A stretch of 56,404 nt of DNA from a virus. Location: positions 1 to 56,404 of the IMG/VR virus record IMGVR_UViG_3300043313_001319. One strand, 5' to 3'. Numbering within the stretch: the first letter of the stretch is position 1; each line of letters starts with the position of its first letter. The notes under the pieces were generated by a model. It had not been told where the DNA came from. It searched no databases and worked only from the letters and a program-made list of their open reading frames with translations. Position numbers and translations under genes: made by a program. This document shows positions 1-56,404 of the stretch, in pieces.

Positions 1-65
1 CCGGGCACGCGGTCGGCAAGCCAGAGAACCAGCCCGGGGAGACATTGAATCCGACGCAAACAGTC
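1..65. repeat. Terminal direct repeat, left copy
   Basis: The first 65 bases are identical to the last 65 (56340-56404). A perfect repeat of this length exactly at both contig ends is what a circular or circularly permuted molecule leaves after assembly, so the unique length would be about 56,339 bp. A genuine short direct terminal repeat is the alternative and cannot be excluded from sequence alone. Confidence 0.95.
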
Positions 66-211
66 GAAGCACCCGGCCGCGGGTGAGCAGCGCGAGGCGA
101 AAGCCCACGCAGCAGCGAGAACGCGGCCAGCCCGGTAGGGCCTCTGTGGTTCTCCCAAACCCGCTCTACCGGGCACGCGGAACAATCCGCCAGATCTGAT
201 GGGAGTCGGAG
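1..211 (+). other. Noncoding leader region with hairpins
   Basis: I see no convincing gene longer than 14 codons here. The 12-mer CCGGGCACGCGG occurs at 1-12 and again at 169-180. An inverted repeat, GCCCGGTAG at 130-138 and CTACCGGGC at 166-174, can form a 9-bp stem with a 27-nt loop. A GGGAG ribosome-binding-like sequence precedes a TTG at 45, which opens a 13-residue frame ending at 86; it is too short to call. Across the circular junction, a TATACT -10-like hexamer at 56265-56270 points into this region, so it may be the long untranslated leader of the rightward genes at 212-1615. Confidence 0.5.
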
Positions 212-349
212 ATGAATCGATTCGAGAGCAAGTGCGCCAGCTGCGACCAGCGAATCACCACCAGCAACGGCGGTGCGAGTTGGAGGCACGACAAGGCGCC
301 CGCCGAAAAGCACCACGCGCACGCGCACGGTGTCATGACGCAGCTCTGA
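212..349 (+). CDS. Small CxxC zinc-binding-like protein
   Basis: This is a 45-residue frame opening with ATG at 212 behind a GGGAG ribosome-binding sequence at about 201-205. It carries a CASC knuckle at residues 8-11 and a His-rich second half (KHHAHAHG), a Cys2-plus-His pattern that could bind one zinc. I recognise no family. It is the first gene of a rightward group (with 645-932 and 1022-1615), and its leader shares the ACGCGGAACAA hairpin with the gene at 645, which supports it being a real translated unit. It could be a small transcription modulator, but that is inference only. Confidence 0.5.
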   Translation: MNRFESKCASCDQRITTSNGGASWRHDKAPAEKHHAHAHGVMTQL

Positions 350-644
350 TCGGGAGCGGCGATACCGGGACCGGCCGGAGCACCCAGGTTCAAGCCCTGG
401 CGCCGCACGGGAAGCAGCAAGAACGCTGAACAGCTTGGGTGAGCGAGCTAGATCGCCGCCGTGTCCCGTCTCGCGTAACACGGGCGTTGCCAGGGCCGTA
501 CGTAACTGGCCAAGGGAAATCCACCGCCGAGTGAAGAGGGTGGAGTCGCAGGGCCCGCCATGGCCCGGGTCACGGACTAGCGGCATTCGGGAGCGAGCCC
601 CGACGTGACACGCGGAACAACCCGCCATGACGTTGGGAGACGAC
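350..644 (+). other. Noncoding gap with a tRNA-like remnant and a leader hairpin
   Basis: No gene is supported here. At 384-400 there is a T-arm look-alike: a 5-bp stem ccagg/cctgg around the 7-nt loop TTCAAGC. It is flanked by GCGGCG at 356-361 and CGCCGC at 401-406, which would pair like an acceptor stem. Only 22 nt lie between the acceptor-like 5' strand and the T stem, too few for D and anticodon arms, so this is not a tRNA. At 609-627 there is a second copy of the hairpin leader element that precedes the gene at 212. Confidence 0.45.
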
Positions 645-932
645 ATGAGTGAGACCGAAAAGACCTATCCGCCACTGTTCAGCTCGCCGCGCCGCGTGCC
701 GCAAGACGGGACGTGGGGAGGCCAGATCCCGACCGACCAGTTGTGGCTGTACCTGAACACGATCGAGGTCGCCCACTGCCACGGCAGTGCGGTCGAGCCC
801 GACGCGTGGGGGCAGTTGCTCTGGATCTCGGAAAGCCCTGCCCAGGGCTGGGACGTCTGGCTGGGGTGTGACCGGGAGTGCAAGCTCCAGTCGTGCTTCG
901 GAGAGAGCCCCTACGCAGTGCGGATGGTCTGA
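645..932 (+). CDS. Hypothetical protein (95 aa)
   Basis: The start is ATG at 645, chosen because TTGGGAGA lies just upstream; an in-frame ATG at 627 falls inside the leader hairpin. The product is a soluble 95-residue protein with Trp-rich and Cys-rich segments (WGGQ, WLGCDRECK and QSCFGE near residues 70-88). No membrane segment or known motif is visible. It sits between the CxxC peptide at 212 and the DUF2637-like gene at 1022, all three having similar leaders and probably one transcript. The function is unknown. Confidence 0.65.
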   Translation: MSETEKTYPPLFSSPRRVPQDGTWGGQIPTDQLWLYLNTIEVAHCHGSAVEPDAWGQLLWISESPAQGWDVWLGCDRECKLQSCFGESPYAVRMV

Positions 933-1021
933 TCAGGCCGGCCGGGCACCTCATTGTGGGCCCGGCCGGCGCCATGCGGCCAACCACCGCAGTTGAGGTC
1001 ATCGAGTGTTGGGAGACACCA

Positions 1022-1615
1022 ATGACCCGCATTGAAATCGAGCTTCGCAGCTACCGACGTCTGTGGATCTTCGTAACGGCCACGACGGTGATCGGCCTCG
1101 GCCTCACCGTCGTCCTGAACGTGATGCACGCCCCGCCGACTCTCGGCGCGCGGATTGTCGGCGGCACCCCGCCCGTGTTCGTCCTGTTCTGCCTCGAGCT
1201 GATCTCGCGGATCCCCGCGACCAGCCGGCTGCGGTCAGGCTTTCGCGTGGCCGCTTCGATCGTGGTAACCGGACTGAGTTTCGCTGTCTCCTACGAGCAG
1301 CAGCGCGAGTTCGTCGTGGAGTTGGGCTTTGACGGCTGGGTGGCCTACGTCTTCCCGGTCATCATCGACGGCGCCATGGTGGTCTCGACGCTGTCGCTGG
1401 TGGAGGTGGCGGTCAAGGTCCGGCAGCTGCGTACCGAGGCGGCCACCGACGGCCAGCCTGTGGTCGCGCCGGCCGTAGTGACACCGGCGGTCCTCGACGC
1501 GGAGCGGGCCGGCCAGAGGTTCCGGGAGGCCGCCGCCAAGCTGCGGCAGGAGTCGACGGTGGCGGCGCTGAACGGGAAGCCGATCGAAGTCCCCGCACTC
1601 GTCGAGGCCGCGTAG
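1022..1615 (+). CDS. DUF2637-like (SpdB-type) membrane protein
   Basis: This 197-residue protein has about four hydrophobic segments in its first 130 residues (for example WIFVTATTVIGLGL and VFVLFCLELI) and a soluble tail rich in Ala and Glu. The segment with SYEQQREF, then W-AYVFP-IIDG, followed by a last helix, matches my memory of DUF2637, a family common on Streptomyces plasmids and integrative elements and linked to SpdB spread proteins. The start is ATG at 1022 after TTGGGAGACACC; upstream in-frame codons overlap the previous gene. A strong terminator follows. In a phage this family is unusual and may mark plasmid-derived DNA. Its biochemical role is not known. Confidence 0.65.
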   Translation: MTRIEIELRSYRRLWIFVTATTVIGLGLTVVLNVMHAPPTLGARIVGGTPPVFVLFCLELISRIPATSRLRSGFRVAASIVVTGLSFAVSYEQQREFVVELGFDGWVAYVFPVIIDGAMVVSTLSLVEVAVKVRQLRTEAATDGQPVVAPAVVTPAVLDAERAGQRFREAAAKLRQESTVAALNGKPIEVPALVEAA

Positions 1616-1623
1616 CTCACGGA

Positions 1624-1670
1624 AAGGCCCCGCAGGCCCGGTCACCCGGTGCCCTGCGGGGCCTTTTTTG
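1624..1670 (+). terminator. Rho-independent terminator of the rightward block
   Basis: A 12-bp stem, AAGGCCCCGCAG with CTGCGGGGCCTT, encloses an 18-nt loop and runs directly into a run of six T residues. It begins 9 bases after the stop of the DUF2637-like gene at 1615. Confidence 0.92.
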
Positions 1671-1701
1671 TTGCCTATCGTCGAAGTGCTTCGATAGAAC
1701 G

Positions 1702-1741
1702 CAAAAAGCATGCGGCACCTCGAGTGCAATCGAGGTGCCGC
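1702..1741 (-). terminator. Rho-independent terminator of the leftward block
   Basis: Read on the minus strand, a stem GCGGCACCTCG with CGAGGTGCCGC around a small loop is followed by ATGCTTTTTGC. It lies 28 bases beyond the stop of the DUF397 gene at 1770 and faces the terminator at 1624-1670, so the two converging operons are insulated from each other. Confidence 0.88.
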
Positions 1742-1769
1742 TCTCCCGGTGATGGGATTTGCAACAATT

Positions 1770-1964
1770 CTAGTCGAACTCGCCCGCACGCACGCCGGCG
1801 AAGAACGCCTCGACATCGATCGTGCTGAAGCGCAGGACCGGGCCGGCCGGATCCTTCGAATCGCGGACCTCGACCAGGCCGTCGGGCCCGACCCGCAGCT
1901 CCACACAGTTCGCGCTCTCCGACGACTTCGACGACTTGCGCCATGTGCCATTCAGGGCTGCCAT
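1770..1964 (-). CDS. DUF397 domain protein
   Basis: All 64 residues fit the DUF397 pattern: WRKSSKSS near the N terminus, a central NCVEL, then VRDSKDPAGPVLRF and a final AFFAGVRAGEFD. DUF397 proteins are small, abundant in Streptomyces and relatives, often sit beside XRE regulators, and are largely uncharacterised. A -10-like TAGGGT (1971-1976) ends six bases before the ATG and overlaps the stop of the upstream beta-helix gene, so a leaderless internal transcript is possible. A terminator follows at once. The gene is almost certainly of bacterial-chromosome origin. Confidence 0.88.
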   Translation of the reverse strand: MAALNGTWRKSSKSSESANCVELRVGPDGLVEVRDSKDPAGPVLRFSTIDVEAFFAGVRAGEFD

Positions 1965-1973
1965 GGGCCGACC

Positions 1974-3095
1974 CTATGCCGCGGCCAGGGCGGCGCCGGT
2001 GGCGTCGCGCACGTTGCCTGACCACTCCGTGACGTGGTTACCTGTGCAGCCGTTGCTCGAGCCGTATTCGAAGGTTCCGAACCGGTTACCGGTGATGCGC
2101 ACCCGGTCCACCGGGCCCTGGCGCGCGCAGTACAGGGTGTAGGTGCCGCCGGCGAACAGATTGCCCGCGATCGTCACCCGTGCATTCTGAGCGCCGCCCT
2201 CGTCCCACATGATGATTGCCGAGGTCGCGCCGTTGGCCGGCCCCACGTTGATCGTGTTGTGCTGGAACACGATGTCGCTGGCGCCCTCGTTGAACTGGGC
2301 GCCGTCGGTGTGCGCACTGCCCTGGCCGCCGTTCATGTCGTGAATCCAGGAGTCGACCACCGACACCCGGCCGGCCACGTTCAGCCCGTTCTCGCACCGC
2401 GTGATCTCGACCCGCAGCAGCGACAGGTCGGACGACCCGAACGCGTTGCCGTTGAACCCGCCGCAGCTGATTGTCGAGTCGATGACGGACAGGCCGGTCG
2501 AGAAGTTACGTACGCCCCAGAAGCAGCCGGCCACGTTGAACACGACGTTGCGGAATGTCACGCCAGCGGCGCGCACCTCGACGCAGCCGTTGATGGTCGT
2601 ATTGGCCACCACCTGGCCGGCCACCGCGAACGTCCGGTTACCGCTCAGCACTGTCCCGCTGGCCGCCGAGCTCGCCCCGGTCGACATCGCGTCCGGGAAC
2701 CCGCAGCGACCCGGCGCTGCCTGGCAGTTCGTGCTCGGCGAGGATGGCGAAGTCGAAGCGCTCGGTGCCGGGGTGGATGGCGAGGATGTAGGGCTGGCCG
2801 ATGGGGACACAGTCGGCGTCGAGCTGGGTGATCCTGAGGCACTTGGCGACGATGTTGGCGAGGTCGATGGCGCACTCCCTGGGTCGCAGTCGAGGATGAA
2901 GCCGCCGTTGGACTTGGCGGTCTGGGTACAGGTCAGGCCCTGCGCCGCGGCGGCCGCCCGCTGGGCTGCGCTGGCCGAAGACGGCGAACTGATCACGATG
3001 GCGCCGGCCACGGCGAGCAACAGAATGAAGCCGACCAGGGCGGCCGCGAGCTTCCAGCGGTGCATCGTCGGCGGTTCAGGCAATCGGTAGGTCAT
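1974..3095 (-). CDS. Membrane-anchored right-handed beta-helix protein
   Basis: The protein is 373 residues. Residues 13-34 form one strong hydrophobic segment preceded by basic residues (signal anchor). Residues about 75-125 are a Ser/Thr/Pro linker of cell-surface type. The remainder has repeated short beta-rungs with Asn and Gly turns (TINGCVEV, GVTFRNVVF, NGLNVAGRVSVVDSWIHD, TIAGNLFAGGTY), as in pectate-lyase-like parallel beta-helices. Such folds often bind or cleave polysaccharide, but I see no catalytic signature. It probably faces outward from the host membrane. Its ATG lies seven bases after a TACCGT -10 of the promoter at 3102-3130, so the transcript is probably leaderless. With two DUF397 neighbours it looks like a moron rather than a virion gene. 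Confidence 0.75.
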   Translation of the reverse strand: MTYRLPEPPTMHRWKLAAALVGFILLLAVAGAIVISSPSSASAAQRAAAAAQGLTCTQTAKSNGGFILDCDPGSAPSTSPTSSPSASGSPSSTPTVSPSASPTSSPSTPAPSASTSPSSPSTNCQAAPGRCGFPDAMSTGASSAASGTVLSGNRTFAVAGQVVANTTINGCVEVRAAGVTFRNVVFNVAGCFWGVRNFSTGLSVIDSTISCGGFNGNAFGSSDLSLLRVEITRCENGLNVAGRVSVVDSWIHDMNGGQGSAHTDGAQFNEGASDIVFQHNTINVGPANGATSAIIMWDEGGAQNARVTIAGNLFAGGTYTLYCARQGPVDRVRITGNRFGTFEYGSSNGCTGNHVTEWSGNVRDATGAALAAA

Positions 3096-3101
3096 GGATC
3101 G

Positions 3102-3130
3102 ACGGTACCGAAACCTAGTGACTTGTCAAA
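3102..3130 (-). promoter_or_regulatory. Leaderless promoter with CTAGTGAC operator element
   Basis: On the minus strand: TTGACA (3124-3129), a 16-base spacer containing AGTCACTAGG, and TACCGT (3102-3107). The ATG of the beta-helix gene follows at 3095. The TGACNNGTCA core overlaps the -35 and also the stop codon of the DUF397-like gene upstream. Confidence 0.75.
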
Positions 3131-3287
3131 CGGTGTCGAAGTCGCCGGCCTTGACCGCGGTCACGAGCGCGTCCCACTCGTCGCGTGACACCAGCACGGA
3201 GCCGGCCTGCGATCGAAACACAATGAACCGGCTATCCCGCAGCGCCTGGACCCCGACGCAGGCGCTGGTGTCGCACCGGCCACGCAC
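3126..3287 (-). CDS. Second DUF397-like protein (short)
   Basis: This 53-residue frame starts at GTG 3287. It has the DUF397 order: a Cys-containing first strand (RCDTSACVGVQ), an RDSRF motif in place of RDSKD, and a terminal SRDEWDALVTAVKAGDFD that matches the usual DEWxAFxxGVRxGEFD ending. It lacks the N-terminal WRKSS region, so it is shorter than typical. No start codon other than GTG lies between the upstream in-frame stop and the domain; an AAGGGG sits about 15 bases before it. It follows the holin and precedes the beta-helix gene, giving a DUF397/beta-helix/DUF397 sandwich. Confidence 0.65.
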   Translation of the reverse strand: MRGRCDTSACVGVQALRDSRFIVFRSQAGSVLVSRDEWDALVTAVKAGDFDTV

Positions 3288-3307
3288 CCAGGCTGGCGGA
3301 ATCCCCT

Positions 3308-3556
3308 TCAGGCGTCATCGTCGCGGACGCCCTCGGCGTGCGTGAGCGCTGGCCCGTCGCCGGTCGCCTGGTTGATGGTCAGCGACGCCAGCAGCGAGAA
3401 CGCCGCGGCCACGCCGGCCGTGACCAGCACGCCCCGCCACGGCACCTCGGCCAGATTGGTCACGCCTGCGGTCAATGCGCCCGTCGCCCCGGCCGCGGCC
3501 GCGCGGACCATGCGCTCAGCGGTGGCCTTCCAGAACGCCTTCGTCCAGATACTCAT
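3308..3556 (-). CDS. r1t-type holin
   Basis: The 82-residue protein begins MSIWTKAFWKATAERMVR, a characteristic opening of actinophage r1t-family holins. It has two hydrophobic segments (about residues 19-36 and 43-60) and a charged C terminus ending in DDDA. Holins form membrane lesions that let the endolysin reach the cell wall. It overlaps the gene upstream (stop of 3553) by four bases, and the endolysin is two genes upstream, a standard lysis cassette order. Confidence 0.85.
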   Translation of the reverse strand: MSIWTKAFWKATAERMVRAAAAGATGALTAGVTNLAEVPWRGVLVTAGVAAAFSLLASLTINQATGDGPALTHAEGVRDDDA

Positions 3557-3939
3557 GCCGCTATCGTCGTCCCTCCGTGTGTCCCGTCGAAGCCGCCCTG
3601 CCCACCGGGCGGCGGAGCGGCCAGCACCACGGCGGCGTGGCTGGCCACGTGGGCGGCCAGGTTGGACTCGATGCGGTTCATGCTGTCACGCATCGAGCCG
3701 CCGTGGTTGGGCCTGAACTCGGCCTCGACTGCGGCCATGCGCACCATCATGCCCGGGCGCTCGGGCACACCGGGACGGCCAGGAATGCCGCCCCAGTCTT
3801 CCGCGAACAGTCGGAACTGCTCCATCGTGGCGCGCAGCGGCTTGACCACCTTGGTCCAGGCCAGCCCGGCCGTGGTGATGACACCGCCGAGCGCTCCGGC
3901 GCCCGCGGCCACGATGGACGCGTCAATAGTGAATTCCAC
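3553..3939 (-). CDS. Membrane-anchored lysis-cassette protein (DUF2746-like)
   Basis: The protein is 128 residues with one hydrophobic segment (about residues 8-27), then a helical stretch, a segment containing EDWGGIPGRPGVPERPG, a region MAAVEAEFRPNHGGSMRD, and helix-forming C-terminal residues. The GRPGVPERPG and RPNHGGSLRD-type motifs recur in single-TM proteins encoded between endolysin and holin in actinophages, often labelled DUF2746. The likely topology is N-out with a cytoplasmic coiled coil. A second holin, antiholin or spanin-like role is possible, but the sequence does not decide. Confidence 0.65.
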   Translation of the reverse strand: MEFTIDASIVAAGAGALGGVITTAGLAWTKVVKPLRATMEQFRLFAEDWGGIPGRPGVPERPGMMVRMAAVEAEFRPNHGGSMRDSMNRIESNLAAHVASHAAVVLAAPPPGGQGGFDGTHGGTTIAA

Positions 3940-3945
3940 GATGAG

Positions 3946-4758
3946 CTAGTGCCCGAGCGTGCCGGGCACCGAACCGATCGTCGTCTTGTCGAGCTCGGCC
4001 CGGATCTCGGCCACGGTCGCCCCGCCCCCGGTCCCGCCGCCGCCACCAGTAGCGACCGGACCGAACGCACCGGGGCCCCAGCCGTCGCGGGTCGCGCCAC
4101 CGTTGGTCAGACCGAACAGGCCCTCGCCGGCGAGCGTTCGGATGTTGATGACGTCGGTGTCGGTGACGGGCCGCGACGTCATCCCGTCGCACAGGTAGAG
4201 CTGGCCGGTGTGGTTGTCGCGTGCGATCACGTACTGCTGCATGTCGCTCCCCGATGGCGAGTTGTTGATCTGCTGCGCTCTGGCCAGAATGGCCGGGCGC
4301 TGATCAATGATGGGCTGGCCCGGACAGTCCGGGTGATTGCCCCAGGCCACGCCGCCCATGGCGTGGAAGCCCAGCCCGCGGCCGGACGGTGAGTTGGCCA
4401 GCGCGTAGGGCCAGCCGTAATCGCGGACGCCACGGGCGTACAGCTGGGCGACGACCTCGACCTGGGCGGCCGAGAGCGGGTTGCCCGAGTAGTCCTCATT
4501 CTCGACCGAGATCCAGTACCCGTTGCCGGAGCCCTGCGTCCAGGCCGTGATCGACGTGTCAACGAGTTGCTGGCACGCGCCGGCCTTCGACGTGCCGAAG
4601 TGAAACGACACCATCGACGCGGGATTCTTCGCCCAGGAGACCGAGCCGGCCAGCGAACCCTGCATGATGTGCAGCACCAGGCCGCGCTGCTCGCGCATCG
4701 AGCCGGACTGGTTCGGGGTAGGCCCGACCCAGGTGGCCAGATCAGTCCAGCGCGCCAT
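3946..4758 (-). CDS. Endolysin, N-acetylmuramoyl-L-alanine amidase
   Basis: The enzyme is 270 residues. The amidase_2/PGRP-type fold occupies about residues 20-170: the first zinc histidine is H30 in VLHIMQG, FHFG follows near residue 53, and the closing HPDCPGQ motif supplies the last zinc ligand. It should cut the bond between muramic acid and the stem-peptide L-alanine. The C-terminal region has a segment that may bind cell wall (residues about 175-215), then a Gly-rich stretch and a short charged tail. No signal peptide is visible, so release depends on the holin downstream. The ATG overlaps the end of the small upstream gene by 17 bases. Confidence 0.88.
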   Translation of the reverse strand: MARWTDLATWVGPTPNQSGSMREQRGLVLHIMQGSLAGSVSWAKNPASMVSFHFGTSKAGACQQLVDTSITAWTQGSGNGYWISVENEDYSGNPLSAAQVEVVAQLYARGVRDYGWPYALANSPSGRGLGFHAMGGVAWGNHPDCPGQPIIDQRPAILARAQQINNSPSGSDMQQYVIARDNHTGQLYLCDGMTSRPVTDTDVINIRTLAGEGLFGLTNGGATRDGWGPGAFGPVATGGGGGTGGGATVAEIRAELDKTTIGSVPGTLGH

Positions 4759-4999
4759 CGCCGAACCCCCATTCGGCGGCCTTCTCGTCCCAGTCGACGC
4801 CTGGATCGCAACGGGTCACCAGGGCGGTCACAGTCTCGCCGGGCGCCCCGTCCGGATAGACCTGGGCACAGATGACGCCGTCGGCGTGCAACATCTTGAA
4901 GGCGTAGAAGTCCGGGCCCTCGTCGGTGGCGTCATCGACCATGACATCGATGACGCGATCACCGTCTGCTGCGTAGCCGATCACATGAAAGATCGCCAT
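4742..4999 (-). CDS. Hypothetical acidic protein leading the lysis operon (85 aa)
   Basis: I chose ATG 4999 because a TACGCT -10 ends seven bases upstream; reading-frame extension to 5116 would run through the promoter and operator. The product is acidic (VDDATDEGPD, WDEKAAEWGFGDG) with alternating beta-type segments and no membrane span. It overlaps the endolysin start by 17 bases and so is probably translationally coupled to lysis. I do not recognise the family. Confidence 0.6.
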   Translation of the reverse strand: MAIFHVIGYAADGDRVIDVMVDDATDEGPDFYAFKMLHADGVICAQVYPDGAPGETVTALVTRCDPGVDWDEKAAEWGFGDGALD

Positions 5000-5006
5000 G
5001 GGCCGG

Positions 5007-5036
5007 AGCGTAGCAACCGCTTGACGCGTCACGCAA
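5007..5036 (-). promoter_or_regulatory. Leaderless promoter of the lysis operon with TGACGCGTCA
   Basis: On the minus strand TTGCGT (5031-5036), an 18-base spacer and TACGCT (5007-5012) are followed after seven bases by the ATG at 4999. The spacer contains the perfect palindrome TGACGCGTCA (5022-5031), a variant of the phage-wide operator core. The element lies inside the 3' end of the glycosyltransferase gene. Confidence 0.6.
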
Positions 5037-6156
5037 TCGTCACGCGCTTCGATGCCGCCCCGGCACGCCCTCGCTGCAGGTCCAGGGCGTGCGCCCACGC
5101 TTCCATCCAACGCCACGCCGACGCCTCGTAGGTCAGGCCGTGCTCGACCACCGCCGCGCGGCCCACGAGAGACTGCGCCCGACGAAGCCCTCGGTCGCGA
5201 ACCAGTCGGCCGACCTCGCGGTACCAGTCGCCGGGCCCCTTGGCCATGCGACCGACCCCGGTCAGGCGCCAGAGCTTCTCATACTCGGCCCGCGGCGAGG
5301 CGACCCACGGCACGCCCAGAGCCATGTACTCGAGCGGCTTCAGCCAGCTCTTCGCGGCGTTGAAGGCAGTGTCTGCCAGCGGGGCGATGCCGACCCCCAT
5401 CGTGGCCACGGCGGCCGGCCAGTCGTCGAAGCCCACGTCGCCGGTGGTCTCGACATCGCCTTCGCCCGGCGCCAGGCCCAACGCTCGACGTAGGCCCTGG
5501 TCGTCGCGGTGCTGGCGGTAGTCGGGGCCGGCGCCCCAGTACGGCACACCTTCGCGGACCAGGCGCGCCACGGCCGGGCCCACCACGTTCAGGTCGGTCG
5601 GATGGGAGTGGACGGAGCCACCCCAGCCGATGGTGGCCTCGTCGCGGTGCGGCACGTCGAGGTACCGGGCCGGCACGCGGTTCTCCAGCACGACGCCGCG
5701 CCCGTGCGGGGCGTACGCCTTCAGTAGCGGCGGGGTCGAGACGGTGACCAGGGTGGCGTCGAGGCAGGCCTGTAGCGCGTTCTTGGCGGAGTGCAGCGGC
5801 GAGCCGCTGTCCTGATGCATGCCCCAGAAGGCGGGGTTGTTGGGGTCGATGCGTCGCAGGTCGTCGTCCATGTCGACGACGACGGCCACCCCGCGGCGGC
5901 GCATCTCCGGAATGCCCTGGCCCATGGTGGTCATGGCGACCCGCTGCAGCACGATGACGTCGGCGTCAGGCGGGAAAGTCAGCGAGGCTGGCAGCAGCCG
6001 GCCGGTCCGCGTGTCCACGCTCCCGCCGATGCCCTCGCGGTCGGCGGGCATCACGACCCGAACGTCATGCCCCTGCTCGCGCGCAGCTCGGCCAGGGAAG
6101 GCCAGACGATAGAACCCACATCCATAGGGGTCGGCGGGGTAGACGTAGACGATCAC
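5029..6156 (-). CDS. GT-B (GT4-like) glycosyltransferase
   Basis: The protein is 375 residues. The first half has Rossmann-like strands (MIVYVYP, DVRVVMPAD, ADVIVLQR, VAVVVDMDDD). The second half has a donor-site signature, with SWLKPLEYMALGVPWVASP near residues 280-300, including the conserved Glu and the Gly-Pro turn that position the nucleotide sugar. GxGIAPL precedes it, as in other GT4 enzymes. It would transfer a sugar from a nucleotide donor; the acceptor is unknown. It is the last large gene of the sugar cassette and its start overlaps the preceding stop by four bases (ATGA). No membrane helix is visible, so it acts in the cytoplasm. Confidence 0.82.
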   Translation of the reverse strand: MIVYVYPADPYGCGFYRLAFPGRAAREQGHDVRVVMPADREGIGGSVDTRTGRLLPASLTFPPDADVIVLQRVAMTTMGQGIPEMRRRGVAVVVDMDDDLRRIDPNNPAFWGMHQDSGSPLHSAKNALQACLDATLVTVSTPPLLKAYAPHGRGVVLENRVPARYLDVPHRDEATIGWGGSVHSHPTDLNVVGPAVARLVREGVPYWGAGPDYRQHRDDQGLRRALGLAPGEGDVETTGDVGFDDWPAAVATMGVGIAPLADTAFNAAKSWLKPLEYMALGVPWVASPRAEYEKLWRLTGVGRMAKGPGDWYREVGRLVRDRGLRRAQSLVGRAAVVEHGLTYEASAWRWMEAWAHALDLQRGRAGAASKRVTIA

Positions 6157-6500
6157 TTCGCTGGCGAGCTCGCGCGGCGCGCCATCGTCTCGGCCGTGAT
6201 CTTGTGATTATGCATGTGGATACTGCGGGCGGCATGCATGCCGCCCGCAGGCCAGTCACTGAAGCCACACACCTCGCAAGGTGCTAACTGGATCACTGCA
6301 TCGCCGGGCTGCGGCCAGTCGACGACGATCGACTGAGGAATAACCTGAAGGCCGTCGATCAGCACCTCATGGAACGCCGTCGGCGCCCCCACGGCGGCGA
6401 TGATCTCCCCGAACGCCTGGGCCGCCCTGACGACGTGAGCCGCCTCGGCCGGCGTGTAGCAGTTGCCCGGAGCCTGGATGCGCCAGACCTGCGTGCTCAT
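6153..6500 (-). CDS. Hypothetical protein in the sugar cassette (115 aa)
   Basis: ATG 6500 overlaps the stop of the glycosyltransferase at 6497 (ATGA). The protein has an N-terminal helical segment, a beta-rich centre, a CEVCGF cysteine pair near residue 75 and a His-rich tail (SIHMHNHK). A metal site is plausible. I recognise no family. Tight coupling to a glycosyltransferase on each side suggests an accessory role in the same pathway. Confidence 0.6.
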   Translation of the reverse strand: MSTQVWRIQAPGNCYTPAEAAHVVRAAQAFGEIIAAVGAPTAFHEVLIDGLQVIPQSIVVDWPQPGDAVIQLAPCEVCGFSDWPAGGMHAARSIHMHNHKITAETMARRASSPAK

Positions 6501-7141
6501 GCGACAGCATCCCCTCTGGTGCTCAGCCCTCCGGTGTTGCCAAGGGTCCCGTCTGGACGGATCGTGTGTCGGTAGAGCCAGGTTTTGCGGACCAGATGGC
6601 CGATCTTCCCGCCGGCCGCCTGGCACCCGAGCGTGAACGCGAAGTCCTCGCCAGAGTTGGCCTCGCCGCGGTCGAGGGATTTGAAGCCGACCGACTGGGC
6701 CAGCTCGGTGCGGACCAGGGTCGTAATGGTGGTCTCGATCGGGTTGGCCGGATCCCATGGGTTCAGGTAGTGCGACATGGGGAAGATCGGGTCGTCGTCG
6801 AGGACGCGACGGTTCCCGCCGCCGAAGTCCTGCATGACGCGGAACCAGGAGTAGACGAAGTCGAAGTCGTTGGCCTGGGCGAAGTTCAGCAGCTTGATCA
6901 GGTGGCCGGGCAACGGGATGTCGTCGCTGTCGATCGGGGCCACCCAGTCAGTGCGGGCCATTTCGAGCGCGCGCTGGCGCGTCACGGCCGCCCCGTCGCC
7001 GTCCAGGTCGATGGCGACGCAGTGGGCGTCGGGCAGCAGCTTCTGGGCGTGGATGCCCTGCAGGCATTCGGCGAACTGGCCGTTCGCGATCCGGGCGGGG
7101 TGAACGGGGGTGATGACGCTGATGGTCTGGCGGCGCTGCAT
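6497..7141 (-). CDS. GT-A (GT2-like) glycosyltransferase
   Basis: The protein is 214 residues. It starts ISVITPVHP, the typical first strand of GT2 enzymes, and has a metal-binding acidic motif in WVAPIDSDDIPLP (DxD near residue 72), preceded by an ARTDWVAP-type approach to the active site. GEDFAFTL near residue 178 fits the catalytic ED motif. At 214 residues it is a bare catalytic domain. It lies 12 bases after the DUF616-like gene and overlaps the next by four bases. Confidence 0.85.
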   Translation of the reverse strand: MQRRQTISVITPVHPARIANGQFAECLQGIHAQKLLPDAHCVAIDLDGDGAAVTRQRALEMARTDWVAPIDSDDIPLPGHLIKLLNFAQANDFDFVYSWFRVMQDFGGGNRRVLDDDPIFPMSHYLNPWDPANPIETTITTLVRTELAQSVGFKSLDRGEANSGEDFAFTLGCQAAGGKIGHLVRKTWLYRHTIRPDGTLGNTGGLSTRGDAVA

Positions 7142-7153
7142 CGCGCTGTCCTT

Positions 7154-7936
7154 TCAGGTTCCGTGCGGGTCGAGGGACCACATGGCCCAGGGCAGGTTGG
7201 CGTTCCAGCCCAGCCCGGGCACGATGGACTCATGTCGAGCGAATGACTCGGACAACAGAGCCTGAACCCGAAGAAGCGGCGGCAAGCTCAACTGGTCCTG
7301 ATGCGAATACATGACGTTGGCCCGCCACCACAGCTCGCCCAGATCGTTGACCATGTTCGTGTGCCGCCGGACCATGTGCCCGGTCGCGAACAGGCCCCAG
7401 CCCTCGGGGTGACTGCTGGCCCGAACCGCATCGATCTGACGCTGGAGAGCCTCGACGCTGTACCGACCAGCGCAGACCGCGGCGGTGTAGGCGTGCTCGG
7501 TGTAGACGCAGCTGCGCCACGGGTGGGCCATGAGCGACCACTCATCATCGCCCAGGGCTGCGACATTTCTGGCCACCCATTCGGGGCCGGCCATCGTGAT
7601 GCGCATGTTTCCGTCGACCCAGATCGACGCGTCGACTATCTGGGTGATGTCGCCCTGGAGTCGAGCCCAGTGCCAGGTGGCCTCGACGGGATGCGTCTTC
7701 CAGTACTTGTGAGCCAGCATCGGCGTGACGACCGCCGGGTCCCCGTTGGCGGGGTCGGCGGTGAAGCGGTCATATGGCGTCAGGTCGAAGACGACGGTCC
7801 AGCCGCCCGCGGCCGCCGACTCGGCGATCTGCTCGTTGTCGGTGAGCATGATGGCCGGGATGCCGAGGTCGGGCGGCAGCGGCTTCGCCGTGGCCTCGTA
7901 CGTGCCGTACACCGCGGAATACAACGCCAGCTTCAT
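7154..7936 (-). CDS. Glycosyltransferase-like protein (DUF616/TOD1 type)
   Basis: I chose ATG 7936, which overlaps the preceding stop by four bases (ATGA); the frame can be extended to 7984 but that adds an unrelated basic stretch. The 260-residue protein opens with YSAVYGTYEATAKP and has a TDN turn, a YWKTHP segment, then SIWVDGNMRI near residues 95-104, whose D-x-N resembles a nucleotide-sugar/metal site, and an H-P-W-RSCVYTEH motif. This order matches the DUF616/MUCI70-type glycosyltransferases found in bacterial polysaccharide loci. The donor and acceptor are unknown. Confidence 0.65.
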   Translation of the reverse strand: MKLALYSAVYGTYEATAKPLPPDLGIPAIMLTDNEQIAESAAAGGWTVVFDLTPYDRFTADPANGDPAVVTPMLAHKYWKTHPVEATWHWARLQGDITQIVDASIWVDGNMRITMAGPEWVARNVAALGDDEWSLMAHPWRSCVYTEHAYTAAVCAGRYSVEALQRQIDAVRASSHPEGWGLFATGHMVRRHTNMVNDLGELWWRANVMYSHQDQLSLPPLLRVQALLSESFARHESIVPGLGWNANLPWAMWSLDPHGT

Positions 7937-8130
7937 GCGACGCCCCAGTCCGCGCGTTCGGGCTCGCGACAGAGTGGCTGACACGGCGATGAGCCCGGCT
8001 CGACCCCTGACCCGTCACACGCGACACACTCGCCGCCGCGGTCGTCTTCGCCGGACCCGAGGCAGCACCAGCAGGAACCGCGCTCGTCGTTCAGCGTGTA
8101 GAGCGTGCCCGGCAGAATGGGCTCACTCAC
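7933..8130 (-). CDS. DnaJ-type zinc-knuckle small protein
   Basis: This 65-residue protein has two CxxCxGxG-type knuckles, CWCCLGSG (residues 20-27) and CVACDGSG (residues 35-42), as in half of a DnaJ zinc domain; similar small proteins occur in many actinophages. It starts at GTG 8130 overlapping the epimerase stop (GTGA) and ends on the start of the next gene (ATGA), so it is translated as part of the cassette. It may bind protein or act as a chaperone-like factor; the role is unproven. Confidence 0.7.
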   Translation of the reverse strand: MSEPILPGTLYTLNDERGSCWCCLGSGEDDRGGECVACDGSGVEPGSSPCQPLCREPERADWGVA

Positions 8131-9011
8131 GGCCGGAGACCCGAGTGGTACTCCTCGCCGAACGGCGCACCGCGGTACGACTCGACGGTCTCGCGCAGCG
8201 CCCCGGTCCAGAGCTCGCCGCCGTAGATGCCGCGGGCCATGTCGCGCGGGTGCCAGTCCAGCAGGTCCCAGCCCCGACCGGTGGCGGCCACGTTGGTCGG
8301 CGTCTCGCCGATGCGCATGGGCTCATATTCGACGCCGGCGGTCGAGCCGGTGATCTTCAGGACTTCCTCTGCGATGTCCTTGACGGTAACCTCGATGCCC
8401 AGGCCGCCGTCGAACACCTCGTCGTTGCCGAAGTTGCAGGCGTCGACGAGCATGCGCGCCACGACGCTGACCGGCACCGGATCCACCAGAGCCGACCCGT
8501 CCCCCCAGATCGGGATGGGCTGGTTGTTCCAGGCGGCGATGGAGAACGTCGGGCCGAACTTGCGGGGATGGCCGGGGCCATACGCCTGGCCGGGCCCGTG
8601 CGCGTTGTAGGCGATCACGTGCGAGCTGCGCAGACGGCCGGCCGCGGTCATGGCCGACGTGATGCGGTGGGCGCCAACCTTGGTCGCGCAGTAGATCGAC
8701 GGGAAGACGTCGGGCACCAGGATGCCGACGTAGTTGGCGTCGTTCTCGCTGCACCATTTGGCGACGCGGTATGACCCGAGGACGTTCTTTTCGATGGCGT
8801 CCTCGATGGTCTCGAAGAGCTCCATGGTGCCGAGCACGCCGGCCAGGTGAATGACCGCGTCGGGCGCGAAGTCGTCCATGGCGTCGAGCGAGCCCAGAAT
8901 GTCGTTGCCCTCGCGCTTGTCGAAGAACGCGACGTCGTGGCCAGCCCGGTCCGCCCAGTCGGCGACGTGCGAGCCGATGAACCCGCGCCCCCCACTCACC
9001 ATGATTCTCAT
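8127..9011 (-). CDS. NAD-dependent nucleotide-sugar epimerase/dehydratase (SDR)
   Basis: The protein is 294 residues from ATG 9011. The N terminus MVSGGRGFIGSHVADW is the extended-SDR dinucleotide-binding motif (GxxGFIG). VIHLAGV is the next conserved strand, and the catalytic Tyr-Lys pair is in SIYCATKVGAH (YxxxK). DGGLGIEVTVKDIAE is typical of the substrate half in UDP-glucose or GDP-mannose epimerases and dehydratases. It probably supplies a modified nucleotide sugar to the neighbouring glycosyltransferases. The start overlaps the methyltransferase stop by four bases. Confidence 0.9.
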   Translation of the reverse strand: MRIMVSGGRGFIGSHVADWADRAGHDVAFFDKREGNDILGSLDAMDDFAPDAVIHLAGVLGTMELFETIEDAIEKNVLGSYRVAKWCSENDANYVGILVPDVFPSIYCATKVGAHRITSAMTAAGRLRSSHVIAYNAHGPGQAYGPGHPRKFGPTFSIAAWNNQPIPIWGDGSALVDPVPVSVVARMLVDACNFGNDEVFDGGLGIEVTVKDIAEEVLKITGSTAGVEYEPMRIGETPTNVAATGRGWDLLDWHPRDMARGIYGGELWTGALRETVESYRGAPFGEEYHSGLRP

Positions 9012-9703
9012 TTGCCGAAGTGTCCCTTCTCGGTCAGTGCGCGGATCTCCGCGAGGGCGGTGTGCGCGTCGAGGGCGGCCGAGCGGCCCAGGATGGCGTC
9101 GGGCACCAGATGGCGCGGCATCCACGTCTCGACGATCTTGTCATAGGCGCGGTCGAGGACGACGTTGCGCGGGTCGAGGCCGGTCACGACGAGCGCGCCG
9201 GTCGGCGAGACGTCCACGAGCAGCTGGTCGAGGTCGGGGCGGTGCTCGGACAGGATGGCCATGAGCTTGAACACGTCGCCGGTCCAGTCGCCGGGCGGCT
9301 GCACGCGCCAGGCGATGTCCTGGCTGTAGGGCAGCACGTCATCGAACACGACGACCGTGCCCAGGCCGGCATGGCGCTCGATGTGGATGAAGTCGCGCAG
9401 GGCGTCTTCGAACAGATGCGAGCCGTCGATGAAGGCTAAGTCGACGGTCGGGCGCTCGCACGACGTGCACGCGTAGTACGCCTCGATGGTGCCTTCCTCG
9501 AGCTTCTGGTTGCCGCGGCGGTACTGCTGCTGCACGGCGGCCAGGTCGATGTCGATGCCGATGGCCACCCCCGCCGCCTCGGCCAGGGCCAGCGACGCGC
9601 CGGTCTGCACGCCGACCTCGAGGTAGGTCTGCGGCTTCAGAATGGCGTGCAGACCGTCAAGGAACTGGTACCGGGTCAGGCTCGGGGGCGGCAGAGGCTT
9701 CAT
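9008..9703 (-). CDS. Class I SAM-dependent methyltransferase
   Basis: ATG 9703 gives 231 residues and leaves eight bases after a TATCGT -10; an alternative ATG 9733 lies inside the operator palindrome. YLEVGVQTGASLA is motif I of the SAM-binding fold, IGIDID is motif II, LAFIDGSHLFEDALRDF matches the Methyltransf_24 family, and VVVFDDVLPYSQD follows. In sugar cassettes this family often O-methylates a sugar, which is the most likely role here. It overlaps the epimerase by four bases. Confidence 0.82.
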   Translation of the reverse strand: MKPLPPPSLTRYQFLDGLHAILKPQTYLEVGVQTGASLALAEAAGVAIGIDIDLAAVQQQYRRGNQKLEEGTIEAYYACTSCERPTVDLAFIDGSHLFEDALRDFIHIERHAGLGTVVVFDDVLPYSQDIAWRVQPPGDWTGDVFKLMAILSEHRPDLDQLLVDVSPTGALVVTGLDPRNVVLDRAYDKIVETWMPRHLVPDAILGRSAALDAHTALAEIRALTEKGHFGK

Positions 9704-9711
9704 GGTCGCCG

Positions 9712-9740
9712 ACGATATCAGAGCGCTTGACATGTCACTA
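9712..9740 (-). promoter_or_regulatory. Promoter/operator upstream of the methyltransferase
   Basis: CTTGACATGTCACTAG reads on the + strand at 9726-9741, with palindrome TGACATGTCA. On the minus strand TATCGT (9712-9717) ends eight bases before ATG 9703, and GTGACA (9733-9738) lies 15 bases upstream of it, short for a -35. The element is in the opposite orientation to that at 3102-3130. Confidence 0.55.
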
Positions 9741-9831
9741 GCCTGACCTGCGCGAACGGGATTGCTAGGTTTGTTAACTGGCCTTTCGAGCGCTTGCTTG
9801 GTTGCACGTCCTTTTCGGTCCACCGACCGAA

Positions 9832-10533
9832 CTACCACGGCCGCCAGCCGTTGTACTTGCCGACGAAGCGCTGGGAGTCGATGGCGACCTGAGCGGCCAT
9901 GTGCCCGGTCCAGCCGTCCGGGATGCGGTTCGGCACGGGGTGGTCGCCGATGAGCGCCATCCCCCCGGATTGACGAGCCTGGATATCTAGGTCTGTGTCG
10001 CCGAACCAATAGTGGAACTGCTCGTCGGCGCGGACCGGGCTGATCGGGTCAATGATCCAGGCCCACCCTGGCATGCGTCCGACCAGATCGCTGTCGGGCG
10101 CAGTCTTCACCCGGGGCGGGCCGATCCAGCCGAACGGCTCCGGGGCGGACGCGCCGATGACCGCGCCGGTGTCCGCCATGGCCTTGGCCACCGCGTCGAA
10201 CCAGCCCGGCGGGGGCGGGGCGTCGTCGCAGAGCACCGCGACGAGCGGCGAGTCGAACACGTCGGAGTCCTGGTTGCCGTGGACCGTCAGCGCCATCTCG
10301 ATGCCCATGTTCCAGAGCTTTGAGAGGTTCGGCGGCTGGTCCGGGACGGACACGACCGCCGTCTTCCACGTGCCCAGGATCCGCGTGCCGGCATGGAATT
10401 CGCGGAAGTTGACCGGCGGCGTGCTGGCGTTGTCGATGATGATGACCATGTCGACCTGCGGCCCGATGGCGCACCACGTCTCGCAGAGCAGCTCGGGCCG
10501 GTCGTGGGTGAGAATCACTGCGTAGCGGTTCAT
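9832..10533 (-). CDS. GT2-like glycosyltransferase heading the sugar cassette
   Basis: ATG 10533 gives 233 residues and sits seven bases after a TAGGGT -10. AVILTHDRPELL begins the GT-A fold, VIIIDNAST is the second strand, and VAVLCDDAPPPPGWFDAV (near residues 105-122) carries the DD metal motif. FGDTDLDIQAR near residue 185 fits the GT2 ED-like active-site segment. It is the first gene of the leftward cassette that ends at 5029; a 130-base gap with an operator separates it from the methyltransferase. Confidence 0.85.
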   Translation of the reverse strand: MNRYAVILTHDRPELLCETWCAIGPQVDMVIIIDNASTPPVNFREFHAGTRILGTWKTAVVSVPDQPPNLSKLWNMGIEMALTVHGNQDSDVFDSPLVAVLCDDAPPPPGWFDAVAKAMADTGAVIGASAPEPFGWIGPPRVKTAPDSDLVGRMPGWAWIIDPISPVRADEQFHYWFGDTDLDIQARQSGGMALIGDHPVPNRIPDGWTGHMAAQVAIDSQRFVGKYNGWRPW

Positions 10534-10540
10534 GCCGGCC

Positions 10541-10573
10541 ACCCTACCCTCGACCACTTGACATGTCACTAGG
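10541..10573 (-). promoter_or_regulatory. Leaderless promoter/operator of the sugar cassette
   Basis: On the minus strand GTGACA (10564-10569), a 17-base spacer and TAGGGT (10541-10546) are followed after seven bases by the ATG at 10533. The operator ACTTGACATGTCACTAGG occupies 10556-10573 on the + strand, with a perfect TGACATGTCA core. Confidence 0.72.
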
Positions 10574-10580
10574 CCAATCG

Positions 10581-11273
10581 TCAGATGGTCTTGACGGCCG
10601 GATAGAGGGCAGCGGGACCGGCGTAGACGATCTCCAGGTAGCGCGTCTGATCGAAGTTGCCGAGCATGGTGACCGTGCCGCCGAAGCCCTGCAGGGTGAG
10701 CAGCATAGAAACGGTCGTGTCGACGGTGAAGGCGAAGTGCCAGGCCGCCCCACACCACTGGGAGAAGCCGGCCGTGACCGCCATCTGGTAGGCCGAGACG
10801 TTGACGATCGTGCCCGCCACGGTGCCGGGCCGAACCCGGTAGAGCGCGGTGGCGTTGCTCGCGCTGCTGCTGGTGTCCCCGTACCAGGTGGCTCGGTAGA
10901 CCTGGCCGGCCAGGAATGTGTAGGCCGGGGCGGTGAATACCGGGACCTCGACCGTCACCGGGCCCGCGTCGGCCCGGGCCGCGACGTACGAGACCACGGA
11001 GCCGACCGCAGGCACCAGCGCGGCGACGCCGCAGATGAAGTTGCCGCTGGGCGGCACCACGTCCACATACACGCGCTGGCCGACAGTTACCGCCCCGATC
11101 ATCGACACCATGCCGATGGCCTCGGTGTCGCCGTCGAGAGTGACTGTGATGGGGTCGGCCGTGGAGACCGTGCCGATGGCGAGTTGCCAGGTCAGGCCCA
11201 GGCGCCGAGAGTTCTCCTGAACGGCCAGGATGCGGGCGGCCTCGTCGTTGGCGCCGGCGCCCTCGTTGCTCAT
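10581..11273 (-). CDS. Putative virion-associated minor tail protein
   Basis: The 230-residue protein starts at ATG 11273, overlapping the preceding stop by four bases. The N-terminal part has a small beta-barrel-like region (VTLDGDTEAIGMVSM, VGQRVYVDVVPPSGNF), as in proteins at the distal end of siphovirus tails. The C-terminal half is beta-rich with Thr/Ala/Gly repeats and could be a receptor-facing domain. No enzyme motif is visible. Position as last gene of the tail operon supports a minor tail or fibre role. Confidence 0.6.
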   Translation of the reverse strand: MSNEGAGANDEAARILAVQENSRRLGLTWQLAIGTVSTADPITVTLDGDTEAIGMVSMIGAVTVGQRVYVDVVPPSGNFICGVAALVPAVGSVVSYVAARADAGPVTVEVPVFTAPAYTFLAGQVYRATWYGDTSSSASNATALYRVRPGTVAGTIVNVSAYQMAVTAGFSQWCGAAWHFAFTVDTTVSMLLTLQGFGGTVTMLGNFDQTRYLEIVYAGPAALYPAVKTI

Positions 11274-12391
11274 GAGTACGACCTTCGTAGAACGTGGCTC
11301 ATGGCCTCGCCTGCGACCAGCGGCATCGACCAGGACAGCTCGAGCCAGTTGAAGCCCTGCCAGCGGATCACGTTGTAGCCGTCGTGGCGCGGGTCGGCTG
11401 GCGTGGCCAGCACCACCTGCTCCGCCGCGGTGGCACGTTCGGCGATGCCACGGGCGACGGCGGCGGCCTGGCCGGAGTCGGACAGCTGCAGGTTGAAGGT
11501 CTTGGCCCGCACGTAGCCGATGTTGGGGATCGAGTTGGGGGCGTTGACGGGCACATCGGCCACCCCCACCACCGGCTCTTCCGAGTTGGCGGCCGCGTTG
11601 GAGATGACGACGAAGCGGTTCGGCGCGGTGAGCAGCTCGTCGGTCTCGACGATGTCCGAACGGATGACCCGGTAGCCGGCGTCGAAGTCGATGTCGGGCA
11701 CCTGGTTGGCCGGGTCGAAGGTGCGCTCGAAACGCAGGACGCCGTTGTTGTCGAACCAGGGCGACCAGTAGTCGCCGGCCACTGACAGCGCCTCGAGCAC
11801 CTGGCCGCGCGTCGTGCCGATGCCCCACGAGTCGGCCGAGAGGTACGACGACTGGTCAGAGAGAAACGTGATCGGCAGGCCGGTCAGCACGTTGGTCAGG
11901 ACGGTGACGACGGGCAGCCCGATGCCGCTGACCCCTGCGGTCAGTTCAGTGTCGATCAGGAACATCTCGTCGTTGAGTGTGGGGCGGGCCAGCCGGCCGC
12001 CGGTCGAGAGCGTGCGCGGGTTGTCCGCCCAGGTGTAGCGACCCAGCGGCCAGTCGCCGTCGGGGCGGTCCGGGTTGGGCGCGCCGGGGATGGTCATGAA
12101 GACGAGGACGCGATCGGTCAACGCGTTGACCGCGGCGGTGTCGGCTCGCCCCAGCGACAGATTCAGCGTGCGCTTCACCGTCATCGACGTGTCATGGGTC
12201 AGGCTGGCGCCGCGGATCGGCGCGAGGTCGCCGAGGTGCTCGCCGGACACGCCATTGACGAGCTCGAAGCGGAACGTGTACTGCATCTGGCCGACCGCTG
12301 CGGACAGGTCCAGCTGCGGGGCCCGGGTGTCCGTGACGAGCAGCCGGCCGCCCGGCCACGCCGACCCGATGCCCGGCCCGGGGCTGGTCAC
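11270..12391 (-). CDS. Minor tail protein (baseplate/hub type)
   Basis: The 373-residue protein has no enzyme motif. It opens with beta strands such as YTFRFELVNGVSGEHLGDLAPIR, then a Thr/Val-rich central region. The segment ending in RFERTFDP, preceded by YWSPWFDNNGVL, resembles the hub-type minor tail proteins encoded after the large tip protein in actinophages. Both ends overlap neighbours by four bases (ATGA), so it is translated with the tail-tip genes. The assignment rests mostly on position. Confidence 0.65.
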   Translation of the reverse strand: MTSPGPGIGSAWPGGRLLVTDTRAPQLDLSAAVGQMQYTFRFELVNGVSGEHLGDLAPIRGASLTHDTSMTVKRTLNLSLGRADTAAVNALTDRVLVFMTIPGAPNPDRPDGDWPLGRYTWADNPRTLSTGGRLARPTLNDEMFLIDTELTAGVSGIGLPVVTVLTNVLTGLPITFLSDQSSYLSADSWGIGTTRGQVLEALSVAGDYWSPWFDNNGVLRFERTFDPANQVPDIDFDAGYRVIRSDIVETDELLTAPNRFVVISNAAANSEEPVVGVADVPVNAPNSIPNIGYVRAKTFNLQLSDSGQAAAVARGIAERATAAEQVVLATPADPRHDGYNVIRWQGFNWLELSWSMPLVAGEAMSHVLRRSYS

Positions 12392-15300
12392 GGATCCACC
12401 GGATACGGCGTCTGGGTGGTCTCGGTGATGGTGAGCCGAGCCACGTAGTTCTGGGCGTCGTTGCGTGCCGTGGTGGTCGGCACGCGCACGTTGGCGAACC
12501 AGCGGTTGCCGCGGTGGTCACGGACGCAGACGTAGGGCAGTTGCGCCCAGGCCAGGTCACGGATGGTCGTGGCGTCGGCCAGGGACGGCAGGGCGATGGC
12601 GCCGGCGGCGAGCAGCACGGTCCGGTCGAAGGTCTCCAGCCCGCGCTCGGTGCCGTGGAAGGCAACCGAGCCGTCCCGTCCGTACATGGGCTGGAACTGC
12701 ACCATCTCGGCCTCGGGCAGGCTGAACCCTTCGGTCGGCGTGCCGTCCCATTGCATCTCGTAGGCGGCGTTGTCGGCGCCGGTCTGGTCGGCGTTGGACG
12801 TGAAGATGAGCGCGCCGGTCATGTCAGAGCAGCCGCCGGTGATGCCCGGGCTGGCCTGTGTGCCTGTGACGTAGGTCGACCAGGCGCCGGCGAAGTTGTA
12901 GGCGTTGAGGTTGCGGATCCGGTACACCGACGGGATGCCGACGCGGGCTTCGTAGTCGTTGAAGTAGGCCAGGCCGGGGTTGGTGGCCAGCATGATGGTC
13001 TGGAAGGCGGCGGCCACGCTGTCGTAGCGCTGCAACTCGTAGGCGCCGAACCAGTACGACGGCGGGCCGACCTGGAAGTTCTGGAACCGGACGACCGCGC
13101 CCAGGCCGTTGGACCGACCCAGAAGCCCGATGGCGGTACCGGCTGGCGGGCTGGCCGTGAAGCCTTCCCCGGTCCACAGTGCCGGCTCGGGCTCGTCGAG
13201 CGGCCAGGCCTTGCCTTTGACCTGCGTCCCGCCGGGCACATCCTGAACCAACATCTTCAGGTTGATGAACGCGCCGGCGCCGATGGTGAACGGCAGGGTG
13301 ATGGTGGATGAGAGCAGCGATCCGACCGAGGCGTTCAGAATCTCGAAGATGGTCGTGCCCGTGGTGTCGGCCTGCACGAGCACCTGCAGGTGGTCCAGGG
13401 TCGTGACAAACCGGCCGACCAGGGCGGCTCGACCTTCACCGACCGCGGTCCCCGAGAGGCCGACTACCGCGGTCGCCTCGAAGTTCCGGGCTCCGGCGAG
13501 CGTGGCCGCAGCAGACGTGCCAGCCCCGTCGGGCGTGATGGTGGCCTGGGTGCCGTCGACCGCGTATTGGCTGGCGTTGCCGGTGGTCGTGTACGCGCCG
13601 CCGACGTCGGCCGACCCCATGCCGGCCACGACGGTGCGGGCGAAACTGTCGGACAGGTTGATCGTGTTGACGGGCAGTGACCAGGTCACCTGCTGGTAGC
13701 CGATGCCCGAGGGGATGCAGCAGGGCAGCGAGCCGCAGAGCAGGCCGACGCCGGACACCGGCTGGGTCAGCTGCGAGATGCCGACCCCGGTGATGGTGGC
13801 CGGGTCCTGGCTGAACATGAGCACCGCGTCAGTGGCGGCGTCGGCGGACGCGCCGGTCACCCAGACCGACGCCACGCCCTGCGGCATCCACGTGAGCTCG
13901 ACGGTAGCGCCGGAGGGCGGCTGGTAGGTGGCCGCGCCGAGCTGGTTGGGCGACGGGACGAGCGTGTAGAGCGAACCAGGGACACCGGAGATCGCGGGCG
14001 CGCTGGCGCCCAGCACCTCCCAGCGGTTGCCCGCGGACTCGCCGGCGGCCGACCAGACCCACCCGGGCGTGCCGGTGGCGGCGCCCATGTTCGGCGCAGT
14101 CGTGAACCGCAGGGTGACCTCGCGCCAGCCGTCCAGGATCTCCGGCAGGTCGTCGAAAGTCGCGGCGGTGATGGACGTGGTCGAGCCGGTGAAGACGCCG
14201 TTGCCGGTCAGCGTCAGCGGCACGGTCGTGTTGCCGAACCGGCGGGCATAGTAGCGCACCTGCGGGTATGAGGCCGCCGAGCCCGAGATGTCGTCGTAGA
14301 TCTCCTGAATGGCCGTCTTCGTGCCCCACACCTGGGCGGCGACCTGGCGGCCGTAGACGTGCGGTTCGGTCAGCGTCCCGCCCGAGGCATGCAGGCTGAT
14401 CTGGGGCAGGATCATCGTGCCGGTGGACCCGGGCGGGGCCAGGGTGAACGGGTCGCCAATGTGGTCGGGCAGCGGGAACGGAATGTCCACTTCCACGCCG
14501 GGATGCGAGGGGATCTCGTACAACTGGCGGGCCGCGTTGAGCTCGGGGAAGTCCGAGGTGAGGTTACCGCCGAAGCCGATCTGACCGATCGAGACGAAAG
14601 ACAGGGTCGGCGTATAGAGCCCGGCCGGGACGATCGGGTCGGCGTTCTGGCTCAGGTCGCGCATGACGACCCGGTTCATGCCGTAGCTGTAACCGAACTG
14701 CTGGGCCCCGTAGGCGACCCGGCGCTCTTCGCAGTAGATGACCCGCAGCGCCGCGTATTCCAGCGTCATGCGCACGTCGTTGCCGGTGCCGGCGGGGAAC
14801 CCGTTGGCGGTAAGCGGAATGGCCACCGACAGTTGCAGCTGCTGGCGGCCGGCCCCGTAGCCCGGCTCGAAGCGCAGCAGGTCGGCGTACCGCCACGGCA
14901 TCTTCTCGCTCGAGCCCAGGCTGGCCGTGTTCCAGCAGTTGTTGACGTCGCCCAGGTCGACGTAGGCGACCTGCATGTCCGCCCGGGACGAGCCGGTGCG
15001 CCCGACCACTGTGGACAGGTCGCCGAGCGTGCCAGTGTTGCTCTTGATGGACGAGGCGGTGAACTGCTGGCCTGAGCCCAAATCGTTCATCTGGGTCAGG
15101 ACGGTCAGGCTGGTGCCGGGCGGATTGATGTAGTCGATAGCCAGGCCCACCGCGTCGGTGTCCTGGACGGAGCCGGCGTAGGCCAGGGAAACGTTCAGGA
15201 TCCGCTTGTTGGCCAGCACCGGGTAGGACGAGACGTCGAAGAACAAACTCATCAACTGCGACGAGCCTGAGTTGTAGTTGAACGTCGCGTATTTGTCGTC

Positions 15301-15600
15301 GCCGGGCTGGTAGAGCGCATCGGCGTACGACGAGGAGTTCTGAAGGCTGATGTTGTTGCCGGTGATCGTCACCGACTTGGCCGGGATGAGCACCTGCTGG
15401 ATGGGCCCGGTGTCTGCCTCGAGCCCGAATGGGTACAGGTTGACCGCGGCCACCTGGAACGACACGAAGTCGGCGGGGGCGCGGTGCACGTAGAAGCGGG
15501 CGTCGCGGACCTGGCGGGTCACCGTCTGCGCGTAGGCCGTCCCGCGCTCGACCGAGTTGATGACCGGCGAGTAGACGAGGTTCTCGTCCCGGATCGGCAC
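12388..15600 (-). CDS. Large minor tail protein with lectin-like domain
   Basis: The annotated frame is 1070 residues from GTG 15600. Residues about 200-600 are beta-rich, and residues about 640-830 contain DSFARTVVAGMGSAD and a following jelly-roll pattern typical of concanavalin-like sugar-binding domains on actinophage tail proteins. The C terminus (MVQFQPMYGRDGSVAFHG onward) resembles tail-tip proteins. The start is suspect: the in-frame sequence upstream continues as NPHQPVILGQQWVP, a likely genuine N terminus, but is reached only by a -1 shift at a run of seven G (plus-strand C at 15657-15663) from ATG 15692. Function: tail tip and host recognition. Confidence 0.78.
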   Translation of the reverse strand: MPIRDENLVYSPVINSVERGTAYAQTVTRQVRDARFYVHRAPADFVSFQVAAVNLYPFGLEADTGPIQQVLIPAKSVTITGNNISLQNSSSYADALYQPGDDKYATFNYNSGSSQLMSLFFDVSSYPVLANKRILNVSLAYAGSVQDTDAVGLAIDYINPPGTSLTVLTQMNDLGSGQQFTASSIKSNTGTLGDLSTVVGRTGSSRADMQVAYVDLGDVNNCWNTASLGSSEKMPWRYADLLRFEPGYGAGRQQLQLSVAIPLTANGFPAGTGNDVRMTLEYAALRVIYCEERRVAYGAQQFGYSYGMNRVVMRDLSQNADPIVPAGLYTPTLSFVSIGQIGFGGNLTSDFPELNAARQLYEIPSHPGVEVDIPFPLPDHIGDPFTLAPPGSTGTMILPQISLHASGGTLTEPHVYGRQVAAQVWGTKTAIQEIYDDISGSAASYPQVRYYARRFGNTTVPLTLTGNGVFTGSTTSITAATFDDLPEILDGWREVTLRFTTAPNMGAATGTPGWVWSAAGESAGNRWEVLGASAPAISGVPGSLYTLVPSPNQLGAATYQPPSGATVELTWMPQGVASVWVTGASADAATDAVLMFSQDPATITGVGISQLTQPVSGVGLLCGSLPCCIPSGIGYQQVTWSLPVNTINLSDSFARTVVAGMGSADVGGAYTTTGNASQYAVDGTQATITPDGAGTSAAATLAGARNFEATAVVGLSGTAVGEGRAALVGRFVTTLDHLQVLVQADTTGTTIFEILNASVGSLLSSTITLPFTIGAGAFINLKMLVQDVPGGTQVKGKAWPLDEPEPALWTGEGFTASPPAGTAIGLLGRSNGLGAVVRFQNFQVGPPSYWFGAYELQRYDSVAAAFQTIMLATNPGLAYFNDYEARVGIPSVYRIRNLNAYNFAGAWSTYVTGTQASPGITGGCSDMTGALIFTSNADQTGADNAAYEMQWDGTPTEGFSLPEAEMVQFQPMYGRDGSVAFHGTERGLETFDRTVLLAAGAIALPSLADATTIRDLAWAQLPYVCVRDHRGNRWFANVRVPTTTARNDAQNYVARLTITETTQTPYPVDP

Positions 15601-15688
15601 CCACTGCTGGCCGAGAATGACCGGCTGATGGGGATTGTAGTTTCCTATCGGACTCGCCCCCCCATGTCAGTCATCTCGGCTTTCCCGG

Positions 15689-17734
15689 TCATGCGGTGCG
15701 CCCGGCCAGCGCGATGGCCCGCTGGGCCTGGACGCGGGCCATGAGCGCATCGCCGGCCGCGGCCCCCATGGCTCGGGCGTCGGCCTCGGTCGGCGTGCCG
15801 CCCCCGAATACCAGGTTGATCGTAATGCCCCCGAACGCCATGCCTCCGGCTCCGGCTCCGCCCGCGTTTCCGGCGCCGGGCGTGATCGGGCCCACCAGGT
15901 CGTTCAGGGCTGGCATACCGGCCCGCACGCCTTCCTCGATGCCGGCGGGGATCTGGCGCCCTACCTCGTCGCGGAAGACGGTCGAGGGCGAGTGGATGCC
16001 CAGGGCGGCCTTGACCGGGCCGGTCACGAACTCGTTGACGAAGCTGGTGATCTTGCCCCAGAGCCAGCCGCCCATGCCCTTGATGCCATCCCACAGGCCG
16101 GTGATCAGGTCACGGCCTTTCTGGACCAGCAGCGCGCCGAAGTTGCCGAGGGCCTCGAGGATGCGATCGGGCAGCGCCTTGAACCAGAGAACCAGGTTGA
16201 TCACGAAGAGCGCGATGTCCGCGATGAACTCGCGCAGCTTCAGGCCCATCATCGCGCCGAAGCCGAAGATGGCTTTGGCCGCGTTGACCGCGAACTCGGA
16301 CACGGCCTGCCAGGCCTTGGCGAAGGCGCCGCCGATGGCCGCGCCGACCTCGGTCCAGTTGATCATGGCGAGGGCTTTGCCGACCTCGCCGATGGCCTTC
16401 GCCATGTAGTTCAAGACCGGCGTCAGCGGCACCAGGACTGCGGCCAGCAGTTTGATGATGGGGATGGCCAGCAGGGCGAGCACGCCGATGAACTCGGCCA
16501 GCACGGGCAGCACCGGCGCCAGGGCGACGACCAGTTGGCCAATGGCCTCGCCGAGGGGGATCAGTGCCGGCCCGATGGCGTCGAGGACGGGCCCCAGGGC
16601 GTCAAGAATCGGGTTCAGGATCGGCACGATGGCCGTGATGAGCTTGCCCAGAATCGGCAGGATGGCCGACAGCGCCCCGCCGAGGCTCGGCGCCAGCTGG
16701 CCGATGGCCGACCCGATGACCGGCGTGAGCTCGGCCAGCGCCGACTTGATCTCTGGGATGACCGGCTGGAAGGCCCCGGTCAGCGCGATCGAGATGGTGT
16801 CCTTGAACGTGGAGAAGACGCCGGTCAGGGTCTGGGCCTGGGCGGCCATGGCCCCGGCTGCACCGGGGAAGGCGGCCATCCCCTTCAGCAGGGCGTTGAT
16901 GCCGGTCTGGGCGTCGACGCCACCGGCAGTGATCAGGTCGAGCGTGTCGGCGACGGACAGGCCGAGCTGGCTGGCAATGGCCGCGTTGGCGTTGAAACCA
17001 GGCAGGGCCTCGGCCAGTTGCATGATCTCTTCTTGGCTGAGCTTGCCCTTCGACTGCATCTGCGACAGCGCGCGGACCACGCTGTCGACGGACTCCTGCG
17101 TGCCGCCCAGGACGCTGACCAGGTCGCCGATGGTGGTGAGCATCGGGATGACGGCTTCGCGGGTCTGACCCATGGTCTGGGCCAGGACGAGCAGGCGCCG
17201 AGCAGCGTCGGACACGCCGGCGAACTCGAACGGCGTAGTCGCGGCGAACTGCTGCAGGTCGGTCAGGAACGACTTGGCTTCTTCGGCCGACCCCAACAGC
17301 GCCTGCATGCCGATGGTGGTCTGCTCGAGGTCGGCCGCGGCCTTCAGTCCGAAGCCGGTGATGGCGGCGAGGCCGGCCGCGGCCCCGACGGCCACCCCCG
17401 CCAGGCCGACCTTGATGAGCGACAGCGCCCCGCCGAACTTGCTCGACATGCCGCCGGCGGCCAGGCCGGCGCTGGCGTCGATCTCGGCGAACTCGCGTTT
17501 GGCCACCGTCGAGGTTTCGCGGAAGGCGTCTTCGGCCCTCTCGCCGCCGCGCTGGAACGCCGCCCCTACCTCGCGGCCAGACTGCCCGGCCGAGTCTTCG
17601 ATGCGGGCGAACGCCTGGGCCACCGCGGTCTGGACACCGCGCAGGGCCGAGTCGAGGCCGGTCTTGAGTTGGCGCGCGAAGTCGCTGAAGTCGGGAACGA
17701 TCTCGACTTCAGCGACGTCGATCGGCTGACCCAT
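15689..17734 (-). CDS. Tape measure protein
   Basis: The 681-residue protein is mostly helical and Ala/Leu/Ile-rich with several hydrophobic stretches (VGLAGVAVGAAAGLAA, VLALLAIPIIKLLAAVLVPL). A tape-measure TMP_3-like N-terminal region has LEQTTIGMQALLGSAEEAKSF and LSQEEIMQLAEALPGF. The C terminus has LGIHSPSTVFRDEVGRQIPAG, a very common tape-measure motif. It sets tail length and is ejected with the DNA. I prefer ATG 17734 over GTG 17740 because GGGGG lies seven bases before it. It follows the tail chaperones, as expected. Confidence 0.93.
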   Translation of the reverse strand: MGQPIDVAEVEIVPDFSDFARQLKTGLDSALRGVQTAVAQAFARIEDSAGQSGREVGAAFQRGGERAEDAFRETSTVAKREFAEIDASAGLAAGGMSSKFGGALSLIKVGLAGVAVGAAAGLAAITGFGLKAAADLEQTTIGMQALLGSAEEAKSFLTDLQQFAATTPFEFAGVSDAARRLLVLAQTMGQTREAVIPMLTTIGDLVSVLGGTQESVDSVVRALSQMQSKGKLSQEEIMQLAEALPGFNANAAIASQLGLSVADTLDLITAGGVDAQTGINALLKGMAAFPGAAGAMAAQAQTLTGVFSTFKDTISIALTGAFQPVIPEIKSALAELTPVIGSAIGQLAPSLGGALSAILPILGKLITAIVPILNPILDALGPVLDAIGPALIPLGEAIGQLVVALAPVLPVLAEFIGVLALLAIPIIKLLAAVLVPLTPVLNYMAKAIGEVGKALAMINWTEVGAAIGGAFAKAWQAVSEFAVNAAKAIFGFGAMMGLKLREFIADIALFVINLVLWFKALPDRILEALGNFGALLVQKGRDLITGLWDGIKGMGGWLWGKITSFVNEFVTGPVKAALGIHSPSTVFRDEVGRQIPAGIEEGVRAGMPALNDLVGPITPGAGNAGGAGAGGMAFGGITINLVFGGGTPTEADARAMGAAAGDALMARVQAQRAIALAGRTA

Positions 17735-17752
17735 GGCCACCCCCGTGGCGGT

Positions 17753-18471
17753 CTACTGCGTTGGCGCCGGGGCCGGTCCGTTGCGGAACCGCTCCATGCG
17801 TTCGATGTCGGCTTTGCGCATCCTGGTCCACGGCGGTGGGCGCAGGCGCGGCGGTGGCGGTGGCGCGTCGCTGGACAACATGGCCTTCCAGGTGCCCAGC
17901 TCGCCGGTTACGAGTCGGCTGATGGCTTCATGTTTCTCCGGGACTGTGTGCAGCAGCAGGTAGTGGTGGACGAGGTCGAGCCAGTCGGGAACGCTCAGGG
18001 CGTGCTGATCGATTCGATTGGCGACGCACCATCCGTTGAAGACGTGTCCTCGCTGGTGCTGTTCATCTGCCCGTCCGTCGACCCATCTGGCGAGGGCGAG
18101 GACGGCACCGTAGGGCGGAGACCGTAGCGCTCCATCAGGTAGTAAAAGGCGGGGATGGCCTGGGCCATGAGGTCGATCGGCTGGGTGGCCTCGTCGCTGC
18201 CGTCGGCCCAGAGCCGCGCCTTGAACCGCTGACCGGACGCGCCGGGCATGAGTGCGGTCATGATGTCGCCCAGGGCCTCGAGCGCCTTGGTGACGCTGTC
18301 GGCGTCGGTGAGCGTGCTGACGTCGCCGAGCGCGGTGGCCTGAGCGGCGAGGCGCTTGAGTGTGATCGGCGAGAGCAGTGCCGGAGCGCTGAACAGGTCG
18401 TCGTCGATTCGGAACTGGTGGGGCTCGCGATGGATGGTGAAGTCGGGCACCGCTGCATCGGGTTGGGTCAT
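17753..18471 (-). CDS. Tail assembly chaperone G-T fusion (predicted -1 frameshift)
   Basis: A second frame, -1 relative to the gene at 17995-18471, stays open to 17753 and encodes a C-terminal extension from about 18130: LARWVDGRADE, then VPDWLDLVHHYLLL and a Pro-rich tail ending just before the tape measure gene. This matches the T part of the G/GT chaperone pair, which is made by programmed frameshifting in most siphoviruses and binds the tape measure protein. I find no canonical slippery heptamer in the overlap (17995-18130), so the slip site is unresolved. Coordinates cover the expected fused product. Confidence 0.7.
17995..18471 (-). CDS. Tail assembly chaperone G
   Basis: The 158-residue protein starts at ATG 18471. 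Its helical core includes SPITLKRLAAQATAL, ADSVTKALEALGDIMTALM and the segment IPAFYYLMERYGLRP, typical of actinophage tail chaperones. The C terminus turns into a Ser/Pro/Asp/Thr-rich tail, as expected where translation normally continues past the frameshift site. It lies immediately before the tape measure gene. Confidence 0.8.
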   Translation of the reverse strand: MTQPDAAVPDFTIHREPHQFRIDDDLFSAPALLSPITLKRLAAQATALGDVSTLTDADSVTKALEALGDIMTALMPGASGQRFKARLWADGSDEATQPIDLMAQAIPAFYYLMERYGLRPTVPSSPSPDGSTDGQMNSTSEDTSSTDGASPIESISTP

Positions 18472-18480
18472 GGCATGAGT

Positions 18481-18660
18481 CTAGATCGCGACGACCTCGC
18501 GTGATAGCGACGCTTCGGGCAGGGCGTAGGCCGCGGCCCGGGCCGGCGTGCCCGGCAGGAACATGGCGCCGGCCAGCCACCGCCAGGGTGCGACGTGACG
18601 CAGCGACCAGCGATAGGCGAAGGCGTATTCGCGGACGAAGGCCCGGCCGAACTGTCTCAT
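18481..18660 (-). CDS. Small basic/aromatic protein (59 aa), leaderless
   Basis: The frame MRQFGRAFVREYAFAYRW is rich in Arg, Ala and aromatic residues, with a moderately hydrophobic middle (APWRWLAGAMFLPG). ATG 18660 lies seven bases after TAGATT (18668-18673) of the divergent promoter region at 18668-18710. It ends nine bases before the chaperone start, so it leads the chaperone/tape-measure transcript from this promoter. I recognise no family; a membrane-associated peptide is possible. Confidence 0.55.
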   Translation of the reverse strand: MRQFGRAFVREYAFAYRWSLRHVAPWRWLAGAMFLPGTPARAAAYALPEASLSREVVAI

Positions 18661-18667
18661 GCCGCTG

Positions 18668-18710
18668 AATCTACACCACTTGACAAGTCACTAGGTTTCG
18701 CCGCTACGAT
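18668..18710. promoter_or_regulatory. Divergent leaderless promoter region with operator
   Basis: On the + strand TTGACA (18680-18685), a 19-base spacer and TACGAT (18705-18710) precede ATG 18717. On the minus strand TAGATT (18668-18673) precedes ATG 18660 by seven bases. The shared element ACTTGACAAGTCACTAGG lies between. A single bound repressor could block both directions. Confidence 0.68.
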
Positions 18711-18716
18711 GCGTGC

Positions 18717-18842
18717 ATGCCGAAGGACCGACCACCACCCCAGCCGGCGCCGCCGAAGCCCCAGGGCCCGGCCGGCCCCCGACCCTGGCCCGGACCGAAT
18801 CCTGGCAAAGTGCCGGCGCCGCCACCGACCAAGCCCCGCTGA
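18717..18842 (+). CDS. Proline-rich peptide (41 aa), leaderless
   Basis: ATG 18717 follows TACGAT after six bases. The product MPKDRPPPQPAPPKPQG continues as a Pro-rich, basic peptide of 41 residues. An overlapping GTG frame at 18713 continues through to the next gene, but the ATG frame fits the promoter distance better. It begins a four-gene + strand insert inside the leftward virion operon. Pro-rich peptides of this kind can be SH3 or polymerase-binding ligands, but no function is assigned. Confidence 0.45.
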   Translation: MPKDRPPPQPAPPKPQGPAGPRPWPGPNPGKVPAPPPTKPR

Positions 18843-18874
18843 CCTCGACTCAACTCGACCTCGAAGGAACGACG

Positions 18875-19054
18875 ATGCCACGACCGAAGAGCGGCCCCGC
18901 CGGGAACCAGGACAACGACAAGCGCGGCCGCGACATCCCGACCGGTGGCCGGACGAGCGGGTCGAAGCCCAGCGGCTCCGGGGGCGGAGACAGCCAGACC
19001 GAGCGCCACACCGGCGAGTCCGACACCGACGGCTACGGCGTCGGCAAGCGATGA
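18875..19054 (+). CDS. Small hydrophilic protein (59 aa)
   Basis: ATG 18875 has a good AAGGAACG ribosome site. The 59 residues are almost entirely Gly, Ser, Asp, Arg and Lys (SGSKPSGSGGGDSQTER), predicted disordered. Its stop overlaps the next ATG (cgATGA). Family unknown. Confidence 0.55.
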   Translation: MPRPKSGPAGNQDNDKRGRDIPTGGRTSGSKPSGSGGGDSQTERHTGESDTDGYGVGKR

Positions 19055-19290
19055 CCGCCACCGTCACCACGATCAGCCCGGGCGCCCTCGCTCCCACGTG
19101 CGGCGCCCGGGCGTACGACTGCCACTGCGGGCTGGCCGGCGACCATCTGCCGATGCGCCCGCACGAGTGCACTGTGCCGGGGTGCTTCGCGTCCTGGACC
19201 GGCGACCCGGCCAACTACACATTTCGTCCGGTCACCCTGCCGACGTGGCCGCTGGTGCCGCTGCGCCCGTTCCTGACCCTCGTCCGATAG
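19051..19290 (+). CDS. Cys/His-rich small protein (79 aa)
   Basis: ATG 19051 overlaps the previous stop by four bases. The 79 residues hold five cysteines in the first half (CGARAYDCHCG, then HECTVPGC) with two histidines between, a likely zinc-binding arrangement, and then a Trp/Pro-rich tail. A phage-encoded zinc-ribbon-like protein is the best description; no family is recognised. Confidence 0.6.
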   Translation: MTATVTTISPGALAPTCGARAYDCHCGLAGDHLPMRPHECTVPGCFASWTGDPANYTFRPVTLPTWPLVPLRPFLTLVR

Positions 19291-19304
19291 GAGAAACCAC
19301 CACC

Positions 19305-19415
19305 ATGGCCGATCCGACCGAAGCCGAGCGCGCAGCGGCCGCGAAGGCCGCCGAAGACGCGCGTCGAGAGGCCGAACGCCGCAAGATCGACGACGCCACG
19401 CGGCGCGGTCGGTAG
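19305..19415 (+). CDS. Charged helical peptide (36 aa)
   Basis: ATG 19305 follows ATAGGAGAAACC, a clear ribosome site beginning in the previous stop codon region. The peptide is a single amphipathic helix of Ala, Glu and Arg (EAERAAAAKAAEDARRE). It ends facing the leftward tail gene at 19423. It could be a small regulator or an assembly peptide; the function is unknown. Confidence 0.5.
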   Translation: MADPTEAERAAAAKAAEDARREAERRKIDDATRRGR

Positions 19416-19422
19416 CGCGCAT

Positions 19423-19857
19423 TCAGCCTCGGGCGGCGGACAGGGCATTGGCCAGAAACGCGTTTCCGCGCATGCCTTTGACCTGTTTGGCGTAGACGTA
19501 GCGGCCCCGGCCGCCCGGGCGGAAGCGCAGGAACTTCCGCCGCTTCGGCTTGATCACGCGGTGGGCCGGACCGTACAGGCCCGTGCCGTCGTGGACCCAG
19601 CGGGCATAGAACACGTTGGTCCCCACGACGGCCACGGGCCGACCTTGGCGTAGAACCAGCTGCGTGTTGATGGACGAGCGCAGCCGGCCCGTGTCGATGC
19701 GCTTGGGCCCGTCGATGCCGCCCAGGTTGCGCTTGGCCTGGGTCTCGACGAGCAGGCCGCGGCGCAGCATGTCCTGTGCCACCCCACCCTGCGGGGATGA
19801 GACGAGGTTGCGAACGGCGGTCAGGTCGAGTCGGTGAGTGATGCGCACCTGAGCCAT
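19423..19857 (-). CDS. HK97 gp10-like neck/tail component
   Basis: The 144-residue protein has the HK97-gp10-type pattern: an N-terminal helix, VETQAKRNLGG, then DTGRLRSSI (the diagnostic D-TGxLRxSI motif), VVGTNVFYARWVHDGTG and a basic C terminus. In phages of this kind this protein lies between head-tail connectors and tail tube genes and helps join the tail. A divergent + strand methyltransferase begins 17 bases upstream, separating it from the connector gene at 21161. Confidence 0.85.
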   Translation of the reverse strand: MAQVRITHRLDLTAVRNLVSSPQGGVAQDMLRRGLLVETQAKRNLGGIDGPKRIDTGRLRSSINTQLVLRQGRPVAVVGTNVFYARWVHDGTGLYGPAHRVIKPKRRKFLRFRPGGRGRYVYAKQVKGMRGNAFLANALSAARG

Positions 19858-19874
19858 AACGAGAGGATCCCACG

Positions 19875-21164
19875 ATGTCAGTCACCCTGATCAGAGGCGA
19901 TGCACGCAGTCTTCCGCTGGCCGATGCCAGCGTCGATCTCATCGTCACTAGCCCGCCCTACTTCGCCCTGCGCTCCTACACTGACGGCGGCCAGCACTAC
20001 GCGGGCCAGGTCGGCAGCGAGGCTACGCCGGCCGAGTTCATCGCCGCCCTGATCGCGTGCACCAGAGAGTGGATGCGCGTCCTCAAGCCGTCCGGCTCGA
20101 TCTGGGTTAATCTGGGCGACAAGTACGCGAACGATGCCAAATGGGGCGGGAGTACGGGGGGAAAGCACGCTCCGGGGCTGCATGGTGCGACGGGCATCGG
20201 CCGAACCAAGATGAAGACCGGCATACCGGCCAAGTCATTGATGCTGCTGCCCGAGCGGTACCGCATCGCAGCCGTCGATGATCTTGGCCTGATCGCGCGG
20301 GCCGTGCTGATCTGGTCGAAGCCCAACGGCCTGCCCGAGTCGGTCACCGACCGCGTTCGACGCAGCCATGAAGACTGGGTGCACCTGACCAAACAGCCGC
20401 GCTACTTCGCCGCGGTCGACGAAATCCGCGAGACCTACGCACCGAAAACTGCGGCTCGGTACCGAGCCGGCTACGGCACTCCGGCCGCCGCCATCGTGGC
20501 CGGCCAGACTCGCAACGGAGTTCTGCGCCACGATGGCGGCGGCCCGCCCGGTGTCAACCCGCTCGGCAAGTTGCCCGGGTCGGTGTGGGAGGTGGCCAGC
20601 CAGCCCCTGTCCGTGCCGAAGGAACTCGGCGTCGATCACTTCGCGGCGTTCCCGATGGAGTGGCCACGGCGGCTCATCCTGGGCTGGTCGCCCTCTGGCA
20701 TCTGCGTTGAATGCGGCGAAGGTCGACGGCCGTTGGCACGCCGTGATCCGATCGACCCGCAGCACTTGGCATCCAACTCGCGGCAAAACACTCACGAACG
20801 GCTGTCCATTCGTGGCGTGTCCGCGTCGAGCATCCTGCGCACAGGGCTGCAATCTGGTCAGTCACCTGCGACTCACATCACCGGCTATGCGTGCGACTGC
20901 GCCGAGCCGACTGCGGCGACTCGTCCCGCGGCGGTTCTCGACCCGTTCGGCGGGACCGGTACGACGGCTATGGTGGCCGAGGCGCTCGGGCGGCGCGGCA
21001 TCTCCGTCGACATGTCCGCCGACTACTGTCGGCTGGCGCAGTGGCGCACCACCGATCCGAAGCAGATGGAGCGCGCATCTCGTCCGGCGAAGCCGCGCCC
21101 AGCCGCCGCGGTTGAGCCCGTGCCGCACACCGCGTCAGACTGGCTCGCGCACTTCGGGCTCTAA
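19875..21164 (+). CDS. DNA methyltransferase (class beta, N4-C/N6-A)
   Basis: The enzyme is 429 residues. The catalytic motif IV is TSPPYFALRSY at residues 29-39 (SPPY type), before DPFGGTGTTAMVAEALGRRG (SAM-binding motif I, near residues 350-369), the order of class beta enzymes. A four-Cys segment (CVECGEG and later YACDCAEP) is often seen between these motifs in actinophage enzymes. The target sequence is unknown. It has a ribosome site (AGAGGA) and lies alone on the + strand inside the leftward virion block, with its end overlapping the connector stop by four bases. No restriction partner is adjacent. Confidence 0.9.
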   Translation: MSVTLIRGDARSLPLADASVDLIVTSPPYFALRSYTDGGQHYAGQVGSEATPAEFIAALIACTREWMRVLKPSGSIWVNLGDKYANDAKWGGSTGGKHAPGLHGATGIGRTKMKTGIPAKSLMLLPERYRIAAVDDLGLIARAVLIWSKPNGLPESVTDRVRRSHEDWVHLTKQPRYFAAVDEIRETYAPKTAARYRAGYGTPAAAIVAGQTRNGVLRHDGGGPPGVNPLGKLPGSVWEVASQPLSVPKELGVDHFAAFPMEWPRRLILGWSPSGICVECGEGRRPLARRDPIDPQHLASNSRQNTHERLSIRGVSASSILRTGLQSGQSPATHITGYACDCAEPTAATRPAAVLDPFGGTGTTAMVAEALGRRGISVDMSADYCRLAQWRTTDPKQMERASRPAKPRPAAAVEPVPHTASDWLAHFGL

Positions 21165-22222
21165 TTCGGGCAGAGGCAGGACTGCACGCCGACGAAGAAC
21201 TCAGTCTCGACCCCGGCGCAGCCGCCGAGTTCGCCGACCGTCGTCGACCCGCCGATGACCCACTCCGACACCCAGGACGGGTTGGCCAAATTCGCCGCGC
21301 TCAGACAGCAGGCGATGGCCTGGCGGACGGCGGTCCGATCGTTCTCCAGCGTGACCGCGGCGGCCAGCTCGGCGGAACATGTCGGCGGAGCCCCGTCCTG
21401 GGCCATGGCCGGCACGCAGCGGGTCACCGACACGACGGCGCGGACGATCTCGTAGCGGTGGTTGCACTTACGCCACGACGCGTTGAGCGGCTGCGGGAAC
21501 CGCTCCGACCCGTAGACCTCGCGGATGGCCAGAGCCACCTGGCCCGGGTGAGAGCATGCCGCGCTGGGCACGCACGGGCCGCAGTTGTCCCACGGAATGG
21601 CCTGGGTGGGCAGCAGCAGGCACTGACGGCACGGCGCGCCGGCGGGCGTCTGCTCGAGCGCCTCGATGACGCAGTTGCCGACCCCGGTCACGACGTTGAT
21701 GAAGCCCGGCGCGGTCAGGTTGATGAAGAAACCCTCGGTCGGCGGGCAGGGCTCGCACGGCTCGGTGGCGGTGAAGTTGACGTCGACCGCGTACGCGTCC
21801 TGGAAGAAGTTGGCCGGGAACTGCAGCGCGCCGGCGGCCTGGACCCGGCCGCCCTGATTCATCACGGTGAACGGGGAGTTGTAGACGTAGACGTCGTTGA
21901 CCGCGTTGGGATACCAGGCGATGCGGTTGTTCTGGTAGCAGGCCGCGGTGTAGATCGTGCCGGGCGTGAGGCTGACCGAGGCGGCCAGCGGGATGAGCGA
22001 CCACGCACCGGCGGGCAGGCCTGCGGTGGCCGGCGCGGTGGCGAGCAGGGCCTGGGTCTGGGTGTCGTAGAGCCCGGGCGTGACGGCGGCGGCCGACCCG
22101 GTGGGCTGGTACCACCAGATGCCGTCGACGTCGCCGGTGGTGTTGACGGTGAAGTCGAAGCCGGTGACGCCGCCGAAGTTGCCCTCGTTGGGCGGGATGG
22201 CGCCGGCGAATACGGTGCTCAT
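21161..22222 (-). CDS. Head-tail connector with N-terminal DUF4082-like domain
   Basis: The protein is 353 residues. Residues 1-150 show a DUF4082-like beta-sandwich pattern (DGIWWYQPTGSAA, GLYDTQTQALLATA, LTPGTIYTAACYQNNRI), a decoration domain also found in bacterial surface proteins. After a CEPCPP linker the C-terminal 200 residues (LNASWRKCNHRYEIVRAVV and many cysteines) look like an actinophage head-tail connector of the portal-to-neck region. The position between adaptor and neck gene agrees. Cys content is unusually high. Confidence 0.6.
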   Translation of the reverse strand: MSTVFAGAIPPNEGNFGGVTGFDFTVNTTGDVDGIWWYQPTGSAAAVTPGLYDTQTQALLATAPATAGLPAGAWSLIPLAASVSLTPGTIYTAACYQNNRIAWYPNAVNDVYVYNSPFTVMNQGGRVQAAGALQFPANFFQDAYAVDVNFTATEPCEPCPPTEGFFINLTAPGFINVVTGVGNCVIEALEQTPAGAPCRQCLLLPTQAIPWDNCGPCVPSAACSHPGQVALAIREVYGSERFPQPLNASWRKCNHRYEIVRAVVSVTRCVPAMAQDGAPPTCSAELAAAVTLENDRTAVRQAIACCLSAANLANPSWVSEWVIGGSTTVGELGGCAGVETEFFVGVQSCLCPN

Positions 22223-22229
22223 CGCGGCA

Positions 22230-23072
22230 TCACGGCCAGGTGGTGCGTCGGTTGGTTGACCCGTCGACGTCGTAGACCTGCGGCCGGGCGGTCAGTCCGT
22301 GCGGGTTGTACGTCGAGATGAACAGGTCAGCGTTGTAGAGCCCCAGCAGCTTGCGGTCGAGCAGGTCGTAGATGGTCGGGAAGTCGATGGTGATGCCCTG
22401 GCGCGTGACGCTGGTGGCGTTGCGCGGGATGGCGCAGGCCTCCCCCAGGCATGACCGCATGATCTCCATGGCGAGTTCGCCGACGGCCATCTTGCCGATG
22501 GTCGGCACTTCCTCGCCGACCGATACGGTCACCGACCACGTGTTGTCGGCCGTGTCAGGAAGCGTCATGTCCTGACAGATAGGCCAGGTGAAGCCGCCCA
22601 GGCGCACCAGCTCGCGGTAGTTGTCGACGCGGTAGCCGGTGACGGGCAGGGTCTGTCCGTTGATCTTCACCGACACGACGTCGGCCACCGGCGACGGCAG
22701 TAGCGCGATCGACATCTCCGTGCACGAGCAAGTACCCGAGCAGCCGCCGCAGGTCAGGTTGTACCAGGCCCCGTTGATGAGCGCCGGCCGCGGCCCGCCA
22801 CCACCGCCGAGCCCGAAACCGCCCTGCCACCAGCCGCCGGACCAACCGCCGAGGCCCCAGCCGCCGCCCCACGAGTCGTCCTGGCAGTCTTCGCGGCAGG
22901 GCCGGACAGTGAACTGGCACAGGCCGAACCGCTGGGCGCTGCGCTGGTACAGGATCTCCGTGGCCGCCGCCAGCGCGGCCCCGCTGACCGCTTCGGAGCC
23001 CTGCAGGCTGGCGCAGTTCCAGATCGGCTCCCACGACTCGCAGGGACCCATGGTCGGCGTTGGCGTCGTCAT
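22230..23072 (-). CDS. Head-to-tail adaptor with Gly/Trp-rich insert
   Basis: The 280-residue protein starts with a helical adaptor domain (LAAATEILYQRSAQRFG) of the gp6/gp15-like kind. Residues about 66-97 are a Gly/Trp low-complexity stretch (DDSWGGGWGLGGWSGGWW). A beta-rich C-terminal half contains KINGQTLPVTGYRVDNYRE and ends with DVDGSTNRRTTWP. Several CxxC/CSC motifs lie between. Adaptors bind the portal ring; the insert may be exposed on the neck surface. The gene lies eight bases upstream of the connector. Confidence 0.68.
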   Translation of the reverse strand: MTTPTPTMGPCESWEPIWNCASLQGSEAVSGAALAAATEILYQRSAQRFGLCQFTVRPCREDCQDDSWGGGWGLGGWSGGWWQGGFGLGGGGGPRPALINGAWYNLTCGGCSGTCSCTEMSIALLPSPVADVVSVKINGQTLPVTGYRVDNYRELVRLGGFTWPICQDMTLPDTADNTWSVTVSVGEEVPTIGKMAVGELAMEIMRSCLGEACAIPRNATSVTRQGITIDFPTIYDLLDRKLLGLYNADLFISTYNPHGLTARPQVYDVDGSTNRRTTWP

Positions 23073-23093
23073 CGGGCTCCCCTCCCTACAAAT

Positions 23094-23128
23094 CAGGCCG
23101 GCCGCCCCCGTGGGTATCGGCCGGCCTG
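23094..23128 (-). terminator. GC-rich hairpin after the tail tube gene
   Basis: An 11-bp inverted repeat, CAGGCCGGCCG with CGGCCGGCCTG, lies between the stop of the putative tail tube gene (23182) and the adaptor start (23072). On the minus strand it is followed by ATTTGTAG rather than a T run, so it may only attenuate transcription. Confidence 0.5.
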
Positions 23129-23181
23129 AGCCACCACCTAGATCCGTGCTGCAGCTTAGTGGGCTACAGCGTCACTCTAGA

Positions 23182-23868
23182 TCACGGGTAGTCGGCCAGG
23201 AAGCAGTTGGCCGGCGGCGGAGCCGTGTTCTCGAGGTTGTACAGGTGATGATCACCCAGCACCACCTGGTTGGCACCGAGGTACGTGGCGCCGGCCGTCC
23301 AGAGCGGGCTGGCGTCGTACGTGTTGCCCATGATCTGCAGGATGTTGGCGTCGAGGTTGATGTTGAAGTCGCCGATCTTCCCGTCGGCGATGTGCGGCCA
23401 CGCGTGGTACGGGTAGTAGACCGTTCCGGACGAGTCGCACGCCTGCGGCGGGGCCTGCCAGATCTCCAGCGAGAAGTGCGACGCCGTCACGTTCGACCAG
23501 GTACCGCGGGCGAAGCCGGTGCCCGTCGGCGACTGCGTGGCGGTCAGCAGCCGGCCCCCGATGGTGAGAGGGATCAGCGCCGGATTCCAGACGCAGAAGT
23601 TCATGGTGATTTCGTCGTTGGTGTACTGGTCCGGGATCTTGAAGTTCTGGCAGAGCGTCCCGTTGGCCTTGCGCGTGATGACCCGGTCGCCAGTGTCGTA
23701 CTGCGGGCTGGGCGTGACCTCAGTGAAGCCGTCCATGACCAGCATGCCCGAGCCGGACTGCGGCGTCGGCGAGCCCGTGCCGGTGAGCGGCACCCCGCAG
23801 GCGTTGAGCTTGATGATGCGCATGACCAGACCCTCGATCGGGCTGGCGCAGACCAGTGCGGTACTCAT
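23182..23868 (-). CDS. Putative major tail tube protein
   Basis: The 228-residue protein is beta-rich and soluble: GVPLTGTGSPTPQSGSGMLV, YDTGDRVITRKANG, then NFCVWNPALIPLTIGGRLL. This matches the pattern of actinophage major tail proteins, including a conserved W-NPAL-P segment. It lies next to the capsid genes and upstream of the adaptor. The order here (capsid, this gene, adaptor, connector, neck) is slightly unusual for a tail tube gene, which usually follows the neck, so a head decoration protein is the alternative. Confidence 0.6.
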   Translation of the reverse strand: MSTALVCASPIEGLVMRIIKLNACGVPLTGTGSPTPQSGSGMLVMDGFTEVTPSPQYDTGDRVITRKANGTLCQNFKIPDQYTNDEITMNFCVWNPALIPLTIGGRLLTATQSPTGTGFARGTWSNVTASHFSLEIWQAPPQACDSSGTVYYPYHAWPHIADGKIGDFNINLDANILQIMGNTYDASPLWTAGATYLGANQVVLGDHHLYNLENTAPPPANCFLADYP

Positions 23869-23877
23869 GGGCTACTC

Positions 23878-24810
23878 CTAGAACGCCGAGAGGGGCTGGC
23901 CGGTGACGTCTCCGCCGACAGACACCGCGACGGCGAGCAGGCAGCAGCAGCTATAGCCGAGCACGTAGGTTCGCTCGACGATTGACTGCAGGGTGTTGTT
24001 TTCGCGGTTGAACATCTCTTTGAAGTTGAACGTCTCGGGAGATGAGCGGTACGCGAACACGGGGCCGGTCATGTAGATCCAGGCCACGTTGGGGGTGGCC
24101 ACGCCGGCGGGGCTGGTGCCCTGGTAGCCGCCGCCCAGCGCCACCAGGTTGCCGGTCTCCGTCTTGAGCTGCGCCCCATCGGCCTTGACCAGGTGCTCGT
24201 AGAACAGGGCCGAGCCCAACGCCACCGGCACGTGGATGGTGCCCTGCCCGAGCGTCGGCCGACCACAGGCCGCCCACGCGCTTTCGAGCCGGGCGAGGCC
24301 TTCGACGATGTCCAGGACGGTCGAGCCGGTGACCGAGGTGGCCGCGCACTGCAGCTGCGCGACGGGCAGATGGTTGGAGTCGTAGACAGCCTCGGCCGCG
24401 GCCAGGTGCGGGTAGACCTGGTTGGCGTCGCCGCCGGCCGTGCCCGTCCAGAAAGCCTTCTCGACCTGGTAGGACTCGGTGCGCGTCAGGGCGTCGACCG
24501 CCCGGGCCCGCTGCTCGTCCTGGCTGTAGCCCACCGGCGAGCAGTTGACCTCAGCGAACGCGGTGAACGGCAGCGCCGCGAACGTGTTGACGGTGACGTT
24601 GGCCGCCTTGACCGCGGGCGTGTTGCCGGTGCCCGAGACGAGGCAGTACGGGTCGTAGGTGGCGCCGCCCTGGCCGCACAGGTCCTGCCAGGTAACGCCG
24701 TTGCGCCAGTGCACGTCGGCCACGTCGTAGCGCGGCTGCACGACGGACAGCAGCCCGAACTGTGGATCGACGTAGGTGGGGGGCGCAACGAGTTGCCGCG
24801 GTCCAGCCAT
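23878..24810 (-). CDS. Putative minor capsid protein (pentamer-type)
   Basis: The 310-residue protein begins MAGPRQLVAPPTYVDPQFGLL and contains NCSPVGYSQDEQRARAVDAL, TIHVPVALGSALFYEHLV and a Cys-rich end (GYSCCCLLAVAV). In several actinophage groups a capsid hexamer gene of about 600 residues is followed by one of about 300 residues annotated as the pentamer subunit; the size and position here match. An HK97-like fold is likely but not certain. A covalent or disulfide role for the CCC cluster is speculation. Confidence 0.6.
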   Translation of the reverse strand: MAGPRQLVAPPTYVDPQFGLLSVVQPRYDVADVHWRNGVTWQDLCGQGGATYDPYCLVSGTGNTPAVKAANVTVNTFAALPFTAFAEVNCSPVGYSQDEQRARAVDALTRTESYQVEKAFWTGTAGGDANQVYPHLAAAEAVYDSNHLPVAQLQCAATSVTGSTVLDIVEGLARLESAWAACGRPTLGQGTIHVPVALGSALFYEHLVKADGAQLKTETGNLVALGGGYQGTSPAGVATPNVAWIYMTGPVFAYRSSPETFNFKEMFNRENNTLQSIVERTYVLGYSCCCLLAVAVSVGGDVTGQPLSAF

Positions 24811-24868
24811 GTCGTCACGCCCCTTTCCTCATGCGTCTATCGGGTCCGTAGGGCGAATCGCCCTACGC

Positions 24869-26728
24869 TCAGCAGCAGGCGGTCAGGTCGGCCGCGCCGG
24901 TGGTGCCGTCCGGGCAGATGTTGACGGTGTACTCGCGCACCTCGTGACCGAACTTCGCGATCAGGTGGCACTCTTCCATCCACGCCGCGGTGAAGTCGTT
25001 CGTCTCGTTGAGCGTGGAGTCGCGCACGACGCCCAGGTCCAGGCTCATGCCGTTGCCCCGGGCGACCGTGCCGGCCGCGTACATCAGGCCCTTGAGCGTG
25101 CTCGGGTACTGGGTGATGCCGCCGGTGGTGATCGCACCGGGCTGGCCGGCCGCGCGCACCTGGTAGTCCTGGACGAACTGCACGCGGATGTTGCGCACGT
25201 CGAACCAGCGCGCGATCTCGTCGTCCGGGATGCGCATGAAGTCGGAGACGCCGGTCCGCTTGGCCAGGTCGGCCCGGACGACGCCCTTGGCCCACTCGGG
25301 CAGGACCCACTCGATGACGTCGGTGGCGGCCATGCCGTACTTGGCCCGGTAGTCCCAGCCGGACAACTCGGCGATGTTGAGCAGCGGAGCCGCCGCGCCA
25401 GAGCCGGTCGCCGTGCAGCCCGCGTTGGCGACGGCCAGGCCGGCGATTGCGGAGATGTAGCGGGCGTTGGCCGCGTGGTAGTGGGCGGCCATGAGCAGCC
25501 GCAGGAAGTTGGCGGTCGACTCCGGCCACGCGTTGTCGGCCAGGTTGCCGGCGGTCAGGCAGATGCCGTAGCACTCCAGCCGCACGTCGCTCATGGTCGA
25601 ACATGGCACGCGAATGCACGGCTTGGTCGGCGAGCCGGTCACCGCGAGGATGTCGCTGCCCTCAGTCCAGAGCCACGGGACGGTGGCGTTGCTGAACGCG
25701 GTGTACCACGGCAGGGCCGGGGAGAACGTGTCCGCGAGGCTCGGCGACACGGGGAAGTTGATGCCGCCCCGCTCGACGCCGAACGTCGGCAGGTCGATCA
25801 TGCCGGACTGGGCGGCGATGTTGAAGAAGTCGTAGCGGATCTGACTCGGCGCACACCAGCCGCCGGCCGCGACGATCGTCTCGAAGGCCGAGGCCGAGCG
25901 GCTGCGCTCGAGCTTGGCCATGTACTCCTCGACCGCGGCGGTCGAGGACTTGTCCGACAGGACAGTGTCGAACTGGTTGCGGATCGAGGCGATCATCGTG
26001 CCGCCGTACGGGGCGTCGTGGCGCCGGGCCGCGTGCCGGTAGGCGTTGTCGTTGGGCAGCGTCGGGCGGAAGCCGGCCTGGTCGGTCAGGTTCCGCGCGC
26101 TCACCTCAGCGAGGTCGGTGAGCTGGCGGAACTGGGAGATCTGCGAGCCCATGGCGAGCTGACCGGCCGGGTTGGCCGCGGTGGCGACCATGGCGAGCTC
26201 GGCGGCCGGGGCCTGGGTGACGGCGGCCGGCGCGGACTGGCGCGCGGCAGACAGGCTCGGGTTCAGACGGTTACGGGCGCCGGACAGGCCGCCCGTCTCG
26301 CGGGACGCGGTGGTCGCTCCGCCGGTCGGCCGGGCCGACGCGGTCACGAGCTGCGGCGCGGCCGGCGCGGCACCCGCTGGGGCCTGCGCGTCGAGCACCT
26401 CGCCTTCGAGGGCCGGCTCGGTGGCCGTGTCGCTCTCGACCTCGGCCGGTGCGGCCAGGTCGTTGGCGAAGTCGTCGAACTGGCGGTCCAGTTCGGCCTG
26501 CTCGGTGGCGAGCTCGGACTGGCGGGCGCCGAGAGTGTTGCGGGCCTCGCGCAGTTCGCCCAGGCGGGGCAGGTCGGCCGGGTTGCGGTTGCCGAGCAGC
26601 GTGTCCATTTCGGACGTGGCCGACTCGTGCAGGGCTGTCAGCTCTTCGACGGTGAGCGTCGTAAGGTCCGCGGGCAGGGCGAAGGGGGCACCCGAATCGC
26701 CGGTGCCCGGGGCGTTGGTCTTCGGCAT
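24869..26728 (-). CDS. Major capsid protein (hexamer-type) with N-terminal scaffold region
   Basis: ATG 26728 gives 619 residues with a GGGG ribosome site seven bases before it. Residues 1-130 are Ala/Glu-rich coiled coil (a delta/scaffold domain removed during maturation). After a flexible segment, the HK97-like shell domain runs from about residue 290 (SAFETIVAAGGWCAPSQI, ITTGGITQYPSTLKGLMYAAGTVARG) to a C terminus ending in TACC. The protease encoded upstream at 26947 would cleave the scaffold. The next gene encodes a possible pentamer partner. Confidence 0.85.
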   Translation of the reverse strand: MPKTNAPGTGDSGAPFALPADLTTLTVEELTALHESATSEMDTLLGNRNPADLPRLGELREARNTLGARQSELATEQAELDRQFDDFANDLAAPAEVESDTATEPALEGEVLDAQAPAGAAPAAPQLVTASARPTGGATTASRETGGLSGARNRLNPSLSAARQSAPAAVTQAPAAELAMVATAANPAGQLAMGSQISQFRQLTDLAEVSARNLTDQAGFRPTLPNDNAYRHAARRHDAPYGGTMIASIRNQFDTVLSDKSSTAAVEEYMAKLERSRSASAFETIVAAGGWCAPSQIRYDFFNIAAQSGMIDLPTFGVERGGINFPVSPSLADTFSPALPWYTAFSNATVPWLWTEGSDILAVTGSPTKPCIRVPCSTMSDVRLECYGICLTAGNLADNAWPESTANFLRLLMAAHYHAANARYISAIAGLAVANAGCTATGSGAAAPLLNIAELSGWDYRAKYGMAATDVIEWVLPEWAKGVVRADLAKRTGVSDFMRIPDDEIARWFDVRNIRVQFVQDYQVRAAGQPGAITTGGITQYPSTLKGLMYAAGTVARGNGMSLDLGVVRDSTLNETNDFTAAWMEECHLIAKFGHEVREYTVNICPDGTTGAADLTACC

Positions 26729-26850
26729 GGGAAACCCCCGTGATGCAGGAACAGGACAGTCATTGCTGGCCATCCCCAGCTGCATCCGGGGGTTGCTTTG
26801 TGCGTCATCGTAGACGGTAGAGATCCTATTGCGCCATCAGGCGCGTGGTC

Positions 26851-26940
26851 TTACTGTGCGGCGCCGGATTCGCCTTCGATGCCGGTCGTTGTCGGGACGG
26901 GCGGCGGGGGCGGTGGCGCGGTCTTTCCGCATGCACACAT
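26851..26940 (-). CDS. Tiny CxC, proline-rich peptide (29 aa)
   Basis: ATG 26940 has an excellent AAAGGGGGTG ribosome site. The product begins MCACGKTAPPPPPPVP and is 29 residues long. Similar Cys-rich micro-proteins lie upstream of capsid genes in actinophages, so I keep it as real. It sits between the capsid protease and the capsid gene; the 120-base stretch after it (26729-26850) holds nothing else I can support. Confidence 0.6.
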   Translation of the reverse strand: MCACGKTAPPPPPPVPTTTGIEGESGAAQ

Positions 26941-26946
26941 GTCGGT

Positions 26947-28455
26947 TCACCCCCTTTCGCGGGCGAGCTCGGCGAAGCGGGCCTCGGTGATCTCGTCGAA
27001 GCGGGCCGAGGCGACCAGGGCAAACGCCCAGTCCATGGACCGGTCCGGCTCGGGCGCCTGGAACGCGATCGGGACGGACGAGGCGACGAGCGTGCCCATG
27101 CGCTCCCGGACCGAGGCGGTGACTGCGACCGGGAAGCCTTCGCACGGCACGAGCAGGGCGGCCTTCAGCTTCCCGCCCTGCCAGTCGCCGGACAGCGCGC
27201 AGCCCATGATCTGCTCAAAGCTGCTCGCGGTGAGGCCGTGGGCCAGGCCGCCGGCGAACCAGGTGCCGTACCGGTTCTCGCCGACCCGGGCACGCATGGC
27301 CACGGAGCAGGAGTTGTCGTAGTGCTCGGCCGCCCAGTTCGGGTCAGCGCGGCGCGGGTCGACCGGGGAGGCGTGGCCGCAGCCGAACGTGACCGTCCCG
27401 GCGTTGATCTTGTAGACGCCGCCGTCAGCACCGGCCACAATGCACGGCTTGTTTTGCCACTCCGAGTAGTCGATGCCGCGGGGCGCATGGACGCTGCGGC
27501 CGACCTGGCGGAAGGCACGGTGGTCGACGCGGTCCGGCGCGAGCAGGCCCCAGACCCGACCCTCTGGCGTGATCTGGATGGCGCCGGTGGAGACCAGCGC
27601 CATCTCGGCCTCGGTCGGTTCTTGAAACCAGCGCTCAGGCCACAACTCGGGGATGTTGACCGACCAGCCCGCGGCGACCAGCGGCACGGCGGCCGGCGGC
27701 GCGATCTCGGCCTCGGCGGCCAGCGCCTCGACGTCAGCCAGCGGCGACGTCTCGGCGATGATCGGCGGCTGGAACGGGGAGGCGCCCAGGCTGACTGTGC
27801 ATTCGACCCAGGCCGGCTCGGCCACCATCGTGATGGACCGGACCCGGCCATGGTGCATGACACACATGGTCGGCATGATCGCCTCGACCGCCGGCTCGAC
27901 AGCGTCTTCGACCGGATCGCCGTCGACCACGAGCGTCGCGGACGGATCCGGCGCCGGGGGCATGACGTACTCGATATCGGCCTCGGTGACGTCGTCGGCC
28001 ATGATCGAGACGCCGCGCATGAAGTCGCCCTGGATCAGACGCTCGGCTTCGGCGCCGGCCATGCCCATGGAATCCATGACGCCGGCCCAACGGATGAGCG
28101 CGCCGTCGCGCCAGATGGCATCGACCCGGCCAGCGACGAGCGCGCCGGTGTGGCCTTCGGCCTCGATCGGCTGGAACTTGAACGGGAACGGGGTCGGCGC
28201 GAAGACGAGCGAGCCCGGCGCCCACATGCGCCGCGGGTCGGCACCGTCGGGCAGGCCTTCGACGCAGGCCACCCCCCAGCAGGGCGTGCCGGGCAGCATA
28301 GCGGCCACGTCGAACAGTGCCACCGAATCGTCGACCGGCGCGTCCATAGTCTCGAGCGCGGTGTCGCCGACGGCGAACTCGTCTTCGATGGCCTGCGGGT
28401 CTTGCATGCCAGGGTTGGGGTCGAGGCCGCTTTCGCCGTCGTCCAACAACATCAC
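26947..28455 (-). CDS. Capsid maturation protease
   Basis: The 502-residue protein opens with an acidic 60-residue lead. The prohead-protease-like region includes LPGTPCWGVACVEGLPDGADP, VAGRVDAIWRDGALIRWAGVMD and FMRGVSIMADDVTEADIEYV, the actinophage protease pattern, with H-S type active-site residues plausible at CVMHHGRVRSITMV near residues 200-215. The C-terminal half carries IDYSEWQNKPC and a beta domain of unknown role. It should trim the scaffold region of the capsid protein encoded two genes downstream. Confidence 0.75.
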   Translation of the reverse strand: MMLLDDGESGLDPNPGMQDPQAIEDEFAVGDTALETMDAPVDDSVALFDVAAMLPGTPCWGVACVEGLPDGADPRRMWAPGSLVFAPTPFPFKFQPIEAEGHTGALVAGRVDAIWRDGALIRWAGVMDSMGMAGAEAERLIQGDFMRGVSIMADDVTEADIEYVMPPAPDPSATLVVDGDPVEDAVEPAVEAIMPTMCVMHHGRVRSITMVAEPAWVECTVSLGASPFQPPIIAETSPLADVEALAAEAEIAPPAAVPLVAAGWSVNIPELWPERWFQEPTEAEMALVSTGAIQITPEGRVWGLLAPDRVDHRAFRQVGRSVHAPRGIDYSEWQNKPCIVAGADGGVYKINAGTVTFGCGHASPVDPRRADPNWAAEHYDNSCSVAMRARVGENRYGTWFAGGLAHGLTASSFEQIMGCALSGDWQGGKLKAALLVPCEGFPVAVTASVRERMGTLVASSVPIAFQAPEPDRSMDWAFALVASARFDEITEARFAELARERG

Positions 28456-28499
28456 CTCACCCCGTGCGCGCCGTGTCCGATTGGCGTGATCATAGCCGC

Positions 28500-29282
28500 T
28501 CAGAGCGCCGGCGGGCAGGCTCCGACATGGGCCGGCCCGTAGCAGTGCCAGCAGCCGTCGAAGGCCGCGCGCTCGTCCGGCGCCATCTGGGTGCTCGAGG
28601 CGACCACGGATTCAGGCTCGGCGGCTGCCTCGACAACGGCCACGTCACCGTCCTCCGTGGTCGCCTCGTCCGGCGGGGGCGCCGGGACTCGTGGGGCGGT
28701 GACGATGGGAATGTCGGTGATCTCGCCGGCGAAGGCGAAGCGCAGGCGGTCGAACGTCACGGGCCCGGTCGCGTTGATCGCATGCTGCATCGGGACGTTC
28801 ACGTCGGCGCCCGGCGCCACATAGGCCAATGACACGTGCGGAATCCAGGGTGCATGCAGATCGTCGGGCAGGTCGACGATCTCGGTGACGTCGGCCATGG
28901 TCGTCTCGTAGAACTCGGCCAGCTCGGCGCCGGAGCAGATGAGCACGACGCACGGCTCAGGCCCAGTCGGGTTGAAGATGGCCGGAGCGAACGCCTCGGC
29001 GGCCACCCCGTCCCAGCCCAGGACCATGTCGCGGCCGGCGTCGATGAGCTCGGCGCGCTGCGCCTCATTGATGTCGACGGCGTCACCGAGGTAGACCAGG
29101 GTCAGATGCAGCTGCTCGACGGGCTCGCCGCCGGCCAGGGCCAGGCGCTGCGCGTCAGCGTCGGAGGGCACGAGCGCGACCATCGCCCCGGCGTCGACGT
29201 CGGCGGCCGCGACGAGAGGTTCTGGATCCGGGGCATGTTCGCCCAGCCAGGGCACGTCGTCCTCCCAGAATCGCTCGCTCAC
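28500..29282 (-). CDS. 2H phosphoesterase (2'-5' RNA ligase-like)
   Basis: GTG 29282 overlaps the preceding stop (GTGA) and gives 260 residues. Two motifs define the 2H family: HLTLVYLG near residue 73 and HVSLAYV near residue 160. A disordered acidic linker (EATTEDGDVAVVEAAAEP) and a small Cys/His end (CWHCYGPAHVGAC) follow. These enzymes act on 2',3'- or cyclic nucleotide phosphodiesters, and phage versions can degrade cyclic-oligonucleotide signals; that activity is untested. Sitting in the capsid operon, it may be packaged or ejected. Confidence 0.82.
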   Translation of the reverse strand: MSERFWEDDVPWLGEHAPDPEPLVAAADVDAGAMVALVPSDADAQRLALAGGEPVEQLHLTLVYLGDAVDINEAQRAELIDAGRDMVLGWDGVAAEAFAPAIFNPTGPEPCVVLICSGAELAEFYETTMADVTEIVDLPDDLHAPWIPHVSLAYVAPGADVNVPMQHAINATGPVTFDRLRFAFAGEITDIPIVTAPRVPAPPPDEATTEDGDVAVVEAAAEPESVVASSTQMAPDERAAFDGCWHCYGPAHVGACPPAL

Positions 29283-29536
29283 TTGGTCGCTCCGGGTGCC
29301 ATGGCGTACTCGGGGAACGGGTAGACCGCCTCGTCGACCGGCGTCCACTGCAGGCCGTGGTCGCCTTCGACGGGCTGGCGGTGGTCGACACGGTTCTTCC
29401 AGATGTCAGCGGGAATGCCGTCGGGGAAGGCGGCGCAGAACGGGGCGGTGCGGGTCTGGGCCAGCCCCTCCGGGCTGAACGGGGACAAGTAGCGGGCGCA
29501 CGACGGTGCGCACTGGGCCTGCGCTCGGGCGGTCAC
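29279..29536 (-). CDS. Conserved actinophage head-module protein (85 aa)
   Basis: GTG 29536 overlaps the preceding stop (GTGA). The residues CAPSCARYL, CAAFPDGIPADIW and HRQPVEGDHGLQW form the Cys/His/Trp pattern of a small family often encoded near portal genes in actinophages. Three Cys and two His could bind zinc. The function is not known. Confidence 0.7.
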   Translation of the reverse strand: MTARAQAQCAPSCARYLSPFSPEGLAQTRTAPFCAAFPDGIPADIWKNRVDHRQPVEGDHGLQWTPVDEAVYPFPEYAMAPGATK

Positions 29537-29790
29537 GGCGCTGCCTCGATCTCGGGGACCGGCTGGCCGACCTCGGCGGTGACGCGGATCGGCTCGCGCT
29601 CCGTCGCTGTGGCGCCGGCAATACCTCGCTTGAAGCCGGCAATGAAGTCCTCGAGCGCCTTGGCCGCGGTCGCGTACTCGTCACCCGTGCCGCCGTCGTA
29701 CATCGACTTCGGCTCGCCAAGCCCGACGTGCGGCAGGCTGCCGTCCGTGTTGCGCCGGATCGGAAAGCTCATGAGCGCATGATACGTCAC
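29533..29790 (-). CDS. Hypothetical protein (up to 85 aa)
   Basis: GTG 29790 overlaps the upstream stop (GTGA), the same coupling as the next two genes; ATG 29772 would give 79 residues starting MSFPIRRNTDG. The sequence has a helical centre (YATAAKALEDFIAGFKRG) and an acidic C terminus. Family unknown. Confidence 0.6.
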   Translation of the reverse strand: MTYHALMSFPIRRNTDGSLPHVGLGEPKSMYDGGTGDEYATAAKALEDFIAGFKRGIAGATATEREPIRVTAEVGQPVPEIEAAP

Positions 29791-30029
29791 TTGGTCGCGC
29801 TGACGGGGTCCCCGGCTTCGAATCGCTCCCGCGCCTGGGCCATTTGGGTGGCGAGGCCGACCGTCAGGCCACGCGGTAGCGGACCGTCGTACGGGTCAAA
29901 CTCGCGATGAGCCAGGATCGAGGCCACTGGCAGTATGAGCGGCTCAGGCAGGTCGCGACTGACGATCGCGCCGACCGGGCCATCTACGACCAGGTAAGCA
30001 TCCCCGTCCTGGCCTGCCACCTCCATCAC
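29787..30029 (-). CDS. Hypothetical protein (80 aa)
   Basis: The start is GTG 30029 (or ATG 30026), ten bases after the MuF gene stop. The sequence has two beta segments (AYLVVDGPVGAIVS, LILPVASIL), a turn rich in Pro and Asp, and a final helix (LATQMAQARERFEAG). Family unknown. Confidence 0.6.
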   Translation of the reverse strand: MMEVAGQDGDAYLVVDGPVGAIVSRDLPEPLILPVASILAHREFDPYDGPLPRGLTVGLATQMAQARERFEAGDPVSATK

Positions 30030-30039
30030 GCATTCGATG

Positions 30040-33000
30040 CTACTTCGTCAGCACTCGCCATGCGACGCCACGAAGCTTCAGCGCTGCGACGGTCGAGGCC
30101 TCGGGCTTCCGCGCGAAAACGACCTCGGCGACGTCATCCCAGGTCACGCCGCCGTGGATCTGAGCCTCAACGTAGTGCTCGTCCAGATAGTCCTCGGACG
30201 CGTAGTCGACGTCATGCCCGAGCGTGGAGCGCCAGTCGATCTTATCTATCGGCGATGGTCGAACATGGCGGCGATGGTCGAGTGAGTCGGCAGCCGTGAC
30301 CGTGATCCGCGGACGCGTCGAATCACGCAGTACGAGTTGAATGTCGCCATAGGACGAGGTGAGACTGACGTCCTCAATGGCCGGCCGCACGCCATTGGGG
30401 CTGACATACCCGTAGACCGGCCGGCGCGCCCCGGGTAGGTCCACCGGGTAATCGAAGTCCATAGCCTCGAAGTTGGCGCGCATCTCCGGGTCGAGCACGC
30501 CCGATGATGTGCCCGTTTCGAACTGAGTTTTGAGCCGGCCGTCGTCCAGCGCCTGCCGTAGTCGCGACTCCGTGGCGCGACGGATAATCACCGGCTGGCC
30601 ATCGATTGCCGCACGCAGCCGGTCAACAGCCTCGGAGCGCACTTCCGCCAGCGACCGACCGCCGCGCGCAAAAGACGGCGCGATGACCTCGGACCAATGC
30701 CGAGTGATCGACTGCTCCTGGACGATCCGGTTGTAGATAGCCTGGTGGCGTTGCGCGAACTCTTTGACCACCTGGGAGTCGGCGTGAGTCTGAGCGAACC
30801 GGTCATCGAAATCGTCGTTCAGTACGATCCGGGGCGGCCGGTCAAGCGTGCGGGTCAGACGCCGGATCTCGGCGACGTCCGCGCGAGAAACGCCAGCCGT
30901 GTCGGCCATCTGCTCGACGGTCGGCACGCTGAAGGGCTTCGTCGGGGCGGCCTTGACCGGCTTGACGTCCAGACGCACGACGGCCTTCTCTGGCGTCTCG
31001 ACGCCCTGCAGCGTCGCGCCCCGACGCACCACGACGACGTCGGCACCGTCCGGGATGTCGACGCCGCCGACCCCTTCCATAGTGGCCGGGTCGAACTTGG
31101 CTTTGGCCCCGGCCTTTCCGATGGGCTTGATCTTCGCCCGGGTCGAGGATCGGGTGATGGCGCTGCGCAACTTGGCCAGGTCGCCGGAGTCCAGGGCGGC
31201 GGCCAGCGCCTCGGCGACCGCATCGTCCGCGCCGGCGTACAGCTGCTCGGGCGCGCGCAGGGCCGGGTCGAGTTCCTGGCGGATGACGGCCTTTGACGCC
31301 TTGCTGGCCACGAGCTCATCGACCCGCGCCAGCAGCGCCGCCGTGCCGCGTTGCGCCCCGATCGCCGCCGCCCGCTCCCGTGCCGCAGCCCTCGCGGCGG
31401 CCTTTGTCGTGGCCAGATCGGGGCGGGCCTCGGCCAGACGGATGACGGCGTTCGGGTCGGCGCGCTTCTCGACCTCGGCCAGCCGGGCCATGACCTGCCG
31501 GTGCCACGTCGCCCGACCGAGCCGCTCAAACTCGGGCCGCAGGCCTTCCAGTCGGGCGCGGATGACGACCAGGTCCGCCGGGTTGATGTCGATGACCTTC
31601 GGCCACTTCGCGTTATCAAGCCCCTTGCGCCCGACCAGTGCGGCGCCGAACGGGTCGTCGGCGCCGATGAGCTTCCCGCCGTAGAACGCATCCTCATGGT
31701 CGATCGCGACGAGATGTCCGTCTGCCAATCGCATCCAGTTCCCACCGTTGCGATCACTGTTCCCCATGAGGATGTCGGCCAGTCCGAGCAGCCGCCCTTC
31801 GTCGGTCTCGGTAATTCCGGTGGCTTCGATCGGCTGACCGACGCGAGTGATCTCGTCTCCGAGCTGTCCGTCAATGTGTTCCATCTCGACCGAGCGCGGC
31901 CCGGTGCGGATGACGGCAGGCGCTCGGATGCCGACGGCCTCGCTGGTCAGCGCGCCCAACTCCTCAGCGTCGGCGCGGCGCTTGCTGGCGGACGGGCCCT
32001 CGCCGAGGCGCGAGAAGTCCTTCGTGATGGTCGGCGGCCCGCCTTTGTGCTCGACCTGCGTGGTGATCGCATTCGCCCCGGACTGGCGTCGCGACTTGTC
32101 GGCCAGGACCGGCCGGGCGGCGTCTTCGCGCAGCTGCGCCTGGCGGGCCTGGACGGCGGCCGGGGCGCGGGACAGCGGGGGTGGCGGAGCGAGTTCGCGG
32201 ACGGGGCCAGCGGGGGTCGGCGTGGCCTGGCTGAGCGGCAGGTCGGTGGCCTCGACCGTCGCCTTGTCCAGCGGCACGAGCTCGTCGCCGATGCGGACCT
32301 GGCTGGCCGGGCGGACCACCTGCACGGTCTGGCCCTGGCGCAGGTCGCCGTCGATGCCCTGGTGGATGCGCCGGTCGAAGCGCACGACGTCGTTGGTCGA
32401 GCCCAGCACCTCGACGCCCTGTCCGGACGCCCGGGCCCGCACCGCGGCCAGCAGTGCCGGGCGGTCGTCGACCAGCGCCCGCAGTGCGCCCAGTTCGGCG
32501 TCGGACAGGCCCGCCTGTCGCCCCAGGGTGTCGATGGTGTGCGTCAGCGCCTTCGGGGTGGCCGCGTTGGCGATGATCTCGTCGATGCGGGTCGCGAACT
32601 GGGCGGTCTTGCGAGCGGCGTCGATGGCGGCCTGACGCGCGACCGCCTGAGCGGCCAGATCGACCGGAGCGACCGTCGGCGGCGCTTCGTCGAGCATGCG
32701 GACCAGGTCGGCCTTGCGCGTGCCGGGCGGCACTGTGATGCCGCGCTCTTTGGCCAGCGTGCGCAACTGCGCGACCGTCTGCGAGGCCAGGGTCTTCGGC
32801 GCGGCGGCCTTCGGGAAGACGAGACCCTCGCGCTCAGCCTCAGCGGCCAGGTCGTCGAGCGGCTCGGCGCTGCGGATCGCGAAGCCGCGCCGGCGGTACT
32901 CGGCGACCATCAGGTCGTAGATCTCGCGCGACATGGCGCTGGCGGCCTGGCCGTTGACCATCACGTCGGTGACGGCCTCGGCGATCATCTCGTGCGAGTC

Positions 33001-34626
33001 GCTCGTCGCGTAGGACGAGATCCGGCGCTTGATCAGGTCGTCGATATCGGTGACGCCCTCGGCGGTGGCGTGACGGATCATCAGCGGTTTGAGCATGGGA
33101 TGGATGGCCCGGCGCAGGTTCTCCTCGTCGATGACGTGCGCGAACTCGTGGTAGACGACGCCCTGTGTCGGTACGTCGTTGCGCACCGACCAGCCCGTCG
33201 TGCCCGACTCCCAGCCGGTGACATCCTTGCGCCGGCCAGCCAGCAGCTTGGGCCGGCCGGCCTCGCTGGCGTAGCGCATATTGAACTCGATGGCGTGGCC
33301 GCCGCTGCGGACCCGGGCATAGGGCCCGTCGGCCTCGTCGAACCAGTGGATCCGGTCCATCTTGGCGGCCGGGAACTGGGTGAACATCTGCAGCGTGCCC
33401 TCGGCGTACTCGCGCGCCGTGGCCAGCGAGATGCCGCGCGGCATGGCGTCGACCAGGAACGGATAGCCGGTGATGGCCTGCACCTCGTCCTGCCACGCCC
33501 GCCGCAGCGCCCGCGGCGTCTTCGCGTCGCGCAGAGACGGACGGACATAGCTGGGCGCGTGGTCGCCATAGGCAGGCTGGTCGACGCCAGTGCCCGAGGC
33601 CTTCGGCAGCGTCAACGCCTCGTCGACCGCCGGCGTCAGGTCCAGTGGCTCGATCTCGGTGGCCACCCCGCTCGTGCCGGGCAGCTGTGCCAGGTCGGGC
33701 TCGGGCGTCGCGTCCGGTAGGCGCTTCGGGCGTTCGGGCATGATGTAGCCCGTTGTGCACCGACATGAGTAGCGCTCGGACGGTGGCAGGTCAGGGTCGG
33801 CAGGGAAGTCGGCGGCGTGACCGCCGACAGTGAACTTGGCGTTAATGTCTACTCTCTGGCCATCTGCGGCCAGATGCGTAGGACGTGTGCGAATGTCCGG
33901 AGTGGCGATCCACTCTTTCTGCATGGCCAGGCCCGAGGCCCGCGCCGTCGCCAGCGACCCGAAATTCGACGACTCGATCACCGACGTGCGCGCCACCAGC
34001 ACGCCGGTCCGCGCGGTCAGGCCGGCCGACTGGCGCAGGCGCGCGGCCAACTGCGGAATGGACTCGCCGGCTTCGAAGCCCTGCGCCAGCTGCGCCCGGG
34101 CAGTGTGCCAGAGATGGTCGCCCACCTGATCGAAGGTGTTGGCCTGCTGGCGCAGATACGTCTCGGCGGCCAGATTGCCGAGCTTGGGGAGCGCGGCCAC
34201 GCCGGACTTGTCGACCAACTGGGCCAGCACCGCCTGGCCGGCCGTCTGCAGCACCTCGGCCGCGATCGGCACCAACTGCTGCGTGACCTGCTCCTGCCAG
34301 AGCGGTGCGATCGAGGCCAGGTCGTCCGGCGACACGTACGGCTGACCCGGTGGCAGGTCGGGAGTGGCCGGAATGTCGTTCGGCTCAGGCTCGGGCGGTG
34401 GGATCTCAAGCTCGGCGGACTGGGGCGGCGGGTCGTCGTCGCCGTCCGGACCGGTGGTCACCGCAGCGGTCAGCGCCATGGCGGCGGCCACCTGCGGCAT
34501 GGCGTTGCGCTCGATGCGACGGGCAATGGTGTCCATCACGTACTGCAGCGAGTCGACCATCTGCTGCTCGATGCGCGCTTCGAACGCACGCACCTGGTCA
34601 TCGGTCAGGCCGTGGATGCGCTGCAC
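30040..34626 (-). CDS. MuF-type polyvalent protein with metallopeptidase, SAP-like and kinase-like domains
   Basis: The protein is 1528 residues. Residues 1-300: MuF/minor-head domain (LARTSVIESSNFGSLATARASG and the closing RYSCRCTTGYI Cys pair). About 380-570: Zn-peptidase-like, with HEFAH at 491-495 and a further HEMIAEAVTDV. About 615-645: SAP/Rho-N-like helices (VAQLRTLAKERGI). About 865-985: protein- or lipid-kinase-like fold with ILMGNSDRNGGNW and VAIDHEDAF as catalytic and metal loops. About 1275-1528: beta-rich end resembling DUF3626, perhaps an ADP-ribosyltransferase-like toxin. It is probably packaged in the capsid and ejected into the cell, acting on host targets. It follows the portal gene; start GTG 34626. 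Confidence 0.78.
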   Translation of the reverse strand: MQRIHGLTDDQVRAFEARIEQQMVDSLQYVMDTIARRIERNAMPQVAAAMALTAAVTTGPDGDDDPPPQSAELEIPPPEPEPNDIPATPDLPPGQPYVSPDDLASIAPLWQEQVTQQLVPIAAEVLQTAGQAVLAQLVDKSGVAALPKLGNLAAETYLRQQANTFDQVGDHLWHTARAQLAQGFEAGESIPQLAARLRQSAGLTARTGVLVARTSVIESSNFGSLATARASGLAMQKEWIATPDIRTRPTHLAADGQRVDINAKFTVGGHAADFPADPDLPPSERYSCRCTTGYIMPERPKRLPDATPEPDLAQLPGTSGVATEIEPLDLTPAVDEALTLPKASGTGVDQPAYGDHAPSYVRPSLRDAKTPRALRRAWQDEVQAITGYPFLVDAMPRGISLATAREYAEGTLQMFTQFPAAKMDRIHWFDEADGPYARVRSGGHAIEFNMRYASEAGRPKLLAGRRKDVTGWESGTTGWSVRNDVPTQGVVYHEFAHVIDEENLRRAIHPMLKPLMIRHATAEGVTDIDDLIKRRISSYATSDSHEMIAEAVTDVMVNGQAASAMSREIYDLMVAEYRRRGFAIRSAEPLDDLAAEAEREGLVFPKAAAPKTLASQTVAQLRTLAKERGITVPPGTRKADLVRMLDEAPPTVAPVDLAAQAVARQAAIDAARKTAQFATRIDEIIANAATPKALTHTIDTLGRQAGLSDAELGALRALVDDRPALLAAVRARASGQGVEVLGSTNDVVRFDRRIHQGIDGDLRQGQTVQVVRPASQVRIGDELVPLDKATVEATDLPLSQATPTPAGPVRELAPPPPLSRAPAAVQARQAQLREDAARPVLADKSRRQSGANAITTQVEHKGGPPTITKDFSRLGEGPSASKRRADAEELGALTSEAVGIRAPAVIRTGPRSVEMEHIDGQLGDEITRVGQPIEATGITETDEGRLLGLADILMGNSDRNGGNWMRLADGHLVAIDHEDAFYGGKLIGADDPFGAALVGRKGLDNAKWPKVIDINPADLVVIRARLEGLRPEFERLGRATWHRQVMARLAEVEKRADPNAVIRLAEARPDLATTKAAARAAARERAAAIGAQRGTAALLARVDELVASKASKAVIRQELDPALRAPEQLYAGADDAVAEALAAALDSGDLAKLRSAITRSSTRAKIKPIGKAGAKAKFDPATMEGVGGVDIPDGADVVVVRRGATLQGVETPEKAVVRLDVKPVKAAPTKPFSVPTVEQMADTAGVSRADVAEIRRLTRTLDRPPRIVLNDDFDDRFAQTHADSQVVKEFAQRHQAIYNRIVQEQSITRHWSEVIAPSFARGGRSLAEVRSEAVDRLRAAIDGQPVIIRRATESRLRQALDDGRLKTQFETGTSSGVLDPEMRANFEAMDFDYPVDLPGARRPVYGYVSPNGVRPAIEDVSLTSSYGDIQLVLRDSTRPRITVTAADSLDHRRHVRPSPIDKIDWRSTLGHDVDYASEDYLDEHYVEAQIHGGVTWDDVAEVVFARKPEASTVAALKLRGVAWRVLTK

Positions 34627-34632
34627 GGCGGC

Positions 34633-36297
34633 CTACCGCTTGACGTGGTGGCCGTTGTAGCGCCGCGGCCGCTCGGGCGTCAGCGCGCCGGCCTCGACCA
34701 GGACCCGCCGCAGCGTGCCGTTGACGTCGGGCGCGGATCCGGCGGTCGCCGTCAAGGCCGGTGCGACCGCGGCCTGGCCGTTGGTGCGGGGCGGGCCGGC
34801 CGCGGGGGTCGCGGGTTCTGACGGCCGGGCCGGAGACCCAACCGCCGGTGCGCCGGATGCAGCCGGCGGTGCCGCGACCCCTGCGGCCGGAGACTGTGGG
34901 GCGACAGGCTGCGGCGAGCCGCCAGTGAGGCCGGCCAGCCCGGCCGGGGCGAGCGCGTCCGAGCCGCCGGCAATGAACCGCTTGTAGGCCCAGGTCTCGA
35001 TCTCGGCGGTGTCTGTGAGCGCGTCGGCCTCGCCCAGGCCGATCTCGCGCAGGTAGGCGGCCTCATTGACGACGCCGTCCACGTAGCCCTGGCGCACGTT
35101 GGCCGAGTTGTCGGGCCGCGCGGCGAGCTCGCTGGTGTCGTACCAGACGATGATCTTTCCGCCCTGCGGGCCGACGAGGCTCTGGCCCGAGGCGACCAGC
35201 ATCGGCTTCAGGTAGGCCTTCGTGACCGCGCCGCACACCGTCTCGGCGATGGGGCTGAACGAAAGGTTGATCTCTTCCTCGTTGATGCCCCAGAGGTTCC
35301 AGTGATTCTGCTGGCCCATGCCGCCCGAGACGCGCTCCCGTGCGATGCCCAGTGAGTCGCCGAGCCGGCCCAACTCGTCGGTGCGCTCTTTCAGCAGCCA
35401 CTCATCGAGCGGGTCGTCGGCCTTCAGGATCTTCCACTTTTCGATCAGGTCGCCGGTGAACTTGATCGGGATCGGGATGCCGGCGCTGGCCTGGCCGGGG
35501 TTGGCGATGTTGCGCGAGGCGATCTCGATGAGCATGGCCACGAAGGGGTCCGGGGCGTCCTTGTACTGGTCAGGCACCCCGATGGTGCCTTCTTGCGGAA
35601 TCAACATGATTCCGTTCATCGCCAGCCGGGACACCATCATCGCCACGATGCGCGAGTCGATGAGCTGGATCCGGCGCATGATCGGCAGGGCGGCCTGGGC
35701 CGAGCTGGTCGCCAGCCAGGGCCAGCGCGGGTGCGGGTTGTAGATGCGCATGGGCAGGTTGTCGGGGGCCAGGTAGCGCCACGCGCCCGGGCCGACCCGC
35801 ACCTGGAACGTGCCACCCAGGCCCTGGACGCAGTCCATCGAGTAGACGCCCCACTCGGCGGCGGCCAGCGGCGCGAACGGATCGTCGCGCTCGGCGATCA
35901 GCCAGCCCTGGCCGGGCACGAGCAGCTGCGGAGTGATGGCACGCAGGAAGGCCGAATGGCCGGGCGCCCCGCCACAGAACGACTGCATGAGGTCGGCGGC
36001 CGGGCCTTCGGTCAGCATCTCCGGCTCATCCCCGCCGGGCACGACCTCGGCAGCACCGAGGCGGATGCGGGACATGGCGCGGGACTGCCAGTCGACGGCC
36101 TGATAGAACTCGCCGAGGGTGTCCCAGAAGCCCCAGGCCTCAGACTCCCACGGGTTGTTGCCGCCGAAGATCTGCGCGTTGCGCCACTCACCGGGCGTGT
36201 ACGCCTGGGCGGCGGCGACCAGCGCGGAGTCCGGCGCCACCTGGGTCGGGGCGGCCGGACGCTGGATCAGGGCCGGCAGGCGCAGGCTCTGCGGCAT
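34633..36297 (-). CDS. Portal protein
   Basis: ATG 36297 (with GGGGG before it) gives 554 residues. The portal core has WQSRAMSRIRLG, RAITPQLLVPGQGWLI, a long helix with IQLIDSRIVAMMVSRLAMNGIML, and GIARERVSGGMGQQNHWNLWGIN, typical of actinophage portals. The last 130 residues are Pro/Ala-rich and disordered. It forms the dodecameric channel for DNA packaging and contacts the terminase. A frame extension to 36327 adds only residues without a ribosome site. Confidence 0.92.
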   Translation of the reverse strand: MPQSLRLPALIQRPAAPTQVAPDSALVAAAQAYTPGEWRNAQIFGGNNPWESEAWGFWDTLGEFYQAVDWQSRAMSRIRLGAAEVVPGGDEPEMLTEGPAADLMQSFCGGAPGHSAFLRAITPQLLVPGQGWLIAERDDPFAPLAAAEWGVYSMDCVQGLGGTFQVRVGPGAWRYLAPDNLPMRIYNPHPRWPWLATSSAQAALPIMRRIQLIDSRIVAMMVSRLAMNGIMLIPQEGTIGVPDQYKDAPDPFVAMLIEIASRNIANPGQASAGIPIPIKFTGDLIEKWKILKADDPLDEWLLKERTDELGRLGDSLGIARERVSGGMGQQNHWNLWGINEEEINLSFSPIAETVCGAVTKAYLKPMLVASGQSLVGPQGGKIIVWYDTSELAARPDNSANVRQGYVDGVVNEAAYLREIGLGEADALTDTAEIETWAYKRFIAGGSDALAPAGLAGLTGGSPQPVAPQSPAAGVAAPPAASGAPAVGSPARPSEPATPAAGPPRTNGQAAVAPALTATAGSAPDVNGTLRRVLVEAGALTPERPRRYNGHHVKR

Positions 36298-36381
36298 GAT
36301 CACCCCCGTGGCTCGCCGTTGCCCCATCGTAGACGGAGATCACGGGGGCGTACATCGCCGCGCAGGCAGGCCGGACATGGA

Positions 36382-36457
36382 GCGGCCCCCGGGCGCTCTC
36401 ATACGGGGAGTAGAGCGCGCGACGGGGGCCGCATGACCGGAGCGGCTGGGCTCCGGT
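36382..36457. other. Tandem intergenic hairpins upstream of the portal gene
   Basis: Two stem-loops lie in the 178-base gap between 36298 and 36475. The first pairs GCGGCCCCCG (36382-36391) with CGGGGGCCGC (36423-36432) around a 31-nt loop. The second pairs ACCGGAGC (36436-36443) with GCTCCGGT (36450-36457). Neither is followed by a T run on either strand. They could be a processing or attenuation site ahead of the virion operon. Confidence 0.5.
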
Positions 36458-36475
36458 TCCGCAGGTTGATCAGAC

Positions 36476-37057
36476 CTACGGGGTGACGACTACCTGTTCG
36501 GTGATCTCGGGCTCGCCGAAGTTCAGGACGGCCACCCCGCCGGGGATAACGTCGACGTTCAGGCTGCCCGTGATGAGCGGGTCGGTGCCGGTCGCGGTGA
36601 CCGTAATCAGCGTCGAGCCCGGCGCGACGGCCGTGGCCGCGATGGTGCCCAGCTCGCCGTCGGCCGGTGGCGTGTAGACGACTGTGGCCACGCTGTCGTC
36701 CGAGTTGGTGACCTCGAGCGGCGTGGTGACGTCGAACCCGCGGTCGTCCTCGGGGTCGACGGTCCAGGTCACGACCTGGCTGGTGTCGATGGTTGCCATG
36801 CTTCCTCCTGCGGTAGAAACGATCTCTCCAGTGTCCTGCTCCGTCACAACCGCGGGGCCGAACGTGATCCGAACTGGCCGCCGAAGCCACGCTACGAAGA
36901 CGTCAGCCACGGCGGTGACCTGGCGCGCCGCCTCGACGAGGCCGCCATGGGTGCAGCCGGCGCGGTCACAGAAGCACGGGGCCATGAGCTTGACGGCCAT
37001 GTCGAGCGCGATGGCCGGATCGTTCTCCGGGCCTTCGGCGGTCAGGTATTGATCCAC
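36476..37057 (-). CDS. Protein with C-terminal bacterial Ig-like (Big) domain
   Basis: The 193-residue frame begins MDQYLTAEGPENDPAIALDMAV and contains CFCDRAGCTHGG, a likely metal site, then a hinge and from about residue 87 a Big-type Ig-like domain (VATVVYTPPADGELGTI, ITVTATGTDPLITGSLNVDV). A strong internal ribosome site (GGAGGAAGC) precedes an ATG at 36799, which would give the Ig-like domain alone (107 residues). TTGACA at 37081-37086 may drive transcription. Phage Ig-like domains usually decorate virions and bind carbohydrate weakly. It could be a head-decoration protein. Confidence 0.7.
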   Translation of the reverse strand: MDQYLTAEGPENDPAIALDMAVKLMAPCFCDRAGCTHGGLVEAARQVTAVADVFVAWLRRPVRITFGPAVVTEQDTGEIVSTAGGSMATIDTSQVVTWTVDPEDDRGFDVTTPLEVTNSDDSVATVVYTPPADGELGTIAATAVAPGSTLITVTATGTDPLITGSLNVDVIPGGVAVLNFGEPEITEQVVVTP

Positions 37058-37066
37058 GGATAGATC

Positions 37067-37492
37067 CTAACGGGTGCCGGTGTCAACGTCATGGCCAAGC
37101 AATTTACGCTCCATGATCTCGTAGCGCTTGTCGTGCTCGCCCTGCGCGTTGCCGTCCCAGCCGGCCACCATCGAGCCCAACGCGATCACGGCGGCCGGCC
37201 AGACCAGCCACGGACAGAGCGTCGCCGCGCCCCACACCGCCCCGCCGACCCAGACCGACATGCACCACGGACAGGTCCAGATGTAGGCGACCGCGTGGGC
37301 CGCGCTGGCCAGCCGCCCCCAGCGCGCGACGTCGCGGACCACGTCGCCGCGCCGGTCGACGGTGGCGAAGGTGCGCACGAACCAGTGCCGCGTGCCGCGT
37401 GCCGGCGGCCACTCGTCCACGACGAGCAGGCGCGTGAGGCGCGCGATGATGACGACCAGGGCAATCAGCGTCCAGACGCGATCAGCGGTCAC
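37067..37492 (-). CDS. DUF1360-like membrane protein
   Basis: The 141-residue protein has a first TM segment (VWTLIALVVIIARLTRLLVV), a DEWPPARGTRHW loop, and two hydrophobic stretches around WTCPWCMSVWVGG. The RLTRLLVVDEWP and CPWCMSVWVG motifs are the DUF1360 signature, a membrane family frequent in actinophages. The C-terminal 35 residues are cytoplasmic and charged. Function unknown. It overlaps the next membrane gene by eleven bases. Confidence 0.78.
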   Translation of the reverse strand: MTADRVWTLIALVVIIARLTRLLVVDEWPPARGTRHWFVRTFATVDRRGDVVRDVARWGRLASAAHAVAYIWTCPWCMSVWVGGAVWGAATLCPWLVWPAAVIALGSMVAGWDGNAQGEHDKRYEIMERKLLGHDVDTGTR

Positions 37493-37721
37493 GGCGGGCC
37501 GCCTTCGCCTGGTGGAGCCGGCCGATCTCGTAGAGGAACAGGCCGAGCGCGATGGTCTGTACCGGCCGCAGGAGGATGGCCAGGAGATCCTTGGGTATCG
37601 ACGTCCACATCTCGAGGTTCAGCCACACAAGCGTGACGACGGAGAACCCGATCAGCGCGTTTCGGCGTCTCGGCCAGCGGGCGTCGGTCGGCCACCGCGC
37701 CGGAGCATCATCCGTCGTCAT
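37482..37721 (-). CDS. Small membrane protein (79 aa)
   Basis: This is a basic N terminus followed by two hydrophobic segments (LIGFSVVTLVWLNLEMW and LLRPVQTIALGLFLYEIG) and a positively charged tail. It starts at ATG 37721, overlapping the stop of the gene upstream by one base. It is paired with the DUF1360-like gene and may work with it. Confidence 0.65.
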   Translation of the reverse strand: MTTDDAPARWPTDARWPRRRNALIGFSVVTLVWLNLEMWTSIPKDLLAILLRPVQTIALGLFLYEIGRLHQAKAARRDR

Positions 37722-38092
37722 CAGTCGTCCCCGTCTTCGAGCGCGTGCAGCGCGTCCACGAATGCCTGGCCGCCGAGCACCGCGGCGGCCGCCGACTGGA
37801 TCGGGGTGACGTCGACCTCGGCCAGCGCAGAGTTGACGAGGCCCAGCGCCTCGACCAGACCCTTGGCCCGGATCATCATGATGCCGCGCTCACCCTGCGC
37901 CCGGGCCGCGGCCTGGACGCGCCCCGGCGCGATGAAGCAGCCCAGAATGGCCAACTCAGGCGCGTCGAACAGGCGCACCGTACCCATGGCCGGCAGGGTC
38001 GAGCGCGGATCCCAGCGGGTCAGCGGACCCATCGAGTAGGGCTGGGTGATGGTGAGCTCGGGCGGCAGCCATGACGCCTCAACGCTGGTCAT
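37721..38092 (-). CDS. Hypothetical protein (123 aa)
   Basis: ATG 38092 is chosen; GTG 38095 is one codon earlier. The protein has alternating helical regions (PSLSRAQ-like APGRVQAAARAQGERGI and AKGLVEALGLVNSALAE) and a beta-rich N terminus (ELTITQPYSMGPL). No family is recognised. It overlaps the preceding small charged gene by 14 bases and the following membrane gene by one. Confidence 0.6.
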   Translation of the reverse strand: MTSVEASWLPPELTITQPYSMGPLTRWDPRSTLPAMGTVRLFDAPELAILGCFIAPGRVQAAARAQGERGIMMIRAKGLVEALGLVNSALAEVDVTPIQSAAAAVLGGQAFVDALHALEDGDD

Positions 38093-38195
38093 CACGCGGC
38101 CCGCCCTTCTTCTCCTGCTCGACTTTGTCCGCTTCGCGCCGATTGCGTTCGCGCTCTTCGCGCAGGATCTTCTCGCGCTCCGACTCCTCGACCAT
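38079..38195 (-). CDS. Highly charged coiled-coil peptide (38 aa)
   Basis: ATG 38195 directly follows the stop of the gene at 38196, with AAAGGTAG nearby as a ribosome site. The peptide is almost only Glu, Arg, Lys and Asp (EREKILREERERNRREADK), a single long helix. It overlaps the next gene by 14 bases. It looks like one of the small coiled-coil proteins of phage early regions; function unknown. Confidence 0.55.
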   Translation of the reverse strand: MVEESEREKILREERERNRREADKVEQEKKGGPRDDQR

Positions 38196-38480
38196 CTATT
38201 TCACTACCTTTACCGCGGGGTGACGCTTTTCGGCGTTCCACCACTCGCGCGTCGTGTGGAGCCACTCGTTGAAGTCCTCGCGCCGTATGGTCAGGTGTTC
38301 CAGGATCGCCAACCGCTGCCCGCCGTCTGGGTGGGGGTGGGCGATGATCAAAGCTATCTGTCCGTCCTCCATGACTGTGAGGAATATCTGTTTCTCCGGC
38401 GCGGCGTACTCGCAGTCATGGGCGGCGACAAGCTCGGCGTACGTCGTCGGAGTTGGTTGCCGAGGTGGCGCGGTACTCAC
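38196..38480 (-). CDS. Hypothetical protein (94 aa)
   Basis: GTG 38480 overlaps the preceding stop (GTGA). The protein includes TTYAELVAAHDCEYA, KQIFLTVMEDGQIALIIAHPHPD and REDFNEWLHTTREWWN. The order (strand-turn-strand, then helix) is compact, perhaps a small alpha/beta domain. Family unknown. Confidence 0.62.
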   Translation of the reverse strand: MSTAPPRQPTPTTYAELVAAHDCEYAAPEKQIFLTVMEDGQIALIIAHPHPDGGQRLAILEHLTIRREDFNEWLHTTREWWNAEKRHPAVKVVK

Positions 38481-38704
38481 TTCATCGCCTCGCCGTGCAG
38501 CATGCGCACCGTCGGGTCGTAGCCGAACTGACTCAGCCAGGCCTGAACGGCGTGCACGGCGGTGTCGACGACCTCGGTCGGCGAGCCGACGATCTCGGAG
38601 CCCCAGCCGTCGTCGGTGGCATGAGCCACGGCGTCGTCGGTGGCATGAGCCACGGCGTCGTCGGCGTCGAGGCGCTCGGCGAGGCATTGGCGCAACGTCT
38701 TCAT
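38477..38704 (-). CDS. Leaderless small protein with tandem repeat (75 aa)
   Basis: ATG 38704 lies seven bases after TACGGT of the promoter region at 38712-38748. Residues 14-31 contain two exact copies of DDAVAHAT followed by DDGWG, encoded by a 24-base tandem repeat. The rest is helical (VHAVQAWLSQFGYDP). Function unknown. Confidence 0.65.
   Translation of the reverse strand: MKTLRQCLAERLDADDAVAHATDDAVAHATDDGWGSEIVGSPTEVVDTAVHAVQAWLSQFGYDPTVRMLHGEAMK
38608..38664. repeat. 24-bp direct tandem repeat within a gene
   Basis: Units at 38608-38631 and 38632-38655 are identical, followed by a 9-base partial copy. The unit length is a multiple of three and keeps the reading frame of the gene at 38477. 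This looks like a recent in-frame duplication that could vary between related phages. Confidence 0.85.
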
Positions 38705-38711
38705 GCCGACG

Positions 38712-38748
38712 ACCGTACTCAGTAACCTAGTGACACGTCAAGTACGCT
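38712..38748. promoter_or_regulatory. Divergent leaderless promoter with operator
   Basis: Minus strand: TTGACG (38736-38741), an 18-base spacer and TACGGT (38712-38717), with ATG 38704 seven bases further. Plus strand: TACGCT (38743-38748), with ATG 38755 six bases further, but no good -35. The element CCTAGTGACACGTCAAG covers 38726-38742. Confidence 0.7.
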
Positions 38749-38754
38749 GACGTC

Positions 38755-38928
38755 ATGACGATCTGGGCTCTACCGACCATGCTCATCACCGCAGTGCTGA
38801 TCGGCTGCATCAAATCGTGGGTGCCGACACCGGGCAAGCGGGCGGTGGTTCTCGCCCTGATCCTGGCGCTTCTCGCGCTGACCGCAACGCTGGTGGTCGT
38901 TGACGGCAGCCCGGGCGGGCGTCTCTAG
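38755..38928 (+). CDS. Small two-TM membrane protein opposite the terminase (57 aa)
   Basis: The + strand ATG 38755 lies six bases after a TACGCT -10, so it would be leaderless. The 57 residues have two hydrophobic stretches (IWALPTMLITAVLIGCI and AVVLALILALLALTATLVVV) joined by a basic Pro-Gly loop. Its TAG (38926-38928) overlaps the terminase stop on the other strand (38925-38927), so both stops share CTAG. It could be a holin-like or antiholin-like protein, or an artefact of the divergent promoter. Confidence 0.5.
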   Translation: MTIWALPTMLITAVLIGCIKSWVPTPGKRAVVLALILALLALTATLVVVDGSPGGRL

Positions 38929-40448
38929 CGGCCCCACATGCCCCGACCCGACAGCAGGTCGGCCGAGGCCAGATCCATGGCCCCCGTGGTCGACGACGTG
39001 CCCGCGCTGGGCAGCGGCAGCAACTCGTACGCCAGGTAGACCGAAGCGTCGATGCGCCCCGGTGAATCCCCGCCCGGCGCCCAGGTCGTCCACTCAGATT
39101 CGAGGTCGGGCAGGTAGGCCCCGGTACGACAGCGGTCTTCCTTCCACTGCTGGCCGATCGGCTCGGCGCGCAGCAGCTTCGACTTCCGCGCGCTGACCGC
39201 CTTGATCATCGGCACGAACATGGAATACTTCTCCGGATCCTCTCGGCGCAGGGCATCCCAGGCGGTGCGGATCACCACCGCCGCCATGTCCCCGCCGTAG
39301 TTCTGTTCGAAGACGAAGAAGTCGGCCCCGATCTCGGCGGCCAACTGACACGCGGCCCGGCCCCATTCCGCCGAGCCCATCACCCCGGACCGGTCGTGCG
39401 TGAACACGCAGCGCTGCCCGTCGTCCAGGTGCCCGCCGATGATGCCGGCCACGTCGCGCCCGCCGCCGCTCGGGTCGACGGCCACCCCGGTCCGCCCTGG
39501 CGCCCCGCATGACCGCGACTCGAAGCACCGCCGCTCCCGCAGCAACTCTGCCGTGGCCAACTGGCCCAGCGGCGCCTTCGGGTCGCACTGGTACAGGGCC
39601 CGCCAGTCGCGCACGCCCCGCGACGAGCGCATCCGCTCCCAGTACTTGACCAGCCGGTTCGTGTCCCCCTCGGCGATGCGGGGATGCGGGAGAGGCTCGC
39701 CGAAGCCGCGGCCCAGCGGGTCGTCAGGGTCTTCGGCCAGGGCGGCCATGACGACGACATGCCACTTCCCGCCGTCTTCGACCCGGCCTTCCTGGCGTAC
39801 GACCCGGGCGCGCAGGTCGTCCGGGTGCCAGGGCGTCTGCACGAGCAACAGTCGAGTGTCCGGCATGACGCGGGACCCGATGTCGGCCGAGTACCAGTCC
39901 CAGATGCCGTCACGCCTAGCCACGGATTCAGCCTCGGCGCGGGACTTGGTCGGGTCGTCGATGATGATGAGGTCGCCATCGTGGCCGGTGATGCCCGACC
40001 CGACACCGACCGAGCGGACGCCGCCGCCGGCGCTGGTCTCCCAGTCGTTGGCTGCGGCCGAGCCGCGCTGCAGGGTCAGGCCGTACAGCGCGCCGTGGCG
40101 TTCGATCAGGTCACGGATGTGCTTGCCGGCGCGGCGGGCCAGCTGGTCGCCGTAGGACCCGATGATGATGCGCCTGGTCGGGTGCTTGATCAGCCACCAG
40201 AAACAGAACCACTCAACCGCGGTCTTCGTCTTCCCCACGCGCGGCGGAGTGTTGAGCAGCAGCCGGTCGAACTCGTCGCCGGCCTCAAGCTTGACGAGCT
40301 CTTCGCCGATCAGAGTGAGGTGGGCCCGGACCTGATAGCGCGGGTCGAGATGGGCGGCCAGGGTGGTCGGGGTGGCCAACTCGGGGCGCTCGACGACGGC
40401 ATCAGGGTCGATGACGTCGGCCACCTGCGCCAGGACGCCTGCGGTCAT
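38925..40448 (-). CDS. terL: Terminase large subunit
   Basis: The 507-residue protein carries the ATPase Walker A NTPPRVGKTKTA (near residue 65-75), Walker B DLIIIDDPTK (near 160), the motif LLLVQTPWHPDDLRAR, and the nuclease half from about 315 with VAVDPSGGGRDVAG (first catalytic Asp), FVFEQNYGGDM and DASVYLAYE. It packages and cuts DNA with the portal. The ATG overlaps the XRE gene stop by four bases. Length is typical. Confidence 0.95.
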   Translation of the reverse strand: MTAGVLAQVADVIDPDAVVERPELATPTTLAAHLDPRYQVRAHLTLIGEELVKLEAGDEFDRLLLNTPPRVGKTKTAVEWFCFWWLIKHPTRRIIIGSYGDQLARRAGKHIRDLIERHGALYGLTLQRGSAAANDWETSAGGGVRSVGVGSGITGHDGDLIIIDDPTKSRAEAESVARRDGIWDWYSADIGSRVMPDTRLLLVQTPWHPDDLRARVVRQEGRVEDGGKWHVVVMAALAEDPDDPLGRGFGEPLPHPRIAEGDTNRLVKYWERMRSSRGVRDWRALYQCDPKAPLGQLATAELLRERRCFESRSCGAPGRTGVAVDPSGGGRDVAGIIGGHLDDGQRCVFTHDRSGVMGSAEWGRAACQLAAEIGADFFVFEQNYGGDMAAVVIRTAWDALRREDPEKYSMFVPMIKAVSARKSKLLRAEPIGQQWKEDRCRTGAYLPDLESEWTTWAPGGDSPGRIDASVYLAYELLPLPSAGTSSTTGAMDLASADLLSGRGMWGR

Positions 40449-40699
40449 TCGGAACGCGCAGAGATCTCACGCTCCAGGCCGCGCATGACCTCGATCCATT
40501 GAGCGCGCAGGGCGCCACGTGGCGTGCGCTCTCCGCGCTCCCACTGGCGGATTGCCGCACCGGTCACATCCATGGCCGTGGCCATATCGGCCACCGTCAG
40601 GCCGCAAGCTTCCCGGAGTTCGCGGCAGCGCGCCCCCTCGGGGAGGCTGTCGTTTTCCCTGATCCGTTGGCGAAGGTAGTTCAGCGCTGAGTCAGCCAT
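40445..40699 (-). CDS. XRE-family HTH regulator between terminase subunits
   Basis: ATG 40699 gives 84 residues; a frame to 40717 exists but would overlap the -10. The helix-turn-helix is LREACGLTVADMATAMDVTGAAIRQWERGERTP, with typical Q/W-E-G positions of XRE proteins. A promoter-like TTGACT (40729-40734), 16 bases, TCATCT (40707-40712) and seven bases to the ATG suggests a leaderless start. A perfect 14-bp palindrome CGTGACCGGTCACG lies at 40737-40750, inside the end of the upstream gene, and could be its operator. It may regulate packaging genes or immunity. Confidence 0.82.
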   Translation of the reverse strand: MADSALNYLRQRIRENDSLPEGARCRELREACGLTVADMATAMDVTGAAIRQWERGERTPRGALRAQWIEVMRGLEREISARSE

Positions 40700-40736
40700 G
40701 AGTTGAAGATGAGGCACCGATCAAAGAGAGTCAACA

Positions 40737-40750
40737 CGTGACCGGTCACG
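40737..40750. promoter_or_regulatory. 14-bp perfect palindrome upstream of the XRE gene
   Basis: CGTGACCGGTCACG is self-complementary and lies three bases upstream of the TTGACT -35-like hexamer of the XRE gene. It overlaps the last bases of the small terminase gene. The core GTGACNNGTCAC resembles the phage-wide TGACNNGTCA element. Confidence 0.55.
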
Positions 40751-41444
40751 CACTCTCAATCGTCCGCTGCTGATCCATGCCGCGCAGGATGCGCGCCGCC
40801 GCCCGCCGCTGATCGTCGGACAGGGCCAGGTCCGGCGAGAGCAGGACGGTGACCATGGCGGCCACGTGGCCCTGGGACAGCTCGACGCGACGCGAGTCCA
40901 GGTCCAGCTTCAGGATGCGCTCGGCCTCGGTGAACGCGCGGTCGTGCCAGGCCTCGAGCAGCTTCACCCAGATATGCACGCCGGGCGCGTACTCGCGCTC
41001 GACTGGCGTCAGCCCTTCCGCATCGTCGCCACCTCCCTCACCTTCACCGACGCGCTTCTCCTTGACGACGCCCCAGACCACCTCGGCCGGCAGCAGCTGC
41101 ATGCACATGGCCTCGACGGCGTCCAGGATGCCCATGGTCTGGTGGTAGGCCTCGAGCATGCCGGTGATGGGGTCGACCTCGCGCGGCACGCCGAACAGTT
41201 GCGCGGTGGCCTGGGCCTGGGCCATGGCCGCGGCCTCGATGTGCGATTCCGTCGCCCCGCCGTGCTTCCAGCACCGCCCCCAGCCGGGGTGCGACGTGCG
41301 CTTTCCCGACGGCTGACGACAGGTGCCCTCCCGTCCAGACGAGAGGGCGGCACCGCAGAACAGCGGGCCGCGCACCTTCGGGATGGGCGTCGGACGCAGG
41401 GCCTGAGAACTCACTATGCCCCCAATCCCCATCAAGTCGGGCAT
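40746..41444 (-). CDS. terS: Terminase small-subunit-like protein
   Basis: ATG 41444 gives 232 residues. A Cys/His segment (CRQPSGKRTSHPGWGRCWKHGG, residues about 45-66; shown here in two parts as CRQPSGKRTSH and PGWGRCWKHGG) is a DNA-binding zinc-ribbon-like motif found in small terminase-like proteins. A long helical region follows (AYHQTMGILDAVEAMCMQLL), and a C-terminal helix-rich part. Position immediately upstream of the XRE-TerL pair supports the terminase role. GTG 41414 is an alternative start. Confidence 0.65.
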   Translation of the reverse strand: MPDLMGIGGIVSSQALRPTPIPKVRGPLFCGAALSSGREGTCRQPSGKRTSHPGWGRCWKHGGATESHIEAAAMAQAQATAQLFGVPREVDPITGMLEAYHQTMGILDAVEAMCMQLLPAEVVWGVVKEKRVGEGEGGGDDAEGLTPVEREYAPGVHIWVKLLEAWHDRAFTEAERILKLDLDSRRVELSQGHVAAMVTVLLSPDLALSDDQRRAAARILRGMDQQRTIESA

Positions 41445-41457
41445 TACATCCCGATCA

Positions 41458-42114
41458 TCAAAGCGCCGTGACCAAGTGACGCGCCAAGTGTAGGCCCTCG
41501 ATGGCGTCCAGGACACCACGCACACGCGGCGGCGGCATGGACGCCACCAGGCCCTGCATCTTGACGTACTCGATCACCGCAGGCTTCGCGTACTTTGAGG
41601 GGATCTTGATGCCGCGCTCGGCAGCCAGCGTCTTGATCTGGCCGACCGTCATGGCCTCGACCTGCGTCACCGCCAGCGGTGCCAGCGACATCCGCTCAGC
41701 GCCCAGCCTCTCGACCTGGCCGCCGGCCCGCAGGTACTGGCCGGTATCAAACGACCCGTTCCACCACGCCGCCCACAGCCGCTCGTCATGCCGAGCGCAG
41801 CGCACCGTCACGACCGCGAGGAGTCCTGTACGCGGTATTGCCGCCAGCGACGCGACCACGCGCGTACTCCACCCCGATGAAAGCGCCACGGATTCGACGC
41901 GCCGAACCGCGCTGGGTACTCCAGCGTCGCTAGCACTCGAATCAATCTCATGTCCTGGCTCCAACACGATCGGGGCCGGCGCCACCTTGGCCGGCGGATG
42001 AAGGTCAGCGCGGATCTTCTCGCCGACCACGCGGTGATACTCGCCGCGCTCCGCCCGCCAGGCGTCGTCGCGGCGGGCGAACTCCGCCAGCCACTGCTCA
42101 GGACGCAACGTCAT
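41458..42114 (-). CDS. Protein with C-terminal SAP/Rho-N-like domain (218 aa)
   Basis: ATG 42114 overlaps the GNAT-like gene stop by four bases. The N terminus is helical and basic (EQWLAEFARRDDAWRAERG); the middle is beta-rich with VVTVRCARHDERLW and WNGSFDTGQYL. Near residues 155-185, VGQIKTLAAERGIKIPSKYAK is a Rho-N/SAP-like DNA-binding helical hairpin, very similar to one inside the MuF protein (VAQLRTLAKERGITVPPGTRK). It could be a DNA-binding accessory of packaging. Function unproven. Confidence 0.65.
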   Translation of the reverse strand: MTLRPEQWLAEFARRDDAWRAERGEYHRVVGEKIRADLHPPAKVAPAPIVLEPGHEIDSSASDAGVPSAVRRVESVALSSGWSTRVVASLAAIPRTGLLAVVTVRCARHDERLWAAWWNGSFDTGQYLRAGGQVERLGAERMSLAPLAVTQVEAMTVGQIKTLAAERGIKIPSKYAKPAVIEYVKMQGLVASMPPPRVRGVLDAIEGLHLARHLVTAL

Positions 42115-42572
42115 GCCAGAATCTCCCAGCGACAGCGAGCAACGCCGCCGTTCCCCACATCATCGCGCAGCTCGGCCAGCGCCACGCTGGACTCTTTCCA
42201 GGACCCTCGCGGCGCGAGATCGGCAACGCATTTCCAGCCAGCCGCGCGTAGAGATGCGCCAGACTCCTCGGCCTGCGTGTAAGTCACGCCCCTGCGGTAA
42301 CCCATCGCCTTGGCTGCGCGCCACGCCGCCCCGTAGAGCATCGAATTGGCGTTTGGCGTGCCATCGGTGCACGTTCTGTTGATCTCCACCGTCAGTCCAT
42401 CATCCAGCACTCGAGCCACCGGCCGCCCCGCCATGGCCACCCCGACAAGGCGCTCCCCGTTCGACAATCCGACCGAGAATTTGTGACCTCGGGGCGCCTT
42501 GTTATGTCGATGCAACTCGGTCACGAACGCGCATGCCTGCCTGAACGTCACCGGCACCACAGTGAGGCTCAC
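42111..42572 (-). CDS. GNAT-like phage protein (XF1762 family)
   Basis: The 153-residue protein has the pattern FVTELHRHNKAPRGHKFSVGL, GERLVGVAMAGRPVARVLDDG, TCTDGTPNANSMLYGAAWRAAKAMGY and a final GASLRAAGW, which together define the XF1762/DUF family of GNAT-fold proteins in phages (the two longest strings are given in part). The substrate is unknown, though a CoA-binding-like loop is present. It overlaps the SAP-like gene and lies two bases after RusA, so it belongs to the DNA-metabolism set. Confidence 0.75.
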   Translation of the reverse strand: MSLTVVPVTFRQACAFVTELHRHNKAPRGHKFSVGLSNGERLVGVAMAGRPVARVLDDGLTVEINRTCTDGTPNANSMLYGAAWRAAKAMGYRRGVTYTQAEESGASLRAAGWKCVADLAPRGSWKESSVALAELRDDVGNGGVARCRWEILA

Positions 42573-42573
42573 C

Positions 42574-42981
42574 TCAGATCACTACCCTGACTCGGACGCC
42601 GGGGTCGCCGTCGCCCACCTTCGAGCCGGACAGGCGCACCACCTGCACGTCGTCCTCGTACACCCCGGCGTCGGTCAGCGCGTCCAGCACGTTGCGATAG
42701 AGCTTGTCCAGGTCCCCAGACCGGACCGCGACCGGATCCCCGGACAGCACGAACTCCAGGTCGACCGCCACCGGCCCATCCAGTGGCCACGCCTGCGTCA
42801 CGCCGCGCATCTCCTGCTCGGCGCAGTACGCCACCAGCTTGCGCCAGCGCTTCGACGCCGGCGAGTCCTGCAGGACCGGGCGGCCGCCGGCACGGCCAGA
42901 GTTGACCACGTCCAGCGACCCCTTGGTCTTCGGCGGGCCGGACACCCAGAAGTTCAGCACCTCGACTCCCTGAATGCTCAC
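42574..42981 (-). CDS. RusA-type Holliday junction resolvase
   Basis: GTG 42981 overlaps the previous stop (GTGA) and gives 135 residues. The C-terminal core has GDLDKLYRNVLDALTDAG followed by VYEDDVQVV, containing the D-x-D-N and DD acid residues of RusA. A FWVSGPPKTKGSL segment opens the protein, as in phage RusA. It would resolve four-way junctions formed in replication or recombination. It is close to the helicase and primase genes. Confidence 0.82.
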   Translation of the reverse strand: MSIQGVEVLNFWVSGPPKTKGSLDVVNSGRAGGRPVLQDSPASKRWRKLVAYCAEQEMRGVTQAWPLDGPVAVDLEFVLSGDPVAVRSGDLDKLYRNVLDALTDAGVYEDDVQVVRLSGSKVGDGDPGVRVRVVI

Positions 42982-43292
42982 GAGCCCTCGACCCGGTACA
43001 ACCGCAGCTCGACATTCCCCGTGGCGCCGAAGTTCTCCGTCGTCATGCCGCGGATCTCCCATCGGCCCTCGACGCCCGGAAGCGTGTACGGCATGTTCGT
43101 GCGCAACTCGCCGGAGCCGCGACGGTCCGGAACGCTGGCCGCTGCGTAGTGCGCCTGGGCGAGGGCGGCCAGGGCCTGCACCACGGCAGTCAGAACCATC
43201 GTGCTTCCCTCATCGCGATCGATGGTCGCGTGCGCTTCCGCCAGCGCCTCGTCGCCCTTGCGCCGGTGCTCCGCTGCGTCCTCAGCCGGCAT
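42978..43292 (-). CDS. Hypothetical protein (104 aa)
   Basis: ATG 43292 overlaps the end of a small gene by 11 bases. The N terminus is helical and acidic (KGDEALAEAHATIDRDEGS), with a middle helix VLTAVVQALAALAQAHYA and a beta-rich C terminus. No family is recognised. It is coupled to RusA by a four-base overlap. Confidence 0.6.
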   Translation of the reverse strand: MPAEDAAEHRRKGDEALAEAHATIDRDEGSTMVLTAVVQALAALAQAHYAAASVPDRRGSGELRTNMPYTLPGVEGRWEIRGMTTENFGATGNVELRLYRVEGS

Positions 43293-43386
43293 GACCGAGC
43301 ACCGCCCCCCACATCGCCGCGGCCGCGCCCAGGATCATCAGAATCCCAGACGCGGTGACCACCACCCACGTCCGCTCGCTGATCAT
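43282..43386 (-). CDS. Single-TM micropeptide (34 aa)
   Basis: ATG 43386 overlaps the preceding small gene's stop (ATGA). The 34 residues begin MISERTWVVVTASGILMI and contain one hydrophobic segment (about residues 8-31). No ribosome site is obvious apart from coupling. A membrane peptide of unknown role. Confidence 0.5.
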   Translation of the reverse strand: MISERTWVVVTASGILMILGAAAAMWGAVLGHAG

Positions 43387-43493
43387 CGGGGCTTCACCGG
43401 GTGCGGCGTCGGGCGGGGCTGCGGCGGCAACGGCTTGGGCTGCGGGCGCATCGGCGGCGGTGGCTTCTGCGGGTTTGGTCGGTGACTCGACAT
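43383..43493 (-). CDS. Proline-rich micropeptide (36 aa)
   Basis: ATG 43493 has AAAGGG at eight to ten bases upstream, at the end of the helicase gene. The peptide is almost only Pro, Lys, Arg, Gln and His (NPQKPPPPMRPQPKPLPPQP). It overlaps the next gene by four bases. A host-factor ligand is possible, but the role is unknown. Confidence 0.5.
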   Translation of the reverse strand: MSSHRPNPQKPPPPMRPQPKPLPPQPRPTPHPVKPR

Positions 43494-43495
43494 GA

Positions 43496-45241
43496 TCATT
43501 TCCCTTTCATCGTCCACGACCCGAGCAACGGGTCGATACGCTTGCTGGCCAGCACCAGACTGACCATGTTGGAGACCTCGCCCATGCGGGCGCCCGGCGG
43601 GACGTAGACCCGTAGACGCTCGGCCAGGGCTACCAGCTTCGGCGTCGGCGGCCGGGCCCGCCACGCCCGTTCCTTGGTCGCCGTCGCCTTCTCCGATGCG
43701 GTCACGTCGCCCTCGGCCCAGGCCATCGCGTACGCCAGATCCTCGACCCCGCCGACCACCTGACGCATGGCCACCGGTCCGGTCTTGCTCACCGACACCA
43801 CGTCGAAGCCGAACCGCCCAGGCCCGCCTGCACCGCCCGAGAAATGGGTCAGCCACTGGTCGGCCCGCTTGGGCGCCCCGGGCACGATCATCAGGTACCG
43901 CTCGCCGGCCTCGATGAAGAACACGCCGGCCCGGGTCCGCAGCCACGCCATCGACGAGCCGGCGAACAGGTCAACCTCGGTCGCGATGAGCTTGCCGTCG
44001 CGACCCGCCAGCAACGCCGCCCGGGCGTCCTGCTGCCCCGGGGCCAATTCATCTGGATCTTCCAGTCCAATTTCCAGAATGTCCGCATCGAGTGGCTTCT
44101 TCTTCGGCGTGTCGTCGGGCGTCTCGCCGAACAGTTCGACCCCGGACACCAGCGAATGGGCCTTCGTCGCGCCCACCACGTCGAGCAGCAGCGCGTCGGT
44201 CTTGCCCGGCCACGGGCGCAGCGCCCGGCCGGCCATCTGGCGGTACAGCACCGGCGAGCGGGTCGGCCGGGCGATGACCACCCCGTCGGTCTCCGGATCG
44301 TCGAACCCCTCGGTGGCCAGCTGACAGTTGGCCAGGATTGGCGTCTCCCGCGCCCTGTACGCGTCCAGGACGGACTTTCGCTCCCCTGCGGCCATTCCCC
44401 CATGCACGAGCCCCGTAGGCCGTCCTGAGGCGTTCAGGGCGTCCGCGATGACCGACGCCGACGAGACCGTCGGCGCGAACAGGATGAGCTTGCGGTCCGG
44501 GGCGTGCTCGGCTACCGCCTTCGCGATGGCCTGCGGGGCGAGCGAGTCTTCGATGGCCTGCCCGAGGTCGCCTTCGCGGTAGTCGCCGCCGCGGCCCATG
44601 GTGCGCACCTGCGAGAGGTCCAGATCATCGACTTCGACATGCAGCCCGCGCGGTCGGACCAGGAAGCCCATGCCGATCATGTCGCTGATCGAGACCTGGT
44701 GGACGATGTCCTGCCAGACCGCGCCGAGCGCCTTGTCGTCGCCGCGCATCATCGTGGCCGTGAACCCGACGGCCACTGCCCCCTCGTCGGCCGCCACGCT
44801 CCCCATGGCCCCGTAATGCTCGAGCACCTGCAGGTACGTCGAGGCCACGGCGTGATGGCACTCGTCCACGATGATCAGGCCAACGTCGCGGATCATCCGC
44901 CGGCGGTTCTCCGAGCGCAGAGTCTGCACCGAGGCGCACACGATCCGGGCCAGGGTCTCGTTGGTGTTGCCCTGGACACGGCCGACCCGTTCGCCCGGAG
45001 CGACCGAGCGCATTTTGGCGATGGCCTGGTCGACGAGCTCGGTGGTGTGGGCCAGCACCAGCACCCGGGTATCCGGGCGCTGCGCCCGCCAGCGACGGGC
45101 GATGTGCGCGAAGCCCACGGTCTTGCCGGCCCCCGTCGGCCACACAACCGCCGGCCGACGCATCCCGCGCCCCAGCGCCGTGAACACGGCGTCCACGCCC
45201 TCGGCCTGGTAGGGCCGGAGCGACAACATCTGAGCGCTCAC
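43496..45241 (-). CDS. SF2 DEAD/DEAH-type helicase
   Basis: GTG 45241 overlaps the methyltransferase stop (GTGA) and gives 581 residues. Motifs: RPYQAEGV (Q-like), PTGAGKTVGFAHIA (I), LVLAHTTELVDQA (Ia), IIVDECHHA (II, DECH), VGFTATMMRGD (III), VHGGMAAGERK and QMAGRALRPW (V-VI, with the Arg finger). It resembles the phage and EcoR124-type DNA translocases and restriction-helicase-like proteins. It likely unwinds DNA for replication or recombination. Confidence 0.92.
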   Translation of the reverse strand: MSAQMLSLRPYQAEGVDAVFTALGRGMRRPAVVWPTGAGKTVGFAHIARRWRAQRPDTRVLVLAHTTELVDQAIAKMRSVAPGERVGRVQGNTNETLARIVCASVQTLRSENRRRMIRDVGLIIVDECHHAVASTYLQVLEHYGAMGSVAADEGAVAVGFTATMMRGDDKALGAVWQDIVHQVSISDMIGMGFLVRPRGLHVEVDDLDLSQVRTMGRGGDYREGDLGQAIEDSLAPQAIAKAVAEHAPDRKLILFAPTVSSASVIADALNASGRPTGLVHGGMAAGERKSVLDAYRARETPILANCQLATEGFDDPETDGVVIARPTRSPVLYRQMAGRALRPWPGKTDALLLDVVGATKAHSLVSGVELFGETPDDTPKKKPLDADILEIGLEDPDELAPGQQDARAALLAGRDGKLIATEVDLFAGSSMAWLRTRAGVFFIEAGERYLMIVPGAPKRADQWLTHFSGGAGGPGRFGFDVVSVSKTGPVAMRQVVGGVEDLAYAMAWAEGDVTASEKATATKERAWRARPPTPKLVALAERLRVYVPPGARMGEVSNMVSLVLASKRIDPLLGSWTMKGK

Positions 45242-46311
45242 AGCGCCACCAGGCCCGCACGCGCCATACGCTCGGCGATGAGCGGCAGGTACGTCGCCTC
45301 GCGCTCGATGCCGATGCAGCGCATGCCCTCGGCCACGCACGCCTCGACCGTCGTGCCGGACCCGGCGAACGGCTCAAGCACGATCCCGTCGGCCGGCGTC
45401 ACCAGGCGCACCAGCCAGCGCATCAGATCCAGCGGCTTCACGGTCGCATGCGCCACCCCGTCGACCTTCGGTCGCTCACGCGTCGGCGCCTTCGCCTGGT
45501 AGCGGAACACTGGAAAGAACCGCGAGGCAATCTCGCTCTGCTCGTCGAGCTCGCCCGCAGCCATCTCGTCCAGGACCACGTTGGCCGGCCAGCGGCCAGC
45601 GTCATGCGGCTCGAAGATGCGCTGGTCGCGCTGATCGGAACCGTAGATCGTGCCCTGATTCCCGCTCTGACCCTGCACCGTGCGCGGCACGTCACCTGCC
45701 ACCCGGCAGGCGTCGATGTTGAGCGCCCCGGTCCCGTGCGCCAGGACGTTGGCGGCCACGGTCCCAACCAGCGGCTTGCGGGCGACCACGATCGGCTCGT
45801 GCGCCGGCTTCAGTGCCGTGCCCCACCCGGCCCAGCGCTTCGCGTCGTCAGTCGCGGGGGCGGTGAGTGACGATGCACCAGTGTTTCCGCCTTGATAGAT
45901 GCCCTCATATTCGACGCCGGATATGGGCCGATGATTCGGATTAGCGCCGATCACTGCACGCTCAGCACAGGCCGCCTTGTCGATCGCCTTCGACACGTCC
46001 AACGACTTCGGGAAGCCGGAGCCGTACAGCCACGCGATCGAATCGCGGATCTCGAACCCGGCGTCCTCGATGGCGCAGGCCATCCGATGCGAGGTCCGCG
46101 TCCCGCCGAACGCCAGCAGGTGCCCGCCGGGCTTGAGTACACGCAGGCACTGCTTCCAGAGCTCGACGTTGTAGGCGATGCCGGACCGGTCCCAGGTGCG
46201 GCCCATGAAGCCCAACTCGTAGGGCGGGTCGGTGACGATCGAGTCGACGAGGCCATCGGCCAGTCCGGCCAGGACGTCGAGCGAGTCGCCGTTGTAGATC
46301 ACCGCGCGCAT
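45238..46311 (-). CDS. DNA methyltransferase (N6-A/N4-C, DPPY type)
   Basis: ATG 46311 shares one base with the upstream stop; the enzyme is 357 residues. The catalytic motif is TDPPYELGFMGR near residues 30-40, and the SAM-binding motif VLEPFAGSGTTVEAC is at residues about 315-330, the order DPPY before FxGxG of class beta enzymes. It is the second DNA methyltransferase of this phage, with a different catalytic motif from the one at 19875 (TSPPY). With the helicase downstream it could form a self-protection or replication-timing unit, but no nuclease partner is visible. Confidence 0.9.
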   Translation of the reverse strand: MRAVIYNGDSLDVLAGLADGLVDSIVTDPPYELGFMGRTWDRSGIAYNVELWKQCLRVLKPGGHLLAFGGTRTSHRMACAIEDAGFEIRDSIAWLYGSGFPKSLDVSKAIDKAACAERAVIGANPNHRPISGVEYEGIYQGGNTGASSLTAPATDDAKRWAGWGTALKPAHEPIVVARKPLVGTVAANVLAHGTGALNIDACRVAGDVPRTVQGQSGNQGTIYGSDQRDQRIFEPHDAGRWPANVVLDEMAAGELDEQSEIASRFFPVFRYQAKAPTRERPKVDGVAHATVKPLDLMRWLVRLVTPADGIVLEPFAGSGTTVEACVAEGMRCIGIEREATYLPLIAERMARAGLVAL

Positions 46312-46529
46312 CACGCCACCAGCAGCGCCGCGGCGCCCTGCGTCTCCAGAAACCGGACCCGACGCAGCGCGGCGTCGAGGCGACGGACGAGGTCGCGCTC
46401 AACCCGGCCCTCCCCGAACGCCAGGCGGTAGCGGTCCATGCGGTCTCTGGCCAACCACAGGCTGCGCTTGGCCACGTCCAGCTCGATGTCCAAAAGGCTC
46501 ATGCTCGTCGTCTCCCCAACTCCGGTCAT
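46311..46529 (-). CDS. Leaderless helical protein (72 aa)
   Basis: ATG 46529 lies seven bases after TAGGGT of the promoter at 46537-46565. The residues DIELDVAKRSLWLARDRMDR and DLVRRLDAALRRVRFLE form a helical hairpin. It is coupled to the methyltransferase by one base. No family is recognised; a small DNA-binding or anti-restriction role is possible. Confidence 0.6.
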   Translation of the reverse strand: MTGVGETTSMSLLDIELDVAKRSLWLARDRMDRYRLAFGEGRVERDLVRRLDAALRRVRFLETQGAAALLVA

Positions 46530-46536
46530 GCCCTGA

Positions 46537-46565
46537 ACCCTACGAACGACCTAGTGACATGTCAA
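46537..46565 (-). promoter_or_regulatory. Leaderless promoter/operator
   Basis: On the minus strand TTGACA (46560-46565), a 17-base spacer and TAGGGT (46537-46542) are followed after seven bases by ATG 46529. The element CTTGACATGTCACTAGG lies across -35 and spacer and also encodes the last residues (LDMSLG) of the zinc-rich gene upstream. Confidence 0.78.
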
Positions 46566-46776
46566 GTAGTCGAAGGGCCTGCGCCCGCAGCCCGTTGATC
46601 GTCCGCAGGTTGCGCCGAGCGCAGCAGCCTTCCCCGACCGATGCCAGATCCCACCGGCCCCAGCACGGGCATCCCCAGGGCTCGTCCTTCCCGCAATCCC
46701 GCCCCCGGGCCTCATGGCACCGGCACGGGTAAACCGAGCCCAGAGGCACCCGCGCGGCCACCCAGGTGCCGATCAT
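46540..46776 (-). CDS. Cys-rich small protein (78 aa)
   Basis: ATG 46776 overlaps the preceding stop (ATGA). The 78 residues contain seven Cys (YPCRCHEARGRDCGK, CPCWG, CCARR), probably two zinc sites, and a C-terminal helix that ends inside the operator. No family is recognised, but the pattern resembles small actinophage regulators. It is coupled to the wHTH-like gene. Confidence 0.65.
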   Translation of the reverse strand: MIGTWVAARVPLGSVYPCRCHEARGRDCGKDEPWGCPCWGRWDLASVGEGCCARRNLRTINGLRAQALRLLDMSLGRS

Positions 46777-47063
46777 CCCGCCGGTCGCCGATACCAGGCC
46801 GACTGCACCATGCGGTCCGGACGACTGCGCTGAGGCTCGAGCCGCAGTTCGACCTCGAGGTGCCCAGCTTTCGCCGCGCCGCGCAACAGATTCTTGATCG
46901 TCGAGACGGCGAGCCCGAGACGCGCGGTCTCGACGTTCGCCACGTCTGGACCGCGGACCCAGACGTCGGGCGGCAATGAATCCCAGAGTGATTGCCAAGC
47001 CGGCCCGATGCGTTCACCGAGGCTCGGATATCCGGGCGCGAAGTCTGGCGCTGATGTCGTCAT
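46773..47063 (-). CDS. wHTH-like DNA-binding protein (96 aa)
   Basis: ATG 47063 follows TAGAGT after eight bases, a leaderless start with TTGCCA (47096-47101) as -35, spacer 18. The sequence WQSLWDSLPPDVWVRGPDVANVETARLGLAVSTIKNLLRGA suggests a helix-turn-helix (ETARLGLAVSTIKNLL), followed by a winged beta part (HLEVELRLEPQ). It sits directly beside the iteron region, so it could bind the origin or regulate replication. The role is inference. Confidence 0.65.
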   Translation of the reverse strand: MTTSAPDFAPGYPSLGERIGPAWQSLWDSLPPDVWVRGPDVANVETARLGLAVSTIKNLLRGAAKAGHLEVELRLEPQRSRPDRMVQSAWYRRPAG

Positions 47064-47071
47064 AGCTGGCG

Positions 47072-47101
47072 ACTCTAAGCGCCCCTAAGACTCAATGGCA
47101 A
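47072..47101 (-). promoter_or_regulatory. Leaderless promoter of the wHTH gene
   Basis: On the minus strand TTGCCA (47096-47101), an 18-base spacer and TAGAGT (47072-47077) precede ATG 47063. It has no TGACNNGTCA element, unlike other leaderless promoters, so it may be constitutive or under other control. Confidence 0.5.
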
Positions 47102-47123
47102 TTTCTTCTTCTCAACCACCAAC

Positions 47124-47419
47124 CCGGACAGCCCTGCCCGGTCGGGGGTGTCTGTAGACACACCCCCTGTCCGGACAGCCGTGGGAGAGGGGCGACGGAC
47201 ATGTCCCGGACAGCCCCTGTCCGGGGTCTGACCTGCGCTTTTACGCCAACCCGGACAGCACCCGGACAGCGGACAAGATCCATCTGTCCGATGATCTTGT
47301 CCGCCCCCCTTGTCCGGGGAGTATGCCCGAGTTTGTCACGACTTTTAGCCCATGATCGTTGATCTTGCGGACAGCGCCCAGAAGATGATCTACAAAGCCG
47401 CAGGTCAGACCCCGGACAG
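47124..47419. repeat. Iteron-like CCGGACAG repeat cluster, candidate origin
   Basis: Eight exact CCGGACAG or reverse-complement copies lie at 47124, 47167/47171 (a palindromic pair), 47206, 47217, 47251, 47262 and 47412 (start positions), with degenerate copies near 47284, 47295, 47310 and 47368. A 10-bp inverted repeat GGACAAGATC/GATCTTGTCC spans 47271-47302. The region is otherwise noncoding (47064-47422) and has local A/T runs. It lies beside the primase-polymerase gene, as in replicons with iteron-bound initiators. Confidence 0.72.
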
Positions 47420-47422
47420 CAG

Positions 47423-49663
47423 TCATGGGATGTAGACCTCGGGACCGCCTTGTACAACCTTGTCCGGGTTGGCCGCCAAAACTGGCGCTCCGTCCATATC
47501 TATGAAGAAATAAGCCTCTCGACCAGACGCCTTTGCGATGCGACCCAGCTCCATGAGATCCGACCAGCCGCGACGCACCACTCGCTTCGTGGAGTCGTCG
47601 CTACCGAGTTGCAGTGCCACCCGGGCGTGCGTCTGCGCCTCGCTCCGGGTGAGTCCAGAGCCGACCGCGTCCATGAGCGCTCGGGCGATAGCGACCGCGC
47701 AGCGTTCCCGTAGCGACATGGGTACCTGCGTCGGCGACGTGAACGGACCCGCCAGGCTGGCCTCGGTCTCACCGATCAGCACCACGGAATCGCCCAGCGG
47801 ATTCATAGTGAACCGGACGGACTCAGGGTCGGTGCCGTCCTTCTGCTTCGTCGATTTGAGCGTAATGGTCGTGCCCTGGCGGGTGACGTCCAGTTCGGTA
47901 TCCATAGCACCCCGGACAGCGCTGGATCCGCGACCCAGATCCCCGCGCAGGCCGCGGTGGTGCACCAGCATGCAGCAGGCCCCGGTGGCCACCTTGATCT
48001 CGTCGAGGTCGGCGATGACCTGGCCCATCTCGGTGGAATCGTTCTCGTCCACGCCGACCGTGCTGCGCGCCTGGGTGTCGAAGATGATCAGGCCGAACCG
48101 GCGACGGATGCACCAGGCCTTCAACGCCTCCCACTCCGGCCCGCCGATCTGCACCGGGCGCGGGACGAAGGTGATGCCGGTGGAGTCCAGGCCATGGCGC
48201 TGGCACCATGCCCGTGCCCTCTTAGCCGTCCCCCGGGCGCCCTCGGCCACGATGTAGCAGACCTCTGTCCGGGTGACGGGTCGGCCGTGCCACGCCTGTC
48301 CGGTACTCACGCAGGCGCCGAAGTCCAGGACTACGAAGCTCTTCCCGTGTCCGCTGGGTCCGTTGATCCGCGCCAGACAGTCCATCTCCAGCCAGCCCTC
48401 GACCAGGGACACCGCCGGCGGCAGCGCCTCCATCCCCGCGTCGTCCAGCGCGACCTGATCAAAGTCGGTCACCACTGCGTTGCGCGCCTTCGCGCGCCGG
48501 CCCGCTTCCTCGCGCACCAGCAGCCGCGACAACTCGACGCTGACCGCAGATTCCCAGGCTGAGGCGACTTCGCCCTGCTCAATGGGTCCGTTGATCAACT
48601 TTTCAGCAACTTGCATCGATGTCCCGCCAGCCCCTGGACTGGTGAACGGGTTGGCCGGATCCTGCCCGGCCTGGTCAAAATCGGACTGTGCACCGCCATT
48701 ACTTGACGCGTCAGAAATCCCAGGCGGAAATACCGGTGGCGTCCAGGCGGTACCGGTGATGCCCAGCGGCGGTGGCGGCGGCACGCCCAGGCCGGCCCGG
48801 CGCCCGATCGCGTTGCGCCACTTCTGGTCGGCCTCGGCTGCGGTGTACGGGCTCGAGCCGTTGGCGCTGGCGACCGCGCACGCCTGCATGAAGTGCGGGT
48901 AGGCGTCGTCGAGCGTGACCACGTTCCAGTCCGAGTTGCAGATCTCGACCAGACGCACGGCCACCCCGAACGCCACGTCGTCGCGTGCCCCCTCCGGCGC
49001 CCGGGCCAGCCGCTCCAACTCCTCCGCGAACACCTTGGTCAGCCATGAGTCCCAGAGATGGGAGACGCTGGCCGACGCCAGCAGCGCCGCACCGTCCGGA
49101 ACCGTCGGCGTCGGCGCGGCTACCGGCTCCACCGGGCGCAGCATGTCCAGCAGCCACTCCGGCGCCGGCGACAGCGGGAAGTCCGCCAGCACGGTGTAGA
49201 CGCCCTCGGGGCGCGACGATGGCGGCGCGACGACCTGCCCGCCGCGGCCGCGCACGTCGATCCCCACCGGCAGCCGGCCGGCCCGGCGCCCGTGCTGGGC
49301 GTTGCGCGGCTCGAAGTCGGCGGGCAGCAGGAAGTAGTAGTGCAGGCCGCCCGACGGCGTCCGGACGACGTAGGTCTCCGGCAGCTGTCCGTATGCGGCG
49401 ACGAGGCCGGCCAGGGCCTGCATGCCGCCGTTGCCGGGGTCGATGTCGAGCACCCAGAGCCCGGAGACCAGGCCTGTGACGATGCCGACGTTCGCGTCCG
49501 GGTAGAGCGTCCACGCCGCCTGGACCTCGGCGGCGGTGCGCCGGCCTTTGTTGGGCCAGTCGGTCTCGATCGGCAACTTGGCGCCGGCGCGGACGGGCAC
49601 GACCGCCCAGCCCCGAGCCACATACGTCGCCGCAATCGATGCCGTATCGTTCGGATAGGTCAT
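47423..49663 (-). CDS. Bifunctional primase-polymerase and RecA-like helicase
   Basis: The protein is 746 residues. The N-terminal prim-pol domain has WAVVPVRAGAKLP, VLDIDPGNGGMQ (catalytic acids, near residue 72), YVVRTPSGGLHYYF, and GIDVRGRGGQVVAPPS. A helical middle follows, then a RepA/DnaB-like ATPase from about 425: NGPSGHGKSFVVLD (Walker A), YIVAEGARGTAKRA and LIIFDTQARS (Walker B). It would prime and unwind at an origin, probably the repeat cluster just downstream (47124-47419). A ribosome site AAAGGCG is near ATG 49663. Confidence 0.9.
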   Translation of the reverse strand: MTYPNDTASIAATYVARGWAVVPVRAGAKLPIETDWPNKGRRTAAEVQAAWTLYPDANVGIVTGLVSGLWVLDIDPGNGGMQALAGLVAAYGQLPETYVVRTPSGGLHYYFLLPADFEPRNAQHGRRAGRLPVGIDVRGRGGQVVAPPSSRPEGVYTVLADFPLSPAPEWLLDMLRPVEPVAAPTPTVPDGAALLASASVSHLWDSWLTKVFAEELERLARAPEGARDDVAFGVAVRLVEICNSDWNVVTLDDAYPHFMQACAVASANGSSPYTAAEADQKWRNAIGRRAGLGVPPPPPLGITGTAWTPPVFPPGISDASSNGGAQSDFDQAGQDPANPFTSPGAGGTSMQVAEKLINGPIEQGEVASAWESAVSVELSRLLVREEAGRRAKARNAVVTDFDQVALDDAGMEALPPAVSLVEGWLEMDCLARINGPSGHGKSFVVLDFGACVSTGQAWHGRPVTRTEVCYIVAEGARGTAKRARAWCQRHGLDSTGITFVPRPVQIGGPEWEALKAWCIRRRFGLIIFDTQARSTVGVDENDSTEMGQVIADLDEIKVATGACCMLVHHRGLRGDLGRGSSAVRGAMDTELDVTRQGTTITLKSTKQKDGTDPESVRFTMNPLGDSVVLIGETEASLAGPFTSPTQVPMSLRERCAVAIARALMDAVGSGLTRSEAQTHARVALQLGSDDSTKRVVRRGWSDLMELGRIAKASGREAYFFIDMDGAPVLAANPDKVVQGGPEVYIP

Positions 49664-49770
49664 GCGAAATTCGCCTTTCGCCGTGACGACGTCGAGCCCG
49701 GTGCGCGCCTGCGCCGGGCTTCGTCATGTGTATGGGGCCTGTGGGGTCAGACGCTACGCCTGCGCCGGGC

Positions 49771-50034
49771 TCAGGCCAGCTTGCTCGGGTCGATGGCCCC
49801 CTTCTCGCCGGGGGCTCGACGAAGGCCTTCCTCGAGCAGGGGCAGGCCGAGATCGATGATCTCGCGCATGACGCTGGCCTGGGACAGGCCGTACTCTTCG
49901 TGCAGTGCGACGACGCGGGTTTTACGGTCGGGGCGCACAAGGGCCACGAGCTGCTCGGTGAACCGTGCCGCCACCGCCCCGCGCCGTCCGCCGGTCGCCC
50001 CAGGCGACGACTGTGAAACTGCTGCTCTCACCAT
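49771..50034 (-). CDS. Ribbon-helix-helix (CopG-like) regulator, leaderless
   Basis: The 87-residue protein has RFTEQLVALV, then the RHH core KTRVVALHEEYGLSQASVMREIIDLG; the beta strand (KTRVVAL) and two helices (the second SQASVMREII) are clear (string cut for length). ATG 50034 lies seven bases after TAGTGT of the divergent promoter at 50042-50078. RHH dimers bind short palindromes, and TGACACGTCA occurs in that spacer, so it probably autoregulates and may control other copies of the element. This is the best candidate for the phage-wide regulator, but this is inference. Confidence 0.75.
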   Translation of the reverse strand: MVRAAVSQSSPGATGGRRGAVAARFTEQLVALVRPDRKTRVVALHEEYGLSQASVMREIIDLGLPLLEEGLRRAPGEKGAIDPSKLA

Positions 50035-50041
50035 GGGCGGG

Positions 50042-50078
50042 ACACTACTTGACGTGTCACTAGGTGGTCAACTACCGT
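50042..50078. promoter_or_regulatory. Overlapping divergent promoters with operator in the shared spacer
   Basis: Plus: TTGACG (50049-50054), 18 bases, TACCGT (50073-50078), ATG 50087. Minus: TTGACC (50066-50071), 18 bases, TAGTGT (50042-50047), ATG 50034. The operator ACTTGACGTGTCACTAGG lies at 50047-50064, covering part of both spacers. Both genes are leaderless. Confidence 0.8.
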
Positions 50079-50086
50079 CCACCGTC

Positions 50087-50431
50087 ATGAGCGCATCCAG
50101 AGGCCCCGTTCTCGCGTCGTACCTGAAGTCGACGGAGCGGATCAGCGATACCGAGCTCGCCAAGATCATCGACTACGCCTTCCGCAGCGGTAACGAGTGG
50201 ACCTGGACCCGATCCAGCGGAATCTGGAAGATCCACCTGGGCGCCGCGCAGCAACTGCCAGGCGACGTCGCATCCAATCCCTCGCGCATCATGACCGTCC
50301 GGCTCGAGTCGTCCGGCTCCGTGCCCACGCTGAAGTCCGAGCCGACCAGGGTGGCGATCAACGCAGCACTGCGGTGGATGCTGCTGGTCGGCGCCATCGA
50401 CCACCACCCCGATGACCCGCAGGCCGCCTGA
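50087..50431 (+). CDS. Leaderless early protein (114 aa)
   Basis: ATG 50087 follows TACCGT after eight bases. The residues LASYLKSTERISDTELAKI and TRVAINAALRWMLLVGAI form helices around a beta-rich core (RIMTVRLESSGSV). It begins the rightward early operon, next to the divergently transcribed RHH gene, and its stop overlaps the next gene by one base. No family is recognised. Confidence 0.62.
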   Translation: MSASRGPVLASYLKSTERISDTELAKIIDYAFRSGNEWTWTRSSGIWKIHLGAAQQLPGDVASNPSRIMTVRLESSGSVPTLKSEPTRVAINAALRWMLLVGAIDHHPDDPQAA

Positions 50432-50763
50432 TGAGTTCCGCCGCGCAGATGCTGCGTGCACGTCAGGCCAAACTTCTCGCCGCCGGCCCGCACGGGGGTG
50501 GCCGACCACCCAGGCCCCGCCGCGAGCTACGCACCATCGACCTCGAGCCGCTCTTCCCGTGGAAGCTGCACTACTTCAACCCCACTCCGTGTCCCGACGC
50601 GCCCATCCACTCCATGACCAAGGATCAGATGGGTGCCACTCCCGTCGCCCACTCCACGCAATGCCGCACCTGCTGGGGCTGGGTCGACGACCCGCGGCAC
50701 CTGACACCCACGCCCAACCGCGACCTCGAGCCGGTCACCTGGTACCCGCGTCGGCGCCGGTAA
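50431..50763 (+). CDS. Early-operon protein with CxxC (110 aa)
   Basis: ATG 50431 overlaps the preceding stop (tgATGa). The N terminus is basic and Arg/Pro-rich (GGGRPPRPRRELRT), the middle contains FPWKLHYFNPTPCPDAP, and STQCRTCWGWVDDP carries a CxxC pair. A small DNA- or RNA-binding zinc protein is likely; no family is recognised. It is followed by a promoter/operator. Confidence 0.6.
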   Translation: MSSAAQMLRARQAKLLAAGPHGGGRPPRPRRELRTIDLEPLFPWKLHYFNPTPCPDAPIHSMTKDQMGATPVAHSTQCRTCWGWVDDPRHLTPTPNRDLEPVTWYPRRRR

Positions 50764-50771
50764 GTGACCAC

Positions 50772-50801
50772 TTGACATGTCACTAGGTCTCTCGGTAGCG
50801 T
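50772..50801 (+). promoter_or_regulatory. Leaderless promoter/operator of the nuclease gene
   Basis: TTGACA (50772-50777), an 18-base spacer and TAGCGT (50796-50801) precede GTG 50810 by eight bases. The element ACTTGACATGTCACTAGG lies at 50770-50787. Confidence 0.8.
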
Positions 50802-50809
50802 CACCGCTC

Positions 50810-52597
50810 GTGACCACAGAAACCGAGACCGAACCGGCCGCCCAGCCCATCGCGGCACAGGTGAAAGAGATTCAGGAACTGCACGTCCAGCAGCGCCGCG
50901 ACGTCCTGCTGGCCCCATATGCCGAGGTCGGCGCCGAGGTGCCGGACAAAGAGCACACCGTCCGGATCATTGAGTCCGCGATGATGGCACTGGTGCAGGC
51001 GTGGCGGGCCGAGGCCGACCTGCTCGAGGTGGCCAAGCGTCGCGGCTGGAAGTCCACGTGCGAGGAGATCCGACGCAGCGCGGCACGCCTGGCTGGCTTC
51101 GCGCACGGCTTCGCAGACTCGCTGGACGACGCCATCCCCAACTACGCCGAGATCGGCGCGCGTGCCGCCGGATACGAGGGTCTGGCCGCCGCGAAGGCCG
51201 ACCTCGAGCCGCTTGACCACGAGCCTCAGTGCGCCTGCGGGCACCCGAACTGCGCAGCGCTCAGCCTCGCTGCGGCCATCGACGCCCAGCAGGAGGGCTG
51301 CAGCCACCCCGCCGACCAGCGGTCCACGCTCAAGTCGGGCGCGGTGCTCTGCACCCTGTGCCAGGCCAGTCTGCCCCCGACCGTCTGGGACCGCTTCGCC
51401 AACACCCCGCAGAGCTCGCCGGCGCTGACTGCCGACAACTTCCTGCCCGCGGAGCCCCACGTCCCGCATCACCTCGGCGACGTGGTCACCGTGGCCGGAG
51501 TCCAGTTCGCGAAGATTGGCGACTCGCCGTTCGGCGACGAAAGTGAGGCGGCCAGCGTGGTCAGCGAGCTCATCCCCAACCCGTTCACCAGCCCTGGCAA
51601 GCCGAGCAGCCGGCCCGACGTGAAGCGCCTGGGCTACCAGGATCTGGGCCAACTCATCTCGGTCACGTATCCAGCGCCGCGGGCCCACCTGTCCCACTCC
51701 TACGTGGAGACCGTCGAGAAGTGCGGCCTGTCCGCCCTGCTGTCCGACGCGAGCCGGGCCGGCCACCTCGGGCCGCGGCGCCCGTCCTGGTCGCTGATCG
51801 GCGGCACCGCGTTCCATCTGGCCATCGAGTCGATCGAACGGGCGGCCATCTCGATCGGCGGCGCCGCCCCGGTCCCCGACGGCGCCACCGGCGACTGGGC
51901 AGCCATGTGGGACGAGGCGCTGAACCAGGCCATCGCCGACGCCGAGGCGCAGTTGGCCGGCACGCCCTACGCCAGCAACTCGACCTGGCACGTGGCCAAC
52001 CGCGGCCTCGAAGGTTACGACTGGTGGCGGGTTGAGGGCCTCGCGATGATCGAGCGCTACGTCAAGCATCACGACGACGCGTGGCGGGCCAAGCACACAC
52101 TGCTGCAGGTCCCGAGCGAGCCGACCAACGCCAACTCGCCGCGCGTGCCGGTGCTCGAATTCGCCTACGCCACCGTCATCACGCCGCCCGGCGGCAGTCC
52201 GATCACCGTCGAAGGGCGCATGGACGCCGCGTGGATGAGCCTCGACCAGGCCGAGTACCCGGCGGCCACGCTGGAGATCGTCGACCACAAGGCCGGCAAG
52301 TCTGTCCCGACCGACCCGTTCCAGCTGCGCCAGTACGCCGACGTCCTGCGCTCCACCTATCTGCCGGCCAACTTCGGGCTGCGGATTGTCGGGCGCTGGT
52401 GGCTGGCCCGCAAAGGTCTCTACACCGCGCCGATCATCCTCTACCCGATCCACGGCCGCGCCGAGATCGACTACCGCTACCGGGCGGCGCAGCGCGTCAT
52501 GGCCAACGCCGCCTTCACCCCCAGTCCGAGCAACATGTGCAGCAGTTGCGGGCTGGTCGACTACTGCCCGACCCAGGCGAATCGAGACGCGTCGTGA
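50810..52597 (+). CDS. RecB/Cas4-like PD-(D/E)XK nuclease with large N-terminal extension
   Basis: GTG 50810 (leaderless, matching the promoter at 50772-50801) gives 595 residues. The C-terminal 290 residues are a Cas4/RecB-type PDDEXK domain: SWSLIGGTAFHLAIESIE, LEIVDHKAGK (D-x-K) near residues 490-500, FQLRQYADVL, and a C-terminal Cys cluster MCSSCGLVDYCP as in iron-sulfur nucleases. The N-terminal 190 residues are helical with a Cys/His segment (QCACGHPNCAAL, then CTLCQASL). It is probably an exonuclease for replication or recombination, or a host-DNA degrader. The next gene overlaps its stop (GTGA). Confidence 0.85.
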   Translation: MTTETETEPAAQPIAAQVKEIQELHVQQRRDVLLAPYAEVGAEVPDKEHTVRIIESAMMALVQAWRAEADLLEVAKRRGWKSTCEEIRRSAARLAGFAHGFADSLDDAIPNYAEIGARAAGYEGLAAAKADLEPLDHEPQCACGHPNCAALSLAAAIDAQQEGCSHPADQRSTLKSGAVLCTLCQASLPPTVWDRFANTPQSSPALTADNFLPAEPHVPHHLGDVVTVAGVQFAKIGDSPFGDESEAASVVSELIPNPFTSPGKPSSRPDVKRLGYQDLGQLISVTYPAPRAHLSHSYVETVEKCGLSALLSDASRAGHLGPRRPSWSLIGGTAFHLAIESIERAAISIGGAAPVPDGATGDWAAMWDEALNQAIADAEAQLAGTPYASNSTWHVANRGLEGYDWWRVEGLAMIERYVKHHDDAWRAKHTLLQVPSEPTNANSPRVPVLEFAYATVITPPGGSPITVEGRMDAAWMSLDQAEYPAATLEIVDHKAGKSVPTDPFQLRQYADVLRSTYLPANFGLRIVGRWWLARKGLYTAPIILYPIHGRAEIDYRYRAAQRVMANAAFTPSPSNMCSSCGLVDYCPTQANRDAS

Positions 52598-52881
52598 AGA
52601 CAACTATGAAATGCCCGGTCCTGGAATGCGAATGGGAACTCGACACCACCCCGCCGGACACCGCGCCCGGGGCCCTCGCCGACGTCTTCGGCTGGGGCGT
52701 CGTGGCACTGCACCACCGCAACACTGTGGCCACCAACAACGAGCGCAAGGCCGAGGCCCACCTGCAGAGCCACACCGTCATCGAATGGATGAATACGGTC
52801 AACGCGCTGCGCGAGGCGCTGGCCGGCCAGATCGCCATGACCATCGAGGTATCCAACGCGTTCCAGGGGATCACATCATGA
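52594..52881 (+). CDS. Zinc-binding-like protein (95 aa)
   Basis: GTG 52594 overlaps the nuclease stop. MKCPVLECEWEL gives a CxxxxC pair at residues 7-12, then ALHHRNTVATNN with His-His, a zinc-site pattern common in actinophage proteins. The C terminus is a helix (VNALREALAGQIAMTIEVSNAF). Family unknown. Confidence 0.65.
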   Translation: MKTTMKCPVLECEWELDTTPPDTAPGALADVFGWGVVALHHRNTVATNNERKAEAHLQSHTVIEWMNTVNALREALAGQIAMTIEVSNAFQGITS

Positions 52882-53036
52882 GCAAGAACGACGATCTACG
52901 CAACGACCCGGACGTGCGCGAGGCGCAGCGCATCATCGACGAGGCCGCGGCCAAAGCACGGAAAGCCGAGGCCGACCGCGAGGCCCAGCGGATCGCACGC
53001 GAAGACTTCGACCGACGCAACAACGGACGGGGCTGA
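52878..53036 (+). CDS. Charged helical protein (52 aa)
   Basis: ATG 52878 overlaps the preceding stop (ATGA). The 52 residues form a single charged helix (EAQRIIDEAAAKARKAEADR), ending basic. It is similar in composition to the peptide at 19305. Function unknown. Confidence 0.6.
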   Translation: MSKNDDLRNDPDVREAQRIIDEAAAKARKAEADREAQRIAREDFDRRNNGRG

Positions 53037-53037
53037 C

Positions 53038-53160
53038 GTGCTCGCCATCGACCCCAACGCGCCCCAACACGGCCTGCCGGTAGGCCCTGCGCTCATCCTG
53101 GCCCTGCTGGTGACCGGCGCGCTCGTCCTGCTGCTTCGACGCAAGCGCGGCCGCTGGTGA
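53038..53160 (+). CDS. Single-TM peptide (40 aa)
   Basis: GTG 53038, one base after the preceding stop, opens a 40-residue frame with one strong hydrophobic segment (GPALILALLVTGALVLLL) and a basic tail RRKRGRW, giving an N-out/C-in topology. Its stop overlaps the XRE start (GTGA). Role unknown; it may anchor something to the membrane. Confidence 0.55.
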   Translation: MLAIDPNAPQHGLPVGPALILALLVTGALVLLLRRKRGRW

Positions 53161-53429
53161 GCGATAAGCGCAAGCGCGAGGCGCCAGCAGCAATTCATCC
53201 CATCTGCGTCCAGCTCCACCAGATGCGCCTCGACCTTCGCCTGACCCAGGACGAGGTGTCCCGCCGGTCCGGAGTCTGGCAGTCCTCGATCAGCGACTAC
53301 GAGACCGGCAAGTCGCAGCCAACCCTGGATAGCCTCGACGCCTGGGCGTCCGCGTTAGGCCTCAGACATCACTTGACACTTCACTTCACGGCCGTTGGTG
53401 AGCGCGATGAAGCCCTGCCCGTTCTGTGA
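53157..53429 (+). CDS. XRE-family HTH regulator in the early operon
   Basis: GTG 53157 overlaps the preceding stop and gives 90 residues. The HTH is LHQMRLDLRLTQDEVSRRSG followed by VWQSSISDYETGKSQPTL, a clear XRE/Cro-type pattern with the Q-S-S-I recognition helix. It could be a Cro-like or immunity regulator; the phage has no integrase, so a lytic/lysogenic role is unproven. The 3' end overlaps the HIT gene start by 23 bases. Confidence 0.82.
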   Translation: MSDKRKREAPAAIHPICVQLHQMRLDLRLTQDEVSRRSGVWQSSISDYETGKSQPTLDSLDAWASALGLRHHLTLHFTAVGERDEALPVL

Positions 53430-53766
53430 GATCTCCCGCGATTTCCGCAAGGCGATAACGCCACTGATTCAGATCACCCGCAATGTCCTGATCATCGAGC
53501 CGCGCAACCCGGTCACGCCCGGGCACGCGCTCGTCATCTCGCGGGTCCATGTGGCCAACTTCGCCCTTGACCCGGTCGTCTTCGCCGCGCTGGCCGGCGA
53601 AGCGGCCGAGTTCGTTCGCAGCCTGCGTGAGCCGAGCGACTGGAATCTCATCACGTCGATGGGGCCCAGCGCCACGCAGACCATCGAGCACCTGCACATT
53701 CACCTGGTACCCCGCCGCGAAGGCGACGGGCTCCGTCTCCCATGGAGCCCGTCAGATGGCCAGTGA
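53407..53766 (+). CDS. HIT-family protein
   Basis: ATG 53407 gives 119 residues. The pattern MKPCPFCEI (zinc Cys pair), PGHALVISRVHV and the terminal active-site HLHIHLVPR (H-x-H-x-H) is that of HIT nucleotide hydrolases or transferases. The substrate could be AMP-lysine-type or other nucleotides, perhaps to counter host stress nucleotides. The upstream GTG 53395 is less likely. Confidence 0.88.
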   Translation: MKPCPFCEISRDFRKAITPLIQITRNVLIIEPRNPVTPGHALVISRVHVANFALDPVVFAALAGEAAEFVRSLREPSDWNLITSMGPSATQTIEHLHIHLVPRREGDGLRLPWSPSDGQ

Positions 53767-53944
53767 AATCCTCGACGCCATCGGGCTGCCGTGGCTGGAC
53801 TACGACCTCAGCGTCTACCACTGCCCGCGCTGCCACGGCGTCGTGCGGATCTACGACAGCGCCAGCACGACCGATGACGTCGAGGCCATCCTGGCGTGGC
53901 ACAACGAGGTGCACCACGCGCCAGAGCGCTTGACACGTCACTAG
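53756..53944 (+). CDS. Small CxxC protein ending in an operator (62 aa)
   Basis: ATG 53756 overlaps the HIT gene by 11 bases. The motif YHCPRCHGVVRIYDS is a zinc knuckle, and the rest is helical (DDVEAILAWHNEVHH). The final codons (LTRH, stop) are part of the promoter/operator at 53929-53959, and its TAG is inside the element. Function unknown. Confidence 0.65.
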   Translation: MASEILDAIGLPWLDYDLSVYHCPRCHGVVRIYDSASTTDDVEAILAWHNEVHHAPERLTRH

Positions 53945-53959
53945 GTTTTCAAGTAGCGT
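53930..53959 (+). promoter_or_regulatory. Promoter/operator with a leader
   Basis: TTGACA (53930-53935), an 18-base spacer and TAGCGT (53954-53959) lie 43 bases before ATG 54003, which has an AAAGG ribosome site. So unlike most others it is not leaderless. The element CTTGACACGTCACTAGG spans 53929-53945. Confidence 0.78.
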
Positions 53960-54002
53960 CACATTCGTTGACACAGTCGTTCCAACACTGAAAGGTCTGA
54001 CC

Positions 54003-54896
54003 ATGACCAACCCGTTCAGTTCCCCGGCCGCCCCGGGCGCCCCCGAGCCGGCCCCCCGGCCGCGCGACCTGGTGGGCTGCCTGGTCGCCTACAGCCCACG
54101 CGAGTTCACCCCGGCCGGGGCGCCCGGCAACACCGAGGGCTACGACAAGGGCGACCCCCACGACCGCGTCACTGCCGACCTGATCGTCCTGGACACCAAC
54201 GGGCAGGCCATCGCGTTCGGCGGCTTCCCCGAGGTCGACGCGAAGCCCCGGCCTCACCACCTGACCGTGATCGGGCCGGCGCGCTTCGACGGCGTCTGGA
54301 TCGGCAACTCGACCATCGTCAAGGCGCTGGCACCCAACGGCCAACCCCTGATCGGCCAGCTGATCCTGGGTCGGATCGTGCGCTCCGAGTTCGGGCGCAA
54401 GCCGTTCAACCTGGACGCGGTCGATGGCACGCCGCTGATGCAGCGCGCCATCGAGATCTACACCAACCTGGCCGCCGGCCAGCTGCAGTACAACCAGCCG
54501 CAGCCCATTCCGGGCGTGCAGCCACCGACCAAGGCCAACCCTGCCGGCCTGCCCATGCCCCCGGCCAACTCCGTGTCCTACGGCTACGCCCCCGCGGCGG
54601 CCACCCCGGTGCCCATGCCCCCGGTCGCCCCGGCTCCGGTCATGCCGCCCATCCCGCAGGCTCCGCCGGCGCCAGTCGGCCCGGAAGCCACTCTGGCCGC
54701 CGCCGGCTTCGCCCCGATCCCCGTGGCTCCGCCCGTCCCGCAGCCCCCCGTCGCGCCAGCCAACGGCACCGGCTGGGGCATCGCCAACCCGATCCAGCAG
54801 GGCCACCTGACCGCCCAGGGCTGGACGGTCGAGACCTGGGCCAGCCTGCTGCCCCAGCAGCAGGCGCAGGTGCTCGCCACCGTTCCCGCATTCTGA
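54003..54896 (+). CDS. Putative ssDNA-binding-like protein with Pro-rich tail
   Basis: The 297-residue protein has a first domain (about 1-165) with RDLVGCLVAYSPREFTP, VTADLIVLDTNGQAIAFGGF and ARFDGVWIGNSTIVKAL, resembling OB-fold SSB-like proteins in actinophages that are encoded beside RecB-like nucleases. The second half is Pro/Ala-rich and disordered, and the C terminus is WASLLPQQQAQVLATVPAF, not the usual acidic SSB tip. Its own promoter/operator and ribosome site suggest high expression. Confidence 0.55.
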   Translation: MTNPFSSPAAPGAPEPAPRPRDLVGCLVAYSPREFTPAGAPGNTEGYDKGDPHDRVTADLIVLDTNGQAIAFGGFPEVDAKPRPHHLTVIGPARFDGVWIGNSTIVKALAPNGQPLIGQLILGRIVRSEFGRKPFNLDAVDGTPLMQRAIEIYTNLAAGQLQYNQPQPIPGVQPPTKANPAGLPMPPANSVSYGYAPAAATPVPMPPVAPAPVMPPIPQAPPAPVGPEATLAAAGFAPIPVAPPVPQPPVAPANGTGWGIANPIQQGHLTAQGWTVETWASLLPQQQAQVLATVPAF

Positions 54897-54919
54897 CCTG
54901 ACCCGCTACTCCACGAGTT

Positions 54920-54964
54920 CGCCCCGCCGGGCGACGACATGGGTCTCGCCCGGCGGGCGCTTTG
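54920..54964 (+). terminator. Rho-independent terminator
   Basis: A GC-rich stem, CGCCCGCCGGGCGA-type arms at about 54920-54934 and 54946-54959 with imperfect pairing, is followed by CTTT. It lies 24 bases after the stop of the SSB-like gene. Confidence 0.72.
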
Positions 54965-54981
54965 GACAGGAGATGGACGAC

Positions 54982-55404
54982 ATGCTCAGGACGCTGATTC
55001 TGCTGGTGACCCACTGCTCGGTCTTCGCGGCCGGCGCGGGGATGGCCCTGCTTCACCGCCGTGCGGTGCGCGACATGGACGACGGCAACCAGCGCGCCGA
55101 GGCGACCTCGGACCTGGCCGCCCAGCATCGGGCCGCGGTCGCCGCCGGTGTCGGTCGCCACCGTGCCCGCCCCGTCACCGCGTTGACCGCGGTCCAGCCG
55201 GCCATCTACGTCGCCCCGACCACGTTGATCGGGGCGACCCTGCGCGAGGCCGAGGTCATCCTGGCCACGCGACGCGCTCAGCGAGTCCAGGAACGACGCG
55301 CGTTCGTGGACGTGATGACCACCCTGGTCGGCCCAGCTCGCCTGCGTGTGCACGCGATCGGGCGCCAGTACGCAGACGTGCGCAGCGCGAGGTCGGCGGC
55401 ATGA
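54982..55404 (+). CDS. Membrane-anchored protein (140 aa)
   Basis: ATG 54982 has AGGAG nine bases before it; the ATG at 54973 touches that site and is less likely. Residues 1-22 are hydrophobic (LRTLILLVTHCSVFAAGAGMALL), then the rest is helical and basic (ATRRAQRVQERRAFVDVM). A single membrane anchor with a cytoplasmic basic domain. Family unknown. Its end overlaps the next gene by four bases. Confidence 0.65.
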   Translation: MLRTLILLVTHCSVFAAGAGMALLHRRAVRDMDDGNQRAEATSDLAAQHRAAVAAGVGRHRARPVTALTAVQPAIYVAPTTLIGATLREAEVILATRRAQRVQERRAFVDVMTTLVGPARLRVHAIGRQYADVRSARSAA

Positions 55405-55607
55405 GGCGCGACGAGGTGACCGAGCTCTTCAGGCGCGCCGGCTGGACGCTGGTCGGCGAGAAGAACCACTACAAATGGCGCTGCCCGCATGGCTGCTGCC
55501 AGATGACCACGTCGAAGACCAACAACGACAGGTCGCGCTGGCGCAACGTCCTGCGGGACATGAAGCACTGCCGAGGCGCGCCTGCGACGCTCAGCCCGGC
55601 AGAATGA
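55401..55607 (+). CDS. HicA-like small protein (68 aa)
   Basis: ATG 55401 overlaps the preceding stop (ATGA). The order MRRDEVTELFRRAGWTLV, KNHYKWRCPHGCCQMTTSK, then NNDRSRWRNVLRDMKHC fits the HicA dsRBD-like fold, where the His residue is catalytic; the two cysteines (CPHGCC) are additional. No HicB partner is visible next door, so it may be a domesticated nuclease or RNA-binding protein. Confidence 0.6.
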   Translation: MRRDEVTELFRRAGWTLVGEKNHYKWRCPHGCCQMTTSKTNNDRSRWRNVLRDMKHCRGAPATLSPAE

Positions 55608-55758
55608 CAGACAGGCCGACCAGCACCAGCCCAAGCCAGCCCCAGCCGAACCAGGCCAGCGGGCGCGGTGCGCCACCGGCGCCAGGCGAGCCGGCGAACG
55701 CGGCCACGCCCCAGCAGAGGGTGGCCAGAATCCACAAGATCATATCCAAGGTGCTCAT
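55591..55758 (-). CDS. Small two-TM membrane protein (55 aa)
   Basis: ATG 55758 gives two hydrophobic segments (MSTLDMILWILATLCWG and WLGLVLVGLSVI) joined by a Gly/Pro-rich loop. It overlaps the end of the HicA-like gene by 17 bases in the opposite direction. A hairpin (55765-55791) lies upstream. Role unknown. Confidence 0.55.
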   Translation of the reverse strand: MSTLDMILWILATLCWGVAAFAGSPGAGGAPRPLAWFGWGWLGLVLVGLSVILPG

Positions 55759-55764
55759 AACGAT

Positions 55765-55791
55765 GCCCCTACCCGCAATGCAGGTAGGGGC
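55765..55791 (-). terminator. Hairpin between the HTH and membrane genes
   Basis: A 9-bp inverted repeat, GCCCCTACC with GGTAGGGGC, lies 23 bases past the HTH gene stop. It has no T run on the minus strand, so it may act as an attenuator or RNA-end rather than a strong terminator. Confidence 0.5.
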
Positions 55792-55814
55792 AAACAGCGC
55801 CACGCCACGGCGCG

Positions 55815-56147
55815 CTAGTCGCTCGCGCTCTCCAACTCCGCCCGACGACGCGCTCGACGCGTCCGCTGCTGGTTGCCCCCGCGCCCCGTGCTCGCCCCCA
55901 TCTCCTTCATGATCCGCGTGATGGTCGTCGGCGAGCCGTAGCCGGCCGCGACGGCGAGCTCGGTGTAGGTTAGTCCGCGCGCAGCGCCCAGCACGATGGC
56001 CGGCGACAGCGCGTCTTCGACCTCGGCCAGCGCGCGCACCAATTCGCGGCGCAGTCGACCCAGCGCTGCCAGGTCCAGGTCGGCAACGGTGCGCGCGTTC
56101 ACGTAGAGCGCGACCAGGTCCCGCGCATTCAGGTTGGTGTCATCCAT
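55815..56147 (-). CDS. HTH-domain protein (110 aa)
   Basis: ATG 56147 lies six bases after TACCCT (56154-56159), so it may be leaderless, though a -35 is unclear. The N-terminal half is helical (LGRLRRELVRALAEVEDALS) and the C-terminal HTH is GLTYTELAVAAGYGSPTTITRIMKE; the tail is very basic (RTRRARRRAE). This arrangement is typical of actinophage DNA-binding regulators of unknown target. Confidence 0.75.
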   Translation of the reverse strand: MDDTNLNARDLVALYVNARTVADLDLAALGRLRRELVRALAEVEDALSPAIVLGAARGLTYTELAVAAGYGSPTTITRIMKEMGASTGRGGNQQRTRRARRRAELESASD

Positions 56148-56404
56148 GCAGCCAGGGTAGGTCACGAGCGGATGTCAAGCACGTCTTTCGCCTGATGTCG
56201 CTACTGTCGTGAACCCGACAGTTCTTCTACCCCCGATCGGATACCGCTGGTGTCATCCGTGCGTTATACTAAGAGGAGAGCAAGGGAGAACTACAGACGA
56301 ACCGGGGCTCCGCCCCGATCGAAGGCCAGGGAGTTCAACCCGGGCACGCGGTCGGCAAGCCAGAGAACCAGCCCGGGGAGACATTGAATCCGACGCAAAC
56401 AGTC
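56148..56404. promoter_or_regulatory. Noncoding region with divergent promoter signals and right terminal repeat
   Basis: No gene is supported. TTGACA reads on the minus strand at 56173-56178, and TATACT at 56265-56270 reads on the + strand toward the leader that continues at position 1. AAGAGGAGAGCAAGG follows TATACT. The last 65 bases (56340-56404) are the right copy of the terminal repeat. Confidence 0.5.

Follow-up and report, generated by a model that had tools for sequence, protein, structure and literature searches.

A candidate glycotype locus with an exchangeable interior in a lineage of siphoviruses

We analysed a 56.4-kb virus record of a soil phage (69% GC; hereafter the window) and found that six sugar genes on its minus strand, designated GT2A, MT, SDR, TOD1, GT2B and GT4 and accompanied by two small Cys/His proteins, are not a chance collection but a set that recurs in dozens of related phages while the locus is nearly absent from cultured ones. 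To our knowledge, phage virion glycosylation has been reported in just a handful of mycobacteriophages, with no natural purpose established for it outside animals. The probable product of the locus is a glycan, short, methylated and specific to the locus type, attached to a virion protein that most likely belongs to the distal tail. We also advance, as a tentative idea, that the window represents a lineage of uncultivated actinobacterial siphoviruses with a true glycotype locus, in which a tail-linked glycosyltransferase pair is combined with an interior that recombination swaps as a block. This interior, with its transferase, sugar-modifying and methylating functions, would come in at least two exclusive kinds and give particles serotype-like glycans, and its SDR would function although the usual Ser/Thr is missing.

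A compact sugar-gene locus between tail and lysis genes

The gene content is that of a siphovirus, with terminase, portal, capsid, major tail and tape measure genes; the window has no tyrosine integrase and shows no near-match at the DNA level among phages. Within its virion block, a DNA N6/N4 methylase gene (19875-21164) runs on the opposite (+) strand, overlapping by 4 bases the end of the gene at 21161-22222. The sugar locus begins straight after two minus-strand tail genes downstream of the tape measure: tail373 (11270..12391; phrog_1887 tail protein, E = 3e-10) and tail230 (10581..11273; no Pfam or PHROG match), the last tail gene ahead of the locus. An Amidase_2 endolysin follows the locus, in keeping with the initial annotation, which had placed the cassette inside the virion/lysis region. 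Near the lysis genes lie two DUF397 proteins (1770-1964 and 3126-3287, minus strand, of which the second narrowly misses the Pfam cut-off), members of a family typical of actinobacterial genomes. Codon-position GC is coding-like for most cassette open reading frames, and all six sugar genes are under purifying selection (dN/dS 0.14-0.67). The tight coupling noted earlier is borne out by five 4-base overlaps (MT-SDR, SDR-CxxC65, CxxC65-TOD1, GT2B-CH115 and CH115-GT4) and a TOD1-GT2B gap of 12 bases, all after correction of the cassette start codons.

That annotation had also named one GT4-like and two GT2-like glycosyltransferases together with DUF616-like, SDR and methyltransferase genes, and family searches or, for GT2A, a predicted GT-A fold bear these out. 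The GT4-like glycosyltransferase (5029..6156, minus strand, as are all cassette genes) matches PF13692 (E = 1e-5, just under gathering) and phrog_7162 (glycosyltransferase, E = 3e-31), and the family-2 glycosyltransferase GT2B (6497..7141) matches PF00535 (E = 1e-10) and phrog_14775 (E = 8e-27); these two form the constant part of the locus. The TOD1/MUCI70-like glycosyltransferase (7154..7936) matches PF04765 (E = 3e-5), which we take to be the former DUF616, and is predicted with good confidence to have a GT-A fold (pLDDT 83.5), and its best Foldseek matches are GT-A enzymes, among them xyloside xylosyltransferase and alpha-1,3-galactosyltransferase, although the TM-scores are low (~0.4). 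SDR (8127..9011), a short-loop extended SDR resembling nucleotide-sugar epimerases and dehydratases, matches PF01370 (E = 3e-21) and phrog_540. MT (9008..9703), a Methyltransf_24-type SAM methyltransferase, matches PF13578 (E = 3e-9) and conserves the motif EVGVQxG; PDB profile searches with GT4 and MT returned no matches. GT2A (9832..10533), the marker of the exchangeable block, matches no Pfam or PHROG family and carries invariant DD and DxD-like motifs; its structural model (pLDDT 86.6) predicts a GT-A-fold glycosyltransferase, with Foldseek returning GT-A enzymes at TM-scores of ~0.6, led by TarS, RmlT and polypeptide GalNAc-transferases and with TarP also among the nearest folds. By hydropathy, none of the cassette enzymes has a clear membrane segment. 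Three small proteins with Cys/His knuckles had been claimed and two were found by translation: CxxC65 (7933..8130), a Cys-rich protein of 65 aa, and CH115 (6153..6500), a CxxC/His-rich protein of 115 aa. Neither has a Pfam match or is kept across the family, CxxC65 being present, among the relatives compared, only in the near-identical contig L008/L014 and CH115 having relatives only in L010 and L011 besides L008.

Judged by their alignment, the cassette SDRs appear to constitute a short-loop group without the usual catalytic Ser/Thr. Nearly all members retain the N-terminal NAD-binding glycine motif (GGxGFIG/FLG) and YxATK, in agreement with the glycine motif and YxxxK of GalE-like extended SDRs. 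By sequence, the catalytic Ser/Thr is absent: the segment bearing the Ser/Thr of the Ser/Thr-Tyr-Lys triad is missing from 42 of 42 aligned SDRs, where a short MP/VP/LP motif replaces it ahead of YxATK or a variant. The SDRs of the cultured actinophages Magritte and Satis (L254 and L255) likewise appear short in the Ser/Thr segment, and the trait may therefore extend past this lineage. The Magritte SDR lies beside glycosyltransferases, just ahead of the terminase.

The gene set is conserved and adjoins tail genes

A search for similar gene order, which had been proposed as a check on the cassette, recovered close relatives on six viral contigs (55-100% MT protein identity) and more distant ones down to about 30-40% identity. 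Of 68 records that carry GT2A, 33 have complete loci, and 29 of these show precisely the order GT2A-MT-SDR-TOD1-GT2B; in 67 of the 68, SDR and TOD1 either both occur or are both missing. The set was collected partly via TOD1 and may therefore be enriched. This conservation, the lack of which had been named as part of what would speak against the cassette, strongly supports a dedicated glycan-synthesis set. The near-constant association of SDR with TOD1 suggests that the two act as donor-forming enzyme and transferase. Neither SDR nor TOD1 is present in L012 and L013, whose MT no longer has some residues of the SAM site, a decay that would be expected if MT serves the same sugar as SDR and TOD1. 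Other features are more fluid: GT4 stands ahead of GT2A in some phages and past GT2B in others, and small accessory genes come and go within the locus. The window encodes a nucleotide-binding HIT-domain protein at 53407-53766, well away from the cassette, and homologues of it occupy the GT2A-MT gap in two relatives (L009:7328-7660 and L032:1836-2153).

We then used tail373 alone as a search handle in IMG/VR viral contigs, which avoids selection on the sugar genes. GT4 and GT2B were found downstream of tail373 in 58 of the 60 loci with at least 6 kb of downstream sequence, a proportion that may be inflated because the tail373 profile was built from loci that carry the module and because some contigs nearly duplicate one another. 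The two loci without GT4 and GT2B (L229 and L231) are sisters on the tail tree. A tblastn search found tail373 in no cultured phage. The module also occurs in prophages of Micromonospora (L164 among them), adjoining a tape measure gene, and of Streptomyces, adjoining terminase and portal genes, which makes an actinomycete the probable host. In some prophages the module adjoins the terminase and not the tail (L172), and a search run without a positive control did not find tail373 in the module-bearing Micromonospora and S. caniscabiei genomes, suggesting that the module is not confined to a single kind of tail.

Two exclusive types are exchanged at the same position

Besides GT4 and GT2B, the loci carry at most one of two mutually exclusive sets. 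The TOD1 type (GT2A, MT, SDR and TOD1), to which the window belongs, was found in 27 of the 59 loci of the tree set, and a type defined by a C-methyltransferase of Methyltransf_13/23/14 architecture in 18; none had both and 14 had neither, with type calls resting on HMM searches and not on a quick gene caller that missed some genes. The exclusion is significant by Fisher's test (P = 1e-6, kinship ignored). A further cluster, 'c2', proved to be an artefact of reverse-strand open reading frames over GT2A and was ignored.

The types have been interchanged repeatedly, and GT2A moves with the type. On quick trees with SH-aLRT support only, we counted 11-12 type changes for tail373, 9 for GT4, 8 for GT2B and 2 for GT2A, with at least 6-8 of the changes on the tail373 tree forced by well-supported branches. 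Best hits were of the same type for GT2A in 43/43 cases, as against 31/45 for GT2B, 32/45 for GT4 and 26/45 for tail373, and an independent-pairs test, although small, agreed (0 the same way and 5-6 the opposite way, of 8; P of about 0.06). The few type changes on the GT2A tree compared with the many on that of tail373 indicate that GT2A and the interior are exchanged as a unit, and the tree and best-hit counts together indicate that GT4 and GT2B stay with the tail. In alignments of tail230, a conserved N-terminus is followed by a divergent C-terminus. This protein is a candidate acceptor, but its C-terminus tracks the type only weakly (27 of 38, compared with 19 expected). The C-termini of the capsid and tail tube proteins (24869-26728 and 23182-23868), read by eye, have no clear Ser/Thr-rich tail.

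Comparison with known glycosylation systems

According to PMC12363180, which cites Freeman et al. 2023, phage-encoded glycosyltransferases modify mycobacteriophage capsid and tail tube; virion glycosylation is reported for Che8, Corndog and Myrna. Our locus resembles that system in having phage-encoded glycosyltransferases (recognised by Pfam and PHROG matches for GT4, GT2B and TOD1 and by GT-A folds for TOD1 and GT2A), in its occurrence in phages of Actinomycetota and in its proposed virion target. It differs in its larger set, which includes an SDR and a methyltransferase, in its split into constant and exchangeable parts and in its fixed place behind tail genes. No Mycobacterium phage was among the matches listed for GT2A, GT2B, TOD1, MT and GT4 in a tblastn search of 50,697 phage records (E 1e-5). 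Those tblastn listings give no sign of sequence kinship to Che8 gp110, Corndog gp38 or the Myrna glycosyltransferase. Among Streptomyces phages, KimJongPhill has homologues of both GT2A and GT2B, and Zuko, the nearest cultured phage to carry both and one grown in the laboratory on S. griseofuscus ATCC 23916, has them flanking a methyltransferase (gp106-108, glycosyltransferase-methyltransferase-glycosyltransferase); unlike in the window, the Zuko genes have no SDR or TOD1 between the glycosyltransferases and lie near the genome end, away from tail genes.

Bacterial O-antigen and capsule loci have constant flanks and a variable interior, and our locus is like them in combining conserved transferases with interchangeable interior sets. 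It differs in being phage-borne and beside tail genes, and Pfam scans of the window proteins, many small ones of which have no assignment, recognised no flippase, polymerase or ligase. The same scans recognised none of the membrane-bound GtrA, GtrB or Gtr families, setting the locus apart from the prophage Gtr serotype-conversion operons, in which phage-encoded glycosyltransferases create glycan types. Serotype conversion of this kind is also mentioned in PMC12619734.

Proposed function and alternative explanations

Enzyme identity is shown here at the level of family or fold, and we infer the acceptor (that it is a virion protein, and which one), the donor sugars, the order of reactions and the benefit. 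The glycan would be made in the cytoplasm of an infected actinobacterium, where soluble GT4 and GT2B would provide the constant, tail-linked part, and GT2A, MT, SDR and TOD1 the exchangeable, type-specific part. The SDR would act on a nucleotide sugar to convert it, transfer of sugars would fall to TOD1 and GT2A, and methylation to MT; a methylated sugar, suggested previously, fits the presence of the methyltransferase. Because relatives carry the C-methyltransferase set in the same place, phages may have glycan types comparable to the serotypes of bacteria, and the benefit could be masking or altered adsorption.

The initial annotation left the role between virion glycosylation and modification of the host surface. 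The tail linkage, the soluble enzymes and the lack of a recognised flippase or polymerase lead us to favour a virion acceptor. Less in line with this reading are the weak tracking of type by the tail230 C-terminus, the major capsid and tail proteins, in which no obvious Ser/Thr-rich C-terminus is visible by eye, prophages such as L172 with the module beside the terminase, and the small size of the independent-pairs test. Alternatively, the target could be a surface glycan or wall polymer of the host, altered in the course of infection or lysogeny, so that a changed receptor excludes other phages or stops virions from sticking to debris. Wall-teichoic-acid glycosyltransferases act on the host surface, and the solved folds nearest to GT2A include the teichoic-acid enzymes TarS, TarP and RmlT; the module is also carried by prophages, and type swapping could mirror host receptor types. 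However, similarity at the level of the GT-A fold is unspecific, and the set is linked to the tail. Its enzymes show no clear membrane segment, and Pfam scans of the window proteins recognised no GtrA/GtrB-like membrane enzyme, flippase or polymerase. We therefore regard a host-surface role as the less likely of the two suggested.

The coming and going of small accessory genes and the position of GT4, before GT2A or after GT2B depending on the phage, would also suit separate accessory genes gathered in a permissive gap between tail and lysis genes, with no joint product. The near-invariant GT2A-MT-SDR-TOD1-GT2B order, the all-or-none behaviour of SDR and TOD1, the mutually exclusive types with their linked exchange of GT2A and the short translational overlaps all speak against such an assembly, which we consider very improbable. 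Hypermodification of phage DNA with sugars, as a protection against restriction, has a precedent in virus-encoded glycosyltransferases (Pyle et al. 2024, cited in PMC12619734), and the window also contains two DNA methylases. Nevertheless, Pfam scans of the window proteins, some of which had no matches, recognised no pyrimidine hydroxymethylase or thymidylate-synthase-like family, and the set is linked to tail genes and not to replication genes, making a role in DNA modification the most remote of these explanations.

If the locus does glycosylate virions, its constant and repeatedly swapped parts would imply that phage glycans in soil are under diversifying selection. The locus would also be a source of phage enzymes that act on methylated sugars and of a group of SDRs whose mechanism may be altered.

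Palindromes and operator-type sites

A perfect palindrome of 28 bp lies inside the CH115 gene (6223-6250), and a perfect palindrome of 70 bp occupies the same GT2B-GT4 slot in L009 (L009:11941-12010). These palindromes between GT2B and GT4 may mark a recombination or regulatory site, and the long one in L009 could be an assembly artefact.

The 17-base site CCTAGTGACRYGTCAAG has 11 matches in the window at up to 3 mismatches, compared with 0.3 expected. An exact match lies ahead of GT2A (10557..10573, minus strand) and another match ahead of MT (9726..9742, minus strand), each overlapping promoter-like elements. Operator-type promoters had previously been placed at 9712 and 10541; putative operator sites are indeed present at both genes, and those two positions are the downstream ends of the -10-like boxes before MT and GT2A, respectively. 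The GT2A site is also found ahead of GT2A in L009, and the site before MT has a counterpart at the corresponding position in L009, L010, L011 and L013. Across the window, sites at 3114-3130, 9726-9742, 10557-10573, 18679-18695, 38726-38742, 46550-46566, 50048-50064, 50771-50787 and 53929-53945 lie over promoter-like elements, some apparently divergent and many right before start codons, and as putative operators they may define a phage-wide regulon. L009 has a perfectly symmetric copy of the site, which suggests a dimeric regulator.
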